From NCBI GenBank assembly GCA_947624255.1, contig CANQJO010000007.1:1-64000 (forward strand): a stretch of 64,000 nucleotides of DNA. Direction: 5' to 3'. Made by a program: the position numbers and the translations under genes. Below are positions 1 to 64,000 of this stretch, in pieces. The notes below the pieces were generated by a model that worked only from the letters and a program-made list of their open reading frames with translations, had not been told where the DNA came from and did not search any database. The number at the start of each line of letters is the position of its first letter. Positions within the stretch are counted from its first letter, which is position 1. The stretch is from an uncultured Ruminococcus sp. Its GTDB lineage: Bacteria; Bacillota; Clostridia; Oscillospirales; Ruminococcaceae.

Positions 1-1
1 C

Positions 2-2587
2 GGTGCGGGAGTATTCAGTGTGAAAACGCCCCTGATCCCGGCGATAACGGCTGATGCGGCTGACTACACCGAGGGCGGATCGGGATTTCTTACTTATAAA
101 AAGTATTCAGATCATGTCGTTATTTCTGATTGTATGAACACGGCTATTAAGGTCGATATTCCTGCTGAAATTGAGGACTTGCCTGTTACGTCAATAGGCA
201 GAAAAGCATTTTATGACTGTATATTTCTGTCAGAAATAACGATTCCTGATAGTGTTACCACAATATGCAGATCTGCTTTTAGTGCCTGTCTAGACCTGAC
301 AGAAATAACGATCCCTGACAGTGTTACGTTAATAGGCGGTCATGCTTTTAGCAATTGTACAGACCTGACAAAAGTAACAATTCCTGCGGGTGTTACAGCA
401 ATAGACGATGGTGTTTTTTATGGATGTTCAAGCCTGACAGAAGTAACGATCCCTGCCGGTGTTACGTCAATAGGTGATCTTGCTTTTAATGACTGTAAAA
501 ATCTGACAGAAATTACAATTCCCGAAGGTGTTACATCAATAGGTAATTACGCTTTTGAGTACTGTCATAATCTGGCAGAAATAATTATCCCGGATAGTGT
601 TACATCAGTAGGCGATGGTGCTTTCGATGAAACACCGTGGCTTAAAAATAAACAAATAGAAAATCCGTTAGTTATTGTAAATAATATCCTTATTGATGGT
701 ACAATTTGTGTCGGCAATGTTTTTATTCCAAATAATGTTACCAAAATACTTGCAGCTGCTTTTTATGATTGTGAAGGTCTTACAGGAATAACAATTCCCG
801 AAGGTGTTACATCAATAGGCGTGTCTGTTTTTGAGGACTGTACAAATCTGACAGAAATTACAATCCCTGATAGCGTTACATCAATAGGCGAGTCTGCTTT
901 TAGAAGCTGTTCAAGCCTGATAGAAATAACGCTCCCGGATAGTGTTACATCAATAGGTAATTACGCCTTTTATGACTGTACAAATCTGACAGAAATTACA
1001 ATTCCTGATAGTGTTACATCAATAGGTGATTACGCTTTTTATGACTGTACAAATCTGACAGAAGTTACAATTCCCGAAGGTGTTACAGCAATAGACGATG
1101 ATGTTTTTTATGGATGTTCAAGCCTGACCAATATAGTAATTCCCAACAGCGTTACATCAATAGGCGGTGGTGCTTTCGATAACACACCATGGCTTAAAAA
1201 TAAACAAATAGAAAATCCGTTTGTTATTGTAAATAATATCCTTATTGATGGTAGAATTTGTGTCGGCAATGTTTTTATTCCAAATAATGTTACCAAAATA
1301 GGTGCATCTGCTTTTTATGATTGTGAAGGTCTGACAGGAATAACAATTCCCGATAGCGTTACATCAATAGACTATAAAGCTTTTTATGGATGTAATAACC
1401 TGACAGAAATAACAATTCCCGATAGTGTTACATCAATAGGCAATGCCGCTTTTGCTTATTGTACAAAACTATCAGAAATAACAATTCCTGATAGTGTTAC
1501 AGAAATAGGCAAGTATGCATTTAGATTTACAGCTTTTGTTGGAAATCAGACAGGGGTAGTATATGTAGGTAAATGGGTAGTTGATTGCTTCGATGATAAT
1601 ATTACATCGGCTGAAATAAAAGAGGGAACAAAAGGAATTGCTCCTGCTGCATTTTGTTTGTGTGAAAATCTGACAAAAGTTTCAATTCCGGAAGGAGTTG
1701 TATCAATAGGCGAGTCTGCTTTTGAGGGCTGTGCAAATCTGACAGGAATTACAATTCCCGAAGGTATCACATCAATATATGATGAGGTTTTTTGGGGCTG
1801 TAAAAGCCTGACAGAAATAACAATTCCCGATAGTGTTACATCAATAGGTGCTTATGCTTTTGAAAACTGTGATAGCCTGACAGAAATAACAATTCCTGAC
1901 AGTGTTACATCAATTGGCGATTATGCTTTTGACAGTTGTTCAAAACTTAGCGAAATCACTTTTCTTAATCCTTATTGTGATATGAACTCATTAGGCGGTG
2001 CATTACATGATGTTCCTGAGGATACTACTGTTAAAGGCTATGAATATTCAACGGCTCAGGGTTACGCTGAAAAATACGGCTACAAATTTGTTAGCTTAGG
2101 TGAAATACCGGAAACAACAACATCAACCACGACAACAACAACTACTACTACGACAACGACTACGACTACTACCACAAGTACAACTACTACAACAAGTACG
2201 ACAAACACATCTACTACGACTACAACAACGAGTACGACCACAAGTACAACGTCTACAACGAGCACAACATCAACGACATCTTCCACATCGTCAACCACAA
2301 GCACTACCACAGACGTACCTCCTGTTACCGAGCAGACCTGCGGCGACATTGACGGTGACGGAAAAGTCTCCGCTGTTGATGCATCGTTCACCCTTGCCGA
2401 GTATGCGGAGCTTTCCTCCGACGGAGAGGGAACATTCACCGAGGCTCAAATTCAGGCGGCTGATATAAACGAAGACGGTATGACGGATGCTCGTGACGCA
2501 TCGCTGATTTTAGGCTACTATACGTATCTCTCCGGCGGCGGAGGAGATATCGGTATCCGAAAATGGGTGAGCGCAGGACTAAATTAA
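2..2587 (+). CDS. LRR_5 (BspA-like) repeat protein with Thr-rich linker and C-terminal dockerin, 5' partial
   Basis: This is a secreted surface protein predicted to be displayed on a cellulosome. It is built from many units of about 23 residues of the form ITIPDSVTSIGDYAFYDC, the LRR_5/BspA pattern used for adhesion or ligand binding. A Thr/Ser-only linker of about 65 residues follows, then a type I dockerin with two calcium-loop repeats (GDIDGDGKVSAVDASF and ADINEDGMTDARDASL). The frame is open from base 2 through the GTG at base 20, and the residues there (GVFSVKTPLIPAITADAA) look like the end of a signal peptide. I therefore think the true start lies left of the window. A block around PWLKNKQIENP occurs twice, almost identical in DNA, showing recent internal duplication. 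The LRR part looks more AT-rich than its neighbours. The dockerin family is clear; the ligand is unknown. Confidence 0.9.
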   Translation, partial: GAGVFSVKTPLIPAITADAADYTEGGSGFLTYKKYSDHVVISDCMNTAIKVDIPAEIEDLPVTSIGRKAFYDCIFLSEITIPDSVTTICRSAFSACLDLTEITIPDSVTLIGGHAFSNCTDLTKVTIPAGVTAIDDGVFYGCSSLTEVTIPAGVTSIGDLAFNDCKNLTEITIPEGVTSIGNYAFEYCHNLAEIIIPDSVTSVGDGAFDETPWLKNKQIENPLVIVNNILIDGTICVGNVFIPNNVTKILAAAFYDCEGLTGITIPEGVTSIGVSVFEDCTNLTEITIPDSVTSIGESAFRSCSSLIEITLPDSVTSIGNYAFYDCTNLTEITIPDSVTSIGDYAFYDCTNLTEVTIPEGVTAIDDDVFYGCSSLTNIVIPNSVTSIGGGAFDNTPWLKNKQIENPFVIVNNILIDGRICVGNVFIPNNVTKIGASAFYDCEGLTGITIPDSVTSIDYKAFYGCNNLTEITIPDSVTSIGNAAFAYCTKLSEITIPDSVTEIGKYAFRFTAFVGNQTGVVYVGKWVVDCFDDNITSAEIKEGTKGIAPAAFCLCENLTKVSIPEGVVSIGESAFEGCANLTGITIPEGITSIYDEVFWGCKSLTEITIPDSVTSIGAYAFENCDSLTEITIPDSVTSIGDYAFDSCSKLSEITFLNPYCDMNSLGGALHDVPEDTTVKGYEYSTAQGYAEKYGYKFVSLGEIPETTTSTTTTTTTTTTTTTTTTTSTTTTTSTTNTSTTTTTTSTTTSTTSTTSTTSTTSSTSSTTSTTTDVPPVTEQTCGDIDGDGKVSAVDASFTLAEYAELSSDGEGTFTEAQIQAADINEDGMTDARDASLILGYYTYLSGGGGDIGIRKWVSAGLN

Positions 2588-2684
2588 AACTTTTGCTCAC
2601 AAATTTGTGAAAAAATAAAATTATTTCTCTAAATTCATAAGCACTCCGCTGATTGAACCGAACCGGTAAAAACGGACAGTGGAC

Positions 2685-2733
2685 AAAAAGCACCTCCTAT
2701 GGTATAACAGAAGACATAGGAGGTGCTTTATTA
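2685..2733. terminator. Bidirectional intrinsic terminator between LRR gene and rpoC
   Basis: A perfect 13-bp stem (AGCACCTCCTATG at 2689-2701 pairing with 2715-2727) has A5 on its left and TTTATT on its right. It can therefore terminate rpoC on the minus strand, with a T5 tail, and the LRR gene on the plus strand. Confidence 0.8.
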
Positions 2734-2761
2734 TGGCAAGATGATATCGACACATACAGGA

Positions 2762-2795
2762 AACTGCTGCATCAAAGATGCAGCAGTTCCTTTTT
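2762..2795 (+). terminator. Second intrinsic terminator, plus strand
   Basis: A 12-bp perfect stem (AACTGCTGCATC at 2762-2773 with 2777-2788, loop AAA) is followed by CCTTTTT on the plus strand. It abuts the rpoC stop codon, so it would also block plus-strand read-through into rpoC. Confidence 0.7.
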
Positions 2796-5700
2796 ATACA
2801 AGAGTTCCGGGCATTGATGCCGGTGCGTGTTCAAGATATGATTCATTCTTGGACAATTCTACCTTGTTGTAGCATTCCATTCCTGTGCCGGCAGGAATGA
2901 GCTTGCCTATGATAACATTTTCCTTCAATCCGAGGAGCTTGTCGGTCTTGCCCCTGATAGCTGCATCGGTGAGAGCCTTTGTAGTCTCCTGGAACGATGC
3001 CGCCGACATGAAGCTGTCAGAATTGGATGATGCCTTTGTGATTCCCTGAAGTACGGGACTTACCTGTACAAGCCGGAGATCATATTCACCGGCATCAATT
3101 CTTGCCTGTATTTCGGCATTTATTAAGTCGATTTCTTTTCTGTCAACGAGAGTTCCGGGCAAAAGATAACTGCTTCCGCTCTCTTCGACCTTTATCTTTC
3201 TGAGCATCTGGCGCACAATAACCTCGATGTGTTTGTCGTTGATGTCAACACCCTGTAGACGGTACACTTTCTGCACTTCGTTGATTATATAATTCTGAAC
3301 AGCCTGTATTCCCAGAATATTGAGAATATCAGCCGGATAGATATTACCCTCGGTGAGGCGTACTCCCTTTTCGATGACCTCGTTTTCCTGAACTCGTATC
3401 TTTAGATTGTACGGGATCATATAGCTCTCAGATTCACCGGTCTCATCGTTTGTGACGATGATATTTCGTGTAGTTTTGATCTCCTCGATATGAATTCGTC
3501 CGGGGATCCTTGAAAGTATTGCAGCACCCTTCGGACGTCTGCTCTCGAAAAGCTCCTCAACACGTGGAAGACCTTGTGTGATATCCTCGGCATCAGCACT
3601 TGCAACGCCTCCGGTATGGAAAGTTCTCATGGTGAGCTGTGTACCGGGCTCACCGATCGACTGTGCCGCAATGACACCTACAGCCTCGCCCACAGAAACA
3701 ACGTTGTTGTGAGCAAGATTTGCGCCATAGCAGCGTGCGCACACGCCGTACCTTGCCTTACAGGTAAGCACTGAGCGGATAACTATTCTGTCAGTACCGG
3801 AGTCGATTATCTTCTTTGCATCAGCATCGGTGATGAGCTTATTGTGTGAAACTATCAGCTCTCCGGAATCGTCACGGAGGTCTTCCGCAAGAAAACGTCC
3901 CACAAGTCTTTCAGAAAACGGCTCAACGACTTCATTGCCGTTTTTGATCTCGTATACCTCGATACCGTCAGTCGTTCCGCAATCGTCCTCACGTATGATA
4001 ACGTCCTGTGAAACATCGACAAGTCGTCTTGTAAGGTATCCTGAGTCGGCGGTACGCAGCGCAGTATCGGCAAGTCCCTTACGTGCGCCTCTTGATGCGA
4101 TGAAGTATTCCAGAATATTAAGACCTTCACGATAATTAGCACGTATCGGTATCTCGATTACCGTACCGGATGTATTTGCAATAAGTCCACGCATTCCCGC
4201 AAGCTGACGTATCTGAGAGATACTGCCTCTCGCACCTGAATCTGCCATCATCCAAATCGGATTATACTTATCGAAATTAGCTTTCAGAGCCTTTGTTACG
4301 TCATCGGTAGTATTCGTCCAAAGAGAGATTATCTTCTTTGTCTTTTCCTGTGATGAAATATATCCATATTCATACTCAGTAGTGATCTGCTCTACCTCTT
4401 TATCAGCCTGTGCAAGGATCTCCTTTTTCTGGGGAGGTATGGTCGCATCGCAGACTGCAACAGTCAGAGCTGCTCTTGTGGAGTATTTATATCCCAATGA
4501 CTTTATTCTGTCAAGCACCTCAGAGGTGGTAGTAGTGCCGTGTATCTTTATGCAGCGTTCAATGATATCCGAAAGCTGCTTCTTTCCGACAAGGAATGCT
4601 ATTTCAAGATCAAACTGCTTGTCAGAGTTTGTTCTGTCAACGTAGCCTAAATTCTGCGGAATATTTTCGTTGAAGATAAGCCGTCCCACTGTTGCATCTA
4701 TTATTTTTGAGACCTTTTTTTCACCGATATCCTTGGTGATCTTTACTCTGATATTTGCATGAAGCGACACATCATGCTCATGGTATGCCATGAGAGCCTC
4801 ATTAACATCACGGAATACCTTGCCCTCACCGGGTTCGCCGGGCTTATCCATTGTCAGATAGTAGGATCCGAGCACCATATCCTGTGAAGGAACTGCCACA
4901 GGTCTTCCGTCCGATGGTTTCAGCAGGTTGTTAGCCGCAAGCATAAGGAATCTTGCCTCAGCCTGAGCCTCTGCCGAAAGCGGAAGATGCACAGCCATCT
5001 GGTCGCCGTCGAAGTCGGCATTGAAAGCAGAGCATACGAGCGGGTGGAGCTTTATCGCACGTCCCTCAACGAGTATCGGCTCGAATGCCTGAATTCCCAG
5101 ACGGTGAAGCGTAGGAGCACGGTTGAGCATTACGGGGTGATCCTTGATAACGTCCTCAAGAGCGTCCCAGACCTTGTTGTCAGCTCTGTCGATGAGCTTG
5201 CGTGCGCTTTTTATATTTGCAATAGCCTTTTTATCAACAAGGCGTTTCAGAACAAAAGGCTTGAACAGTTCAAGAGCCATTTCTTTCGGAAGACCGCACT
5301 GATACATTTTCAGCTCAGGACCGACTACGATAACAGAACGTCCGGAGTAGTCAACACGTTTACCGAGCAGATTCTGACGGAAACGTCCCTGTTTGCCTTT
5401 GAGCATATCAGAGAGTGATTTCAGCGCACGGTTGCTCGGACCTGTAACTGCTCTGCCGTGACGGCCGTTGTCGATAAGAGCATCAACAGCCTCCTGGAGC
5501 ATTCTCTTTTCGTTTCTGACGATTATGTCGGGAGCATCAAGCTCCAGCATTCTTTTAAGGCGGTTATTTCTGTTGATAACACGTCTGTAGAGATCATTCA
5601 GATCGGATGTAGCATAACGTCCTCCGTCAAGCATTATCATCGGGCGCAAATCGGGAGGAATTACAGGCACAACATCAAGGATCATCCATTCGGGCTTATT

Positions 5701-6516
5701 TCCCGAGATGCGGAATGCCTCGATTATTTGCAGCCTTTTTAGGAGCTTTACCTTTTTCTGTCCGGAGGGTATTCCGGCAAGCTCAGCTTTGAGATCATCG
5801 GCAACAAGCTCAATATTGTTGCGCCAGTCGATATCATCAACAGCCGCAAATTTCAGACACTCCTCGCAGCCGCACTCTGTAGGCTTTTTGAAGCAGGTAA
5901 CTTTTTTTCCGCCGAGAGATACTTTTCCCATTTCAACAAGACGGTTCTTATAAGAATCATATCTTTCGGGATCGTATTCGTTCAGGAGCTTTTTTATAGC
6001 CTCAGCTCCCATTTCAGCGACAAAATCATCTCCATACTTCTCACGGTACGAGAGATACTCCTTTTCCGAGAGGAGCTGCTTTTTCACCAATTCGGTATTG
6101 CCGGGATCAATTACGATATACTTTGTGAAGTACAGTATCTCCTCAAGGCGTTTCTGCGATACCTCCAGAACCTGTCCTATCCTGGAGGGAGTTCCCTTGA
6201 AGTACCATATGTGCGAGACAGGGGCTGCAAGCTCGATATGTCCCATTCTCTCACGGCGGACTCTTGCTCTTGTTACCTCAACGCCGCAGCGGTCACAGAT
6301 CTTGCCCTTGAAGCGTATTTTCTTGAATTTTCCGCAGTGGCACTCCCAGTCCTTGGTAGGTCCGAAGATCTTTTCACAGAAAAGACCGTCACGCTCAGGC
6401 TTCTGAGTTCTGTAATTTATAGTCTCAGGTCTTTCAACAGCGCCGTATGACCAGCTTCTTATCTGTTCCGGCGAGGCAAGACCAATTTTTATTGAATCAA
6501 AAGTATTGAATTCCAA
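2794..6516 (-). CDS. rpoC: DNA-directed RNA polymerase subunit beta'
   Basis: This is the catalytic beta' subunit of RNA polymerase, 1240 residues. The N-terminal zinc site [20 protein letters not shown] lies near residues 59-78. The metal-binding motif [12 protein letters not shown] near residue 500 holds the three catalytic aspartates, and a second zinc site ([11 protein letters not shown]) lies in the C-terminal half. An insert near residues 195-235 contains a Cys cluster (ECGCEEC) that I do not recall from typical Firmicutes RpoC. The gene lies about 60 bp downstream of rpoB on the same strand and must be co-transcribed with it. Two hairpin terminators follow the stop codon. The usual downstream neighbours (rpsL, rpsG, fusA) are absent. 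The identification is certain. Confidence 0.99.
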
Positions 6517-6576
6517 GATGCTACCTCCTGAAAATTTATGGTGTGCCGGCAGAGCATATGTCTGCCGGGCGTAGGC

Positions 6577-9500
6577 TTAATCCTCGTCGGAGGAGTCGTC
6601 AAGATCAAAGCTGTCGAAAAGCTCATCGTCATCCTCATTGTCAAGATCAAAATCGTCCTCGTCTTCGTCTTCTTCATCATCAAAGGAGAAATCGTCATCG
6701 CCGTCAGCAAGACCGAGATCGTCAAGCTCGCCATCCTCAAAGGAGAAGCCTGCGTCAGCCATATCGCTGTCGGAATATGATGTCATATCCATTGTATCCT
6801 CATCAGAGAATGAATCGTCACTCGGTACAGGATCATCATCGAAATTCTGTTTAAGGTCGATCTCCTGCTGATTTTCGTCAAGCACACGAACATCGAGACA
6901 AAGTGACTGCATCTCCTTGATAAGGACTTTGAATGATTCCGGTATGCCCGGCGTAGGAACGTTCTGTCCCTTGACGATAGCCTCATAGGTATTTACACGT
7001 CCGAGAGTATCATCCGACTTTACAGTGAGTATCTCCTGAAGTGTGTATGCAGCACCGTAAGCCTCGAGCGCCCACACTTCCATTTCTCCGAAACGCTGAC
7101 CGCCGAACTGAGCCTTACCGCCCAGCGGCTGCTGTGTTACGAGAGCATACGGACCAACGGAACGTGCGTGGATCTTATCATCAACAAGGTGGTGAAGTTT
7201 GAGGTAGTACATATATCCGACTGTTACACGGTTGTCGAATTTTTCGCCTGTGCGTCCGTCATAGAGCGTGAACTTGCCGTCCTCATTCATCTCAAGAGCT
7301 TTGGGATTTATCACCTTATCCATAGCCTTGATCTCGAAGATGTCATTGCGGTGAGCCTTGTTCTTCTCATTTGCCTCACGGAAGCAGGCACGTATATCGT
7401 CCTCATGAGCTCCGTCAAAAACAGGAGTCATTATCGTCCAGCCGAGAGCCTTTGCTGCCATTCCGAGATGCACCTCAAGCACCTGACCGATATTCATTCG
7501 TGAAGGAACGCCCAGAGGGTTAAGCACGATATCAAGAGGTGTTCCGTCAGGGAGGAACGGCATATCCTCCTCAGGAAGAATACGTGAAACAACGCCCTTG
7601 TTTCCGTGGCGTCCTGCCATTTTGTCTCCGACCGTTATCTTTCTCTTCTGAGCGATATAGCAGATAACACGCATATTTACACCGGCACTCAGCTCGTCAC
7701 AGTTTTCTCTGGTGAAGACCTTTACGTCCACGATAACGCCCGACTCTCCGTGAGGAACTTTGAGTGAGTTATCTCTGACTTCACGTGCTTTTTCACCGAA
7801 TATAGCTCTCAGGAGGCGTTCTTCAGCGGTAAGCTCCGTCTCTCCCTTAGGAGTTACCTTTCCTACGAGGATATCGCCGGAGTTGACCTCAGAGCCTATG
7901 CGTATAATGCCGTGCTCGTCAAGATTTGCAAGAGCGTCCTCACCTACATTCGGGATATCTCTTGTGATCTCCTCCGGACCGAGCTTTGTATCACGGCACT
8001 CTATCTCATATTCCTCTATATGGACTGATGTGAAGACGTCCTCACGCACAAGACGTTCATTAAGGAGTACGGCGTCCTCATAGTTGTAGCCCTCCCATGT
8101 CATAAAGCCTATGAGAGCGTTCTTGCCAAGTGAGATCTCTCCGTCAGCCGTAGCAGGACCGTCTGCAAGCACCTGACCTTTCTTGACTTGTTCGTCAACC
8201 GAAACGATAGGTCTTTGGTTCACGCAAGTTCCCTGGTTGGAGCGCTTGAATTTGATAAGCTCATACTTGTGCTCAATGCCGTCCGTATCTATGACGTGGA
8301 TCCTGTCGGCATCGACATAGGACACCCTGCCGTCGCAGTCTGCAACGATACATACTCCGGAGTCAACAGCAGCCTTGTACTCCATACCTGTGCCTACGAA
8401 CGGACGCTCTGTTTTGAGGAGCGGTACAGCCTGACGCTGCATATTCGATCCCATGAGTGCACGGTTAGCATCATCATTTTCAAGGAACGGTATCATCGAA
8501 GTCGCAACAGAAACTACCATTTTCGGTGAAACGTCCATATAATCGACCTTATCACGCTCACATTCAAGTATCTGGTCACGGTAGCGTGCATTTACACGTG
8601 GTCTTGCAAACTTTCCGTCTTCGGTAAGAGGTTCGTTTGCCTGTGCAACGATGTAATTATCCTCAACATCGGCAGTCATGTAGACTACCTCGTTTGTCAC
8701 AATGCCGGTCTTCTTGTCCACCTTGCGGTAGGGAGCTTCTATAAAGCCGTATTCATTGATCCTTGCGAATGTTGCAAGGTATGAGATGAGTCCGATATTA
8801 GGACCTTCGGGTGTCTCGATAGGACACATTCTTCCGTAGTGGCTGTAGTGAACGTCACGCACTTCAAATCCTGCACGGTCACGTGAAAGACCGCCGGGGC
8901 CGAGGGCAGAGAGACGTCTTTTATGTGTCAGCTCAGCAAGAGGATTGTTCTGATCCATAAACTGTGACAGCGGTGACGAGCAGAAAAACTCTTTCATTGC
9001 CGATGAGATAGGTCTTATATTGATGAGTGTCTGCGGTGTGAGAGTGTTCACGTCCTGCGTCTGGATATTCATTCTCTCACGTATACCACGCTCCATTCTT
9101 GCGTAGCCGATGCGGAACTGGTTCTGGAGAAGCTCTCCCACCGAGCGGATACGTCTGTTGCCCAGATGGTCGATATCATCGACTGTTCCAACTCCCTCGC
9201 AAAGGTTCAGAAAATAGCTGATAGTTGCGAAAATATCGTCAATGATGATGTGCTTTGGTACAAGCTCATCAGCTCTTTTCTTGATATTCTCCTCCAGCTC
9301 CTCTTCATCAGCGGAGGTTTCCATGATCTCCTTGAGGACTTTATAGGATACCTTTTCATTTATACCGTATTTTTCGGTGTCGAAATCCACATAGCCCTTG
9401 ATATCCACCATTCCGTTGCCGATTATCTTGGCGATCTTCTCGACCATACGTATGGCAGTTTCTCCACGGTCATCGGTATAATATTCCTTTGCCTCGACCT

Positions 9501-10491
9501 TTACGAATGCCTGATAAACGCCTGCCTGCTCGATCTTGCAGGCTTTTTCATAGGAGATGATCTCCCCTGCCTCAGCGATTATCTCGCCGGTATTGGGATC
9601 TGCGATAGGCTCAGCAAGGAGTCTTCCGGAAAGACGTGAGGCAATGCCCAGTTTCTTATTGTATTTATATCTTCCGAAGCGGCAGAGGTCATATCTCTTG
9701 GCATCGAAAAAAAGGTTATTGAGATGTGTAACTGCGCTCTCTACCGTAGGAGGCTCACCGGGACGGAGTTTCTTATAAACATCAATAAGAGCATCGGAGT
9801 TATTCTTGGTCTGATCCTTCTGGAGGATAGTCTGCTTTAGGCGGTCGTCCTCGCCGAAAAGCTCATATATGTCTTCATCGGAGCTTACTCCGAGAGCACG
9901 TATGAATGTAGTTATCGGGATCTTTCTGTTCTTGTCGATGCGGACATAGACCACATCATTGGAATCCATTTCGTACTCCAGCCATGCTCCTCTGTTCGGG
10001 ATAACGGTAGTGCTGAAAAGATCCTTACCGGTCTTATCCTTTTCAAAAGCGTAATATACTCCGGGAGAGCGCACAAGCTGCGAAACGATAACACGTTCTG
10101 CGCCGTTGATAACAAAGGTGCCGCTGTCGGTCATGAGCGGAAAATCGCCCATGTAGATCTCACTTTCGCTTACAGTTCCTGTCTCCTTGTTGCAGAGAAC
10201 AGCCGTAGCTCTCATGGCGACCTGATATGTTGCGCCCCTTGCCTTGCACTCCGCAAGGGTATACTTGGGAGTGTCATCAAAGCGGTAGTCCTTGAAATTC
10301 AGAACGAGATTTCCGTTATAGTCAGTAATATCGGTCATATCACGGAATACCTCACGCAGGCCTTCACCTCTGAACCACTTATACGAATTCTTCTGGACCT
10401 CAATAAGATTCGGCATTTCAAGAGGCTCGGTAATCTTACCGAAGCTCATTCTGACGTTCTTTCCAAGCTGCTTAGGTGTAACCTTCACCAT
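6577..10491 (-). CDS. rpoB: DNA-directed RNA polymerase subunit beta
   Basis: This is the beta subunit of RNA polymerase. The ORF track starts at 10698, but I place the start at 10491 ([18 protein letters not shown]). An AAGGAGG site lies about 9 bases upstream of it, and the extra 69 codons would run over the promoter. This gives 1304 residues. The rifampicin pocket reads [20 protein letters not shown], with the Asp, His and Ser residues of sensitive enzymes, so a rifamycin-sensitive polymerase is expected. The last ~90 residues form a very acidic, Asp/Glu/Ser-rich tail beyond the conserved core. The gene upstream is not rplL, and rpoB has its own consensus promoter and a leader of about 190 nt. 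Confidence 0.99.
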
Positions 10492-10614
10492 AGGCGGAAC
10501 CTCCTTATTTTTTGTTGAGCAGGAAATCTCCCGGTTTTTTTGCGGCAAAGGCTGCGCTCCTCCGGAGAAGATCTTCTGTGAAAAAAATCTCCGAAAAAAA
10601 AATTTAAAATCCTC

Positions 10615-10643
10615 TTGACAACCGCTGCCGTGTATGATATAAT
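10615..10643 (+). promoter_or_regulatory. Consensus sigma-70 promoter pointing away from rpoB, with no plus-strand gene downstream
   Basis: TTGACA (10615-10620), 17 bases, then TATAAT (10638-10643) make a perfect consensus on the plus strand, preceded by CCTC as at other promoters in the window. Its start near 10650 fires toward the rpoB promoter. The next plus-strand gene is several kilobases away, so it should make a short RNA. Confidence 0.65.
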
Positions 10644-10649
10644 AACATG

Positions 10650-10775
10650 ATAAGAGGGACATTATCCCATTCTGATACATTTTATTATTATAATACATTA
10701 CTATATTTTTGTCAATAGCTTTTGGAAATATTTATCAAAGCTGCCAAATCATAGCTGATGATTCGGCATCTTTTT
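10650..10775 (+). ncRNA. Candidate small RNA of about 125 nt opposite the rpoB promoter
   Basis: A perfect plus-strand promoter ends at 10643, and a hairpin followed by TTTTTGTG lies at about 10741-10775 (CTGCCAAATCAT...ATGATTCGGCATC). Together they define a possible transcript of about 125 nt. The region has no plausible plus-strand ORF and matches no RNA family I recognise. The first 30 nt would be complementary to the 5' end of the rpoB leader. The hairpin pairs slightly better on the minus strand (a G-U pair replaces an A-C mismatch), so it may instead, or also, serve the gene at 10906. Confidence 0.4.
10687..10715 (-). promoter_or_regulatory. Consensus sigma-70 promoter of rpoBC
   Basis: On the minus strand TTGACA (10715-10710) is followed after 17 bases by TATAAT (10692-10687), a perfect consensus. 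The predicted transcript start is near 10680, giving a leader of about 190 nt before the rpoB ATG. The leader contains an inverted repeat CGGAGA...TCTCCG around 10562-10593. A plus-strand consensus promoter faces this one. Confidence 0.85.
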
Positions 10776-10905
10776 GTGCATAAATACAATTTAAGGAATA
10801 TCTCTGAACAATTTTTCGTAAAGAAAAAAATACAGTCAGCACCGTACAAAGATCCTGCGGCAGATCCACCGTCAGAGCTGCCTGCTTCCGTCCGGGAGAT
10901 CAGCA

Positions 10906-11925
10906 TCAGTTAAGTATCTCTCCGATGATGTCCGATGCAGTTTCAGCAGCTTTTTTCACAGAAATGTAGGGCGCAAGGATCTTCCTCGCCTGCCCACGTA
11001 TATCAGCGCTCAGCCTTGCACATAATACCACTTCTCCGTACATCTTTTTTATGTAGTTCCCGAATACGGTTATTTCGTGCATTCGTGAGAAGAGCAGTCT
11101 GCTGATGTAGAATTTCTCAAGTCTGATGACTGCCTCTCCGGCAAGCCCCGATCTCAGCATGGGAGGCTCAGAAACAAACAGGATACCTGCCTCAGGAATA
11201 TACAGATGCATAGGAGCGTGTTCAGAATCAACCGCTCTTGCTATCACAGCATCGTAACCCAATCGCTCTGCCTCCCTTGCGGCAGTCTTTACAAAAAGGC
11301 ACGATGCAGCAATGTAATCATCACACAGGCGGAATATTCTTGTTCCCTCCGGAAACTCCACAAACCGATAACCCGTACAAGTCAGAGCCGAGACCGGTCG
11401 GTATATGACACTCCCGATAGTCTCCTTAGCTGTAAGAAGCCCTTGTATCTTATCAGCCGCAAACTCCTTTAATCTGTCTCTTCTGAGAAGCTCTGTTCCT
11501 GATTTCACATACTCTCTGAGGAGGAGGTCTGAGATGCCTGTAAGATCACGTGCTTTCGCCATGTATGAACGGCTCTGTTCAAAGGCGTAACCGGCGATCT
11601 CTTCAACATGAGAGGCAGCTCCGACTATCACCTGTCTGATATCGAACGTCCGTGAATCCGGTTTTTCCGCACATCGGCTGTTATATCCATCCGCAATGAT
11701 GGTATTTATATCGGGAAGATACAGTGCGCACGGCATCTCACGCTCGAACGGAGAGTAATATGTATCTGAAGTCATTCCTGAAAGTATCTCACCTATAATA
11801 CGTATGATCCTGCCTTTCTCCGCAAGCTCACAACCTGCAATGTTATAGAGTCTCACTTCGGCAAATTCGTTGTATTTTCCGCAGCAAAAGCTGCTGTCCG
11901 TAAAAAAGCTCCTGTTATGTCTCAT
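10906..11925 (-). CDS. Uncharacterised protein resembling a two-repeat PRK06851-type ATPase without P-loops
   Basis: This 339-residue protein has no clear textbook family. From memory, its layout resembles the PRK06851 proteins of Clostridia, which carry two P-loop halves. The segment ALYLPDINTIIADGYN near residue 70 resembles the motif after the first P-loop there. The segment HLYIPEAGILFVSEPP near residue 240 matches the equivalent place in the second half. No GxxGxGKS/T motif is present in either half, so it is probably not an ATPase of the usual kind. No signal peptide or membrane segment is visible. It is monocistronic, upstream of rpoB and on the same strand, and ends before the hairpin at 10741-10775. 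The overlapping 64-residue ORF at 10712-10906 looks spurious. Confidence 0.5.
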   Translation of the reverse strand: MRHNRSFFTDSSFCCGKYNEFAEVRLYNIAGCELAEKGRIIRIIGEILSGMTSDTYYSPFEREMPCALYLPDINTIIADGYNSRCAEKPDSRTFDIRQVIVGAASHVEEIAGYAFEQSRSYMAKARDLTGISDLLLREYVKSGTELLRRDRLKEFAADKIQGLLTAKETIGSVIYRPVSALTCTGYRFVEFPEGTRIFRLCDDYIAASCLFVKTAAREAERLGYDAVIARAVDSEHAPMHLYIPEAGILFVSEPPMLRSGLAGEAVIRLEKFYISRLLFSRMHEITVFGNYIKKMYGEVVLCARLSADIRGQARKILAPYISVKKAAETASDIIGEILN

Positions 11926-12014
11926 GGGATCCTCCGCAAAAAAATTTCTACAGGCAAGCTCTTATACTAAGGCTGCCCGTATATATTATGCAGGCGGAGC
12001 TTGACAGGTTGCTG

Positions 12015-12058
12015 ATACCGATCCCTAAAAATCTATCATATTTTTTAGGGATCGGTAT
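12015..12058. repeat. Long perfect inverted repeat (17-bp arms)
   Basis: ATACCGATCCCTAAAAA at 12015-12031 is repeated inverted at 12042-12058, with a loop of about 10 bases. Neither side has a T-tract placed as in an intrinsic terminator. It lies between the small Asn/Ser-rich gene and the minus-strand gene at 11925, about 90 bases upstream of the latter, where an operator or leader structure could sit. Confidence 0.6.
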
Positions 12059-12094
12059 GAAAAAAAGCTGAGGACGCATAGGCGTCCTCGCTGC
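12059..12094 (-). terminator. Intrinsic terminator of the small Asn/Ser-rich gene
   Basis: The stem GAGGACGC/GCGTCCTC (12070-12077 with 12082-12089), extended by AGC/GCT pairs, is followed on the minus strand by seven T residues (12066-12060). It begins a few bases after the stop codon of the gene at 12101. Confidence 0.75.
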
Positions 12095-12100
12095 TTTTCG

Positions 12101-12247
12101 TTAGTCGTTGTCCGAATATGAATCGGAGCTGTTGTGATCTGAGTTGTTTGATGAATTGTTGGAGCTGTTAGAGCTGTTTGAATTCTTGCTGTCACTGCTC
12201 TTCTTGCTCTGTGACTGATCGTTCCGGTTGTTATTGTTCTTGCTCAT
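12101..12247 (-). CDS. Small Asn/Ser-rich hydrophilic protein, 48 residues
   Basis: This gene is too short for the ORF track. On the minus strand it starts with ATG after AAAGGTGAG at good spacing and encodes MSKNNNNRNDQSQSKKSSDS and a further 28 residues made almost only of Asn, Ser and Asp, ending SYSDND. It has no membrane segment, cysteine or hydrophobic core, so it is expected to be disordered. A proper terminator follows directly, and a strongly folded leader precedes it. Those flanks are why I believe the gene is real despite its low complexity. I know no function. Short Asn-rich proteins of this kind do occur in Clostridia. It stands alone, with GH13 upstream and the PRK06851-like gene downstream. 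Confidence 0.65.
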   Translation of the reverse strand: MSKNNNNRNDQSQSKKSSDSKNSNSSNSSNNSSNNSDHNSSDSYSDND

Positions 12248-12375
12248 GATAACTCACCTTTCTCCGCACTACGGTACGATCCATGCTGTACTCTGTAGTG
12301 CGGATAACAGGACAGCCGTCGATATATACCGTCAGGGCAAAGGATCTTTCCCTGTAACAGTATTATTGACGGCTG
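12248..12375 (-). promoter_or_regulatory. Structured leader upstream of the small Asn/Ser-rich gene
   Basis: The minus-strand sequence before the ATG folds into several hairpins. One is CCGCACTAC/GTAGTGCGG (about 12264-12303), ending just before the ribosome site. Another is CAGGG-AAAG/CTTT-CCCTG. A long-range AGCCGTC/GACGGCT pair (about 12311-12372) encloses the latter, and a second GACGG copy offers an alternative partner. This resembles a regulated 5' leader, but it matches no riboswitch class I know. No convincing -35/-10 pair was found upstream. Confidence 0.4.
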
Positions 12376-12492
12376 ATAATGTTTTTATTCAAAAAATTTT
12401 TGAAAGAAGATGTCGATCGGCAAAAATCCGATAAAGCTGCCATGAGCCTCTGCCATATGACCTTTTCTGCGGAGCCGGGTGTTCACAGAGGC

Positions 12493-14079
12493 TCAGTCGA
12501 TCCTTACGAATCTTCTGACATCGCCTGCTTTTCCGATGAACATTGTCTTAGGTCTTGCCCAGACAGTATCATCTTTCAGCGATCTGTAAATGACCAGCTC
12601 CTCCATTGATTCACTATGTCTTGCAACGGCAGTGACCTCATATTCGCCGCCTTTGAAGTGACGGTATTTTCCGCCTATAACGACCTCTGTGTCAACGTCC
12701 TGAATTACATTTTCCTCATCGCCGGGCTCGTTGTTCACGATGTCATCAGATACGATTATCATTGCCGAATACGGAGGCATCTTCACCGATGCCGTACCGT
12801 TCTCAATATTTATCTGCTTCACACCAATGACATCTACCAGCGCAGGAAGATGCGTTCCGAACCGCAGATCGTACTCATAGTCAGCAAGGTTAAGTGCAAC
12901 ATAAACGATCTGATCGCCTGACTGTTTCTTGAACAGGAGCTGCTGATTTGTTATGATGATCCTCTCATAGCTTCCGGTGCGCAGTGCCGGATATGCTCTG
13001 TAAACACGTCCCAGCTTGACGATGTGTCTGTAAAGCTGAACGTTCTCCCTCTCCATATCGGCAAGGTGCAGACAAGGACGAAGATTATCATCGGAGTTAT
13101 TCTCTTTTCTGCCGTGTATGCCGTACTCACTGCCATAATAAACGGAGGGGATCCCCGGCATCGTGTACATCAGCGTATAAACAAGCGGCAAATGTGCCTG
13201 ATTGTTCAGCGTGCTTGCAAGGCGGTTCACATCATGGTTATCCACAAAATTGTAGAGGTTGATACCTCTGTAGATACCGCCGTTCGCACCCGACTGACGA
13301 TTTATAGAGTAGTCTATCTCGAAATAATTCTTGTCATTGTGAGAGGAGTAAAGTCCCTTATAGCATTCATAGTTTGTAACACTGTCAAGCATTTCCGGGT
13401 TTGCCCAACGGTTATAGTCTCCGTGGATTATTTCGCCCATGAGCCAGAAATCACGCTTTTTGCCCTTGCAGAAGCTCCTTATTCTCTTGAAGAAATCAAA
13501 ATCTATGCAGTCGGCAGCATCAAAGCGTATGCCGTCTATGCCGAAAGATTCTATCCAGTAATTGACAGCATCTATCAGATGATCGCACACTCCCACATTC
13601 CGGAGGTTGAGCTTAACAAGATTATAGTGACCGTTCCAGCCCTCATACCAGAAAGGATCGCCGTAGGGGCTTTGTCCGCCGAAATTGAGGTTTTGGAACC
13701 AATCACAGTATCCCGAGCCCTGTCCCTTTTCCTGAACGTCAACAAATTGGGGGAATTTTCTTCCCACGTGATTGAAAACGCCGTCAAGAATGACTCTTAT
13801 GCCGTTTTCATGAAGCTTGTCGCAGATGAATCTGAAAGAGTTATTATCTCCAAGTCTTCGGTCGATCATTTTGTAGTCGATAGTATCATAGCCGTGTTCA
13901 ACGGACTCGAAGACAGGTCCGAAGTAAACAGCGTCAACATTCATCTCTTTGAAGTGAGGTATCCAGTCCAGCACCTTGTCAAGACGGTAAGCGACATCTC
14001 CACCATCGTTGAATTTAGGTGCGCCGCAGAAACCTAAAGGATAAATGTGGTAAACAATAGCGTTATCATACCAATTCAT
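12493..14079 (-). CDS. GH13 alpha-amylase family glycosidase with C-terminal DUF1653 domain
   Basis: This is a cytoplasmic (no signal peptide) alpha-glucan-active enzyme, 528 residues. The GH13 barrel signatures are present: DGVFNHVG near 99, the nucleophile Asp187 in GIRFDAAD, the acid/base Glu216 in FWLMGEIIHG, and Asp283 in FVDNHD. A GH13 C-terminal beta domain follows. The last 60 residues (469-528, GKYRHFKGGEYEVTAVARHS...VWARP..MF) match the small DUF1653 domain, normally a stand-alone protein, so this is a fusion. Substrate is likely maltodextrin or a branched oligosaccharide; a more exact activity cannot be read from sequence. It lies 37 bp downstream of the HD gene in a two-gene operon. 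A GAGCCTCTG inverted repeat overlaps its stop codon. Confidence 0.9.
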   Translation of the reverse strand: MNWYDNAIVYHIYPLGFCGAPKFNDGGDVAYRLDKVLDWIPHFKEMNVDAVYFGPVFESVEHGYDTIDYKMIDRRLGDNNSFRFICDKLHENGIRVILDGVFNHVGRKFPQFVDVQEKGQGSGYCDWFQNLNFGGQSPYGDPFWYEGWNGHYNLVKLNLRNVGVCDHLIDAVNYWIESFGIDGIRFDAADCIDFDFFKRIRSFCKGKKRDFWLMGEIIHGDYNRWANPEMLDSVTNYECYKGLYSSHNDKNYFEIDYSINRQSGANGGIYRGINLYNFVDNHDVNRLASTLNNQAHLPLVYTLMYTMPGIPSVYYGSEYGIHGRKENNSDDNLRPCLHLADMERENVQLYRHIVKLGRVYRAYPALRTGSYERIIITNQQLLFKKQSGDQIVYVALNLADYEYDLRFGTHLPALVDVIGVKQINIENGTASVKMPPYSAMIIVSDDIVNNEPGDEENVIQDVDTEVVIGGKYRHFKGGEYEVTAVARHSESMEELVIYRSLKDDTVWARPKTMFIGKAGDVRRFVRID

Positions 14080-14116
14080 AGCTTTTTCCTTTCATACCGT
14101 CCGAAGACGGTCACAA

Positions 14117-14710
14117 TTATTTTCTGCTTCCCTCAAGATAATAGGAAGCCTCCATATCAGCAACATTCAATGCCAGTGCAAGCGGATAGAGTTCAAGGGC
14201 TTTTCCGATAGAATTTTTATCCTCAATGCCGGAAAATCCCATATGATAGCGTATAGCGAAAGCTTCATCACGGGTAAGTCTGCTTTCACCGTAAAAGAAT
14301 CCCGAAAGTATGTAGACGGATTTCTCACCGTGGCCGTACGGAAGAGTGTCATTGACGACATAGCAGGGATATTTCTCCCATTCTCCCTTATCATTTTTTC
14401 TGTTTCGGTACTCAACGGAGTAATAGCCGATCTTGCACACATCATGGAGCAGTGCCACCAGTGCGATAGTTTCGTCCGAATAATCCATACCGTAAACCTC
14501 TTTGGTCCTCGGACGTGAAAGATAATCCTTCAGGCAGTGGTAGACGTTTACACTGTGCTGAACAAGTCCTCCCTCGGAAGCTCCGTGATAGCGTGTGCTT
14601 GCCGGTGCGGTAAAGAAATCGCTTTTCATCAGAAAGTCAAGGCACTTATCAGCACCTGCACGAGTGATATTTTCGTTATATATGGTCAGAAATTCATCTT
14701 TTGCCGTCAT
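14117..14710 (-). CDS. HD-domain phosphohydrolase
   Basis: This 197-residue cytoplasmic protein belongs to the HD superfamily of metal-dependent phosphohydrolases. The metal ligands are visible as His52 (VQHSVNVYHCL), the His-Asp pair at 89-90 (LLHDVCK), and downstream His residues in GHGEKS and RYHMG. Such proteins hydrolyse nucleotides or related phosphoesters; the substrate is unknown here. It is the first gene of an operon with the GH13 enzyme. Its promoter (TTGACA-17-TATAAT) lies at 14794-14766, opposite the GH9 promoter. Confidence 0.85.
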   Translation of the reverse strand: MTAKDEFLTIYNENITRAGADKCLDFLMKSDFFTAPASTRYHGASEGGLVQHSVNVYHCLKDYLSRPRTKEVYGMDYSDETIALVALLHDVCKIGYYSVEYRNRKNDKGEWEKYPCYVVNDTLPYGHGEKSVYILSGFFYGESRLTRDEAFAIRYHMGFSGIEDKNSIGKALELYPLALALNVADMEASYYLEGSRK

Positions 14711-14765
14711 GGAGCGCTCCTATCCCGGAGGCATATGCTCCGAAAAAATATCCTGTAATAATTTG

Positions 14766-14794
14766 ATTATACCACAAAAGAAAGCATATGTCAA
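14766..14794 (-). promoter_or_regulatory. Consensus promoter of the HD/GH13 operon
   Basis: On the minus strand TTGACA (14794-14789), a 17-base spacer and TATAAT (14771-14766) are a perfect match. The predicted start is near 14759, about 50 nt before the HD-gene ATG. Confidence 0.85.
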
Positions 14795-14868
14795 GCAATA
14801 TTTTTGTGAAAAATGCTCTTTTTCTGATTGCAAGAGACGGAATTCTTTTTTTCAGCGCCCGAATCCTC

Positions 14869-14897
14869 TTGACAATGCCCGAAAAAAGGTGTAATAT
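14869..14897 (+). promoter_or_regulatory. Promoter of the GH9 cellulase gene, with 5' leader hairpin
   Basis: TTGACA (14869-14874), 17 bases and TAATAT (14892-14897) lie about 75 nt upstream of the GH9 start. The leader contains a 10-bp stem (ACAGCAGGCA at 14911-14920 with TGTCTGCTGT at 14939-14948, one G-U pair) close to the expected RNA 5' end. Confidence 0.8.
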
Positions 14898-14987
14898 TAA
14901 ATCGTATCGTACAGCAGGCAAAAATATCCTCTCATATCTGTCTGCTGTTGTTTATGAGATCATTATTATAAGGAGTTTATGATCTTT

Positions 14988-17738
14988 ATGAGAAGAATGA
15001 AATGTTTCAGAAACAAAGCCCTGTCAGCTATGGCTGCTGCTGTCGCAGCATCGGGAGTGCTGCTGCCGTCTGCAATACCGCTCGCTCCGGTAAATGCAGG
15101 TCAGCAGCTCGGTCAGACCAATTTTGACGATGGTGTCGGTCTGCCGTGGCATATCGTTGAATCCGCTCCCGCTGAAATGGAATTCGATATAAGCAACGGT
15201 GTCTACAAGGTCACCATAGTTGATCCCGGCGGAGCTTCAAACGGCGGTGAGGACAGGTGGGATTGTCAGTTCCGCCACAGAGGACTGAAGATCGTTGCAG
15301 GTCATCAGTATCACGTAGCTTACGAGATAACGGCAACCAACAGCGGTAAATATTATACGAAAATAGGCAATCTTGACGGCGATGTGGAAATATGGCACAA
15401 TATGTCCACCAATGAGGGCGACTTCGGCAATAACTGGGATCCCATTCCCATAAATGCCAACGAGACTAAAAAGGTGGATCTCACCTTTACTGCCTCCCAA
15501 TCCCTTGACGTTGCAGAGTGGGCTTTCCACCTTGGCGGAGACGGCGAGTACACTCCCGGAGGCTGCTTCCCGTCCGGAACAGTCATCACCTTTGACAATA
15601 TGTCTCTGGAGGATCTCACCGGCGATGAAAATGACTATATCGCTCCCGAAGAGTGGCAGCGTGCCGATATCATCACAAATCAGGTGGGATATTTCCCCGA
15701 CCGTGCAAAACGTGCCACCATGCTTTGCAGCGATGATGAGGGCGTTGACTTTGAGCTTATCGACTCCTCCGGAAACTCCGTTTACTCCGGCACAAGCACT
15801 CCTTTCGGCAGCGATGAGGATTCGGAGGACAATGTCCACATAATAGATTTTTCCGACTTCAACGACAGCGGAACATTCATCATAAAAGCTGATAACGGTG
15901 CTGAGAGCCGTGAATTCCCCATAGGCGATACATCGGTATATTCAAGCCTCCTCTATGACTCGCTGAATTACTTCTATCAGAACAGGAGCGGCATCGAGAT
16001 CGAAAGTGATTACATAACCTCCGGCGATAAAAACGCTCTTGCACGTGCTGCCGGACACCCCTCCGACATGGCAGAGATACAGCAGGTCTGGGGCTACAGC
16101 GGCAGCAGCGGCTCGATAGATGTTACAGGCGGCTGGTATGATGCAGGCGATCACGGAAAATATGTGGTCAACGGCGGATTCTCGCTGTGGCTCATGCAGA
16201 ATCAGTACGAAACAGCGGTAAAATTCGGCTTTGATGATGCCTACGCTGACGGTACGATGTATCTCCCCGAAAACAGCAACGGTTATCCCGATATTCTGGA
16301 CGAGGCACGCTGGGAAATGGAATGGATGCTCAAAATGATCGTGGACAGCGGCGATTATCAGGGTATGGCTTACCACAAGGCTCATGACGAGAAGTGGACT
16401 GCACTGGGCATCGCTCCTGCTGATGACGAAATGAAACGTATCGTAAAGCCTCCCACAACGGCTGCAACTCTGAATCTTGCAGCCTGTGCCGCTCAGGCAT
16501 CAAGGCTCTGGAAAGATATCGACAGCGACTTTGCAAAGACTTGCCTTGAAGCGGCGGAAAATGCCTACGAGGCGGCGAAAAAGCATCCCGATATGTACGC
16601 TCCTCTTGACGAATCCATCGGCGGCGGAGCTTACGGCGATACTGACGTTGATGATGAATTCTACTGGGCTACCTGTGAGCTTTTCCTCGCTACCGGTGAT
16701 GACTCCTATTATGACGATGCAAGAAATTCAAACTTTTTCCTTGAAGTCCCCACCGTTCTTGGCGGCGGCGAGAGTGTTGACACTGTGGGAAGCTTCGACT
16801 GGGGAAACACTGCGGCTCTCGGAACGTTCAGCCTTGCATTGAATGATGATGCTGTTGACAGCGGCGATCACGATACTATCGTTGAGAATATCACCTCGGC
16901 ATCACAGCACTACATAGAGCTTGAACAAAATCAGGGTTACGGCGTTCCCTACGGACAAAGCACGCTCAGCTATAATGACAGCGACAAGGGCTATATCTGG
17001 GGTTCTAACTCATTTGTAGCCGATAACTCCATAGTAATGGCGTATGCTTACCTCCTTACCGGAGATGATACGGCTCTTGACGGTGCTGTCGGCGGAATGG
17101 ATTATCTCATGGGACGAAATGCCATGGACTATTCCTATGTTACGGGATATGGTACTCATGCTATAGAAAATCCCCACCACAGATTCTGGGCAAATCAAGT
17201 GGATGCCTCATTCCCGAAAGCTCCATGCGGTGTAATGTCGGGAGGTCCGAACTCCGGTATGCAGGATCCGTGGGTACAGGGCTCAGGCTGGAAAAAAGGT
17301 ACGATCGCTCCCCAGAAATGCTATATGGACAACATCGAAGCATGGTCGGTCAACGAGTGTACTATCAACTGGAATGCATCACTTGCGTGGCTCACGGGAT
17401 TTATAGCTCAGGAAAACGGAGGCATTGTGATCGGCAGCACCGGCTCATCAACAGGTGCTGAAAATAATGGCGGTGAGGGACTTCCCAATAAAGCTCCGGT
17501 AAACAATGACGATGACAATGAGACTGTAACAAAACCGAAAACGACCTCCTCCGATAAGGACAGCAATACTGAAAGATCTGACAAAAGTTCAACAAGCAAT
17601 TTTGGTATTATTGCTTTGATCGCAGGTGCGGCTGTTGCAGCACTGATCTCCATTGAGCTTTTTGTGTATAAGATAATCAAGCTGAAAAATAACGGCGGCG
17701 GAAACGGAAACTCCGACAACAAAGACGGCAAGGCTTAG
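14988..17738 (+). CDS. Membrane-anchored GH9 cellulase with N-terminal CBM4-like domain
   Basis: This is an extracellular endoglucanase-type enzyme. An export signal (MRRMKCFRNKALSAMAAAVAASGVLLPSA) is followed by a CBM4_9-like beta-sandwich (about residues 40-215), an Ig-like CelD_N domain, and the GH9 barrel. Catalytic signatures are DAGDHGKYV (Asp pair that activates water) and SVNECTINWN (proton-donor Glu, about residue 790). The C-terminus has a Ser/Thr/charged linker, a transmembrane helix (IIALIAGAAVAALISIELFVY) and a short basic tail. It is therefore tethered to the membrane and has no dockerin. I prefer the ATG at 14988 over the track start at 14979, which lies only 3 bases from the AGGAG site. 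The gene is monocistronic with its own promoter and terminator. Confidence 0.93.
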   Translation: MRRMKCFRNKALSAMAAAVAASGVLLPSAIPLAPVNAGQQLGQTNFDDGVGLPWHIVESAPAEMEFDISNGVYKVTIVDPGGASNGGEDRWDCQFRHRGLKIVAGHQYHVAYEITATNSGKYYTKIGNLDGDVEIWHNMSTNEGDFGNNWDPIPINANETKKVDLTFTASQSLDVAEWAFHLGGDGEYTPGGCFPSGTVITFDNMSLEDLTGDENDYIAPEEWQRADIITNQVGYFPDRAKRATMLCSDDEGVDFELIDSSGNSVYSGTSTPFGSDEDSEDNVHIIDFSDFNDSGTFIIKADNGAESREFPIGDTSVYSSLLYDSLNYFYQNRSGIEIESDYITSGDKNALARAAGHPSDMAEIQQVWGYSGSSGSIDVTGGWYDAGDHGKYVVNGGFSLWLMQNQYETAVKFGFDDAYADGTMYLPENSNGYPDILDEARWEMEWMLKMIVDSGDYQGMAYHKAHDEKWTALGIAPADDEMKRIVKPPTTAATLNLAACAAQASRLWKDIDSDFAKTCLEAAENAYEAAKKHPDMYAPLDESIGGGAYGDTDVDDEFYWATCELFLATGDDSYYDDARNSNFFLEVPTVLGGGESVDTVGSFDWGNTAALGTFSLALNDDAVDSGDHDTIVENITSASQHYIELEQNQGYGVPYGQSTLSYNDSDKGYIWGSNSFVADNSIVMAYAYLLTGDDTALDGAVGGMDYLMGRNAMDYSYVTGYGTHAIENPHHRFWANQVDASFPKAPCGVMSGGPNSGMQDPWVQGSGWKKGTIAPQKCYMDNIEAWSVNECTINWNASLAWLTGFIAQENGGIVIGSTGSSTGAENNGGEGLPNKAPVNNDDDNETVTKPKTTSSDKDSNTERSDKSSTSNFGIIALIAGAAVAALISIELFVYKIIKLKNNGGGNGNSDNKDGKA

Positions 17739-17751
17739 AGAGAGCAATATA

Positions 17752-17785
17752 AAAAGGCATGACTTCATTTGTCATGCCTTTTGTT
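17752..17785. terminator. Shared terminator of GH9 and AraC genes
   Basis: The 12-bp stem AAAAGGCATGAC/GTCATGCCTTTT (17752-17763 with 17771-17782) has T-runs on both strands. It sits between two convergent genes. Confidence 0.85.
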
Positions 17786-17792
17786 CAAGTAT

Positions 17793-18656
17793 TTACAGAT
17801 GTACAGCGTACAGCTTTTTGAAATCAGAGGGCGTACAGTGCTTGACCTCCTTAAATATCCTGTTGAACGTTGTGAGACTCCTGAATCCGGAGCGCATCGC
17901 TACCTCTGTTATAGGAATACCCGGCTCCAGCAAAAGAAGCTCCGCAGCCTTTGTACGGCGGGCATTTATGTACTGCAAATATGAGACTGAATTGTATTGC
18001 TTGAATATTCTCGAAAAGTGGTATTTACTGTAGCCTGCCACGTAAGCAAGTTCTTCAAGAGTGATATCGTTCATATAGTTGCTGTCGATATATTTCATGA
18101 CAATGCCGAATTTTTCGCTGTATTCACTTATTTTTTCATCATCACAGTCAAGAGCGGCTTTCCTTTGTTCAAGCTGAAACTCCCTCAGCGCTGTGAAAAG
18201 CTCGATCATGCGGGAGTATATCCTGACATCAGCAAGCTCTGACTTTGAATTGTACAGAGACTGTATCTCACGGATCGTCTTCTTCGCCAGAACATGAAGC
18301 TCCTTGTCCATAGCCGAATTTATCAGCACAGGAGCTGTCAGTGATCTCATAAGAGGTTCAAGGACAGAGACATCTCCCAGAATACTGTTGTCGCATTGCA
18401 GAATAAGTCTTCTTCCCGGCTTAGCCGGCATACTGTGAAGCTCTCCCGGAGGAACGATAAGCACATCATTTTCGGGAATATGATAGTCCGATCCGCTGAC
18501 ATTCACTATGTATTCATTTTTCAGAGGCATAAGAAGCTCTACCGCATTATGCCAGTGTACGGGATATGCTTCATTGTCATGATTATCATAAAGCATTATG
18601 TACTTTTTTTCGTCATACTCTATAGTCTCATATTCACCTGAAAGATTCTTTATCAT
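17793..18656 (-). CDS. AraC-family transcriptional regulator with cupin-like sensor domain
   Basis: This 287-residue regulator has an N-terminal cupin-like half (VHWHNAVELLMPL, PENDVLIVPPGELHSM) that probably binds a sugar. The C-terminal double helix-turn-helix covers about residues 185-285 (ITLEELAYVAGYSKYHFSRIFKQ and ITEVAMRSGFRSLTTFNRIFKE), typical of AraC/XylS DNA-binding domains. It follows the PP2C-like gene by 28 bases on the same strand and has its own GGGGGATGAGGT ribosome site, so it may be the last gene of that operon. It is convergent with the GH9 cellulase, but nothing in the sequence proves that it controls that gene. Confidence 0.88.
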   Translation of the reverse strand: MIKNLSGEYETIEYDEKKYIMLYDNHDNEAYPVHWHNAVELLMPLKNEYIVNVSGSDYHIPENDVLIVPPGELHSMPAKPGRRLILQCDNSILGDVSVLEPLMRSLTAPVLINSAMDKELHVLAKKTIREIQSLYNSKSELADVRIYSRMIELFTALREFQLEQRKAALDCDDEKISEYSEKFGIVMKYIDSNYMNDITLEELAYVAGYSKYHFSRIFKQYNSVSYLQYINARRTKAAELLLLEPGIPITEVAMRSGFRSLTTFNRIFKEVKHCTPSDFKKLYAVHL

Positions 18657-18684
18657 ACCTCATCCCCCACTCAAAGTCCGCCGG

Positions 18685-19554
18685 TCACTGACCTTCCGTA
18701 ACATCTGCCTCTCCGGGAGCAGCCTCCTGCTGTGCGTTTACCGACCTTTTCAGCATCTCCTGACATTCATTCAGTGCTGATGTATCTACTATTCCTGCAC
18801 ATGAAACATCATCACCGCTGCCCTTGCGTGTCATCTCGGGAAGAAACTCCCTGAGCTGCCGCACTCCCTCATCAAGATCGTTTTCTGCTATGGTGAGCGC
18901 AAGTCCGCAGTAAAAGCCATGAAGCTGTTCACTGCTCCAATATGAATTCTCGATCCCGTCCGTGCCTATAAATATTGCCGCAGGGAGCTCATTTTTTGAA
19001 AAATAGCAGAACCTTGCCGAAAGCACTGCATCGTCCTGACACATGGAGGTAGTCACATTATCGTGACACCTCGGATCCTCCGGAACAGGCTCCGTGACAC
19101 TACCATCGGCAGAGATAACAACACAGCTTCCATCACCTATCTGACAGCAGAATGCAAAATCATCACAGACTGCCGCAAGGGTGAGTGTAGTACCGTAGGC
19201 ATCTATGTATCTGCCGTTTTCGTACCTGCTTCGGTAAAATGAGTATTTCTCCGGGATACGGCCGAACTCTTCCTCAGTAAAAGGCTCATTCCGGTGATCC
19301 TCCTCTGTCCGTTCATGCCACCGGGAGACTATGCTCCGCCAGAGCCGATCAAAAAGCTGACGGCGCTCCCGTTCATTATCAAGTATCGCCCCTGCCTCAT
19401 GAATGCTCTCCATGAATTCCTCAACACATTCGGCAGCGGCGGCAAATGCATATTTTTCCCGGTCGGCAGACACGGAGCTGTCCTGACAGACGATATCACG
19501 TCTGCGGTGCGATTCTCCTTTGCAGCTCATTGAAAAGGAAGAAAATCTCTCCAT
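18685..19554 (-). CDS. PP2C-like protein phosphatase lacking the first metal-binding motif
   Basis: This 289-residue protein has most PP2C landmarks: the N-terminal GESHRRRDIVCQDSS, YGTTLTLAAV, QIGDGSCVVI, FIGTDGIENSY and the C-terminal GSGDDVSCAGI. The stretch that should carry the VADGxGS metal-ligand motif after CQD is missing; CQDSSVSADREKYAF runs straight into the next helix (AAAAECVEEFM). That Asp normally bridges both metal ions, so activity is doubtful. The gene starts 9 bases after a 46-residue ORF and precedes an AraC gene, all apparently from the promoter at 19768. PP2C proteins of this subtype are often partnered with VWA and kinase genes (TerY-type triads); no kinase is present here. 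Confidence 0.75.
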   Translation of the reverse strand: MERFSSFSMSCKGESHRRRDIVCQDSSVSADREKYAFAAAAECVEEFMESIHEAGAILDNERERRQLFDRLWRSIVSRWHERTEEDHRNEPFTEEEFGRIPEKYSFYRSRYENGRYIDAYGTTLTLAAVCDDFAFCCQIGDGSCVVISADGSVTEPVPEDPRCHDNVTTSMCQDDAVLSARFCYFSKNELPAAIFIGTDGIENSYWSSEQLHGFYCGLALTIAENDLDEGVRQLREFLPEMTRKGSGDDVSCAGIVDTSALNECQEMLKRSVNAQQEAAPGEADVTEGQ

Positions 19555-19563
19555 TGCGTCACC

Positions 19564-19704
19564 TTACCGATCGGCTTCGTTCCGGTCGGCTGATGAGTCA
19601 TCTCCTAAAGCATCAGCCGTCTGAGCCTTTACATCTGTGTCGATGACATAAAAAGGTGTCATTACCTTTCTGACCGCCGGTGCATGATCGTCTAAACACG
19701 GCAT
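19564..19704 (-). CDS. 46-residue protein; possible remnant of a VWA (TerY-like) protein
   Basis: This short gene, absent from the ORF track, has an ideal ribosome site (GGGAGG, 8 bases before ATG) and a perfect promoter just upstream. It ends 9 bases before the PP2C-like start. The translation begins MPCLDDHAPAVRKVMTPFYV, then IDTDVKAQ and a polar tail. The RKVMTPFYVIDT part resembles the first strand of TerY-like VWA proteins, which continue with DTSGSM; here the metal-site motif is lost and the frame ends soon after. The reading as an eroded VWA gene is inference. It may instead be a genuine small protein. Confidence 0.5.
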   Translation of the reverse strand: MPCLDDHAPAVRKVMTPFYVIDTDVKAQTADALGDDSSADRNEADR

Positions 19705-19739
19705 ATTATAAACCTCCCGAAAATTGTTCTTTTTATTAT

Positions 19740-19768
19740 ATTATACATATTTTTTTGCGATTTGTCAA
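19740..19768 (-). promoter_or_regulatory. Consensus promoter of the small ORF/PP2C-like/AraC genes
   Basis: On the minus strand TTGACA (19768-19763), 17 bases and TATAAT (19745-19740) match the consensus exactly. The predicted start is about 30 nt upstream of the 46-residue ORF. Confidence 0.85.
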
Positions 19769-19796
19769 GCATTCCGGCAGAGCTTCCTCCTGACGG

Positions 19797-21716
19797 CTAA
19801 CCCTCAAGCTCAATGAGCCTTTCAAGATATTCGTCTATTTTCCGTTTCAGATCGTCTATTTCAGTGCATTTTTCATTCATGAGCTGATAATCGGCACAAA
19901 CCTCATCGCTGCTTATTTGCTCCGTGAGAACGTCTATCCGCTCCTGAAAAGCATCTATTTCGCTTTCAAGGCGGCGCATCTCGCTTTTTCTGGCAGCATC
20001 TTCGCTCCTCTGTCGTTTGCTCCTGTAGGTGCGGGACGCATTTACAGCCTGTGCAGCCTTTTGCTGCTTTTCCTCGTAAGCAAGCCGCTTTGCTTCTGCC
20101 TCCTCGTCACGCAGCAGCTCGAGATATCTGTCGAATCCGAAATCATGACACCTATATGAGCCCTCTGTCAGCTCTATAAGCCTGTCTGCCGTTCTGCTGA
20201 GAAGATATCGGTCATGAGAAACGAATATCAGCGTTCCCGTGTACTGCGAAAGTGCATCCTCCAGAGCTTCACGGGAGGAAAGATCAAGATGATTTGTCGG
20301 CTCGTCAAGTATCAGGACGTTTCCGTGCTCCTGCATCATTATGGCAAAGCAGAGCTTCGCTCTCTCTCCTCCGCTGATGACACCAACGTTCTTGAAGACA
20401 TTCTCTCCCACGATGCACACCTGTGCAAGGAGGTTTCGCACCTCAAGATCCGACATGGACGGAAAACGCTCATGAAGCTCCTCCATGACTGTAAGCTCAC
20501 TGTTCAAGCCGGCAAACTCCTGATCGAAATACGATATCTTTACATTGCTGTTAAAGCGGATATTTCCCTTATGAGGCAGTTTATTGCAGATAATTTTCAG
20601 CAGAGTCGATTTTCCTATGCCGTTGTCTCCGATGATCCCCACCTTTTCACCACGGCGGATCTCAAAGCTGATATTGTCCACAAGTGTGCGGCGTGAGATC
20701 CCCTCCCCTACAGAAATATCAGCATTCTTGACTTTCAGCACCTCTAAAGGCGGCTCGACACTATAGGTAAACCGCAGTTTCGCCCTTTTATTTTCGTGGA
20801 ACGGCTTTTCGGTGCGCTCCATTTTTTCGAGCTGTTTTCTGCGGCTCTGAGCCATTTTTGTTGTTGAAGCCCTTACAAGATTTTTTGCAACATAATCCTC
20901 CATTGCAGCGATCTGCTTCTGCTGAAGCTCATACTCCTTTTCACGGCGTATATCATTCTCCTCACGCTGACGCACAAAGGCAGTATAATTTCCTCTGTAT
21001 CGGTTAAGCGTTCCCCTTTCGATCTCGCAGATCGACGTACACACTCTGTCGAGAAAATATCTGTCATGAGAGACCGTCAGCACTGCGCCTTTATATGACC
21101 GGAGATACTCCTCCAGCCACATCACCGTCCTGAAATCAAGATGATTCGTAGGCTCGTCAAGTATCAGGAGGTTCGGCTCTTCAAGCAGCAGACGTGCAAT
21201 ACAAAGGCGTGTTTTTTCACCGCCGCTGAACCCGGAGATCACCCGGCTGAAATGCTCCTCATTGAAACCCATTCCACGCAGTACCATGTGTATTTTAACA
21301 TCGGTATTGTAGCCGTCATTTGCCTCTATCCATGAAGTCAGCTGCTGATATTCATCGGCAGAGGAACTGTCTCCGTTGGAGATCTCCTGCTCTATCTCAC
21401 GCAGACGCTCTATCCCAAGATGTATCGGCTCAAAGACCTTCTGCATCTCCTCCATGACAGTATTATCGGAGTCAAGACCGCCCATCTGTTCAAGATAACC
21501 GATAGTTGTCTTGCCTGCCATTGAGATGATACCGTCCTTTTCGGTAAAGCGGTCCGGTTCGGTATGCCCGGTGATTATTTTCAGGAGCGTTGTTTTTCCG
21601 CAGCCGTTCACTCCCACAAGACCTATCTTGTCGTTTTCGTCTATTGTGAGAGATATATTCGACAGCACCGGCGCTCCATTATAGAATTTACTTATATTTG
21701 TAAGACTTAAAAGCAT
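19797..21716 (-). CDS. ABC-F family ATPase
   Basis: This is a soluble protein with two ABC ATPase cassettes in one chain (639 residues) and no membrane domain, the layout of ABC-F proteins that act on the ribosome. Cassette 1 has GVNGCGKTT, SGGEKTRL and LLILDEPTNHLD; cassette 2 has GDNGIGKSTLLK, SGGERAKL and VLILDEPTNHLD. Between them is the charged linker of the family (near YVAKNLVRASTTKMAQSRRK), and a C-terminal coiled coil covers about residues 560-639. This resembles the YdiF/Uup branch more than a dedicated antibiotic-resistance member, but that cannot be settled by eye. It starts 18 bases after the membrane glycosyltransferase with an AAGGAAA site, so it is probably the last gene of the polysaccharide operon. 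Confidence 0.93.
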   Translation of the reverse strand: MLLSLTNISKFYNGAPVLSNISLTIDENDKIGLVGVNGCGKTTLLKIITGHTEPDRFTEKDGIISMAGKTTIGYLEQMGGLDSDNTVMEEMQKVFEPIHLGIERLREIEQEISNGDSSSADEYQQLTSWIEANDGYNTDVKIHMVLRGMGFNEEHFSRVISGFSGGEKTRLCIARLLLEEPNLLILDEPTNHLDFRTVMWLEEYLRSYKGAVLTVSHDRYFLDRVCTSICEIERGTLNRYRGNYTAFVRQREENDIRREKEYELQQKQIAAMEDYVAKNLVRASTTKMAQSRRKQLEKMERTEKPFHENKRAKLRFTYSVEPPLEVLKVKNADISVGEGISRRTLVDNISFEIRRGEKVGIIGDNGIGKSTLLKIICNKLPHKGNIRFNSNVKISYFDQEFAGLNSELTVMEELHERFPSMSDLEVRNLLAQVCIVGENVFKNVGVISGGERAKLCFAIMMQEHGNVLILDEPTNHLDLSSREALEDALSQYTGTLIFVSHDRYLLSRTADRLIELTEGSYRCHDFGFDRYLELLRDEEAEAKRLAYEEKQQKAAQAVNASRTYRSKRQRSEDAARKSEMRRLESEIDAFQERIDVLTEQISSDEVCADYQLMNEKCTEIDDLKRKIDEYLERLIELEG

Positions 21717-21734
21717 ATTATTTTCCTTAACAGA

Positions 21735-23885
21735 TCAATCTTTAACAGTTATGTGATCCAGAACCGCATTTACCTTTGACGGCTCATATAAAAATACAAC
21801 TATCTCAAGATCGGGAATAAATGATGTATTCGCAAAATCAAGATCTATCTCGACATTTCCATCGCTTCCGATCATATCGGAGGTCAGTTCCTCATGAGCA
21901 TATACCGTATTCAAGGAGGTGCTCTTTACTTCCGCAAATCCGATATTTTCAGTCTCTGCAAAAGCAAAATCAAGATCAAGTGTAAATGTATGATCTCCCT
22001 CATCAAGATCCACATAAGGTCCGTAGCAAAGGTAATTATTTACAGGATCGCTCTTTATATCATCGGTTTCCTCAATATAACAGCTATTATCGAACACATT
22101 CATGAAGCTCAGCGGAAGATTTGCGGAGGTTTCACCGTTTGCTGCACCTTTCATAAGGATATGCCTGTCAGAGGAATCCACTATCTCATATCCCGGCATA
22201 TTTATCAGATCACTCTTATTCGCAAAAATGTACACATTATCGCCGATCTCGTCAGAGCTGTCCGCATATCTGACCGTTTTGTCCGGGAGCATATACTGTA
22301 GAAACGATAAAAAGGTTCCTGAATTTTCCGCAGCCCTAAACTCAGCCGCAGGGATATCCCTGACTCTTTCGATGAGCTGCCGGTCGCCTGCGTATGCCTC
22401 CTGATTCTTTTCAATGGCTAATCTTGCTGACGGCGTCATGTGAGTGAAGGTCGCCGCAAGAACGGCCGATGCCGCATAAAGTCCGATATTCCTTTTTTTT
22501 ATTGAGGATATTATCAGCAATAAGCCGAATATCGCTGCCGCCGCTATCGCATACGAGTTGAATACTGTTCCGTACTTTTCATAGTAAAGGCACAATCCCG
22601 GAGCACACACCTTATTGAATACCGGAGAGCTTACTTGACCAATAAGGGAAGACGCTCTGTTTGCTCCTGCAAGCATTATCCCCGGTACGGCAAAAATGAA
22701 AATCATATCCTTTTTGTCAATATTCTGCATGAAACAAAGTCCCGTCATTATCAGCATACCGACCGTCATATCAAAATATCTTGTGTAGATAATGTGATCT
22801 ATCCTCGAAAATGTATACATGAAGATACTGCTTATGAGCCATGAGGATATGAACGCACAAAAAATGAATATCATCACATAAATTCTCGCATCAGGTGATC
22901 TCTTTGACTTTGATCTTTTCTTTTTACGGGAAGCCTTTATCACATTCACGCACTCCCCTGCCGTGAAGCGGAATATCCCCCACAGTGCAAAAAGTCCCAC
23001 GCACATAGTTGCTGCACAAAAAGCAAATGCCTGAGATGCCATGACCGATAGCAGCCGCTTTATACCGTCAAAGGAGGAGAGTGATGCTTTAAGATTGTTT
23101 ACCATTCCCTCGGCATTGTTTCCTCCGGCATTGCCTGACCAGATATAGCTCTCCAAGATCCTGCGGATGATCGTATTAGCTGCAAATCCCACTATCAGTG
23201 CTCCAAGAAATGCACCTCCGTGCCGAAGATCGACCTTCTTGAAAAATAAACAGAGCAATATCGCAAGCACGACCGAAGCTGCAACGCCGATACATCTGTT
23301 ATGTATCATATAGATGTAGGCGCAAAGAAGTCCCAAACAGACAGTATTCAGATACGTTGGTTTTTTTATTGCTCTTATAAGCAAAGCGGTAATGAGCACC
23401 GTAACAAAGAGCAGAGCAGCCTCTGTCATGGTAATGCCCGCATTGAACTGATACGATGTGTAGAGTATCGCCGCCGCAGATACAGCTCCTGCATAAAGCC
23501 TGCTCACCTTGGGGAACAGAAACCGCAGGATATATATATACAGGAAATACGAGGCTATCTCCATGACAATATTCATGATAAGCATTGTCCTATAGAGCAT
23601 TACCGGATCGGAAATGAGCTTCATGAACGGAGCAAGAAGAAAGCTGTATCCGAAAGAATACCATGCAAGAGTCTTCCCCACGCCTCGCCAGTCGTATCCG
23701 GCGATCGTGGCTGCATGAGTCCAGTAGCCCATTTCATCGTTGAAAACAAACGGATTATAACACTTTCCGACAATTCCGATATTAGCGATAAATATTATCA
23801 CAGCAAAAGCTGCTATAAGGACCTCATTGACAGTTATTCCGCTTATAATGCTTTTACCGTTTTTTTTATTCCGAACCGCCTTCAT
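21735..23885 (-). CDS. Integral membrane GT-C-like glycosyltransferase
   Basis: This 716-residue protein has about 11-13 hydrophobic helices over residues 20-490, followed by an extracytoplasmic C-terminal domain of about 200 residues. An acidic pair (NDEMGYW, residues 49-55) sits in the first external loop, where GT-C enzymes (PMT/ArnT/oligosaccharyltransferase fold) carry the catalytic acid. It would use a lipid-phosphate-linked sugar to modify a polysaccharide outside the membrane. It overlaps the upstream GT4 gene by 4 bases (ATGA), so it belongs to the same operon. Family assignment rests on topology and the acidic motif, so the donor and acceptor are unknown. Confidence 0.65.
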   Translation of the reverse strand: MKAVRNKKNGKSIISGITVNEVLIAAFAVIIFIANIGIVGKCYNPFVFNDEMGYWTHAATIAGYDWRGVGKTLAWYSFGYSFLLAPFMKLISDPVMLYRTMLIMNIVMEIASYFLYIYILRFLFPKVSRLYAGAVSAAAILYTSYQFNAGITMTEAALLFVTVLITALLIRAIKKPTYLNTVCLGLLCAYIYMIHNRCIGVAASVVLAILLCLFFKKVDLRHGGAFLGALIVGFAANTIIRRILESYIWSGNAGGNNAEGMVNNLKASLSSFDGIKRLLSVMASQAFAFCAATMCVGLFALWGIFRFTAGECVNVIKASRKKKRSKSKRSPDARIYVMIFIFCAFISSWLISSIFMYTFSRIDHIIYTRYFDMTVGMLIMTGLCFMQNIDKKDMIFIFAVPGIMLAGANRASSLIGQVSSPVFNKVCAPGLCLYYEKYGTVFNSYAIAAAAIFGLLLIISSIKKRNIGLYAASAVLAATFTHMTPSARLAIEKNQEAYAGDRQLIERVRDIPAAEFRAAENSGTFLSFLQYMLPDKTVRYADSSDEIGDNVYIFANKSDLINMPGYEIVDSSDRHILMKGAANGETSANLPLSFMNVFDNSCYIEETDDIKSDPVNNYLCYGPYVDLDEGDHTFTLDLDFAFAETENIGFAEVKSTSLNTVYAHEELTSDMIGSDGNVEIDLDFANTSFIPDLEIVVFLYEPSKVNAVLDHITVKD

Positions 23886-25051
23886 ATACTGTCAATGACC
23901 TCCCTGAATTTTTTCATGATGACCTCCCAGCGATAGTTTTTCTCCACATACTCGGCAGCGTTCCGGCGCATGAGAGAATACTCCTCCGGGTGGCAGAGAA
24001 TATAGTCGATAACGCCCTCAAATTCAAAATAGCTGTTGTAATAGAGACCTCCGTTGCTTTTTACGCAGTGCCCTTTCAGCACATCACACGCTCCGTTGAC
24101 GATCACCGGCACAGAAAGCTTCATCGCCTCAAGCACAGAGATCGAAAGGCTCTCGAACATCGAAGGAAGTATGAGGCATTTTGCGCCTGATATTCCGCTG
24201 AATTTATCTTCCTCGCTGACAAATCCCAGACTGATTATATCTTTGTGCCTTGGGATACTGCACACGGGTTTACCCATGAGCACCAGTTTCAGACTGCTTT
24301 TACGGCGCATCTTATATTCTGTGAAGTATCTGAACATCTCAGGACAGTTCTTGCCCTCATCAATACGTCCCACATAAATGATATAATCTCCCTCAATGCC
24401 GAATTTGCACCGAAACGCTTTTTCGTCCGGGACAGTGTCTATTTTCACGCCCGTCCCCATGACATCGCACGGGATATCCTCCGTATGAAAAAGCCGCTGC
24501 ACAAGAGCACGCTCCTCGTCAGTGAGGAAAACGTATGCTTTCGGGAGCTTGAAGAGCTTTTCAAATGTCTTGAAATGAATGAACGGCTCTTCATGGGCAG
24601 TGGGAATGAATATCGCCTTTTCCGATACCTCCGGCATACCCATGACCGTCAGATAATACAGATACGTCACAAAAATAAAGGCGTGATAGCTGTCCTTGCT
24701 TTTTCTGATATATTCTATAGCTCCGGGAGCGACAGGTCCCTGCTTTTCAAACCAGATACGCTCTGTTTCGGCATCTCTTTCCGGCGAGGAAAGATATTTC
24801 CCGTTGAAATCATTAAAATCCTCTGCCCGGTCACAGACTGTGGGGAAACGGTATACATGAACGCCGTTTATCTCCTCACGGTCGGCGGTGTAGTGGTTCT
24901 CCCATGTGGTATAGTCCAGAGCCTTTGTAGTGATAACGTCCACCTCATAATCGGCAGTAAGGCGTTCGGCGATCAGACGGGTGTAATACTCCGATCCGCC
25001 GTTGACTTCAAGACCATAACGCTGATTTACTAATGCTATTCTCTTTTTCAT
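23882..25051 (-). CDS. Glycosyltransferase family 4
   Basis: This 389-residue cytoplasmic enzyme has a GT-B fold. The acceptor-side Gly-rich loop is near residue 17 (NGGSEYYTRLIAERL). The donor-domain strand YIIYVGRIDEGKNCPEM is near 230. The nucleotide-sugar-binding E-x7-E motif appears in LPSMFESLSISVLEAMKL. It is the third GT4 in an operon for an exported polysaccharide and overlaps both neighbours by 4 bases. The sugar specificity cannot be read. Confidence 0.88.
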   Translation of the reverse strand: MKKRIALVNQRYGLEVNGGSEYYTRLIAERLTADYEVDVITTKALDYTTWENHYTADREEINGVHVYRFPTVCDRAEDFNDFNGKYLSSPERDAETERIWFEKQGPVAPGAIEYIRKSKDSYHAFIFVTYLYYLTVMGMPEVSEKAIFIPTAHEEPFIHFKTFEKLFKLPKAYVFLTDEERALVQRLFHTEDIPCDVMGTGVKIDTVPDEKAFRCKFGIEGDYIIYVGRIDEGKNCPEMFRYFTEYKMRRKSSLKLVLMGKPVCSIPRHKDIISLGFVSEEDKFSGISGAKCLILPSMFESLSISVLEAMKLSVPVIVNGACDVLKGHCVKSNGGLYYNSYFEFEGVIDYILCHPEEYSLMRRNAAEYVEKNYRWEVIMKKFREVIDSI

Positions 25052-26256
25052 ATATTTTCACCGAGTATCTCTCCGAAAAATTTCTTGTACTTGTCTACGA
25101 TCACGTCCCAGTCAAAATTAGACCGTACATACTCTCTGCCGTTACAGCCCATGAGCCATGCATCATTTTTATGCTCTGTGATATAGTCTGCACAGGCTTC
25201 AAATTCAAAGTAATTGCCGAAATATAATCCACCGTTTGATTCGCTTACGAAATTCCTCGTAACGGCACAATCCTCATGTACAAGCACCGGTCTTCCGCAA
25301 AGCCAGCTTTCCATGATAACAAGAGAGAAACTCTCGTTTTTCGACGGCTGACAGAGAAACTCGGAAGCTCCCATTGCATTGTATTTATCCTGTCTGTCAA
25401 CAAATCCCAAATCAATTATCCTGCCGTTTTTCACAAGCTCTTCGGGAATATCGATCTCTCCGCCGCCTATCAGCACAAGACGCAGATCGGTCTCATTTCG
25501 GCTGATATATTCGGCGAAATATTTCACCAGCGTATGGACATTCTTTCCCTCGTCCTTTCGTCCGGCATACAGGATAAACCGTTCATTTATGCCGAATTTC
25601 TCCCTGAACGCCGCAGGATCTGAGGTTATGGAGGTATCCATGCCTATACCCATGACGATCGTACTTGTACCGCTTTCCGAGAAGCCGTAAAGCTGCTCAG
25701 CCAGCTCAGCCTCCGGACGTGCATTGAAGATCATTCCCGCAGCCTTTGGAAAAACCTCGGCAAATCGTTTCATATGAGCGTAAGCCTCATCGTGGAAACA
25801 CGGTATCAGCACAGATTTTTCCGGACAGGCAAGCACACCGTTATACGTCGTTCCGAACATATACGGAATAAAAACATACAGGGAATATTCATCGCTTTTC
25901 TCACGGAGGTATGTATAAAGCTCCGGACTGTTCACCATTTCCCGAAGAAAAATGTCCTCCTCCTCAACAGATATCCGGGCACCGCTCATGAGTTTCGCAT
26001 TCACAGCATCAAAGGCAGCAGTATCACGCTTTCTTGCCTGGAAGCGGCGTATGGTCATGCCGTTTGCAGTTTTGTCCTCGCCCGCTTTGTAGTAATTGAC
26101 GCTCCAGTCAGCACTGAATTCTCTGACGCAGGTAGTAAGTATCTCCACATTGACTCCGGCATAGTGAAGGTGCGATGCCACTTCACGCAGCTCCATTTCA
26201 GCTCCCCCCGGTATGCCGTCGGCATACCACGGTATAACGAATCCTATTTTTTTCAT
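25048..26256 (-). CDS. Glycosyltransferase family 4
   Basis: This 402-residue GT-B enzyme has an N-terminal GGAEMELREVASHL loop, the donor-domain segment RFILYAGRKDEGKNVHTLV and a late E-x7-E motif in PSKNESFSLVIMESWL. It resembles the preceding GT4 in layout (similar C-terminal GGLYFGNYFEFE, versus GGLYYNSYFEFE there), suggesting the two arose by duplication. Start and stop overlap the flanking genes by 4 bases. Confidence 0.88.
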   Translation of the reverse strand: MKKIGFVIPWYADGIPGGAEMELREVASHLHYAGVNVEILTTCVREFSADWSVNYYKAGEDKTANGMTIRRFQARKRDTAAFDAVNAKLMSGARISVEEEDIFLREMVNSPELYTYLREKSDEYSLYVFIPYMFGTTYNGVLACPEKSVLIPCFHDEAYAHMKRFAEVFPKAAGMIFNARPEAELAEQLYGFSESGTSTIVMGIGMDTSITSDPAAFREKFGINERFILYAGRKDEGKNVHTLVKYFAEYISRNETDLRLVLIGGGEIDIPEELVKNGRIIDLGFVDRQDKYNAMGASEFLCQPSKNESFSLVIMESWLCGRPVLVHEDCAVTRNFVSESNGGLYFGNYFEFEACADYITEHKNDAWLMGCNGREYVRSNFDWDVIVDKYKKFFGEILGENI

Positions 26257-27341
26257 TTATCTTTCCTCTGTTTGCCCTCTGCAAAACTCCTGAGCTGCTT
26301 TTCAAAGACAGCTCTTATCCTTTCATATGAGAAATCCTCCAGCCGTTTGCGCTGTCCTGAGATCACACTGCCGCACAGTTCTTTATCTTTAAGAAGTCTC
26401 TCCATCACTCCTGCGGCAAACAGCGGATCATTGCTGTCAAGAAGCACTCCGCTGCCGCCGAGAGTATCAGAAACAGCACTCGTATCATAGGCGATCACGG
26501 GAACATCAAAGTACATCGCTTCCACAAGCGGAACACAGAATCCCTCATGCTCACTCATGCACAGAAAGGCATGAGCTGTGCGGTAAAATGCAAGTATCGC
26601 CGGAAAGCTGATATGTCCCGTGAAGATAACATTATCCTCCAGCCCGAGTGCCTTAACATATTTAACAAGACGTTCGTAATAATTCTCCATGCCGGTATAT
26701 GAGCCTACAAGTATCAGACGTGCCTGCGGATCGGTCTTCCTGTAGAAATAAAATGCTCTTATGACATTCTCCTGACGCTTGTTGGGAGCGATCCTCCCCA
26801 CAAAAATAATATTTGTCCTGCCGTCACTGTATTTCTTCATTACCCCCTCATCGGGAGCCTGATCGTAATCGCTGAATTTTATAAGTATCGGTCTTACATC
26901 AATGGGACAGGTATATCCCATTTTCAGAAGCTCCGAGCGATTGTAGGCAGAATCCGCAAGACAGTATTCAACACGGCTGCTGAGATATCTCACGCCCTCA
27001 TACCCACGTTCGGTAAGATCAGCCGCCGCCATACTGTACGGCTTGAAAAAAACCGGAGGAGTTATGTTGTGGTAGATCATAATTTTTCGGCAATCAAGCT
27101 CTCCGAACCGGAATGTAAGCTCCGTACCCGTTGATTTGTGATAGATAACGATATCATCTTTGTCAAGAGCTTTCAGCTTGTCCACCTTTTTGGCAATGCC
27201 CTGCGGCAGACGCTTGTCCAGATTTTCGGTGTATATTTCGGTATCGTAGCCCATGTCACGTATAGCTCCGCTGAGAGCTATCGTATCGTTGCCTATGGCA
27301 TCTCCGAACGAAAGCGTGGGAAGAAGCTGTATTATCCTCAT
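26253..27341 (-). CDS. Glycosyltransferase family 4
   Basis: This 362-residue GT-B glycosyltransferase has the donor-domain strand NIIFVGRIAPNKRQENVI near residue 175 and the E-x7-E signature SEHEGFCVPLVEAMYF near 275. The N-terminal part (PTLSFGDAIGNDTIALSGAI) lacks the GGAE motif of its two neighbours, so it is a different subfamily, closer to mannosyl/rhamnosyl transferases of O-antigen clusters. It overlaps the coiled-coil gene before it and the GT4 after it by 4 bases each. Confidence 0.88.
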   Translation of the reverse strand: MRIIQLLPTLSFGDAIGNDTIALSGAIRDMGYDTEIYTENLDKRLPQGIAKKVDKLKALDKDDIVIYHKSTGTELTFRFGELDCRKIMIYHNITPPVFFKPYSMAAADLTERGYEGVRYLSSRVEYCLADSAYNRSELLKMGYTCPIDVRPILIKFSDYDQAPDEGVMKKYSDGRTNIIFVGRIAPNKRQENVIRAFYFYRKTDPQARLILVGSYTGMENYYERLVKYVKALGLEDNVIFTGHISFPAILAFYRTAHAFLCMSEHEGFCVPLVEAMYFDVPVIAYDTSAVSDTLGGSGVLLDSNDPLFAAGVMERLLKDKELCGSVISGQRKRLEDFSYERIRAVFEKQLRSFAEGKQRKDK

Positions 27342-27811
27342 TCTTCAGCCTGCCCTTCACTGCCGGTATCGCCGGAAATATTCTCTAACTTTTCAAGACG
27401 TTTCATCAGCTCTTTATTTGCAAGCTCAAGAGTTTCAATGCGGTCAAGGAGCTCAATGCTGCTGATGTCATTTTCCTGACTGCGCAGAGAGTTCATTGCT
27501 GTGACAACGTTTGCATTGAAGTCGTCCTGCTCAAAAACAACAGGCTCAACATAGAATTTTATCAGCTTGCGTATCACTTTTTTGAAAAATATTTTTACAG
27601 GATTTCCTTTAAGCTCCTTATATGGCTGTATATAATACCGGGAGTTTATATATGCGAAAGCCTTTTCTCCTCCTCCGGAGCTGCCGGCTGCCTGCACACC
27701 ACGATAGGGAACATCTTCAAAGCTCAGCATATCCGATGTAAGCCCTTTATCCTTGATATCTTGCTTTATCTGTGCCATTATCTCTTCTATATTTATACTG
27801 CTCATAGTCAA
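27338..27811 (-). CDS. Coiled-coil protein of a polysaccharide cluster, function unknown
   Basis: This 157-residue protein starts SSINIEEIMAQIKQDIKDKG. It has a central basic/hydrophobic patch (KIFFKKVIRKLIKFYVEPVV) and ends in a helix with heptad-like Leu spacing (ELLDRIETLELANKELMKRLEKLENI). It has no signal peptide and no clear enzyme motif. Similar N-terminal segments occur, as far as I recall, on proteins next to methyltransferases or glycosyltransferases in Wzm/Wzt clusters, where coiled coils can set chain length or scaffold the enzymes. Position between the methyltransferase (9-base gap) and GT4 (4-base overlap) supports such a role, but this is inference. Confidence 0.6.
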   Translation of the reverse strand: MTMSSINIEEIMAQIKQDIKDKGLTSDMLSFEDVPYRGVQAAGSSGGGEKAFAYINSRYYIQPYKELKGNPVKIFFKKVIRKLIKFYVEPVVFEQDDFNANVVTAMNSLRSQENDISSIELLDRIETLELANKELMKRLEKLENISGDTGSEGQAEE

Positions 27812-27820
27812 GCACTCCTT

Positions 27821-28945
27821 TCATTTGACCGCTACTGCCGCATAGTCCTGACTTCCGAAGATCATATCGGAAACACGCTTCATCACACTGTTGAATTCTC
27901 CGATATTTGCGCCCTCCGCTTCAAGAGGCGGTATCTCATATGGCGGACGGCTGCTTTCGGTATAGATTATCTCAATATTCCGGAAACCTGCCTTTTCAAG
28001 ATAATATTTCATCGTCAGCGGATGGACGGGCTTCGTATGCGACGGATCTATATAGAATGCGTTCGTATATATGGAAAGTGATGTCGGATTCGGTGTCTCC
28101 AGTACAATGCAGCCTCCCGGGACGAGTTTCTCATATGCTGTGCAGCAGAGATCCATTATCCGGGAAATTTCAAGATGCTCCGCTACCTGACCGACAAAAA
28201 TACCGTCAACGCTGTCAAGTTTTGAGAGATACTCCGCTCCGTCACCGCAAACTGCCTCATAGCCTTTCATATTGCAGTAGTCAACATACGGCTGATAGAT
28301 GTCCACCCCTCTTGCGGGAATGCCGTTATCCTTCATAAGTGAGAGAAACTCTCCCCTGCCGCAGCCAATGTCAACGACATTTTTCTTGTCACTGAAATAT
28401 TTCAGATAATATCCCTGAGCTTTCTTGATGCTGTCGATCGAGCCTCTGAAATGATTCTCAAAATCAAAATAGTCGATACAGCTATAGTCGTCCGAGGTCT
28501 GCACTGCCGGAGCGGTCTGCACGACCTCCCTGCTCTCCGGAGCGGAAACTCCGTTTCTTTCAAGAGAGGATATCTTCAGCTTTAAAAATTCGCAGTCGCT
28601 TTCAAGGCGTTCAATGATGCTGTTGTTGTTGCGAAGATTTACGCTGATGTTTTCAACATCATTCCTGAGTAAACCGTCCGTCCCGGCGCAGGCATCAAAC
28701 CTTGTGTCAACATCTTCACGAAGTTCAGCAAGCTCACCTTTAAGAGCATTTATCTCCTGTTCTGCCATATCAAGACGGCTCTGCAGCTCACGGCTGTTTT
28801 CTGCAAGTTCAGCCTCGATGTGTTCCATATCACGGTTTATCGCCTCAAATCCTGACATGATCCCGGGGAACAGTCTCTTTTTGATGATCGCCTTCAAGCC
28901 CCTCTGATTTTTAGAATGCTCCAGAAATTTCGATAGATCGCTCAT
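27821..28945 (-). CDS. SAM-dependent methyltransferase with N-terminal coiled coil
   Basis: This 374-residue protein has an N-terminal coiled coil (about residues 35-130, with repeats like ELQSRLDMAEQEINALKGELAEL) joined to a class I methyltransferase domain (about 165-374). The SAM loop is VVDIGCGRGEFL, followed by GVDIYQPYV and the late signature VPGGCIVLETPNP. In ABC-exported polysaccharides, a terminal methylation at the non-reducing end can stop chain growth and mark the chain for the Wzt carbohydrate-binding domain, with the coiled coil as a ruler (WbdD type). The neighbouring Wzt has such a C-terminal domain, so that role is a reasonable inference. The ATG overlaps the Wzt stop by one base. 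Confidence 0.8.
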   Translation of the reverse strand: MSDLSKFLEHSKNQRGLKAIIKKRLFPGIMSGFEAINRDMEHIEAELAENSRELQSRLDMAEQEINALKGELAELREDVDTRFDACAGTDGLLRNDVENISVNLRNNNSIIERLESDCEFLKLKISSLERNGVSAPESREVVQTAPAVQTSDDYSCIDYFDFENHFRGSIDSIKKAQGYYLKYFSDKKNVVDIGCGRGEFLSLMKDNGIPARGVDIYQPYVDYCNMKGYEAVCGDGAEYLSKLDSVDGIFVGQVAEHLEISRIMDLCCTAYEKLVPGGCIVLETPNPTSLSIYTNAFYIDPSHTKPVHPLTMKYYLEKAGFRNIEIIYTESSRPPYEIPPLEAEGANIGEFNSVMKRVSDMIFGSQDYAAVAVK

Positions 28946-30240
28946 TATATCACCTCAAAAATACGGCTCCCCAGCTCCCAATTGTGTTGTAGTCGAGCTA
29001 TTCCCACATCGCCCATTGCCGAAAGCATGACGATCTTTGCAGCCTCACGGTAGTAGTCCACGGGAATGCCGTCACCTGTCTCAATGGCAATGTCGATGAG
29101 ATACTCTCCGGCAAGAAGTCCGGTATGCTTCAAGTTTATGGTGAACGTGCCGTTCTCCGTCAGCTCAAATTCAGGGAGCTTGTCTATACGTGTGTTCGTT
29201 CCGTAGCACTGAACACCGTCACGGTTGAATATTCCTATACCGAATACAGCATCAGGTACTCTCTCATTTACATTATAGTCTATTTTCAGAGAAATACTCT
29301 CCCCTGTGCGGAATACCTCCTGCTGTGAGCCGTTCTCCGAAAAGACGGTTATCTTCTTTATTCTTGCATTGCCGTTTCCCCAGCGTTTTTTTGCCTGCGG
29401 TGTGTCCTCTGCCGGCGGAGCTTTCTGCTCTGCCTCATTTTCCCGAGACTGCTGCTCCTGCTGCTGTTTCTTTTCAAGATCACGGCGGTTATTTTCCTGT
29501 ATTTTCTGACTCATGAAGTCAAGATATTCGAGATCTATCTCCTTTGGACTTCCCTGCGCTCTGATAACACCCTCATGTATCCATATGGAGCGGTCGCAGA
29601 TCTGCTCTATCTGTCCCAGAGAGTGGGATACTATAACTATTGTCGTTCCGTTAGCCTTTATTTCTTTCAGCTTATTGAAACACTTTGCCTGAAAGTTTGC
29701 ATCTCCCACGGCAAGTATCTCGTCAATAAGAAGTATATCCGCATCAACGTTTATCGCAACAGAAAACGCAAGGCGCATATACATTCCGGAGGAATACGTC
29801 CGGACAGGATTATCTATGAAATCCTCCAGTTCCGAAAAGGCGATGATGTCCTCCAGCCGGGAGTCTATCTCCTTTTTTGTCAGTCCGAAGATCGCCGCAT
29901 TTGTGTAGATATTCTCTCTGCCGCTCATATCGGGATGAAAGCCCGCTCCCAACTCGATAAGACTGGAGACACGTCCGTTCATGGTGATAGTCCCCTCGTC
30001 GGGATACATTATTTTTGTCAGAAGTTTGAGAGTTGTGCTCTTGCCGCAGCCGTTGCGCCCGATAAGACCGACAGCCTCGCCCTTTGATACGGTGAAGCTG
30101 ATCTCACGCAGGACATCTCTTACCTCACATCGTCTGCGCTTGCTGAACAGCAGGCGTTCTTTGAGCTGAGAGCCTTTATCAAGATAGACCTTGAAGCTTT
30201 TTTTAACATTTCTGACCTCTATTGCCGTTTCGTTTAACAT
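28945..30240 (-). CDS. wzt: Polysaccharide ABC exporter ATPase with C-terminal carbohydrate-binding domain
   Basis: This 431-residue ATP-binding subunit powers polysaccharide export. The cassette (residues 1-245) has Walker A GRNGCGKST, signature TYSSGMYMRLAFS, and Walker B ILLIDEILAVGD, as in TagH/Wzt/RfbB. A Gln/Glu-rich linker (NRRDLEKKQQQEQQSRENEAE) leads to a Wzt-C-type beta-sandwich at about 290-431, which in O9a-type systems recognises the modified chain end before export. The protein pairs with the Wzm-like permease immediately upstream (TAATG overlap). Confidence 0.9.
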   Translation of the reverse strand: MLNETAIEVRNVKKSFKVYLDKGSQLKERLLFSKRRRCEVRDVLREISFTVSKGEAVGLIGRNGCGKSTTLKLLTKIMYPDEGTITMNGRVSSLIELGAGFHPDMSGRENIYTNAAIFGLTKKEIDSRLEDIIAFSELEDFIDNPVRTYSSGMYMRLAFSVAINVDADILLIDEILAVGDANFQAKCFNKLKEIKANGTTIVIVSHSLGQIEQICDRSIWIHEGVIRAQGSPKEIDLEYLDFMSQKIQENNRRDLEKKQQQEQQSRENEAEQKAPPAEDTPQAKKRWGNGNARIKKITVFSENGSQQEVFRTGESISLKIDYNVNERVPDAVFGIGIFNRDGVQCYGTNTRIDKLPEFELTENGTFTINLKHTGLLAGEYLIDIAIETGDGIPVDYYREAAKIVMLSAMGDVGIARLQHNWELGSRIFEVI

Positions 30241-31016
30241 TATAATTCCTCCGCAAAATGCCTTTGAAGCCTGTTGAACACCAGAACTCCTATTATCAGG
30301 AAAAGCACACCAAGTCCTGCGGCTGACAGCAGCGATGCAAGATCAGGTATCTCCTTGTAATAAAGCACAGCCCTGTAGCAGCCTATAACGTGCGTCATCG
30401 GATTCAGGTTGAAAACAGGAAGAAGCTCATCAGGGACAATGGATTTATCATACATTATCGGTGTCATATACATCCAAGCCATTGAGATTATTCCCAGAAT
30501 ATGCTCTAAATCTCTGAAATAAACGGTCACAGCCGAAGTGAGCATAGCCATTCCCAAAGCGAGAAGATACTCCACCGCCATTATCACCGGCAGGCAAAGC
30601 AATGCTAAAAAATTCAGCCCTGCTCCGGAGATGATTATAACTCCGAAAATAACGATGAAGCATAGGAGCATATTCACAAAGCAGCTTGTGACATATGAAA
30701 TAGGTATCACCATTCGTGGAAAATATATTTTTTTAACAAGATCTTTCTGTGCCACCACCGAGGCTGCTCCGACCGTTATTGAGGAGGAAAAGAATATCCA
30801 CGGTATAAGCGCAACAAAAAGATAGAGATAATAACGCTCTATGTTCGTTTTCAGAATGAAGGAGAACACTATCGTATATACTACCAATTGCAGCAGTGGA
30901 TTTATGAATGTCCACAAAAAACCAAGGACTGAGCCTTTGTATCTTCCACGAAGATCTTTTTTTACAAGGCTGAAAATCATTTGCCTGTAAGCGTATAATT
31001 CTTTAGCAGTATTCAT
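30240..31016 (-). CDS. wzm: Polysaccharide ABC exporter permease
   Basis: This 258-residue inner-membrane protein has six predicted helices and the ABC-2 layout of Wzm/TagG/RfbA. The N-terminal amphipathic segment RQMIFSLVKKDLRGRYKGSVLGFLWTFINP is characteristic of the family. With the Wzt partner it would carry a lipid-linked polysaccharide across the membrane. It is the first gene of the operon, starting about 155 nt downstream of a consensus promoter with a palindrome next to the transcription start. RBS: AGGAGC at short spacing. Confidence 0.92.
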   Translation of the reverse strand: MNTAKELYAYRQMIFSLVKKDLRGRYKGSVLGFLWTFINPLLQLVVYTIVFSFILKTNIERYYLYLFVALIPWIFFSSSITVGAASVVAQKDLVKKIYFPRMVIPISYVTSCFVNMLLCFIVIFGVIIISGAGLNFLALLCLPVIMAVEYLLALGMAMLTSAVTVYFRDLEHILGIISMAWMYMTPIMYDKSIVPDELLPVFNLNPMTHVIGCYRAVLYYKEIPDLASLLSAAGLGVLFLIIGVLVFNRLQRHFAEEL

Positions 31017-31133
31017 TTTTGCTCCTATCGCTCCTGAGATTTATATTAAACGGCATTGCGGATCGCACAGATGCCGAAAGACTTTGCACATAATGCCGGG
31101 GAGGAAAGCGTGCTGCGTGCGGATCGGCAAATA

Positions 31134-31161
31134 GTAAACGCCAAATAAATTTGTCGTTTAC
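31134..31161. promoter_or_regulatory. 28-bp palindrome just downstream of the polysaccharide operon start
   Basis: GTAAACGCCAAATAAATTTG followed by TCGTTTAC reads the same on both strands except for one base pair. It begins about 11 bases after the predicted transcription start. GTAAACG...CGTTTAC half-sites resemble LacI-family operators, so a repressor site is likely; as RNA it would also form a strong hairpin. No dedicated regulator gene is adjacent. Confidence 0.55.
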
Positions 31162-31178
31162 CATAACATACATTACAT

Positions 31179-31207
31179 ATATTACACTATTTTCCCTGAA
31201 TTGTCAA
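31179..31207 (-). promoter_or_regulatory. Promoter of the polysaccharide export operon
   Basis: On the minus strand TTGACA (31207-31202), 17 bases and TAATAT (31184-31179). The predicted start is near 31172, leaving a leader of about 155 nt before wzm. Confidence 0.8.
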
Positions 31208-31293
31208 GTCAGCACTGTCAACGGCAATTTTTCTGTCTGCTATTTTTATCGCAGGGAGTTTTTATTGATGTCATATAGTATGTATCACGCCAA

Positions 31294-31333
31294 AAAAGAA
31301 AGGCTGCGCAGCAAAATGTCTGCGCAGCTTTTG
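31294..31333 (-). terminator. Terminator of the SGNH/dockerin gene
   Basis: The stem GCTGCGCAG/CTGCGCAGC (31303-31311 with 31320-31328) is followed on the minus strand by CTTTCTTTTTT. It lies a few bases after the stop codon of the gene at 31337. Confidence 0.8.
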
Positions 31334-31336
31334 ATA

Positions 31337-34300
31337 TTACTTTGCAAACTGTGCAAGCCCCTCGATATTCCGGGACTTCACAGCATCGGCAACAAGTTTT
31401 GCAACGGCATTTGCACCCTCCTCGGTAAAGTGCGTGCCGTCGGTAGAGCCTTCAACAACGCCCATAAGATGATACTTCAAAGCAGCATCATATCCTATAG
31501 AATTGTAATGCTCCACCATGAGGCTGTTAAGATCAATGCAGGGAATATTATACTTTGCGGCAAGCTGTTTGCAGGCATCGCAGTAATTTGTGTAGCTGTT
31601 CACGAATTTTCCTCCGGAGTACGCTTTCATACCGATAACAGTCGTCACAAGTATGGGAGTTGCTCCCTTGTCGAGAGTGTCCTTGATAAACGAGGTCATG
31701 TACCACTCATATGAACCCTCTGCCGGATTGTCGGCGTCTCCGCAGACAGGAGCGTATCTCTCGGCATTATTGTAGGCTGAATCATTGATAGCAAACTGTA
31801 TCATCACGAAATCTCCGGCTTTCAGATTATCGGTGATAGACTTGAAGCGTCCCTGATTGTAAAAGCTCTTGGAGCTTCTTCCTGCTATGGAGTTATTCAC
31901 CACGCTGACATTTTCGTTGAAATAATCCCCGAGGTAGTATCCCCAGCCCTGTTGAGGAGCGTAGCTTGCACGATAGCTCTGAACGGTCGAATCTCCGGCA
32001 ATGTAGATCACGGGCTTGTTTTCATCGCCTTTCTGCTCCTCCTGCGAGGGATCATACGTTTCAGCGATCGGCTCATCGGTCTTCATGATCGTCAGGCAGT
32101 CGAAGTTCGGTCCGCCGTTTTCGGTTACAGAGACCATTCTGATCGTATTTTCTCCGGCTTTGAGCGGAAGAACGATACCACGCTCCTCCCAGTTTGTCCA
32201 TGCGCCCGTTCCGATGAAAGGCTGCATCCAGCAGTAATCGGTAACGCCGTTGACGAATATCTTCATCTTTCGGTCGGAATCCGTACCATTGGCAACACGG
32301 AAGCTGACAAGATAATTGCCCTCACTTTCGGCATTTACAGTCCATGTGATGCTGCTGTCAACAACATTATCGAGATTCACATAGCCGTCCTCACGCAGAA
32401 ATCCCTCATTGACTGTTTCGGTAACGCCGCTGTCCCAAACCTGATCTGCGGCGAAATAATATCCTGCAAGAGGATCGGGTGCTGTGGTGGTAGTCGTTTC
32501 GGTCGTGGTCGTGGTGACAGTTTCGTATTCGATCGGGGGAAGCTCATCAAGACCGAGACAGCATTTCTGTATGAACTGAGCATCGAGGACGGTTATGCCG
32601 TCATTATTGATGACATCAGCGTTGATATATCCCTGATCGTTTATGCCCTCATCTTTTCCGAGACCGTACCTGTCGGGATTTGAGCAGTATTGCATTATCA
32701 GCACGGAATCGGAGAGATCTACTCTGTCATCGGTGTTTGAATCTCCGGGACGTTTTGCGATAACAGTGCTTACAACGGGAGGTTCGGTCGATGTGGTAGT
32801 GGTCGTGACAGTAGTAGTAGTCGTTGTGGTGGTAACATCGACCTCCTCCGCTATCCACTTCTGGCAGTTATGACCGTTGCGCTCCCAGAGCTGAACATTC
32901 GCACCGCTGTCCATGAGAGCACTTTTTACCTCTACAGCACTTCCGGCTGATACTTTCGGCACGATAGTATACGAACCGTCGCCGTTCTCCATGAATCTGA
33001 AAAGCTGCGCATCAGAGTGCGTATCAGTATAAATGCCGATATTCGTACCGTTGTCACTTTTTCCGTTGGCAACATCGAGCAGGAGCGTGCCGCCGCCGTC
33101 AAGCTCCGAGTAAACGTAGTAATACCCGTTATCGGCAGCTTTGACGTTCCATGTATTGCCGTTTTCGGGAGACTCTCCCTCACCCTGCCGGACATTTGTT
33201 CCGGCATCGGCAGAGCCGTTCTCCACCTCCATGTAAAGACCGCTGTTCACGTTTTTGAACATATAGCTTACGCTCTCATCGAGGACAGCCGGCTCAAGAG
33301 GATCAAAGTCTATAAGCCCCGATATTATCTGAGCGAGCTTGTCAGAGCCTGCCGCACTCTGGTGGAGATCATCATTTGCGGCATAATACGTCTCCATGGC
33401 GTCATATCCCACAGAGAGTCCGAACTCCTGCCACGGAGTAAAGAGATCAACGACCTGAACGTTCTGCTCCTGTCCGATAGTATCAAGCTGACCGCCGAAC
33501 CAGCGTCCCCCAAGCAGGGGACTTCTGTTCAGATCGCTGCGGCGACCCTGCTGCTTGACGAGTATGACCTCCATGCCCTTTGCCTTTGCACGCTTGACCA
33601 TATCGGTGACAGTGTCATAATACTCATCGCCGTTGGAGTAATTCGTATCATTTATTCCTATCGAAATGATATACATATCTCCCGGCTTGCCGTAATATTC
33701 AATGGGAGCGAATTGTCCGCCGTCAACAAATCCTTTCGCATACTGACCGCTCGCCGCCATATTGCGTATCTGCCAATAGTTTGAGTCAATGTATTTTCCG
33801 AGATACATTCCCCAGCCGTGCTGAGATGTATCCGCAGTGTTATAATAGTTGCAGACAGTTGAATCACCGCAGAGCCAGATAGTCGGATCCATAGCGGGAT
33901 CTTCCGAAAGCTGTGATATCTCCAATGAGCTCATGGTGAACGGATAGCCTGATTTTCCCTCGCACGCCTGAATGTTGAGCTGTCCGTCAGTGACCGGTAT
34001 GCGGAACGTATCGTAGGCATTATTTCCTGTGAGGTTTATAAGCTGTAACATTCCCTCAGCCCGAACACTTGTTCTGTTTGTGTTTCCGAGATATACCGTT
34101 ACCTGATAAAGTCCCTTCGGCAGGTCAACATTGAATGTGTTTGCAGCAGCGGTACTCTTGAACTGTACGGCATCGCTCAGCTCATTTTTTCCGGCGGCTG
34201 AAACGTTAGCCATATTTGCGGTCTGAGCAAATCCGTATCCCTTGCCTGCATCGTAGCCGTCAGATGCGGACACTCCGGTAAATCCCGAGGCTGTTCCGCC

Positions 34301-34441
34301 GCTGCCGAAATCGAATTTCCAATTGGCAGAGGCTGCCGAAACACCGGAATTCCGCTCAGGTGTTGAAGCACCGATACCGGTAAATGCGGCAAATGCCAAA
34401 GCAAGAGAGGTTATTCCGCTTATGAATTTTTTCATTTTCAA
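31337..34441 (-). CDS. Two-domain SGNH (CE12-type) esterase with ricin-like CBM, internal dockerin and CBM35-like domain
   Basis: This is a secreted 1034-residue, likely cellulosomal, carbohydrate esterase. Order: signal peptide (MKMKKFISGITSLALAFAAF), a beta-rich N-terminal domain (about 40-180), SGNH esterase 1 (about 185-375; CGDSTVCNYY, GINDTNYS, DDLHQSAAG), a ricin-type beta-trefoil (about 393-540), a Thr linker, a dockerin (about 563-640; PGDSNTDDRVDLSDSVL and ADVINNDGITVLDAQF), a second Thr linker, a CBM35-like domain (about 660-785), and SGNH esterase 2 (about 805-1025; AGDSTVQSYR, FAINDSAYN, DGTHFTEEG). Both esterases resemble CE12 rhamnogalacturonan/pectin acetylesterases. The dockerin is in the middle, not at an end. 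The gene is monocistronic with its own promoter and terminator. Confidence 0.9.
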   Translation of the reverse strand: MKMKKFISGITSLALAFAAFTGIGASTPERNSGVSAASANWKFDFGSGGTASGFTGVSASDGYDAGKGYGFAQTANMANVSAAGKNELSDAVQFKSTAAANTFNVDLPKGLYQVTVYLGNTNRTSVRAEGMLQLINLTGNNAYDTFRIPVTDGQLNIQACEGKSGYPFTMSSLEISQLSEDPAMDPTIWLCGDSTVCNYYNTADTSQHGWGMYLGKYIDSNYWQIRNMAASGQYAKGFVDGGQFAPIEYYGKPGDMYIISIGINDTNYSNGDEYYDTVTDMVKRAKAKGMEVILVKQQGRRSDLNRSPLLGGRWFGGQLDTIGQEQNVQVVDLFTPWQEFGLSVGYDAMETYYAANDDLHQSAAGSDKLAQIISGLIDFDPLEPAVLDESVSYMFKNVNSGLYMEVENGSADAGTNVRQGEGESPENGNTWNVKAADNGYYYVYSELDGGGTLLLDVANGKSDNGTNIGIYTDTHSDAQLFRFMENGDGSYTIVPKVSAGSAVEVKSALMDSGANVQLWERNGHNCQKWIAEEVDVTTTTTTTTVTTTTTSTEPPVVSTVIAKRPGDSNTDDRVDLSDSVLIMQYCSNPDRYGLGKDEGINDQGYINADVINNDGITVLDAQFIQKCCLGLDELPPIEYETVTTTTTETTTTTAPDPLAGYYFAADQVWDSGVTETVNEGFLREDGYVNLDNVVDSSITWTVNAESEGNYLVSFRVANGTDSDRKMKIFVNGVTDYCWMQPFIGTGAWTNWEERGIVLPLKAGENTIRMVSVTENGGPNFDCLTIMKTDEPIAETYDPSQEEQKGDENKPVIYIAGDSTVQSYRASYAPQQGWGYYLGDYFNENVSVVNNSIAGRSSKSFYNQGRFKSITDNLKAGDFVMIQFAINDSAYNNAERYAPVCGDADNPAEGSYEWYMTSFIKDTLDKGATPILVTTVIGMKAYSGGKFVNSYTNYCDACKQLAAKYNIPCIDLNSLMVEHYNSIGYDAALKYHLMGVVEGSTDGTHFTEEGANAVAKLVADAVKSRNIEGLAQFAK

Positions 34442-34476
34442 GTGAGCTTCCCCCTTAACGCAATATTCTTTTTATA

Positions 34477-34505
34477 TTGTATCATATTATGCAGCGAAAT
34501 GCAAG
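34477..34505 (-). promoter_or_regulatory. Promoter of the SGNH/dockerin gene
   Basis: On the minus strand TTGCAT (34505-34500), 17 bases and TACAAT (34482-34477) give a good sigma-70 match about 35-40 nt upstream of the start. The 290-bp gap between this gene and the C39-like gene holds no other gene that I can support, only GC-rich hairpins such as GGCGGCGAGCCGCC after the C39-like stop. Confidence 0.65.
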
Positions 34506-34731
34506 ATTTGAAGAAAAAATTTTTTAGTCATATCTTTTGAATATAAAGTCTTCCGTTTACTATTATGCGTGCGAAGAAATGTCCCCCTTTCAGAAACGGT
34601 ACAGCGTGAACCGGGTGCAGCGTCACGCTGCCTTATCACTCCTCTGTCACTTCGTGGGAGACTAATGCACAGAGATCTCTTCCCTTACAAAACAACCTAC
34701 AGTGCGAAATTCCTTGCGGCGGCTCGCCGCC

Positions 34732-35547
34732 TCATCGCATGATAGCAATTGCCTGCATACCAAGCTCCTCATATCGTTTTTCGGAAAGCTCCTTATCGTA
34801 GGGGACATACGCACCGTCAAGGGGATCGTTGAAATAGTAGTTTTCATCATCACTGCCGACAAGCACAAGGCAGTGTTCTCCCGATGTCCATGTAAAATAC
34901 TCGCCTGTCTCGGGAATTATCCAGCAGTTATTCTCTTTCTTTTCGGTCTGCTCCATACCGATGCTCGCCCAGACCATTACAGGTATCCCACGGCTGATAT
35001 AACTCTCACACAGATCATCAAGGGGAGTACCTCTCAGATCATGCGCACTGAGATCATATTCCGGCAGACATTGTTCAAAAAAGTTCAGGATAACGCCGCT
35101 GTAGCAGCCGTAGCCGTACTCACTGTACGGATCGCCTATAAAATAGCTGTCAGGATCTTCTCCCACAAGCTGACCGTTGGAGTCCGTCCACAGCTCACAC
35201 GAGGGAATGTATTTGAAAAAGATCTCCTCCGGGGATAAAAATATCCCGTAATACGCAAGTATCATTGATGATGAATAAAGCTCACAGCCTGTGGGGAGCT
35301 TATCCTGTGGGTAATATGGCACATCTATCATATCATAACCTCCTGATGCAGAATTGACGGCTTCGGAAACCGATGTCATTATCGGCGAGTTATCTCCGGC
35401 AGAGTCATCATCATAAATAAGCGGCTCACTCACTTTGTCGGACGCAACCGAAACACAGCGGTCATACCAAATGTGGTTGATCTCACAGGAGCACAGAAGT
35501 GTGCATGATAAAGCCGCTAAAATGCCGTTTCTGATCGAATTATCCAT
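34732..35547 (-). CDS. C39-like cysteine peptidase, lipoprotein
   Basis: This 271-residue protein has a short lipoprotein signal (AALSCTLLCSC, lipid Cys about 21) and a Peptidase_C39_2 domain from about residue 72. The predicted catalytic residues are Cys88 (DKLPTGCELYSS), His225 (SGEHCLVLVG) and Asp241 (YYFNDPL). Such proteins are cell-surface papain-like hydrolases or inactive relatives; the substrate is unknown. There is no attached ABC transporter, so this is not a bacteriocin exporter of the usual C39 type. It is transcribed divergently from the two-component system at 35702, with about 155 bp between them, which makes it a candidate target of that system. RBS: AAGGAGAG. Confidence 0.8.
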   Translation of the reverse strand: MDNSIRNGILAALSCTLLCSCEINHIWYDRCVSVASDKVSEPLIYDDDSAGDNSPIMTSVSEAVNSASGGYDMIDVPYYPQDKLPTGCELYSSSMILAYYGIFLSPEEIFFKYIPSCELWTDSNGQLVGEDPDSYFIGDPYSEYGYGCYSGVILNFFEQCLPEYDLSAHDLRGTPLDDLCESYISRGIPVMVWASIGMEQTEKKENNCWIIPETGEYFTWTSGEHCLVLVGSDDENYYFNDPLDGAYVPYDKELSEKRYEELGMQAIAIMR

Positions 35548-35642
35548 ATCATCTCTCCTTTCTATGATAATATCATATCACTGCCGGAGACATAATGTAA
35601 TCACGAAACTGCAAAAGAATTGCAAAATTTACTCCGAATCGT

Positions 35643-35671
35643 TTGACACTTCACGCCATTGATGATACAAT
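35643..35671 (+). promoter_or_regulatory. Promoter of the two-component operon
   Basis: TTGACA (35643-35648), 17 bases and TACAAT (35666-35671) lie about 25 nt upstream of the response-regulator start at 35702. Confidence 0.8.
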
Positions 35672-35701
35672 TATATATAGTATATATTGCGGAGGCTAAT
35701 T

Positions 35702-36367
35702 ATGATAAAAATTCTAATTATAGAAGATGATATAAATATCGCTAAAATGATAAAGGCTACGCTCTCAATAGTAAATTATAAGGGGCACTGCTGTTTTGAC
35801 GGAAAAAGCGGCGCAGAGGAAGCGCAGAAAGGCATATATGATCTGATACTTCTTGATGTTATGCTGCCGGAGATGAGCGGATTCGATGTTATGGAGAGTA
35901 TCAAGGACTGCGGAACTCCGGTGATATTCCTGACCGCCTTGCAGGACGTTGCCGACAAGGTAAAGGGACTGCGCCTCGGTGCGGAGGATTACATCGTTAA
36001 GCCGTTTGAAGCCTTAGAGCTTCTTGCACGCATTGACGTGGTGCTCCGGCGCTCCAACAAGACACAGAATATCATAAACTATTACGGCATATCCGTGGAC
36101 GTAAACGGTCATACGATCACCAACAACGGCGAGCCGGTCCAGCTCACTCCCAAGGAGTTTGACGTAGTGGTGTATTTTCTCCGTCATCAGGATATCGCCG
36201 TCTCACGTGAACGTCTCCTCTCCAGTATATGGGGATATGAGTTTGAGGGTGAAAGCCGCACGGTAGATATTCACGTCCAGCAGGTGCGCCGTAAGCTCAA
36301 CCTCAAGGACAAACTCGTAACGATACCGAAGTTAGGCTACCGTTTAGAAAGTCAGGACAGAGAATGA
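35702..36367 (+). CDS. OmpR-family response regulator
   Basis: This is a 221-residue DNA-binding response regulator. The receiver domain has the acidic pair EDD near residue 9, phospho-acceptor Asp near 53 (LILLDVMLPEMSG), and a Lys in VKPFEALELLARI. The C-terminal winged helix (about 125-220) includes RTVDIHVQQVRRKL. The track start at 35687 is a TTG inside the ribosome site; the ATG at 35702 sits correctly after GCGGAGG, so I use it. The next gene, its kinase, overlaps by 4 bases. Confidence 0.94.
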   Translation: MIKILIIEDDINIAKMIKATLSIVNYKGHCCFDGKSGAEEAQKGIYDLILLDVMLPEMSGFDVMESIKDCGTPVIFLTALQDVADKVKGLRLGAEDYIVKPFEALELLARIDVVLRRSNKTQNIINYYGISVDVNGHTITNNGEPVQLTPKEFDVVVYFLRHQDIAVSRERLLSSIWGYEFEGESRTVDIHVQQVRRKLNLKDKLVTIPKLGYRLESQDRE

Positions 36368-37809
36368 AACTCTGGCAGAATATTTTCCTCAGTTCACTTT
36401 GTCTCATAATACTTGCTGTGAACGTCATCTCGGTGGTGCTGCTGAACAACAGTCACCGGCTTCTCATTGAGCGAGAGCAGTCCCACGCTGTCAACGAGTT
36501 TGAATACTTTGCCGCATCGTTCTCAAACTCTGCAATATATGAGCGTCTTAAAGTCGGAAAAATAGCTCTCAGTCAGGAGGAGGTGACGAAAATTGCCTCC
36601 GATATGATCGAAAACCGCCGTCAGAAAGGCTCATCTGCCGCCATATATACCGAGGATAAACAGCTTCTTCGGGGCGATCTCTTTCCGGAGCTTGACTCGT
36701 ACAACGAGTTTTCCTCATATGTCTCGGACGTGAAAATCAGCACCGACAGCTACAGCATACACATCTTTGACTGCGGCACTGCACAGTATCTGACGATATG
36801 CTCGGCTCTGAAAATCGAAAGGAGCGTATACCTTATACTCACAGCAACGGATATCTCGGAGATATATGCACTGCGTGAACAGCAGACGGAATTCATTCGG
36901 CGTGTGGGAATTATTTCTGCGGCAGTGATCTCGATGATACTGCTTATTATCGTCATACTGCTCCTCAGACCGCTCAGCAGGCTCAACACCTACACCAAAG
37001 CCATCGCCGGAGGAAATTACAAGATCCGCATACGAAAAAAGGGCAGCCGGGAGTTCCGTGAGCTGGCAGGAAATATGAATATCATGGCGGACTCTATCCA
37101 AAAGAATGCGACACGGCTTGAAAAAATCGCTGAGGACAGACAGACATTTATTGCCAATCTTGCCCATGAGATGAAAACTCCCCTCACATCTATACTGGGA
37201 TTTGCCGATTTGCTCCGCATAAAGAAAAACGTCAGCGACAAGGAGCGTGCCGAATATGCGAGCGTGATCGTGGAGGAGACAAAGCGTCTGCGCTCCCTCT
37301 CCGGAAAGCTCATGGAGCTTATCGCCCTCGGAAGTACAGAGACAGAGAAAAAGCCGGTCAGCCTGCCGGGAATGATAAAGGATACCGAAACTGCTCTTGC
37401 GCCGCTGCTTGCAAAAAACTCCATATCCCTGACCTGCAGCTCGGAGGATATCGTCATATCGGCTGATGAGGAGCTTTTCAAGTCACTGCTTTATAACATC
37501 ATTGAGAATGCGGTCAAGGCATCGACTATAGATCAGGAGATAACGCTCAATGCCGGAATGTCGGACGGAAACGCTGTTATCGCCATTACCGATCACGGCA
37601 TCGGTATGAGCGATGAGGACGCTGAAAAGGTCTTTGAGCCTTTCTACATGGTCGATAAATCACGAAGCCGAAAAGCGGGCGGAGCAGGTCTGGGACTTGC
37701 CCTCTGCGTGAAGATCGCAAAGCTGCACAATGCCGTCCTTACCCTGAAAAGCCGTCCGGGAGAGGGCACGACCGTATATATTATCGTATCGGGAGATGAA
37801 TGTCTTTGA
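36364..37809 (+). CDS. Sensor histidine kinase
   Basis: This 481-residue membrane kinase has one transmembrane helix near 8-28, an external sensor region of about 150 residues, a second helix near 180-202 (RVGIISAAVISMILLIIVILLL), HAMP, and a HisKA domain with phospho-acceptor His268 (NLAHEMKTPLTSILGFADLL). The HATPase_c domain has N box NIIENAVKAS, DHGIGM and GGAGLGLAL. It is co-transcribed with the response regulator (ATGA overlap) and overlaps the next gene by 10 bases, so all three are one unit. Confidence 0.94.
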   Translation: MKLWQNIFLSSLCLIILAVNVISVVLLNNSHRLLIEREQSHAVNEFEYFAASFSNSAIYERLKVGKIALSQEEVTKIASDMIENRRQKGSSAAIYTEDKQLLRGDLFPELDSYNEFSSYVSDVKISTDSYSIHIFDCGTAQYLTICSALKIERSVYLILTATDISEIYALREQQTEFIRRVGIISAAVISMILLIIVILLLRPLSRLNTYTKAIAGGNYKIRIRKKGSREFRELAGNMNIMADSIQKNATRLEKIAEDRQTFIANLAHEMKTPLTSILGFADLLRIKKNVSDKERAEYASVIVEETKRLRSLSGKLMELIALGSTETEKKPVSLPGMIKDTETALAPLLAKNSISLTCSSEDIVISADEELFKSLLYNIIENAVKASTIDQEITLNAGMSDGNAVIAITDHGIGMSDEDAEKVFEPFYMVDKSRSRKAGGAGLGLALCVKIAKLHNAVLTLKSRPGEGTTVYIIVSGDECL

Positions 37810-38834
37810 AACACACCGCTTTGTTTTTCCTCCTTTTAGCAGTCATACTCTCACTGGGGTATTACAGTGTTGACATCGCAGAATTATTCTCAAAACCCGA
37901 AATGCCAAAGGTTGTCGGGCGTGACAGTGAAAATTCCGGAGCGATATATCTATCCGAGGAAAATATCAACTTTTCTCCGATGGATATGATCGACATCTCC
38001 TCGTCAGATCGGAACCTCATCGAAATAAACAAGGAAGCAGCAGCGATATGCTCCTTTCAGCTCCGTGAAATGAGCAGATACAGACCTGAAACAAGCTATG
38101 ATTTCTCTGATTTGAGCGTTGATGAAAGCCTTAAATGCAATGATGACGAATATGTCTATATCGAGAAATTCCCCTATGTGAACGTCAACGGTCAGAGTAT
38201 GTTTATGGACGCTGTTTTCGACAGTAATTGCAGCGTTGTATATCTCAGATACTATAACGGCAGTACAGCAAATATCTCGCAGGTGAACATTGAAGATGTG
38301 CTTACCGAGTTAAGTACAATGTTCAGTTCTCTCAGGTATGATCTGTCAAAGAGAGATGACTTTTACGCAATAGCATACAATACTGCAATGAGTTACCTCA
38401 TTGACGGATTTTATTTCGATCCGGACACTGTTTGCCGCCTGACACTGGAGCTGATGAGGCAGGATATTCACTCTTACGGATACAACTCCGAGCTTACATC
38501 ATTCTGGCTGATGACTTCATCGGTCCTTACTATATTGGCTGCCGAAAAAGAATATATCGAAACATTTGATGATGCTGAAGAAGACTTATCCGAATATTAC
38601 GAAAGTGACATCGGACAGATACTCTTATACCCGTTGGAGGACGATGCTGTGGGAACGTCACGCATTGTGAGCGACATACTCGATGCGAGCGATTACAGGC
38701 AAATGACGGCATATACGGTACATGAAGACAGATTGTATGTCTCAATGTCCATAAATGCAATGCGGCTTGTAATGATCTACAACATCAGCGGAGAATACTT
38801 TGAAGGCTTTTACTTTACCTCAGCTTTAGCGTAA
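37800..38834 (+). CDS. Exported or membrane-anchored protein of unknown function, third gene of a two-component operon
   Basis: I do not recognise this 344-residue protein. It has one N-terminal hydrophobic helix (HTALFFLLLAVILSLGYYSVDIAEL), serving as an anchor or uncleaved signal, then a long acidic, Tyr/Ser-rich external region with no catalytic motif that I can see. Its start lies inside the kinase gene (10-base overlap), so translation is coupled. This placement suggests a partner of the kinase, such as an accessory sensor or modulator. No terminator stands out after it before the SAM riboswitch promoter. Confidence 0.75.
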   Translation: MSLKHTALFFLLLAVILSLGYYSVDIAELFSKPEMPKVVGRDSENSGAIYLSEENINFSPMDMIDISSSDRNLIEINKEAAAICSFQLREMSRYRPETSYDFSDLSVDESLKCNDDEYVYIEKFPYVNVNGQSMFMDAVFDSNCSVVYLRYYNGSTANISQVNIEDVLTELSTMFSSLRYDLSKRDDFYAIAYNTAMSYLIDGFYFDPDTVCRLTLELMRQDIHSYGYNSELTSFWLMTSSVLTILAAEKEYIETFDDAEEDLSEYYESDIGQILLYPLEDDAVGTSRIVSDILDASDYRQMTAYTVHEDRLYVSMSINAMRLVMIYNISGEYFEGFYFTSALA

Positions 38835-38925
38835 TGCAGTCTCCCGCCTTGCAAAGCCGGATCTATAGCAACTTCGATGTTTTATGCTGCAATTTTCTCT
38901 CTTCAAAAAAACTTGCAGTTTTCTA

Positions 38926-38954
38926 TTGACATTTCCGGAAATATGTATTATAAT
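38926..38954 (+). promoter_or_regulatory. Consensus promoter of metK
   Basis: TTGACA (38926-38931), 17 bases and TATAAT (38949-38954) are a perfect match, just upstream of the SAM riboswitch. Confidence 0.9.
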
Positions 38955-38965
38955 ACAAATATAAC

Positions 38966-39142
38966 CTTATCAAGAGCGGCGGAGGAAACAGGTCCTGTGA
39001 AGCCCGGCAACCTGACTTTATGATGACTTTCCCACAAATGTGGACGGATATCATACAGAAAAGGTGCTAATTCCTGCGGTATTTCCGGAAGATGAGGATT
39101 TTCAAAAAAAATCAGAGCGTCCCGGTCGGGGCGCTTTTTTGC
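38966..39142 (+). ncRNA. SAM-I (S-box) riboswitch with terminator, upstream of metK
   Basis: The leader shows the S-box landmarks in order: CTTATCAAGAGCGGCGGAGG, GAAGCCCGGCAACCTGAC (kink-turn), GGTGCTAATTCCTGCGG and GGAAGATGAGGA. A terminator stem GAGCGTCCC/GGGGCGC with TTTTTT follows (about 39115-39141). When S-adenosylmethionine binds, the terminator should form and metK transcription stop. Identification is by well-known consensus sequence. Confidence 0.96.
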
Positions 39143-39176
39143 GGCATATGCCGTTATCACCAAAGGAGGTTTTTCC

Positions 39177-40367
39177 ATGAGCAAAAAATTTTTCACATCA
39201 GAGTCTGTCACTGAGGGACATCCCGATAAGATCTGTGACCAGATCTCTGATGCTATACTTGATTCTATCCTTGAACAGGACAAGCTGGGCAGGGTTGCCT
39301 GCGAGACTATTGTCACCACCGGAATGATCCTGTGTATGGGAGAGATATCCACCACGGCTGATATAGACATTCCGAAGATCGCTCGTCAGGTAGTTATCGA
39401 CATCGGCTACGACAGAGCAAAGTACGGCTTTGACGGTCATACCTGCTCAGTGCTAACAACTATGGACGGTCAGTCACCCGATATCGCAATGGGAGTGAAC
39501 GAGGCTTTTGAATACAGAGAGAACAACGCAGAATCTGACGGACTCTCCAACGGCGCAGGAGATCAGGGCATTATGTTCGGATTTGCCTGCAATGAAACTC
39601 CGGAGCTTATGCCTCTGCCTATATCTCTTGCTCACAAGCTTGCAATGAAACTCACTGAGGTGAGAAAAAACGGTACGCTGAGATACCTCCGCCCCGACGG
39701 AAAATCACAGGTTACTGTTGAGTACGATGACGGAAAGCCCGTAAGAGTCGATGCTGTCGTTATCTCCTCACAGCACTCGGCAGATATCACTCTCAGTCAG
39801 CTCAGGAGCGATATCGAGGAATTTGTCATCAGGGAGGTCATACCTGCCGAACTTATGGACGAGAACACCAGATTCTACATAAATCCCACCGGACGTTTCG
39901 TTGTGGGCGGACCGCAGGGCGACAGCGGACTTACCGGACGGAAGATAATCGTTGACACCTACGGCGGATACTCACGTCACGGCGGCGGAGCGTTCAGCGG
40001 AAAAGATCCCACCAAGGTAGACCGTTCGGCAGCGTATGCTGCACGGTATATCGCCAAAAATATTGTTGCAGCCGGACTTGCCGAAAAGTGCGAAGTCCAG
40101 TTGTCATATGCTATCGGAGTGGCTAAGCCTGTTTCAGTGCTTGTTGATACCTTCGGCACGGGAAGCGTTGACGAGGACAAGCTCTCGGAGGCAATTCAGC
40201 GTGTGTTTGATCTCCGTCCGACAGCGATAATAGAGATGCTCGACCTAAGAAAGCCCCAATACCGTCAGCTTGCCGCATACGGTCATATGGGACGGGAGGA
40301 TCTCGGCACCGCATGGGAGAAGACAGACAAAACCGATGCTATAATTGCCGCATTGCAGGAACTCTGA
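39177..40367 (+). CDS. metK: S-adenosylmethionine synthetase
   Basis: This 396-residue enzyme makes S-adenosylmethionine from methionine and ATP. It starts [21 protein letters not shown], the ATP-binding N-terminal signature. [12 protein letters not shown] and the phosphate loop [16 protein letters not shown] are both present. The start follows AAAGGAGG at ideal distance. It is controlled by the SAM-I riboswitch and ends in a terminator at 40381. Length and motifs are normal. Confidence 0.99.
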
Positions 40368-40380
40368 AAATACGGATAAA

Positions 40381-40416
40381 GGCAGCACCGCATTTGCGCA
40401 GTGCTGCCTTTTCTTA
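40381..40416 (+). terminator. metK terminator
   Basis: The stem GGCAGCAC/GTGCTGCC (40381-40388 with 40401-40408), with an inner CGC/GCG pair, is followed by TTTTCTT. Confidence 0.85.
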
Positions 40417-40419
40417 AAA

Positions 40420-40753
40420 GTCGTACAAGGATCCTCATTATCCCGGATTTTAGAGTGAAATCAGTATTCAGAAGCTAAAGTACATCATATGGCAAAAAAA
40501 GCTGAGGTACGCCGGCTTCCGAGGAAATTTTGTGAACATAACAGAAGAGCCTCCGTTTAAGGAAGCTCATCTGCCATGATATAGGGATTATTGGGGATTT
40601 AATAATAAGTGGGTGGGGTATCCCACTTACTACCATAAAATCAGGCTTTAGGAGATCGCTCCAAGACCACTCCGGGACTCCGGAACCGCTCCCCTTCAGC
40701 AATTAAATTATAAAGCACAAATGTGATAGCTTTGTGAAATTTATTGTAATTTC
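40420..40753. other. Intergenic region of about 330 bp without a supported gene
   Basis: No gene with a ribosome site is convincing here; the 75-residue minus-strand ORF uses a TTG and looks spurious. The region holds a perfect hairpin AAGTGGG/CCCACTT (40607-40613 with 40622-40628). It also has a GC-rich block around 40650-40690 with repeated CCGGGACTCCGG-like and CGCTCC motifs that could fold on the minus strand downstream of the kinase stop codon. I recognise no RNA family or mobile element. Confidence 0.5.
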
Positions 40754-42232
40754 TCACTTCCGTTTTGTAAATTTTTCGTAAACATCTTTTGAACGTTTAA
40801 CATAGCCGTCGATCCTGAACCAGAAAACCGATCCCTTGCCCGGAGTGCTCCTTACACCGTAATCGTAATTATGCAGCTTCAGTACCGCCTTGACGATAGA
40901 GAGCCCCAATCCTGTGCCGACGACCTCACGTTTATGATTTTCCGAACGATAATATTTGTCAAAGATCAGCTTGATCTTTTCCTCCTCGATGCCGTCGCCG
41001 GTGTCCTCCACCTCGATCAGAACGCCGTCGGGAGTGTTTATCTGCCGGACGAACACCTGCTTATCCTCACCGGTATAATTTATCGCATTATTGATGAGAT
41101 TATATATTACCTGTTCGATCTTTAGTACATCGCACCGGACGATGCGCTCCTCATCGGGAGTGAATTTTATGCTATAGCCCATTTTTTCGGATATACCGTG
41201 AAAACGTTCGATTATTTCATTGAGCTTTCCTCTGATCTCGAACTCCGACAGATTGAGCTTTTGCTTGCCGCTTTCCAGTTTTGAAAGGTCAAGTATGTCG
41301 TTTACCAGCAGAGCAAGTCTGTCTGTCTCACTTATGATTATCTCCAGATGCTCGTTCCGCTTCACGGGATTATCACCGGAGAGATCACGTATCATTTCGG
41401 CATATGCTTTCAGCATAGTCAGAGGCGTTCTCAAATCGTGGGAGACATTGGCAATAAGATCACGCTGCATGGTATCCACTCGTGACAGCTCATTCTCAGC
41501 ATACGTAAGTGTGTCAGCAAGTTTTTTTGCCTCAAGATATCCATATCCATCGAATCTTGCGGTAAAATCGCCCTTGGCAAGACGCTCTGCCGATCCGGTT
41601 ATCTGTGTTATGGGACGTGCGATCCTTCGTGACAAGTACAATGATATTATGAACGCCATTACCATCAGCAGAATAGTTATCTCCATAAGCTGCCGCTTTA
41701 TGATAGATACCGTTGATCCCACCGGCACAAGTGCGGAATTTATCAGCAGATATCCTGACGGATCATCGGGATCTCCCAGAGTTCTGCCGTAGACAAGCAT
41801 ATCGTAGCCGCTCCTCGGATTCTTTATCTTATACCGAACGGTCTTGTCGGGACTCGCCGTGATATTTACAACATATATGTGCGTACCGTTGCTTCTGCCG
41901 TGGATCAGGCAGTCTCCGAGGACCTCTCTCGAGCTGACGGATCTGCCGTATCTGTCAAGTATCTCAATGCAGAAATCATTATCGACTGCCACATCGGTAA
42001 GCAGATCTGAAAAGCTGTCCTGTTCCATTGTCTCATATGCATTGGCGATCTTATCGGCACACCTTGCAGCAGAGCTCGTTTTCATTCTCTCATAGAATTT
42101 TTCAAGAAAGAGTATCTGAAAAACCCACAGCAGCACGAATACTGCCACTGTGAATACTATGAAATACGTCCAGATCTTGAATTTCAGAGGCATACGGCTA
42201 TTAAGGCTTTTCAGCTTCTCAATCAGCTTCAA
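40754..42232 (-). CDS. Sensor histidine kinase
   Basis: This 492-residue membrane kinase has transmembrane helices near 20-42 and 185-205 flanking an external sensor of about 140 residues, followed by a HAMP domain. The phospho-acceptor His (IANVSHDLRTPLTMLKAYAEM) is near residue 262. The HATPase_c domain has LINNAINYTGEDK, DTGDGI and GTGLGLSIVKAVL. It resembles PhoR/VanS-type kinases. The start overlaps the end of the response-regulator gene by 14 bases, so they are one operon. The signal is unknown. Confidence 0.94.
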   Translation of the reverse strand: MKLIEKLKSLNSRMPLKFKIWTYFIVFTVAVFVLLWVFQILFLEKFYERMKTSSAARCADKIANAYETMEQDSFSDLLTDVAVDNDFCIEILDRYGRSVSSREVLGDCLIHGRSNGTHIYVVNITASPDKTVRYKIKNPRSGYDMLVYGRTLGDPDDPSGYLLINSALVPVGSTVSIIKRQLMEITILLMVMAFIISLYLSRRIARPITQITGSAERLAKGDFTARFDGYGYLEAKKLADTLTYAENELSRVDTMQRDLIANVSHDLRTPLTMLKAYAEMIRDLSGDNPVKRNEHLEIIISETDRLALLVNDILDLSKLESGKQKLNLSEFEIRGKLNEIIERFHGISEKMGYSIKFTPDEERIVRCDVLKIEQVIYNLINNAINYTGEDKQVFVRQINTPDGVLIEVEDTGDGIEEEKIKLIFDKYYRSENHKREVVGTGLGLSIVKAVLKLHNYDYGVRSTPGKGSVFWFRIDGYVKRSKDVYEKFTKRK

Positions 42233-42890
42233 ATTTATACCCCATTCCCCTGAGTGTTACTATGAATTTTCTGTATTCTCCCAGACTGTTGCGCAGCATT
42301 TTTATATGAGTATCGACCGTTCTGTCATCGCCGAAGAAGTCATAGCCCCACACCTCCTCCAGCAGCTTGTCCCTTGACAGTGCTATATTCTTGTTTTTCA
42401 CAAGGAAAAAGAGCAGATCGTACTCCTTTGGCGTCATAGAAGCTCTTTCGCCGTTTACATAGACCTCTCTTCCCGAGATATCCACATCAAGCCCTTCAAA
42501 TTTGTACCGGTCGCTGATCTCCTTAGCTCCGGAGTCACGCTTCAGGACAGCTTTGACTCTTGCCATCAGCTCTTTGGGTGAAAACGGCTTGACAACGTAA
42601 TCGTCCACACCTATCTCAAATCCGAAGAGCTTATCGTACTCCTCACCTCTTGCCGAGAGCATGATGACAGGGATATTCTTTGACTTACGTATCTCCTTGC
42701 AGGCAGAGTAGCCGTCAAGTCTCGGCATCATAACGTCCATTATGATGAGGTCAAAGTCATTGTCAGTGCATAGCTTGACAGCCTCCATGCCGTTTGAAGC
42801 CTCTGACACCTGATGCCCCTCGAACTCGGCGTATTCACGAACCACCTTACGGATATTTGCTTCATCATCAACTATCAAAATATGTGCCAT
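42219..42890 (-). CDS. OmpR-family response regulator
   Basis: This 223-residue regulator has a receiver domain with DDE near residue 9, phospho-acceptor Asp near 51 (DLIIMDVMMPRLDGYSA) and VKPFSPKELMARV. The C-terminal winged helix includes DDRTVDTHIKMLRNSLGEYRKF. I place the start at 42890 (MAHILIVDDEANIRK) because GGAGG lies about 10 bases upstream. The 23 extra codons of the track ORF would enter the promoter zone. Pairs with the kinase that follows. Confidence 0.93.
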   Translation of the reverse strand: MAHILIVDDEANIRKVVREYAEFEGHQVSEASNGMEAVKLCTDNDFDLIIMDVMMPRLDGYSACKEIRKSKNIPVIMLSARGEEYDKLFGFEIGVDDYVVKPFSPKELMARVKAVLKRDSGAKEISDRYKFEGLDVDISGREVYVNGERASMTPKEYDLLFFLVKNKNIALSRDKLLEEVWGYDFFGDDRTVDTHIKMLRNSLGEYRKFIVTLRGMGYKFEAD

Positions 42891-43024
42891 GCGTAAATTA
42901 CCTCCTATATCTCTTAATAACTCTATTATAACATTATAGTGGGGAAAAGTGTATATCACGTGAAAAATTTCTGTGACTTTTAAGATAATTTTATAAAATC
43001 TGTCACGGAAATCAAAAAAAGTGA

Positions 43025-43053
43025 TTGACTTTTTCGGTAATATTTGCTATAAT
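43025..43053 (+). promoter_or_regulatory. Promoter of the PAS/GGDEF/EAL gene
   Basis: TTGACT (43025-43030), 17 bases and TATAAT (43048-43053). The leader of about 85 nt does not match the c-di-GMP riboswitch consensus sequences I know. Confidence 0.8.
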
Positions 43054-43143
43054 AAACTTGTGTGGATCTTTGCGCTGCCGCTTTGCCGCTTAAAACCTGC
43101 CGGAAAGTGCGGACAAAAACAAGACTGAAAGGAGACGGTATCG

Positions 43144-45591
43144 GTGAAAAACAATAATTCTCTGGCTTCATCACTTGTTATAACCGTCGCTACAGGAATT
43201 GTCATAGCCTATTGCTACTTTTATCCCGACTACGCAACGGCAGCAATACTGATATATCTTTCAACGCTCATCTTCATGACACTGAGCCTTTCCCTGATAG
43301 GCTGGCTCTACAAGAAGAACCGCTCCTCCGTGGACGATACCGATATTGCTGATATAGCCGAAAATCTGAACACTGAAATGATCCTCTGGACTGATGATCT
43401 CTCCTATATCCATATAAATAAGAAGCTGCGCAGTCACCTCGGATACGATGAAACTATCCCCGATCCCAAGGCTGCCCTTATGACGGTATTCGGAGCAGGC
43501 TGCAAAAAATCCAAGAAAACGGAAGAGGATCGGCAGTCCGCCTCATCCGATGATACTAAACCTGCGGACATTGCCGAGGAGTCTCCCGCAGAAAAGCAGC
43601 CGGGAGATACCGCTGATAAGGCTGATAGATCCGGTAAATCAGATAAAAAGGCTCGCAGGAAAAACAAAAAGCTCGCTAAAGCCGAAAAGAAAAAGGCTAA
43701 AAAATCAAGAAAGATCATCACCCGTGAAGAACAAAAGCTCATTGACGAGGTCATCAGCAAGGCGGCTTCGGGAGCGTCGTTCGAGGCAAGATTCAGGAAT
43801 AAAAGGAATTCAACGGTAACTATAGCATGGAGCACCTCCCTTGTAAAAAGACGCCGGAAAAATACGCTCTACCTCAGTACCGGCTTCAATATGACCGAGA
43901 TCCGGAAAATGCGGCTTAACCTCAACAATGCAAGCGACCTCTTCAACTCCTCCATGGAGCTGGCAGAGATCGGCGTTATCATGAGCACCGATAAAAAGAA
44001 ATTCCGTGTTTCGCCCGAAATGGTGCGTATGCTCGGGCTTCGCAGCAGCAGTCTCTCGCTGAACGAAATACGATCCATCATTCACCCTAACGATCGTATA
44101 CAGTTCGACAGCGCTATGAGCTCTAAGGACACAAAGGACGTAAAGAGCATTGATATGCGTATCAAATCGGCAAACAGCATATACCGCTGGTACTCATTCA
44201 GATATAAATTCATTGAGGGTACAAAGGGAAATCTGCCCCTGTTCGGCGGAACGATCATTGATGTCACTCAGGAGCACGAAAAGGATATGCTCATTGAGCG
44301 ACTCGCCTACATTGACGAGGTGACAGAGATCGCCAACCGCAATAAGCTCATGGATGCAGGACAGAAACTCTACGAATGCTGCGGTTTGCTGGATTACTCC
44401 TATTATATAATAGTTTTCGATATTGACCGCTTTCACATCATCAACGATACGTGCGGCTACAGCAACGGAAACTATATCCTTAAAAATTTTGCCCATACGC
44501 TCTATAAATGCGTGACACCCGGCGGTCTTGCTGCACGTATCAGCGGCGATAACTTTGCCTTGGTGCTCCGTGATTACGGCGATGATGAGCTTCCGCTCAG
44601 GACTGCTCACACCATTCAGGACGAGTTTGCCAAGCTCGCTGTAGATGAGTTCTCCTCAATAAGCCTGAGCTGCTCTGCCGGATACTCACGTATGCCTGCC
44701 GACGGCGAATCATTCCTTGATGTTTTGGAACACGCAGAATTTGCGCTGAAATCCGGCAGCGGCAACCGCAGCATATTCGGCTATTCGCCAAGTATGCATG
44801 ACTCCATTATCGGCAATACCGAAATGGAGAAATCCCTTGCTGTGGCTATCGACAGGAACGAGCTGAAGCTGTTCTATCAGCCGAAGATAGATCTTGAAAC
44901 AGGCAAGATCATGGGCGTTGAGGCTCTTATACGCTGGATAAAGCCCGATGGCACGATCATCAATCCCGATCAGTTCGTACCGATAGCTGAAAGCTCCCAC
45001 CTCATCGGCAAAATAAGCGAATTCGTCCTTAACGAGGGCTGCCGTCAGAACAAGCTGTGGCAGAAAATGGGCTTTCCGGAGATCGTTATGTCCATAAATT
45101 TCACCTCTACGGACTTCTATCAGGCCGATCTCAAGGAAAAAGTCTTTGAAGCTCTTGCAAAATCAGGTCTTGAGCCGAAATGGCTGGAGGTGGAGCTGAC
45201 AGAGACTCTTGCTCTCCACGATATTGATTTTGCCGTTTCACAGATGAACAAACTTCGTGAATTAGGCGTAAAGCTGGCTATGGACGACTTCGGCACGGGA
45301 TATTCCTCTCTGAGCTACCTTCAGATCCTTCCGATAACTCTGCTGAAGCTCGACCGCTCGTTCATCACCGACATTGAGCATGACAACATAGCATATGAGA
45401 TAGTTTCGGCTGTCATCAGGATCGCAAAATCCAAGAAAATAGAGACTATTGCCGAGGGCATAGAAAATCCGACACAGGAGGAGATACTCCGCATGGCAGG
45501 CTGCGATTACGCACAGGGTTTCTTATATGGAAAGCCCATGCCGCCGGAGAAATTGGAAAAGCTCTTTGACAGCTATATGAAACAAAACTAA
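43144..45591 (+). CDS. Membrane PAS-GGDEF-EAL c-di-GMP signalling protein with degenerate GGDEF
   Basis: This 815-residue protein starts at GTG after AAAGGAGA. Two transmembrane helices (about 8-26 and 34-56) precede a PAS-like domain interrupted by a Lys/Asp-rich insert (around 120-195, KKARRKNKKLAKAEKKKAKK). A second PAS-like region (about 270-370), a GGDEF domain and an EAL domain follow. The GGDEF active-site loop reads RISGDNFALVL, not GG(D/E)EF, so cyclase activity is unlikely. The EAL side is intact (VEALIRW, DDFGTGYSSLSYL, AEGIE), so a c-di-GMP phosphodiesterase is predicted, perhaps tuned by GTP binding. It ends 35 bases before the phosphofructokinase gene with only a weak hairpin between them. 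Confidence 0.9.
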   Translation: MKNNNSLASSLVITVATGIVIAYCYFYPDYATAAILIYLSTLIFMTLSLSLIGWLYKKNRSSVDDTDIADIAENLNTEMILWTDDLSYIHINKKLRSHLGYDETIPDPKAALMTVFGAGCKKSKKTEEDRQSASSDDTKPADIAEESPAEKQPGDTADKADRSGKSDKKARRKNKKLAKAEKKKAKKSRKIITREEQKLIDEVISKAASGASFEARFRNKRNSTVTIAWSTSLVKRRRKNTLYLSTGFNMTEIRKMRLNLNNASDLFNSSMELAEIGVIMSTDKKKFRVSPEMVRMLGLRSSSLSLNEIRSIIHPNDRIQFDSAMSSKDTKDVKSIDMRIKSANSIYRWYSFRYKFIEGTKGNLPLFGGTIIDVTQEHEKDMLIERLAYIDEVTEIANRNKLMDAGQKLYECCGLLDYSYYIIVFDIDRFHIINDTCGYSNGNYILKNFAHTLYKCVTPGGLAARISGDNFALVLRDYGDDELPLRTAHTIQDEFAKLAVDEFSSISLSCSAGYSRMPADGESFLDVLEHAEFALKSGSGNRSIFGYSPSMHDSIIGNTEMEKSLAVAIDRNELKLFYQPKIDLETGKIMGVEALIRWIKPDGTIINPDQFVPIAESSHLIGKISEFVLNEGCRQNKLWQKMGFPEIVMSINFTSTDFYQADLKEKVFEALAKSGLEPKWLEVELTETLALHDIDFAVSQMNKLRELGVKLAMDDFGTGYSSLSYLQILPITLLKLDRSFITDIEHDNIAYEIVSAVIRIAKSKKIETIAEGIENPTQEEILRMAGCDYAQGFLYGKPMPPEKLEKLFDSYMKQN

Positions 45592-45625
45592 TTCGGCTGT
45601 GCCGATATAACAGGAGGTATAAATC

Positions 45626-46708
45626 ATGAAAAGACGAATAGGTATTCTTACCAGCGGCGGCGACTGCCCCGGTCTTAATGCCACTATAAGAGGCGTTGCC
45701 AAGGCGTGCTACGAACGTTTCGGCGAGGACAATGTTGAGATCGTAGGCATCTCTAACGGCTACTATGGTCTCATAAATAATCTCTGCAAGGATATGCGCC
45801 CCTCCGACTTTTCCGGTATTCTCACGCAGGGAGGTACTATCTTCGGCACTAAGCGTCAGCCGTTCAAGATGATGCAGGTCATCGGCGAGGACAACGTTGA
45901 TAAAGTCAAAAACATGATAGAGACATATAAAAAACAGAAGCTCGATTGTCTGCTGACACTCGGAGGAAACGGCACTCATAAGACATCAAAGCTCCTTTCG
46001 GACGAGGGACTCAAAGTTATAGGACTTCCCAAAACGATCGACAATGATATTTTCGGCACAGATGTGACATTCGGCTTTCACACCGCTGTAGATATTGCCA
46101 CTGATGTTATCGACCGTCTTCATACGACTGCCGCAAGTCACTCACGCATACTTGTCTGCGAGATAATGGGCAACAAGGCAGGCTGGCTGACTTTGAACGC
46201 AGGTATCGCCGGCGGTGCGGATATAATCATAATCCCTGAGATCCCTTACGATATCGACAAGGTCTGCGATGCCGTAATGGCAAGAAGCGCATCGGGCAAG
46301 ACGTTCTCTATACTTGCCGTTGCCGAGGGAGCTTTCGATGTTGATGAGGCAAAAATGAAGAAGAAAGAGCGTGCAAAAAAACGTGCCGAAGCAGGCATCG
46401 TTACCGCTACAGGCAGAATTGCCGCTCAGATACAGGCTAACACCGGTATCGAGGCACGTGTCTGCGTTCCGGGACATATGCTCCGTGGTGGTGCGCCCAG
46501 TGCGTATGACCGTGTGCTTTCGACACAGTTCGGAGTTTACGCGGCTCACCTTATTGCTCAGGAAAAATACGGCAGGACTGTCGCCAAGATCGGCAATAAG
46601 ATAACCTCAAACAAGCTTGAGGATATCGCAGGTAAAACTAAATTCGTTGATGCCGAAAACAATCTTGTCATCGCCGCAAGAGACATAGGCGTATCATTCG
46701 GAGACTGA
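45626..46708 (+). CDS. pfkA: 6-phosphofructokinase, cofactor (ATP or pyrophosphate) uncertain
   Basis: This 360-residue PFK-A family enzyme phosphorylates fructose 6-phosphate in glycolysis. Visible motifs are RIGILTSGGDCPGLNA, a phosphoryl-donor loop GGNGTHKTS (about residue 113), and the active-site PKTIDND (about 135). In E. coli PfkA the loop is GGDGS and the second motif GTIDND. Here Gly is kept at the ATP-deciding site, but Lys replaces Gly in the PKTIDND motif, a change linked to pyrophosphate use. This mixed signature belongs to the group where donor cannot be told from sequence. RBS: AGGAGG. Followed at 68 bases by a phosphohexomutase gene. Confidence 0.93.
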   Translation: MKRRIGILTSGGDCPGLNATIRGVAKACYERFGEDNVEIVGISNGYYGLINNLCKDMRPSDFSGILTQGGTIFGTKRQPFKMMQVIGEDNVDKVKNMIETYKKQKLDCLLTLGGNGTHKTSKLLSDEGLKVIGLPKTIDNDIFGTDVTFGFHTAVDIATDVIDRLHTTAASHSRILVCEIMGNKAGWLTLNAGIAGGADIIIIPEIPYDIDKVCDAVMARSASGKTFSILAVAEGAFDVDEAKMKKKERAKKRAEAGIVTATGRIAAQIQANTGIEARVCVPGHMLRGGAPSAYDRVLSTQFGVYAAHLIAQEKYGRTVAKIGNKITSNKLEDIAGKTKFVDAENNLVIAARDIGVSFGD

Positions 46709-46776
46709 AACAGCAGATAGTGCACGGCTTTATGCGGTGCTGCCTATAATTTCATATATATCAGGAGGTATTATTT

Positions 46777-48489
46777 ATGACCGAAAAAGAGCTTTACTCC
46801 ATGTGGCTTGAAAACGCTACGGAAGACCCCGATCTTCATTCGGATCTCGAAAGTATAAAGGACGACAGCGATGCTATAAATGACAGATTCTACCGTGATC
46901 TTGAATTTGGTACGGGAGGTCTGCGTGGTGTTATTGGTGCCGGAACGAACCGCATGAACATCTACACGGTAAGACGTGCTACTCAGGGATTTGCCGATTA
47001 TCTGAATCAGGAATACGATTCTCCCTCAGTTGCGATCTCCTATGACAGCCGCATAAAGTCGGACGTTTTCTCAAAGGCTGCCGCAGAAGTCCTTGCTGCA
47101 AACGGTATAAAGGTCCACATCTACAAAGAGCTTATGCCGACTCCTTGTCTCTCGTTCGCTGTTCGTGATCTTCACTGTCAGGGAGGCATCATGGTCACTG
47201 CGAGTCACAATCCCGCAAAATACAACGGCTACAAGGTCTACGGCGAGGACGGCTGCCAGATAACACTTCGTGGTGCTGAAATGATCCTTGAAAAAATAAA
47301 CTCTCTTGATGTTTTCAAGGACGTTAAGACATCTGCCTTTGATGCGGAGCTTTCAAAGGGAAATATCTCCTATATAAATGATGATGTTATCGAGAGATTC
47401 TATAGCTGCGTTCTTGGCGAGGGTATCAACACCGATCTCTGCGCATCAAGTGATCTTAAAGTAGTGTACACTCCCCTGAACGGAACAGGCAACAAGCCGG
47501 TGCGTGAAATACTCCGCAGAATAGGCATCTCTGACGTTACCGTTGTCAAAGAGCAGGAGCTGCCTGACGGAAACTTCACCACCTGTCCCTATCCGAATCC
47601 TGAGATACGTGAGGCTCTTCAGGTAGGTCTTGAATACTGCGCAAAGGTAAAGCCCGATCTTCTTCTTGCTACCGATCCAGACTGTGACCGTGTAGGCATC
47701 GCTGTTCCGGACGGTGACGGATATGCTCTGTTCAGCGGAAACGAAGTGGGTGCGATGCTGCTTGAATATATTTGCAGTCAGAGGATCAAAAACGGTACAA
47801 TGCCGAAAGATCCAATTGCGGTGAAGACTATCGTTACCACCGACATTGTGGATCTCATAGGAAAAGAATACGGCGTAGAGATAATTGATGTGCTCACAGG
47901 ATTCAAATTCATCGGCGAGCAGATCGGATTCCTTGAAGCAAAGGGCGAGGAAAAACGCTATGTATTCGGATTCGAGGAGAGCTACGGCTATCTTTCGGGT
48001 ACATATGTCCGGGATAAAGATGCTGTCGTGGCATCTATGCTCATCTGCGAAATGGCTGCATATTACCGTACTCAGGGCATCTCACTCATTGAGGCACGTG
48101 AGAATATGTACAAAAAGTACGGCGTTTTCAATCAGACGCTTTACAGCTTTACGTTTGAGGGCGAAAGCGGCATGAACAGAATGTCCGAGATCATGACGGA
48201 ACTCAGAAACAACATTCCCGAAGAGATCGGCGGTCTTAAAGTTGTACGTTTCGAGGACTATCAGACGAGCATTTCAAAGGATATCGTATCCGGCACGGAA
48301 TCTGCTCTCACTCTGCCTAAATCGAATGTTCTCGCATTCTTCTTCGAGGGCGGCTCAAAGGTGGTCGTACGTCCCTCCGGAACAGAGCCGAAGATCAAGA
48401 CGTACTTCACGGCTAAAGCTCCCACTCGTGAGGAGGCTGTTGCTCTTGAAAAGAAGCTCCACGATGATTTCGTAAAGAGCTTTAACTGA
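46777..48489 (+). CDS. pgcA: Phosphoglucomutase/phosphomannomutase
   Basis: This 570-residue alpha-phosphohexomutase interconverts hexose 1- and 6-phosphates, linking glycogen and sugar-nucleotide synthesis with glycolysis. The four family motifs are in order: active-site Ser in MVTASHNPAKYNGYKVYG (about residue 143), metal site LLATDPDCDRVG, sugar-binding GFEESYGYL, and phosphate-binding VRPSGTEPKIKTYF. The length fits the PgcA/PGM2-like branch. RBS: AGGAGG. It is probably co-transcribed with pfkA; no terminator is evident between them. Confidence 0.95.
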   Translation: MTEKELYSMWLENATEDPDLHSDLESIKDDSDAINDRFYRDLEFGTGGLRGVIGAGTNRMNIYTVRRATQGFADYLNQEYDSPSVAISYDSRIKSDVFSKAAAEVLAANGIKVHIYKELMPTPCLSFAVRDLHCQGGIMVTASHNPAKYNGYKVYGEDGCQITLRGAEMILEKINSLDVFKDVKTSAFDAELSKGNISYINDDVIERFYSCVLGEGINTDLCASSDLKVVYTPLNGTGNKPVREILRRIGISDVTVVKEQELPDGNFTTCPYPNPEIREALQVGLEYCAKVKPDLLLATDPDCDRVGIAVPDGDGYALFSGNEVGAMLLEYICSQRIKNGTMPKDPIAVKTIVTTDIVDLIGKEYGVEIIDVLTGFKFIGEQIGFLEAKGEEKRYVFGFEESYGYLSGTYVRDKDAVVASMLICEMAAYYRTQGISLIEARENMYKKYGVFNQTLYSFTFEGESGMNRMSEIMTELRNNIPEEIGGLKVVRFEDYQTSISKDIVSGTESALTLPKSNVLAFFFEGGSKVVVRPSGTEPKIKTYFTAKAPTREEAVALEKKLHDDFVKSFN

Positions 48490-48529
48490 TTGAATAAATG
48501 TTAAAATAAAAAAATATATGGATTTCCTC

Positions 48530-48558
48530 TTGACAAACAGAAAATGCTGTGTTATAAT
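48530..48558 (+). promoter_or_regulatory. Consensus promoter of rpmE
   Basis: CCTCTTGACA with TTGACA at 48530-48535, 17 bases, and TATAAT at 48553-48558. The leader is about 80 nt. Confidence 0.85.
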
Positions 48559-48646
48559 GTATTGGTATGATGTATAACGGCACTACTGTCTAAAGAAACT
48601 GATGGGCTGTCGGTCTGCACATAGAATCATGAAAGAGGTGACTGTT

Positions 48647-48850
48647 GTGAAAGAGGGAATCCATCCTACCCTTTTTAAGACTACGATAACCTGCCACTGC
48701 GGCAATGTTATCGAAACTATGTCAACAAAGGAAAATATCAAGGTCGAGATCTGCTCTAAGTGCCACCCGTTCTATACCGGCAAGCAGAAGCTCGTTGATA
48801 CAGGCGGACGTGTTGACAGATTCAAGAAGCGTTTCAATATGGATAAATGA
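48647..48850 (+). CDS. rpmE: Ribosomal protein L31, zinc-binding type
   Basis: This 67-residue large-subunit protein reads [20 protein letters not shown] onward. I choose the GTG at 48647 as start because GAGGTGA lies six bases upstream and L31 proteins begin at this point; the track start adds 15 residues. The zinc ligands CHC...[11 protein letters not shown] are present, so this is the zinc-containing form rather than the zinc-free paralogue. A terminator follows at 48914. Confidence 0.95.
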
Positions 48851-48913
48851 GCCTGTAAGCTCGTTTCACCCGTTGACGACAAATCAAGGAGCCTGTGATC
48901 TACAGACTCTATC

Positions 48914-48936
48914 GGCGGTCCTTGACCGCCTTTTTG
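48914..48936 (+). terminator. rpmE terminator
   Basis: The stem GGCGGTC/GACCGCC (48914-48920 with 48924-48930, loop CTT) is followed by TTTTTG. It lies inside the track ORF of the next gene, showing that the ORF start at 48895 is too early. Confidence 0.85.
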
Positions 48937-48954
48937 CGTATAGTTTATCAGATC

Positions 48955-49599
48955 ATGAATTATTTTACCGTTTCTAAATCAGCAGAGGCATCTTTTACCG
49001 AAAAGCGCTCTGAATTTATTGGATATATCGCTCCGGTCAGCACTCCCGATGAGGCTGTGGAGTTCATAAACTCAATAAAAAGCCGTCACCGCAAGGCGAA
49101 GCACAACGTCTACGCATATATTCTCCAAAAGGATAATATTTCCCGATATTCTGACGACGGCGAACCTCAGGGCACTGCCGGTGTTCCGGTTCTTGATGTG
49201 CTGAAAAAGCGTGCGCTCACAGATGTGTGCGTTGTGGTGACACGCTATTTCGGCGGTATACTCCTTGGCGGAGGCGGTCTTGTCCGTGCCTACTCTCACG
49301 CAGCCTCACTCGCCTGCGATGCCGCCGGAGTTATGAATATGTGTCTCTGCCACCGACTTGAAATTATTGCCGATTACGGTTTGTACGGCAGGATCGCATA
49401 TCTTCTCACGAGTTTTGACGCTTTGACCGTAAACTCGGATTTTGGCACGGACGTAACGCTCGAGGTACTGGTTCTCTCGGAAAAACTCGAAACTCTGAAA
49501 AAGGAGATCATCAACGCTGCGAATGGAGATGTCATCATCACCGACAAGGGTGAGGGCTATCATGATATGTCACAAATATCTACAGGAGGTGTTTTATGA
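48955..49599 (+). CDS. IMPACT/YigZ family protein
   Basis: This 214-residue protein belongs to the conserved YigZ/IMPACT family, which has an N-terminal domain with a ribosomal S5-like fold and a C-terminal ferredoxin-like domain. Diagnostic segments are SEFIGYIAPVSTPDEAVEF, DDGEPQGTAGVPVL and TRYFGGILLGGGGLVRAYS. Its role is not settled, with links to translation control in eukaryotes. I place the start at 48955 (MNYFTVSKSAEASF), past the rpmE terminator. No good ribosome site precedes it, which is odd. The stop codon overlaps the dgt start by 4 bases. Confidence 0.88.
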   Translation: MNYFTVSKSAEASFTEKRSEFIGYIAPVSTPDEAVEFINSIKSRHRKAKHNVYAYILQKDNISRYSDDGEPQGTAGVPVLDVLKKRALTDVCVVVTRYFGGILLGGGGLVRAYSHAASLACDAAGVMNMCLCHRLEIIADYGLYGRIAYLLTSFDALTVNSDFGTDVTLEVLVLSEKLETLKKEIINAANGDVIITDKGEGYHDMSQISTGGVL

Positions 49600-50591
49600 C
49601 TGTACGTGAACAGACCGAGATCACTGAGGCTGCGATCCTCAGTAAATTCGCCTGCACAAGCACTGACGAACGGCTCACAAAACGCAGCCGTCCCGAGGAT
49701 AAGTGCCCCTACAGGACGGAATTTCAGCGAGACCGTGACCGCATTCTCCACTGCAACGCATTCCGCCGCCTGAAAAGAAAGACTCAGGTATTTCTCTCTC
49801 CCGTCGGAGATCACTACAGAACACGTCTCACCCACACTCTTGAAGTATCACAGATCGCACGGACTATTTCCAGAGGTATGAGGCTCAACGAGGATCTCAC
49901 TGAGGCAATAGCTCTCGGTCATGATCTGGGACATTCACCCTTTGGACACTGCGGTGAAGCTGTCCTCAACGAAATATGCCCGCACGGCTTCAAGCATTAC
50001 GATCAGAGCGTTCGTGTGGCGGAAGTCCTCGAAAAAAACGGCAAGGGGCTTAATCTTACATACGCTGTGAAAAACGGCATTGTCTGCCACACCAACAAGA
50101 TCGCCGACACGAAAGAGGGAAACATTGTCAGGCTTGCGGATACCATTGCATACATAAATCACGATATCGAGGATTCGATCCGTGCAGGTGTTCTTCATCA
50201 GAATGATCTCCCGAATCATTGCGTCAGTGTCCTCGGAAATACAAAGACAAAGCGTATCACTACTCTCATTGCCTCGGTCATACAGCACGGAGCTTACGAG
50301 ATAGATTTTGAGCCTGCCATACGAAAGGCTCACGATGAACTCAAAGCTTTTATGTTTGATAAGGTGTATACCAATCCTGCTGCCAAACAGGAGGAGGCAA
50401 AGGCTGAGATGCTGGTGAAAAAACTCTATTCGTACTTCATTGAAAACAGCAGCAGGCTCCCGGAGGAGTACAAGCTCATTATGAAAAACACCGATGCTGA
50501 CAGAGCTGTCTGCGACTATATCTCCGGCATGAGCGATGAGTATGCCGTTGACCTTTATACCGAGCTTTTCGTCCCGAAATTCTGGAAGTAA
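49596..50591 (+). CDS. dgt: Deoxyguanosinetriphosphate triphosphohydrolase-like protein
   Basis: This 331-residue HD-superfamily enzyme would split dNTPs to nucleoside and triphosphate. Motifs are FRRLKRKTQVFLSPVGDHYRTRLTHTLEVSQIAR, with the first metal His, and the HD pair in ALGHDLGHSPFGH. NGIVCHT and LADTIAYINHDIEDSIRAG follow. It lies upstream of dnaG-rpoD, a common order in Clostridia. RBS: AGGAGGTG, inside the end of the yigZ-like gene. Confidence 0.93.
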   Translation: MTVREQTEITEAAILSKFACTSTDERLTKRSRPEDKCPYRTEFQRDRDRILHCNAFRRLKRKTQVFLSPVGDHYRTRLTHTLEVSQIARTISRGMRLNEDLTEAIALGHDLGHSPFGHCGEAVLNEICPHGFKHYDQSVRVAEVLEKNGKGLNLTYAVKNGIVCHTNKIADTKEGNIVRLADTIAYINHDIEDSIRAGVLHQNDLPNHCVSVLGNTKTKRITTLIASVIQHGAYEIDFEPAIRKAHDELKAFMFDKVYTNPAAKQEEAKAEMLVKKLYSYFIENSSRLPEEYKLIMKNTDADRAVCDYISGMSDEYAVDLYTELFVPKFWK

Positions 50592-50649
50592 AATTTTCTG
50601 ATACGGTTCAGGAATAAGATCGGTACAAAATGCCCGTGGGAGGTACTTT

Positions 50650-52398
50650 ATGCCCCGGAATGATGAATTTATTTACCGGCTGAGAAACGCTAATCCCATA
50701 GAAACCGTAATGGGATCATATGTACGTCTGATAAGACGCGGCAGGAATTACGTCTGCTCCTGCCCGTTCCACTCAGAGAAAACTCCATCGTGTACCGTTT
50801 TTACCGATACGCAGAATTTCTACTGCTTTGGCTGCGGCGCAGGCGGCGATGTCATCACATTTATCATGAAGATAGAAAATCTCGTCTTCACAGAGGCAGT
50901 GAACCTCCTTGCACAGCGTGCAGGCATTGAAGTCCCGAAATATGACTCCGCAGACAGCCGTCTCGCACAAAGGAAAACACGCATTTACGAGATGAACCGC
51001 CTTGCTGCCAATTTCTACTATAAAAACTTAATTAGCGGAAGCGATAAGTCGGGACTGCGGTACTTTGCCGAAAGAAAGCTCTCCCCTGCCGCTATAAAAA
51101 AATACGGTCTGGGATATGCCTCCGATTCATGGGACGAGCTGACAAATATGCTCCGCTCAAAAGGCTACTCGGAAGAGGAGATCATAGATGCGTGGCTTGC
51201 AGGGCGTTCCAAAAAGGGAAAACTTTTCGATATGTTCCGCAAAAGAGTAATGTTCCCCATAGTTGACCTGCGTGGAAATGTTATCGGATTCGGCGGAAGA
51301 GTGCTGGACGGCTCACAGCCGAAATATCTCAATACAGGTGCAACACCTGTATTTGACAAGGGTTCAAATCTGTTCTCTTTGAATTTTGCGAAATGCTCCG
51401 ATTCGAGCCGTATCATTCTATGCGAGGGCTATATGGACGTTATTGCCGTGAATCAGGCAGGATTTGAGAACGTCACCGCTACTCTCGGCACTGCTATAAC
51501 TCCCGATCAGGCAAGACTTCTGAGCCACTATGCTGATGAAGTCATAATCGCCTACGACAGCGACAGTGCCGGACAGAAAGCAACTCAGAAAGCAATAAAC
51601 CATTTCTCGGACGTTGGACTGCGCACAAGGATACTCCGTATGGAGGGCGCTAAGGATCCCGATGAATACATAAAAAAATTTGGTGCTGACCGTTTCGGAA
51701 TGCTCATTGACGGCTCGGCTGATGCCAATATTTTCTTGCTGGAAAGATGTGAAAACGGTCTTGACCTCAACACCGAAATGGGACGTGTCGAATTGCTGAA
51801 GCGTGTTTCAAATGTCCTTGCACAATTGGCATCTCCGCTGGAAAGGGAGGTATATATTTCCCGCACAGCAGAGAAATGCGACATCCCGTCAAGCGTTCTG
51901 AGAAGCCATATCGACGATATACTGAAAAAAAACGACCGCACTCAGAAAAAAAAGGAGTGGCAGAATATCAAGTCCTCTGTCACATTATCAGCAGACAGAC
52001 TTAATCCTCCGGCAGATTCTCAGCGGAAAGAATCAAAGGCAGAGGAGGAGATCATGTGTTTCCTGCTCAGACACCCGGAGGAATTCGCAATGACCGAGGA
52101 AAAAGCTCCGGCTGAAATATTTGTCACTCCGCTGAATAAAAAACTCTATGAGATACTGCTGAAAAGAATGAAAGAAAGCGAGTGCTTTTCTATATCTCTT
52201 CTTGCTGACGAATTATCCCCGGACGAAATGGGAAGAATAAGCGGAATAGAGGCAAAATACCGTGAGCTTACAATAAACAGCGATGTCCTCAGCGACTGTG
52301 CAAATGTTCTCAGGAACTGCAAAAAAAACAACAACGACGATCTGAGCGATGACGATCTCAGAAGTATTTTCAAATCAAAGACAGGTTCAAAAGTATAA
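50650..52398 (+). CDS. dnaG: DNA primase
   Basis: This 582-residue primase makes RNA primers at the replication fork. The N-terminal zinc-finger domain is CSCPFHSEKTPS...FYCFGCGAGGD (about residues 37-66). The Toprim catalytic core has LCEGYMDVIAVNQAG (about 256-270) and AYDSDSAGQKA. A variable C-terminal helicase-binding domain follows. It sits between dgt and rpoD, the macromolecular-synthesis arrangement. RBS: GGGAGG. Confidence 0.98.
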   Translation: MPRNDEFIYRLRNANPIETVMGSYVRLIRRGRNYVCSCPFHSEKTPSCTVFTDTQNFYCFGCGAGGDVITFIMKIENLVFTEAVNLLAQRAGIEVPKYDSADSRLAQRKTRIYEMNRLAANFYYKNLISGSDKSGLRYFAERKLSPAAIKKYGLGYASDSWDELTNMLRSKGYSEEEIIDAWLAGRSKKGKLFDMFRKRVMFPIVDLRGNVIGFGGRVLDGSQPKYLNTGATPVFDKGSNLFSLNFAKCSDSSRIILCEGYMDVIAVNQAGFENVTATLGTAITPDQARLLSHYADEVIIAYDSDSAGQKATQKAINHFSDVGLRTRILRMEGAKDPDEYIKKFGADRFGMLIDGSADANIFLLERCENGLDLNTEMGRVELLKRVSNVLAQLASPLEREVYISRTAEKCDIPSSVLRSHIDDILKKNDRTQKKKEWQNIKSSVTLSADRLNPPADSQRKESKAEEEIMCFLLRHPEEFAMTEEKAPAEIFVTPLNKKLYEILLKRMKESECFSISLLADELSPDEMGRISGIEAKYRELTINSDVLSDCANVLRNCKKNNNDDLSDDDLRSIFKSKTGSKV

Positions 52399-52434
52399 GA
52401 CGTTAAGCAGCCGATCCTGCAAGGAGGAATTTTT

Positions 52435-53517
52435 ATGGAAAATAAGAAAAAAACCATTGAGGCTCTCATCGAACAGGGAAAAGTCACCGGAAAACTCACT
52501 ACAAAAGAGATCACCGATGCACTGGAAGAGCTTGATTTCGACGTTGACCAGATCAATGCCTTCTATGACAACTGCGAAAGCCTGAATATCGAGATCGTTG
52601 AAGATATGAATATGGATGCCGACCTCAAGATCGGCATGGATTCCAACCTCACCGATGATCTTGAAATGGCACTTTCTACCGAGGGCATAGCTATTGACGA
52701 TCCCGTAAAGGTCTACCTCAAGGAGATCGGCCGTGTTCCGCTGCTCTCCACAGAGGAGGAGATCGAGCTGGCACAGCGTATGGTCAAGGGCGACACCTAT
52801 GCAAAAAACCGCCTCTGTGAAGCGAACCTCCGCCTTGTTGTAAGCATCGCAAAAAAATATGTCGGACGTGGTATGCAGTTCCTTGACCTCATTCAGGAGG
52901 GTAATCTCGGACTCCTCAAAGCAGTTGAAAAATTCGACTACACAAAAGGCTTTAAATTCTCAACATATGCGACTTGGTGGATACGTCAGGCTATAACCCG
53001 TGCTATTGCCGATCAGGCGAGAACGATCCGTATCCCCGTACACATGGTAGAAACCATTACCAAAGTGAAAAAGATCTCAAGTCAGCTTCTTCATGAAAAC
53101 GGTCATGATCCAAGCCCTGAGGAGATCGCCGAAAAGATCAATATGCCCGTGGATAAGGTTCGTGAGATAATGCGTGTGGCTCAGGATCCCGTTTCTCTTG
53201 AAACACCTATCGGCGAGGAGGAGGACAGTCACCTCGGAGATTTTATTCCCGATGACGATGCTCCCGCTCCGGCAGAGGCAGCCTCACATACACTCCTGCG
53301 TGAACAGCTCAACGAGGTTTTAGCTACTCTCACTGACCGTGAGGCAAAGGTTCTTAAACTGAGATTCGGTCTGGAGGACGGAAAATCCCGCACTCTTGAA
53401 GAGGTCGGACAGCGTTTCGATGTAACACGGGAGAGGATACGTCAGATCGAAGCCAAGGCTCTCAGAAAGCTCCGTCACCCCAGCAGAAGCAAAAAAGTAA
53501 AGGATTTTCTCGATTGA
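52435..53517 (+). CDS. rpoD: Primary sigma factor (sigma-70)
   Basis: This 360-residue housekeeping sigma factor directs RNA polymerase to -35/-10 promoters such as the many in this window. Region 1.1-like N-terminus (residues 1-80); region 2 with [26 protein letters not shown] and [21 protein letters not shown]; region 3; and region 4 with [33 protein letters not shown]. It follows dnaG by 36 bases and ends in a terminator. Confidence 0.98.
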
Positions 53518-53542
53518 TATTGAATTTCTGAGTTTTAACCAT

Positions 53543-53575
53543 AGCTGCGGCGAATATTTTCGCCGCAGCTTATTT
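53543..53575 (+). terminator. rpoD terminator
   Basis: The 12-bp perfect stem AGCTGCGGCGAA/TTCGCCGCAGCT (53543-53554 with 53559-53570, loop TATT) is followed by TATTTTGT. Confidence 0.9.
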
Positions 53576-53580
53576 TGTAT

Positions 53581-53609
53581 TTGACAAAAATTACGTTATG
53601 ATGTATAAT
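53581..53609 (+). promoter_or_regulatory. Consensus promoter of the EAL/beta-helix gene
   Basis: TTGACA (53581-53586), 17 bases and TATAAT (53604-53609), perfect. It overlaps the first codons of the track ORF (53598), so translation must start downstream. Confidence 0.85.
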
Positions 53610-53693
53610 ATTTATGAGTACGGTTTTTCTGCATACCGTCAATTGCAGATCCGCAGATCCGGTTTTGATACTGATGCGGAATATGGAGCAACA

Positions 53694-56432
53694 ATGAGTA
53701 TCTTCAACTTTGACAAAAATCCCCCGGAGCTGAGCCGTGACTGGAAAGTATTTCAGCAGTTTGTGGGCAATATCGGTGCTTTCACATATATTGCCAAGGA
53801 TAAAGCTGCCTATTTTGATGAAGCTGCCTGCCGTATGCTTTGCTGCCACAGCGAAAAGCTCAACGAATTTGAGTTTTTCAATCTCCTTGAAAAAATATCA
53901 AAATCACCCGTTGAAGGCCAGAAGCATATCTACCGCTTTAACGAAAACAGCACAACAAAATATATCAAAATGAATATCTACGAAAGCAGCGATGAATGGC
54001 TCGGATTTATTCAGGATTTCACACGCCAATTCTCGGCAGCAGACAATGAGAATAATTTTATGGAATACGACCCGGTAACGAGACTTCCCTCTTTTCCGTC
54101 ATTCTCTCAGGTGATAAAGAAAATTCTGCCGGAGGTCGAAAGCTGCTGCCTTGCAACGCTCTACATCAACGGTATAGACAAGCTCGGTTCATACCTTACC
54201 GTAGACAACACCAACAACTGCATTACCTCTGTGGCTGAGGCATTGAAGAGTTTCACCGGCGATAATGTCATCATAGGCTCAAAATCAAATTATGAGATAT
54301 GCGTATTCTTCAGAAACTGCGATAAAATGAGTGTTTACAATACCCTTAACAGTATGGACGAGGCAGTCCGGAGCTGTGTTCTCACCGATGATTTCGGCGA
54401 AATAATAGATATCTCCGATAAGGGGCAGCTCAGTCTCTCTATCGGCTGCGCATCATATCCGAAAGACGCATCTGATTTCAATATGCTTGTGAATTACTCC
54501 GAATTTGCACTGTACGAGGTACGCTCTGATAAACGCAGCGTAATAAACCGGTTCTCCGAGGAGAACTACATCCGTGAAAAGGACTCCTACAGAAATGCTC
54601 AGCTGTTTTCACGCATAATTCTTGAAAACCTCCTTACATATTACGTTCAGCCCATCGTTGAGACACGTACCGGCGAGATCGTCGCATATGAGGCTCTCAT
54701 GAGAACTACGGGCGATATAAAAATGACTCCCACGCAGATACTGAAGATCGCACAGGAGCATAACAATCTCTATGCTATCGAACAGCTCACATTTTTCAAT
54801 ACGCTGAAGCTCCTCAGTGATAATCAGCACATTTTTGAGAATAAAAAACTCTTTATAAACTGCATGACAAATGCGCTCCTTTCTGATGACGACTTCAATG
54901 ACTTGTATCTCACATTCGGCGAGCTTATAGAAAAAACCGTCATTGAGATCGTCGAGGACAATGATGCATCTGCCGCTGATCTGGAAATTCTGAAAAAACG
55001 CTGCGGTCTGACGCACGCTCAGCTTGCTATTGACGATTACGGCACAGGATATTCCAACACCTCAAACCTGCTGAAATACTCGCCGGATTACGTAAAGATC
55101 GACCGTTCGCTCATCAGCGATATCCATAACGATATGAAAAAACAGCAGCTTGTGGCATCGGTCATAGAATTCTGCCACGACAATCAGATACAATCCCTTG
55201 CCGAGGGCGTTGAGACAGCACACGAGCTGAAAACCGTTATACGTCTGGGAGTTGACCTCATTCAGGGATATTATACCTCAAAGCCAAAGCCGCTCTTCCT
55301 CAACAGCATCGCCGGAGACATAAAGGACGAGATCATCAGAACGAATCTCGAAACACGTCCCGACGGTATGAGAAAGATCTACAGCTCAAGAAACGATACC
55401 GAAATAGATATCGTTCAGCTTGCTCTTGAAAAATATACCGATATCCACGTTTATCAGAGTAAGCTCACTATTGTGGGCGATCCCGATCAGGCTGTGAAGA
55501 TGAATATTTCCGTCATGGATAATCATAGCTGCGAGATCACGCTCAAAAACGTCAATATCATCAGCAGCAACAGCAAGCCCACTATCTCAGTCGGAGAATA
55601 CGCCCGTCTGGTGCTTAATGTTGTCAAAACAAACAAGCTGAGCTACTCCGGTATCTATGTTCCCATGGGATCACAGTTTGAACTCACCGGAAAAGGAAGC
55701 CTCTCCATTGACTGTTATGCCTCCGAGGGCATAGGCATCGGAAATGACTACGATCACGGCTATGGCGATATCACTATAAATATGTCAGGCAGCCTTGAAA
55801 TGATCTCAAACAGCGATGACACGCTCTGCATCGGCGGAGGCTACAATAACGATGAATCTGAAATAAAGCTCCTCTCGGGCAATGTTGATATCTCAATGTA
55901 TGCTCACAATGGTCTTGCTATCGGAAGCTTCAACGGCGGTGCAATAATAGATATCTCTGAAAACTGTAAGCTGAATATGATGGTATCCGGAATAAAGGTC
56001 GCTGCTATCGGCTGCTGCACCGGAGAGGCAAATATAACTTCTGCCGCTGATATTGTTATGTCCTGCTCAGGAGCTCAGGCTCTCGGTATCGGAGTTATGG
56101 ACGAGGGAGAGGGCAATATCCTCATAAAAAAAGGCAAGATAAGAATAAAAACACGTTCTGCAAAGCAATCCTGCATCGGCACTTCCGGAGGCGTTATGAA
56201 TATCAAGATCAAGAATGCGGACATCGCTGTAGATTCCGAAGGTGACGAAGTGACCTGCATCGGCGATCCGAAAGGCGGCGGCAGCATTTCTATCATAGAT
56301 TCTGCCGTGAATATGAGTATTCTCGCCGGAACACCGATCGACCTCTCAGCAGGATCAAATGAGGTACAGATAAAAAATTCCTCTGTAAACTCAATAATAA
56401 ATAATAAAAAAATAACCCATAACAATAATTAA
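53694..56432 (+). CDS. EAL-domain c-di-GMP phosphodiesterase with degenerate GGDEF and C-terminal beta-helix-like repeats
   Basis: I place the start at 53694 (MSIFNFDKNPPELSRDW), with GGAG upstream, because the track start overlaps the promoter; length is then 912 residues. There is a PAS-like N-terminus (about 1-115), a degenerate GGDEF domain (about 120-285; loop IGSKSNYEICVFF), and an EAL domain (about 305-555) with intact AYEALMR, DDYGTGYSNTSNL and AEGVETAHEL. About 300 residues of short repeats follow, such as GKGSLSIDCYASEGIGIGND, GNVDISMYAHNGLAIGS and SCIGTSGGVMNIKIKNADI, typical of a right-handed beta-helix or carbohydrate-binding repeat. No signal peptide or membrane helix is present, so the repeats should be cytoplasmic, which is unusual. 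A separate promoter and ychF 16 bases downstream complete the context. Confidence 0.85.
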   Translation: MSIFNFDKNPPELSRDWKVFQQFVGNIGAFTYIAKDKAAYFDEAACRMLCCHSEKLNEFEFFNLLEKISKSPVEGQKHIYRFNENSTTKYIKMNIYESSDEWLGFIQDFTRQFSAADNENNFMEYDPVTRLPSFPSFSQVIKKILPEVESCCLATLYINGIDKLGSYLTVDNTNNCITSVAEALKSFTGDNVIIGSKSNYEICVFFRNCDKMSVYNTLNSMDEAVRSCVLTDDFGEIIDISDKGQLSLSIGCASYPKDASDFNMLVNYSEFALYEVRSDKRSVINRFSEENYIREKDSYRNAQLFSRIILENLLTYYVQPIVETRTGEIVAYEALMRTTGDIKMTPTQILKIAQEHNNLYAIEQLTFFNTLKLLSDNQHIFENKKLFINCMTNALLSDDDFNDLYLTFGELIEKTVIEIVEDNDASAADLEILKKRCGLTHAQLAIDDYGTGYSNTSNLLKYSPDYVKIDRSLISDIHNDMKKQQLVASVIEFCHDNQIQSLAEGVETAHELKTVIRLGVDLIQGYYTSKPKPLFLNSIAGDIKDEIIRTNLETRPDGMRKIYSSRNDTEIDIVQLALEKYTDIHVYQSKLTIVGDPDQAVKMNISVMDNHSCEITLKNVNIISSNSKPTISVGEYARLVLNVVKTNKLSYSGIYVPMGSQFELTGKGSLSIDCYASEGIGIGNDYDHGYGDITINMSGSLEMISNSDDTLCIGGGYNNDESEIKLLSGNVDISMYAHNGLAIGSFNGGAIIDISENCKLNMMVSGIKVAAIGCCTGEANITSAADIVMSCSGAQALGIGVMDEGEGNILIKKGKIRIKTRSAKQSCIGTSGGVMNIKIKNADIAVDSEGDEVTCIGDPKGGGSISIIDSAVNMSILAGTPIDLSAGSNEVQIKNSSVNSIINNKKITHNNN

Positions 56433-56448
56433 AAAGGCTGGTAATAAT

Positions 56449-57543
56449 ATGAAATTAGGCATGGTAGGACTCCCGAATGTGGGCAAGAGCACACTTTTCA
56501 ATGCACTGACAAATGCCGGAGCAGAATCGGCAAACTATCCATTCTGCACTATTGAGAAAAATGTGGGCATCGTTTCTGTTCCCGATGAGCGTCTTGATAA
56601 GCTCGCTGAAATGTATGACCCCGATAAATTTACTCCCGCAACTCTTGAATTTGTGGATATCGCCGGACTCGTCCGTGGTGCATCAAAGGGCGAGGGACTG
56701 GGCAATAAGTTCCTTGCGGATATCCGTGAGGTCGATGCGATCGTTCATGTTGTGCGCTGTTTTGACGATCCAAATATTATCCACGTTGACGGGAGCATTG
56801 ATCCTCTCAGAGATATCGAGACTATTGATCTGGAGCTGATCTTCTCTGACGTTGAGATCGTGGAGCGCCGTCTTGACAGAGCAAAAAAGGCTGCCAAGGG
56901 AGATAAGAAATATCTTGCGGAAACAGATCTTCTCGAACGTCTGAAATCTCATCTTGAAGACGGACATTCCGCAAGATCGTTTGACTTCACCGATGACGAG
57001 CGTGACATGATAAAGGACGCTCCTCTGCTTTCGGCAAAGCCTGTGATCTATGCCGCAAACCTCAGCGAAGAAGACTTCACCAACAACATAGATACAAATG
57101 AGAATCTCAGAAAAGTCCGTGAACACGCCGAAAAAGACCGCTCAGCCGTTCTTCCGATATGCGCTCAGATAGAGGCTGAGATCTCCGATATGAGTGAGGA
57201 GGACAAGCAGATGTTCCTCGGTGAACTGGGACTTGAGGTCTCGGGACTTAACCGCATAATCAAGGAGGGATATGCACTTCTCGGACTGATCTCCTACCTG
57301 ACCGCAGGCAAACAGGAGGTCAGGGCATGGACTATCACCAAGGGAACAAAAGCTCCGCAGGCTGCCGGAAAGATACACACCGATTTTGAGAAGGGCTTTA
57401 TATGTGCGGAGGTCATTTCGTTTGACGATCTTATGAGCTGCGGCAGTATGACTGCTGCCAAGGAAAAAGGACTTGTACGTCTCGAGGGCAAGGATTACGT
57501 GATGCAGGACGGCGATATAGTGCTGTTCAGGTTCAATGTATGA
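56449..57543 (+). CDS. ychF: Obg-family GTPase/ATPase YchF
   Basis: This 364-residue translation-associated nucleotidase has the P-loop GLPNVGKSTLFNALT at residues 7-21. A switch region, DIAGLVRGASKGEGLGNKFL, and the coiled-coil and C-terminal TGS domain (TKGTKAPQAAGKIHTDFEKGFICAEVI) typical of YchF follow. It is highly conserved across life. It follows the EAL/beta-helix gene by 16 bases and may share its transcript. Confidence 0.97.
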   Translation: MKLGMVGLPNVGKSTLFNALTNAGAESANYPFCTIEKNVGIVSVPDERLDKLAEMYDPDKFTPATLEFVDIAGLVRGASKGEGLGNKFLADIREVDAIVHVVRCFDDPNIIHVDGSIDPLRDIETIDLELIFSDVEIVERRLDRAKKAAKGDKKYLAETDLLERLKSHLEDGHSARSFDFTDDERDMIKDAPLLSAKPVIYAANLSEEDFTNNIDTNENLRKVREHAEKDRSAVLPICAQIEAEISDMSEEDKQMFLGELGLEVSGLNRIIKEGYALLGLISYLTAGKQEVRAWTITKGTKAPQAAGKIHTDFEKGFICAEVISFDDLMSCGSMTAAKEKGLVRLEGKDYVMQDGDIVLFRFNV

Positions 57544-57578
57544 TGAATACGTAAAAATTCAGAAATATCGCAATAAAA

Positions 57579-57606
57579 ATGGACGGCTCAGCTCCGTCCA
57601 TTCTTT
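57579..57606. terminator. Shared terminator between ychF and the GH105 gene
   Basis: The stem ATGGACGG/CCGTCCAT (57579-57586 with 57594-57601) has a T-rich right flank (TCTTT) and, on the minus strand, ATTTTTATT. It overlaps the end of the GH105 gene, and the two genes converge here. Confidence 0.7.
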
Positions 57607-58724
57607 ATGTATTCAGTGTAAGCCATTATCAGCGGAGCTATACCTTTTCCGTCATTTGTGACGACTTTTTCGCCGAGATAATATCCGGCAGAGCCGTCAC
57701 GCTGTGCAGATCCGCCAAGACCTGCCGTGAGACAGATGTTTCCAAGCACAGGAGCATCATTTTCCCTCAGCTCAACGTATTTCTCCGATACAGTCAGGAG
57801 CGCACTTCTGCCCGATGCAGCGATATCCGCACCGACAGCACCGAGCCGATATGCTTTCATTGCCGCATATGCAAAAAGCAGCGTACCGCTTGTTTCAACA
57901 TAATTTTTGGGGAGCTTTGTTTTCGCCGGAAGCTGCATAAGCAGATCATCCGATGTCATACAACGAGACAGCGCAGTAAGCAGCTCGCAAAGCATTTCAC
58001 AGCAGAACTCCCTTGCCGTTCCCTTTGGTGTAAAATCAAGGATATCGGCAATTGCCGCACAAAGCCAGCCCATAGAGCGCAGCCAGAACTCTCCCGAAAG
58101 ACCTGTCCGCTTGTCTGCCCAAGGCATGGAGCGAGACTCATCATAGCCGTGATAATATAATCCCTTGCCGGGATCACGCATCAGCCGGCGGATATTTTCA
58201 AGCTGACGGATAACATCGCTCATCATGTCTTTCCCGGAGATCATACCGTACTCCGCCATGAACGGGAATACCATATATGAACCGTCAAGCCATATCTGAT
58301 GCGGATATATCTCCTTATGCCGGAAGCTGCCGCAGTTAAGGCGAGGCTGTTCTTCAAGGTGTGAGGCAAGTATCTCCACTGCTCTTTCAAAGCGTCTGTC
58401 GGCAGATCTGAAGAAAATCAGATTTTTTGCACCGTTAAAATTATCAAGATTATGATCCGCATAATTCATCGTTAAGATATCTCCGTCCGGAGAAACGTAA
58501 TATTTAAGAAAATCAGCGGCATATGCCAAAAGCCGGTCATCTCCGCTGACCTCGTGAAGCATGGTGACAGCTTTTATCATGCAGTTGTCGATGTAATTCC
58601 AGCGGGGAGGTCTGCCGAAGATCATATTCTCTTTGTTCCAGAGAGGCTTTCCGGGCGCAGAGGGCAGGACAAGCATCTCAATATACGCTTTAACGATCGT
58701 TTCAAGTCTTTCCGTATCAGTCAT
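57588..58724 (-). CDS. GH105 unsaturated rhamnogalacturonyl hydrolase
   Basis: This 378-residue cytoplasmic enzyme is predicted to remove the unsaturated galacturonyl residue from rhamnogalacturonan-lyase products. The (alpha/alpha)6-barrel signatures of GH88/GH105 (YteR type) are visible: RWNYIDNCMIKAV, the catalytic-loop HQIWLDGSYMVFPFMAEY, GLYYHGYDESRSMPWADKRTGLSGEFWLRSMGW, and late SGTLLFAYAAMKAY. No signal peptide is present, so the substrate must be imported first. It is the last gene of the TetR-ABC operon and overlaps the permease before it by 4 bases. The family is clear; GH105 over GH88 is by the YteR-like motif pattern. Confidence 0.88.
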   Translation of the reverse strand: MTDTERLETIVKAYIEMLVLPSAPGKPLWNKENMIFGRPPRWNYIDNCMIKAVTMLHEVSGDDRLLAYAADFLKYYVSPDGDILTMNYADHNLDNFNGAKNLIFFRSADRRFERAVEILASHLEEQPRLNCGSFRHKEIYPHQIWLDGSYMVFPFMAEYGMISGKDMMSDVIRQLENIRRLMRDPGKGLYYHGYDESRSMPWADKRTGLSGEFWLRSMGWLCAAIADILDFTPKGTAREFCCEMLCELLTALSRCMTSDDLLMQLPAKTKLPKNYVETSGTLLFAYAAMKAYRLGAVGADIAASGRSALLTVSEKYVELRENDAPVLGNICLTAGLGGSAQRDGSAGYYLGEKVVTNDGKGIAPLIMAYTEYIKNGRS

Positions 58725-59548
58725 CCCGATATACCTCCTGAAGTGATACTATTGATGAATTTTTTCTGTGCAAGAGCAAAAACTGCAATTGAGGGGATAA
58801 GTCCTATCACGGACATTGCTATGATCTTCCCCTGTTCGTAACCCTGTCCGGTGCTGTCAACAGAGAGTCTCAATGCAAGTGAAAGCGGATAGTTCTCAAC
58901 GGACTGTATCATTATCAACGGCTGCAGAAATTCATTCATCGTCCGGAGAAATGTAAACACGGCGATCGTCACCACTGCCGGCTGTATACACGGCAAAAGT
59001 ATGTATACGAGTGCTTTTATCGAGCCGCAGCCGTCAATGCGTGCCGCCTCGTCCATTTCAACGGGAATGCTCCTGAAAAAGCGAATGAGTATGAACACGA
59101 ACATTCCCTCGCAGGCAAACAGCCACGGAACAGTCAGCGGAATATACGTATCGAGCAAGTGCAGCCTGCTCCACATAAAATATGACGGCATTATCGTTAC
59201 TATGGAGGGCATGAACATTCCTATCATAAGCAGGGCATAGAAAAATCTCTTGAACGGAAAATCAAACCTTGCAAAGCCGTATGCCACCACTACCGATGAA
59301 ATTAAAGCAAAGACCGTCCGGGGAATTATTATCCCGAATGTATTGAGAAAATAATGTCCCATTGTGTATGGTGTCACCGTCTGCCATGCGTTTCGGTACA
59401 CCTGTAGGTCTATACTCCGGGGAATAAACCACACTGACGAAAATATCTCCTCATTTGTCTTGAATGACGCTCCCACCAGCCATAGGAGAGGATACAGCAT
59501 AATTATCACTCCTGCTGAAAGGATCAGATATATGGGGAGCTTTTTCAT
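58721..59548 (-). CDS. ABC sugar transporter permease, MalG-like (CUT1)
   Basis: This 275-residue protein has six transmembrane helices and the binding-protein-dependent permease loop (EMDEAARIDGCGSIKALVYILLP) that contacts the ATPase. It pairs with the MalF-like permease. Position next to a GH105 gene suggests unsaturated pectin oligosaccharides as cargo. Overlaps both neighbours by 4 bases. Confidence 0.93.
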   Translation of the reverse strand: MKKLPIYLILSAGVIIMLYPLLWLVGASFKTNEEIFSSVWFIPRSIDLQVYRNAWQTVTPYTMGHYFLNTFGIIIPRTVFALISSVVVAYGFARFDFPFKRFFYALLMIGMFMPSIVTIMPSYFMWSRLHLLDTYIPLTVPWLFACEGMFVFILIRFFRSIPVEMDEAARIDGCGSIKALVYILLPCIQPAVVTIAVFTFLRTMNEFLQPLIMIQSVENYPLSLALRLSVDSTGQGYEQGKIIAMSVIGLIPSIAVFALAQKKFINSITSGGISG

Positions 59549-60429
59549 TTTCTCTCACCTCTGCTTACAAGATGCATTACTCCCACCACAACAGCTATCA
59601 TCACAAAAAGCACCCATGATACTGCGTTTGCATATCCTGCATTGTGATATGTGAACATTTCGTCGTAGATGAGCATTCCCACAGTGTATGTGCTTCTGAG
59701 CGGTCCGCCTCCCGTTATCATGTAAGGAGCGTTGAACTCCTGAAGCGCAGAAATGGTCTGTAGTACAAGATTTATGAACATTACTCCACGAAGCTGCGGA
59801 AGCGTTATATGTAAAAATCCTCTCCAAAAGCCGCAGCCGTCAACACGTGCAGCCTCATACTGCTCTGTGGGGATATCACGAAGTGCGGTAAGAAATATCA
59901 GCATAGTTGAGCCGAACTCCCACAGCCGCAGCAGTACCAATATGAACAGTGCATTATTTGGACTGCCGTACCAGCTCACGGGCGAGAGACCGATCATTTC
60001 AAGGAATTGGTCGACAAGTCCGTTTGCAGTGAAAAGATACTGCCACATTATCACCACCGAGAGATTTGCTCCCAAAATGGATGGTATGTAGAATATTGTC
60101 CTGTAAACGCCCATGCCTTTTATTTCCGCATTCAGCAGAAGCGCTGTCATGAGCGATACAACAAGTTTCAGCGGTACGAGTATCAGCGCATATTTCAGCG
60201 TGACTTTCACTGCTTTGATAAATCTGTCATCGGCAGACATTTTTCTGAAATTATCCGCTCCGATAAATTCCGGAGCGTGTATGCCGTCGTAATCGGTAAG
60301 TCCCAGAGCAAATGAGCAAATGAACGGATAAAGTGTAAACAGCAGAAATCCCACTATAAACGGCGATATGAGAAGCAGTCCCGTAAATCTGCTCACTCCT
60401 ACGGGATTATTGTATCTGCGTGCTTTCAT
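59545..60429 (-). CDS. ABC sugar transporter permease, MalF-like (CUT1)
   Basis: This 294-residue membrane protein has six predicted helices and the EAA-type loop QYEAARVDGCGFWRGFLHITLPQLRG. It forms the translocation pore with the MalG-like protein. It overlaps both neighbouring genes by 4 bases. Confidence 0.93.
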   Translation of the reverse strand: MKARRYNNPVGVSRFTGLLLISPFIVGFLLFTLYPFICSFALGLTDYDGIHAPEFIGADNFRKMSADDRFIKAVKVTLKYALILVPLKLVVSLMTALLLNAEIKGMGVYRTIFYIPSILGANLSVVIMWQYLFTANGLVDQFLEMIGLSPVSWYGSPNNALFILVLLRLWEFGSTMLIFLTALRDIPTEQYEAARVDGCGFWRGFLHITLPQLRGVMFINLVLQTISALQEFNAPYMITGGGPLRSTYTVGMLIYDEMFTYHNAGYANAVSWVLFVMIAVVVGVMHLVSRGERK

Positions 60430-61724
60430 TTCTTGAGTCTCTCCAGATACTCCGTTATCGAGCGGTAAAGCTCCTCCGCAGCAGTATCGGTATCAGATTC
60501 ATTATATGAGACATTCTCTATTGCCGTGTTATAAAACTCTTTCATACGTGAAAGCTCCATATAAGGACTTATGGTGAGTGTATCCGCCTGCTCAAGCATT
60601 TCGTCATTCTGTTGTGCAAGCCCGGAAAGCATTCCGCTTTCTTCAAGTGCCTCCTCTGCATAGCGTGATGCCGGTATGCCTCGTGTTGTTCCCAATATTT
60701 TTGCGCACTCGGTGTTATTCAGGAGAAAATCTACAAATGCTGCTGCCTCATCGGGGTGCTTTGTGTTTTTTGACACAGCATACAGCATCGAGGGCTTTAT
60801 CATCCAGCCGCCTGTTTTTCCATTGTCTGAGAGCAGCGGTCCTGCTTCAAGAATTCCCTCCGGCAGCACAGATTCGTACTTGCCCACTGAGCTTCCCCAT
60901 TCAAGGACTCCCGCTATCTTTCCGTCAATAAATTCCGGAGACTGATAAAGTGCCGCATTGCCGTCCTCATCGGTGCGTGTCTGTATGGTACGTATGACAT
61001 GGTTATCCTCCATGCGCTTGTAAAAATCGAGAGCGCATTTGAGATCCTCCTGCGTAAAGCCGAGCCTGCCGTCCATGGTGATAAACTCTCTGCCTGTCTG
61101 CTGCTGGACGTAAACGACCGCAAGATACCACGCTGTTCCGCCGGATTGTATATCAAGGTCAAGAGGATACATATCGTGATCGCTGAATCTCTCTCCCAAT
61201 GCGATGAGTTCGTCCCATGTTTTCGGATATGAGACGCCGAGGCTTTCATATACCTGTGAATTGTAGAAAAGTCCCCTGCCGGTAACAGACACCGTAACAG
61301 CGTTGAGTCTGCCGTCTGCCTCTCCAAAGGAGAGTATATCATCGTCAAATCCGGAAAGATCAAGACCGGGGAGCTGCCGGAGATCATAAAATCCCTCTCC
61401 GTCGGGAGACATTGTTATGAGCCAATCATAATTTATCTGCATGATATCCGGCTCGTTGCCGCTGCCCACCTGTGCTGTGACCTTTTCCGACCACCCCTCC
61501 CAACCGCCGTACTCCGGGATTATCGTTATTTCGGGATGGAGCTCATTCCACAGCTCAATGGCTTCGAGAGTAGCCGCATGGCGGTCATCTCCTCCCCACC
61601 ACGAAAAGCGGAGACTGCATTTATCAAGTGTTCCATCAGGGGGAGTGATCTCCTGTTTTTTATCTCCGCAGGCTGAAAATGCCAATACACAGCTCATTGC
61701 TGCCGTAATAATATATCTCTTCAT
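60426..61724 (-). CDS. ABC transporter extracellular sugar-binding lipoprotein
   Basis: This 432-residue family 1 solute-binding protein has a lipoprotein signal (MKRYIITAAMSCVLAFSACG, lipid Cys at 19) and then the SBP fold (SLRFSWWGGDDRHAATLEAIELWNELHPEITI). It captures an oligosaccharide, probably a rhamnogalacturonan-derived unsaturated disaccharide in view of the GH105 gene. It follows the TetR gene by 3 bases and precedes the MalF-like permease with a 4-base overlap. No ATPase gene lies in the operon, so a shared MsmX-like ATPase elsewhere is expected. Confidence 0.92.
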   Translation of the reverse strand: MKRYIITAAMSCVLAFSACGDKKQEITPPDGTLDKCSLRFSWWGGDDRHAATLEAIELWNELHPEITIIPEYGGWEGWSEKVTAQVGSGNEPDIMQINYDWLITMSPDGEGFYDLRQLPGLDLSGFDDDILSFGEADGRLNAVTVSVTGRGLFYNSQVYESLGVSYPKTWDELIALGERFSDHDMYPLDLDIQSGGTAWYLAVVYVQQQTGREFITMDGRLGFTQEDLKCALDFYKRMEDNHVIRTIQTRTDEDGNAALYQSPEFIDGKIAGVLEWGSSVGKYESVLPEGILEAGPLLSDNGKTGGWMIKPSMLYAVSKNTKHPDEAAAFVDFLLNNTECAKILGTTRGIPASRYAEEALEESGMLSGLAQQNDEMLEQADTLTISPYMELSRMKEFYNTAIENVSYNESDTDTAAEELYRSITEYLERLKK

Positions 61725-61727
61725 AGA

Positions 61728-62267
61728 CTAATCCTCAGTCATTATCCTCAGAATACCGTCCGAGAGCTTTTCGATGACCTCCAGAACAGATTTCACGCCG
61801 CTGTCGCAGTATTTGAAATATGTGTAATATCCCCCGTATATCAGAAAGCTCATGACCATGCGGCTTTGTATGCCGGGATCGTAATCGGGATAGACGCTGT
61901 GTATCAGGGACATCAGCTCATTTTCCAAGAGAGTTATAAAGCTTGCGCTCCGGCTGCCCTCAAACAGTATTTTTATCAGTTGTTCATTCACCACAAAGGC
62001 ATCGGCAAGCTCTCTGATAAACAGCTTATTGTCACGCAGGACCTCCTCTGTATGTTCGATCGAATTGAGCGTTGATCTGACTACCTCACGTTCAAGTGAT
62101 TCCGAAAGGTCGTATATATCGTGATAGTGAAGATAAAACGTTGACTTGTTGATCTCTGCGATATCAGCAAGTTCCTTGACTGTGATCTTCTCCAGCGGCT
62201 TACCGGCACGGAGTTTCAGAAAAGCATTTATGATATTGCGGCGTGTACGTTCAACACGCATATCCAT
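61728..62267 (-). CDS. TetR-family transcriptional regulator
   Basis: This 179-residue regulator has an N-terminal helix-turn-helix (about residues 8-50, RRNIINAFLKLRAGKP...VKELADIAEINKSTFYLHYHDIYDLSE) followed by an all-helical ligand domain with the TetR_C DhaS/AcrR-like pattern. It is the first gene of the pectin-uptake operon, so it probably controls its own operon and perhaps the divergent glgB. A nested inverted repeat upstream (62303-62335) is a candidate binding site. RBS: AAGGAGGGG. Confidence 0.9.
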   Translation of the reverse strand: MDMRVERTRRNIINAFLKLRAGKPLEKITVKELADIAEINKSTFYLHYHDIYDLSESLEREVVRSTLNSIEHTEEVLRDNKLFIRELADAFVVNEQLIKILFEGSRSASFITLLENELMSLIHSVYPDYDPGIQSRMVMSFLIYGGYYTYFKYCDSGVKSVLEVIEKLSDGILRIMTED

Positions 62268-62302
62268 AGCGAACCCCTCCTTATTGCAGTGAACTGTTAA
62301 AT

Positions 62303-62335
62303 AGACAATTAAAGACAGCAGTCTGATAATTGACT
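62303..62335. promoter_or_regulatory. Nested inverted repeats between tetR and glgB, candidate operator
   Basis: The outer arms AGACAATTA (62303-62311) and TAATTGACT (62327-62335) pair with one mismatch. An inner pair AGAC/GTCT (62313-62316 with 62321-62324) lies between them. It lies in the leader of the TetR operon and about 20 bases upstream of the glgB -35, positions where a TetR dimer could block transcription. Confidence 0.5.
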
Positions 62336-62353
62336 TGCGTTAAAAAATGACTA

Positions 62354-62382
62354 TTGAAAATACGCCAAGATTACTATATAAT
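62354..62382 (+). promoter_or_regulatory. Promoter of glgB
   Basis: TTGAAA (62354-62359), 17 bases and TATAAT (62377-62382). The predicted start near 62389 falls inside the -10 box of the opposing TetR-operon promoter. Confidence 0.75.
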
Positions 62383-62384
62383 AG

Positions 62385-62413
62385 ATTATAGCAGAATAAT
62401 CGACAAATGTCAA
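62385..62413 (-). promoter_or_regulatory. Consensus promoter of the TetR/ABC/GH105 operon
   Basis: On the minus strand TTGACA (62413-62408), 17 bases and TATAAT (62390-62385), perfect. The predicted start near 62378 falls inside the -10 box of the glgB promoter; the two promoters face each other. Confidence 0.8.
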
Positions 62414-62429
62414 TTACCGGAGTGATTCA

Positions 62430-64000
62430 ATGGATATTTACGAATTCTACAAGGGAGAGGTCTTCGATGCTTATGAATATCTTGGCGCTCACCTCTCCGA
62501 GAACGGCACTGTCTTTCGTACCTATGCGCCGAATGCCTCAAAAGTCTCATTGATAGGAGATTTCAGCCGGTGGGAGGATATCCCCATGGAACAGATCGCT
62601 GACGGCAATTTCTATGAGCTTTTCTGTCCCGATGCAAAGGAGGGTATGCGGTATAAATTCCGCATCTATGACAGAAACGGCAATTTTATAGATCACTGCG
62701 ATCCATACGGCTTTGGAATGGAGCTTCGCCCCGGAACTTGCTCCGTTATCAGAAGCATTGAGGATTTCAGCTTCACTGACGAAAAATGGCTCTCTCAGCG
62801 GACTGACGGTCATGATAAGCCGATGAACATCTACGAGGTACACCTCGGCTCATGGCGAAAAAAATCAGATGCTCCCGAGGATTGGTATAACTATTCGGAA
62901 ATAGCCGATATGCTCACCGACTACGCTCTGAAATTCGGATACAACTATCTGGAATTCATGCCTCTCAGTGAGCACCCCTGCGATGAATCATGGGGATATC
63001 AGATCACCGGATTTTTCGCTCCCACCTCACGATACGGCACTGCAAAGCAGCTCATGGAGCTTGTTGACAAATGCCACAGCAAGGGTATCGGCGTAATAGT
63101 TGACTTCGTTCCCGTCCATTTTGCCGTTGACCACTATGCCCTGACCGAGTATGACGGCACACGGCTTTATGAGTTCCCTGATGATGAGGCAGGATATAAT
63201 GAATGGGGCAGCAGGAATTTCATGCACTCCAAAGGCGAGGTTCGCTCATTTATCAGGTCGGCAGCAAATTACTGGCTCAGTGTTTATCACTTTGATGGCA
63301 TCAGAATGGACGCTATACGCAATATGATCTACCTGAACGGCGATGAGCACCGTGGCGAGAACCGTCAGGCGATCGAGTTTCTGAGATCCATGAACTGCTG
63401 TCTTAAAGCACGTCACCCCACTGCGATCATTGCCGCAGAGGATTCCTCTACGTATCCAAAGGTCACCGCTCCCGTATTTTTGGGAGGACTCGGCTTCGAC
63501 TACAAATGGGACTTAGGCTGGATGCATGACACTCTTGAATATTTTCAAAGTGCTCCCATGTATCGCTCAAGAGATTACCACAAGCTGACGTTCTCGATGC
63601 TGTATTTCTACAACGAAAAGTTTATTCTGCCTCTCTCTCATGATGAGGTAGTCCACGGAAAAGCCTCGATCTGTCAGAAAATGAACGGTCAGTATCCCGA
63701 TAAGTTTCCGCAGGCAAAGGCTCTGTATATGTATATGATCTCCCACCCCGGCAAGAAGCTGAACTTCATGGGCAATGAATTTGCTCAGCTCAGGGAATGG
63801 GACGAAAAGCGTGAGCAGGACTGGGAGGTGCTGAAATATCCTCTGCACGACTCGTTCAGAGAGTATATAAAGGCTCTCAATAAAATTTATCTAAAATACA
63901 ATGCGCTCCACTATGACTATGACTCCACAAATTTCATGTGGGATGACTGCTCGTCCACGGAAAGGTGCATTTATGCCATACGCCGCAAGAGTAAAGACGG
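62430..64000 (+). CDS. glgB: 1,4-alpha-glucan (glycogen) branching enzyme, 3' partial
   Basis: This gene runs off the right edge; about 523 residues are visible and branching enzymes usually have 620-750. It forms alpha-1,6 branches in glycogen. An N-terminal E-set/CBM48 region (about 15-105, GTVFRTYAPNASKVSLIGDF) is followed by the GH13 barrel (MNIYEVHLGSWRKK, WGYQITGFFAPTSRYGT). The catalytic residues are Asp294 (DGIRMDAIRNM), Glu337 (IAAEDSS) and Asp405 (PLSHDEVVHGK). The start ATG at 62430 follows GGAG by 7-8 bases, and a leader of about 40 nt follows the promoter. The ORF track omits it, presumably because no stop lies in the window. Confidence 0.96.
   Translation, partial: MDIYEFYKGEVFDAYEYLGAHLSENGTVFRTYAPNASKVSLIGDFSRWEDIPMEQIADGNFYELFCPDAKEGMRYKFRIYDRNGNFIDHCDPYGFGMELRPGTCSVIRSIEDFSFTDEKWLSQRTDGHDKPMNIYEVHLGSWRKKSDAPEDWYNYSEIADMLTDYALKFGYNYLEFMPLSEHPCDESWGYQITGFFAPTSRYGTAKQLMELVDKCHSKGIGVIVDFVPVHFAVDHYALTEYDGTRLYEFPDDEAGYNEWGSRNFMHSKGEVRSFIRSAANYWLSVYHFDGIRMDAIRNMIYLNGDEHRGENRQAIEFLRSMNCCLKARHPTAIIAAEDSSTYPKVTAPVFLGGLGFDYKWDLGWMHDTLEYFQSAPMYRSRDYHKLTFSMLYFYNEKFILPLSHDEVVHGKASICQKMNGQYPDKFPQAKALYMYMISHPGKKLNFMGNEFAQLREWDEKREQDWEVLKYPLHDSFREYIKALNKIYLKYNALHYDYDSTNFMWDDCSSTERCIYAIRRKSKD

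Follow-up and report, generated by a model that had tools for sequence, protein, structure and literature searches.

A pair of promoters that share the same few base pairs on opposite strands raises the question of whether the genes on either side are expressed as alternatives or switched together. Such a pair lies at 62354–62413 in a 64,000-nucleotide stretch of DNA from an uncultured Ruminococcus sp. (contig CANQJO010000007.1; hereafter the window), between glgB and a tetR-type gene that is followed by a sugar-uptake operon, and the original prediction was that polymerase occupancy would make glgB expression and pectin-oligosaccharide uptake mutually exclusive. The glgB promoter (P-glgB, 62354–62382, forward strand) consists of a TTGAAA −35 box (62354–62359), a 17-bp spacer and a TATAAT −10 box (62377–62382), matching 11 of 12 consensus positions. 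The tetR promoter (P-tetR, 62413–62385, reverse strand) matches all 12, with a TTGACA −35 box (62413–62408), a 17-bp spacer and a TATAAT −10 box (62390–62385) that is preceded by TG. Both promoters were found exactly where they had been predicted.

The −35 boxes of the pair are outermost and the −10 boxes are only 2 bp apart (TATAAT-AG-ATTATA). With transcript starts placed 7 nt past each −10 box, the predicted glgB start (62389) falls inside the tetR −10 box (62385–62390) and the predicted tetR start (62378) inside the glgB −10 box (62377–62382), in agreement with the original prediction. These starts are 11 bp apart, and both the genes and their transcripts are divergent. Because the tetR start is the left-hand one, the two RNAs would not overlap, and convergent antisense overlap of the transcripts was ruled out. 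By prediction, the locus thus has the divergent starts, opposite strands and interlocking −10 regions that define a bidirectional promoter. In such promoters, the divergent starts commonly lie 10, 18 or 23 bp from each other, and a polymerase bound in one direction shuts out its counterpart (Warman et al., NAR 2026, PMC12825309). The predicted spacing of P-glgB and P-tetR fits the 10-bp class, and it follows from the geometry that a polymerase bound one way would exclude one bound the other way.

The gene assignments of the original prediction also held. The glgB gene (1,4-alpha-glucan branching enzyme, 62430–63998, forward strand, ATG at 62430) extends past the window end and encodes 596 aa in full (complete ORF in L039); the part inside the window already scored above two equivalog cut-offs (NF008967, 638.6 bits against 577; TIGR01515, 550.7 against 463.95). 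On the other side, a 179-aa protein (61728–62267, reverse strand, ATG at 62267) was identified as a TetR-family regulator from its orthologues and its predicted fold: TetR_N was found in 19 of 23 aligned orthologues, the window protein itself scoring below the gathering score, and the fold was predicted as that of TetR (pLDDT 86), its PDB fold matches being TetR-family regulators (best E ~1e-3). The nearest named NCBIfam model was DhaS (TIGR02366; 5.8e-8), at 32.9 bits and so short of the cut-off of 129. The regulator has a predicted TetR fold with an N-terminal HTH, and its gene is kept adjacent to and divergent from glgB, as expected of an autorepressor.

Several observations excluded a chance overlap. 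In 60 first-order Markov simulations of the 64-kb window, divergent pairs within 40 bp in which both promoters matched at least 10 of 12 positions numbered 0.12 ± 0.32, against one observed in the window; at 11 of 12 or better, a level that the observed pair reaches, there were none in the simulations. A strict pattern (TTGANA-N17-TATAAT-N(0-20)-ATTATA-N17-TNTCAA) occurred once in the 2.24-Mb source genome and in 23 of 75 genomes of the genus (24 sites), with no occurrence in the reversed control of either. By their coordinates, 17 of those 24 sites lie at tetR–glgB and one lies at a glgB without tetR. Conservation of the hexamers, described below, likewise spoke against chance.

The arrangement had further been said to repeat one seen at rpoB and to reflect a recurrent design in this genome, and neither claim survived. 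Upstream of rpoB, two promoters with 12 of 12 matches (10615–10643, forward strand; 10687–10715, reverse strand) do face each other, but convergently: their predicted starts (10650 and 10680) are 30 bp apart and the transcripts would converge and overlap by ~30 bp. Transcription from the forward promoter of that pair would leave the rpoB leader towards no obvious gene. A looser pair pattern was found at nine places in the source genome against three in the reversed control, and only at glgB/tetR was it near consensus on both sides. Since the rpoB geometry is the opposite and the strict pair is unique in the genome, a recurrent design is unsupported and was rejected.

We then compared the locus across genomes. 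Among 110 loci (some genomes counted twice), glgB was divergent from this TetR gene in 104; the 80 of them that came from a scan of a genome collection had the divergent tetR–glgB arrangement at 76, a fraction that is uninformative on weaker homologues because those 80 were the best TetR matches. The arrangement spans Ruminococcus, Oscillospiraceae and Lachnospiraceae (Dorea, Blautia and Eisenbergiella), as well as Flavonifractor and Gemmiger, and the homologous loci include those of R. flavefaciens FD-1 (L066) and XPD3002 (L067). An even sample of the class (196 genomes) held eight others with a strong TetR match, six of them with glgB divergent.

Mean column identity to the window sequence, over 39 Ruminococcus-type intergenic regions, was high in the hexamers of P-glgB (−35 box, 0.88; −10 box, 0.97) and P-tetR (−10 box, 0.94; −35 box, 0.96), and low in the spacers (0.35 and 0.49, respectively), in the gap between the −10 boxes (0.32), beside the tetR start (0.11) and in the glgB leader (0.25). 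That both sets of hexamers are conserved while spacers and flanks are not indicates that selection holds both promoters. The −10 boxes of the strongest Ruminococcus pairs are separated by 3 bp (18 regions), 2 bp (8 regions) or 0 bp (2 regions); beyond Ruminococcus, where strong pairs are few, the separation is 1–3 bp. Insertions part the two promoters at four loci (L017, L020, L029 and L034), which suggests that tight overlap is favoured, yet dispensable. The insertion that splits the pair at L034 is ~190 bp long with inverted GGCAACACCGCAC-like ends, resembling a small mobile repeat. In Lachnospiraceae, the glgB −35 box is poor; across L089 and L098–L138 (Lachnospiraceae and relatives), a conserved GTCGGTGG- or GATGGTGG-like element takes its place, and is perhaps an activator site or another form of operator.

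When every palindrome with 3-bp halves was counted across 85 distinct tetR–glgB intergenic regions, GAC-N4-GTC ranked first for its half-site composition: it was present in 47 regions, whereas half-sites made up of the same bases averaged 2.2. This motif is likely, from its sequence and distribution, to be the TetR operator. The window holds three candidate sites. O1 (GACAAATGTC, 62402–62411) lies over the tetR −35 box, about 13–22 bp past the predicted glgB start; O2 (GACAGCAGTC, 62314–62323) falls within the leader of tetR, on the upstream side of the glgB −35 box; and O3 (GACTTGCGTT, a GTT variant, 62332–62341) is 18 bp from O2. As sequence, then, tetR has a palindromic candidate operator overlapping its own promoter. 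Of the 85 regions, 48 have an O1-type site and 36 the O2–O3 array; in the reversed control, the corresponding figures are 2 and none. In two genomes that keep the promoter pair with no divergent tetR (G025 and G042), the O2/O3 array is absent, as would be expected if these sites serve TetR. Since 38 of the 85 regions have no perfect GAC-N4-GTC, the true operator must be less strict. Where both O1 and O2 occur (18 regions), their start-to-start distance is 87–90 bp in only nine, and DNA looping between them is no more than a possibility. A possible third promoter (TAGACA-N17-GATAAT, 62302–62330), further upstream, was set aside: its conserved bases coincide with those of the O2/O3 array, and promoter and array are not distinguishable there.

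Behind tetR, on the same strand, lie the genes that gave rise to the pectin claim. An ABC transporter substrate-binding protein (60426–61724; SBP_bac_1; PDB 2uvh, 1.7e-68) begins 3 nt after the tetR stop, followed by two ABC sugar permeases (59545–60429 and 58721–59548; BPD_transp_1 in both) and a YteR-like GH88/GH105 unsaturated uronyl hydrolase (57588–58724; Glyco_hydro_88, 1.2e-57; PDB 4wu0, 2.4e-57; YteR 1nc5, 9.9e-41). With a binding protein related to 2uvh, which we take to be TogB of Yersinia, two permeases and a GH105 hydrolase, the gene content is that of an oligogalacturonide-uptake operon of the TogB/YteR type, and ‘pectin-oligosaccharide uptake’ is a fair reading from the genes.

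The link of this operon to glgB is local. A relative of the binding protein was found in 64 of 75 genomes of the genus, most with one at 58–78% identity, but among the loci examined none of the other genomes had the binding-protein gene beside tetR. The nine relatives that were read have their own promoter-like TATAAT-type stretch just upstream of the binding-protein gene; in the source genome this stretch is gone, and no reverse-strand promoter-like site was found inside tetR. Given the lack of a tetR neighbour elsewhere and the lost promoter stretch here, the sequences are most simply read as operon capture in a single lineage. A pectin–glycogen link as a general feature was accordingly discarded, the conserved unit being tetR–glgB alone. 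Local misassembly is unlikely to account for the tight tetR–operon junction, which carries a ribosome-binding site and lies on one contig. In relatives, the binding-protein gene adjoins rpoD (L054) or is divergent from a gene for an EAL-domain protein (L051). In the source genome, both rpoD and the EAL gene are found past the operon's 3′ end (52435–57588), pointing to a local inversion as the event that placed the operon behind tetR. The EAL gene (53598–56432) encodes a 944-aa protein with the EAL domain at residues 342–563; its long C-terminal portion has no match in Pfam.

Taken with its conservation, we consider it probable that the locus is a conserved bidirectional promoter at which TetR switches tetR and glgB together, a choice between glycogen and pectin being less likely. 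The pair at 62354–62413 would be an interlocking divergent promoter for the housekeeping sigma factor, within an old, conserved TetR-autorepressor module. TetR dimers would bind GAC-N4-GTC at O1, on the tetR −35 box and just past the glgB start, and at O2/O3, upstream of the glgB −35 box; bound TetR would shut both directions, by analogy with AcrR at acrR/acrA, and a ligand would release both. At a TetR-free site only one polymerase could bind at a time, hence each initiation would briefly block the other, and between two near-consensus promoters this exclusion could set the TetR:GlgB ratio but would not make a stable either/or switch. The ABC/GH105 operon, being joined behind tetR in the source genome, would probably come under the same control. 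The sequences directly show the promoter and operator-like elements with their conservation, the order of the genes and the singular placement of the operon; transcript starts, TetR binding, two-sided repression, the ligand and polymerase competition are all elements that we infer. More doubtful is a wider reading, in which this is a dedicated, hitherto undescribed TetR regulator of glycogen branching in Clostridia, polymerase competition at its near-consensus bidirectional promoter is itself functional (by setting the proportion of regulator to enzyme or by dampening noise), and pectin-oligosaccharide uptake was plugged in by this lineage.

That polymerase occupancy alone enforces the choice between glgB and pectin-oligosaccharide uptake, as originally predicted, now appears quite improbable. 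The geometry does forbid simultaneous binding and both promoters are near consensus, so that competition once TetR is released is plausible and may add to repression; to that extent the prediction stands. In E. coli, competition at bidirectional promoters was negligible at basal strength, as in five examples tested, and appeared when a −35 box was improved, which repressed the other direction, or when one direction was activated (PMC12825309). Against an occupancy switch, however, the conserved module occurs without the pectin genes, each occupancy would be short and exclusion alone carries no sugar signal. Conserved candidate operators, positioned so as to block both promoters, predict shared control instead, and make co-repression likelier than a mutually exclusive choice.

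Common repression by TetR has a point counting against it, in that TetR proteins can activate and the nearest named model (DhaS) carries an activator annotation. TetR could therefore be a switch that represses one direction and activates the other, with O1, for example, blocking the tetR promoter while O2/O3, which sit upstream of the glgB −35 box, aid glgB; plasmid pLS20 offers a precedent of overlapping divergent promoters with a dual-role regulator (PMC4207663). We regard such a switch as unlikely: a protein bound at O1, so soon after the glgB start, should be an obstacle to transcription, and the Ruminococcus glgB promoter, with its near-consensus elements, should work without an activator. 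It is highly unlikely that a single promoter is in use, with the other arising from the symmetry of the −10 box. A TATAAT box is almost self-complementary, and a good tetR promoter is kept without a good glgB −35 box in one subclade (L038, L083, L085–L087 and L095), but the two −10 boxes are distinct hexamers, a conserved −35 box accompanies each of them at 17 bp, and each promoter faces a real gene.

The preferred reading, a shared promoter under one TetR repressor, has counterparts in known systems. Like other prokaryotic bidirectional promoters (PMC12825309; Salmonella survey, PMC10268837), which often lie between divergent genes, this one has predicted starts ~10 bp apart and interlocking −10 regions; unlike the E. 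coli examples studied, which have low basal activity, its −35 boxes are both near consensus and both promoters are conserved in the genus. At the bidirectional acrR/acrA promoter of E. coli, the TetR-family protein AcrR represses the RNAs of both directions (PMC12825309); there, as here, the regulator gene is divergent from its target across a shared promoter region, and one repressor would similarly serve both directions at glgB/tetR. The target here is a glycogen enzyme rather than an efflux pump, no activator is known and there are several candidate operators. The pLS20 conjugation switch (Pc/Pr with RcoLS20 and a DNA loop; PMC4207663) is also Gram-positive, with overlapping divergent regulator and target promoters and more than one operator; looping and dual activation and repression are features of pLS20 that glgB/tetR may not share. 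DhaS-type regulators (TIGR02366; PDB 4mk6) supply the nearest named model, and 4mk6 was among the top fold matches, but the score is far below cut-off and the gene neighbourhood differs.

A bidirectional promoter with a TetR autoregulator is therefore of a kind already known, and it is the link between glgB and its regulator that may be new. We found no description of a TetR regulator of glgB in Clostridia in the literature searched, and TetR goes unmentioned in a 2023 review on glycogen in gut commensals (PMC10395257); this conserved candidate regulator appears not to have been reported so far. Its target would be glycogen branching in bacteria that are abundant in the gut and the rumen. As a clean bidirectional promoter, strong on both sides and conserved across the genus and part of the Clostridia, the locus makes polymerase competition testable outside E. 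coli, and the pectin operon behind tetR offers a natural case for testing how an existing regulatory module captures a transport operon.

Apart from G025 and G042, genomes of the genus without this divergent tetR have other arrangements at glgB: either a wholly different promoter beside a divergent aroC-like gene, or glgB placed behind a substrate-binding-protein gene. At L139–L141 and L144–L148, which lack the TetR gene and have the aroC-like neighbour, the glgB promoter is TTGACT-N17-TATAAT with a near-palindromic, conserved spacer around ATATATCGT, possibly reflecting another control of glgB in that subclade.
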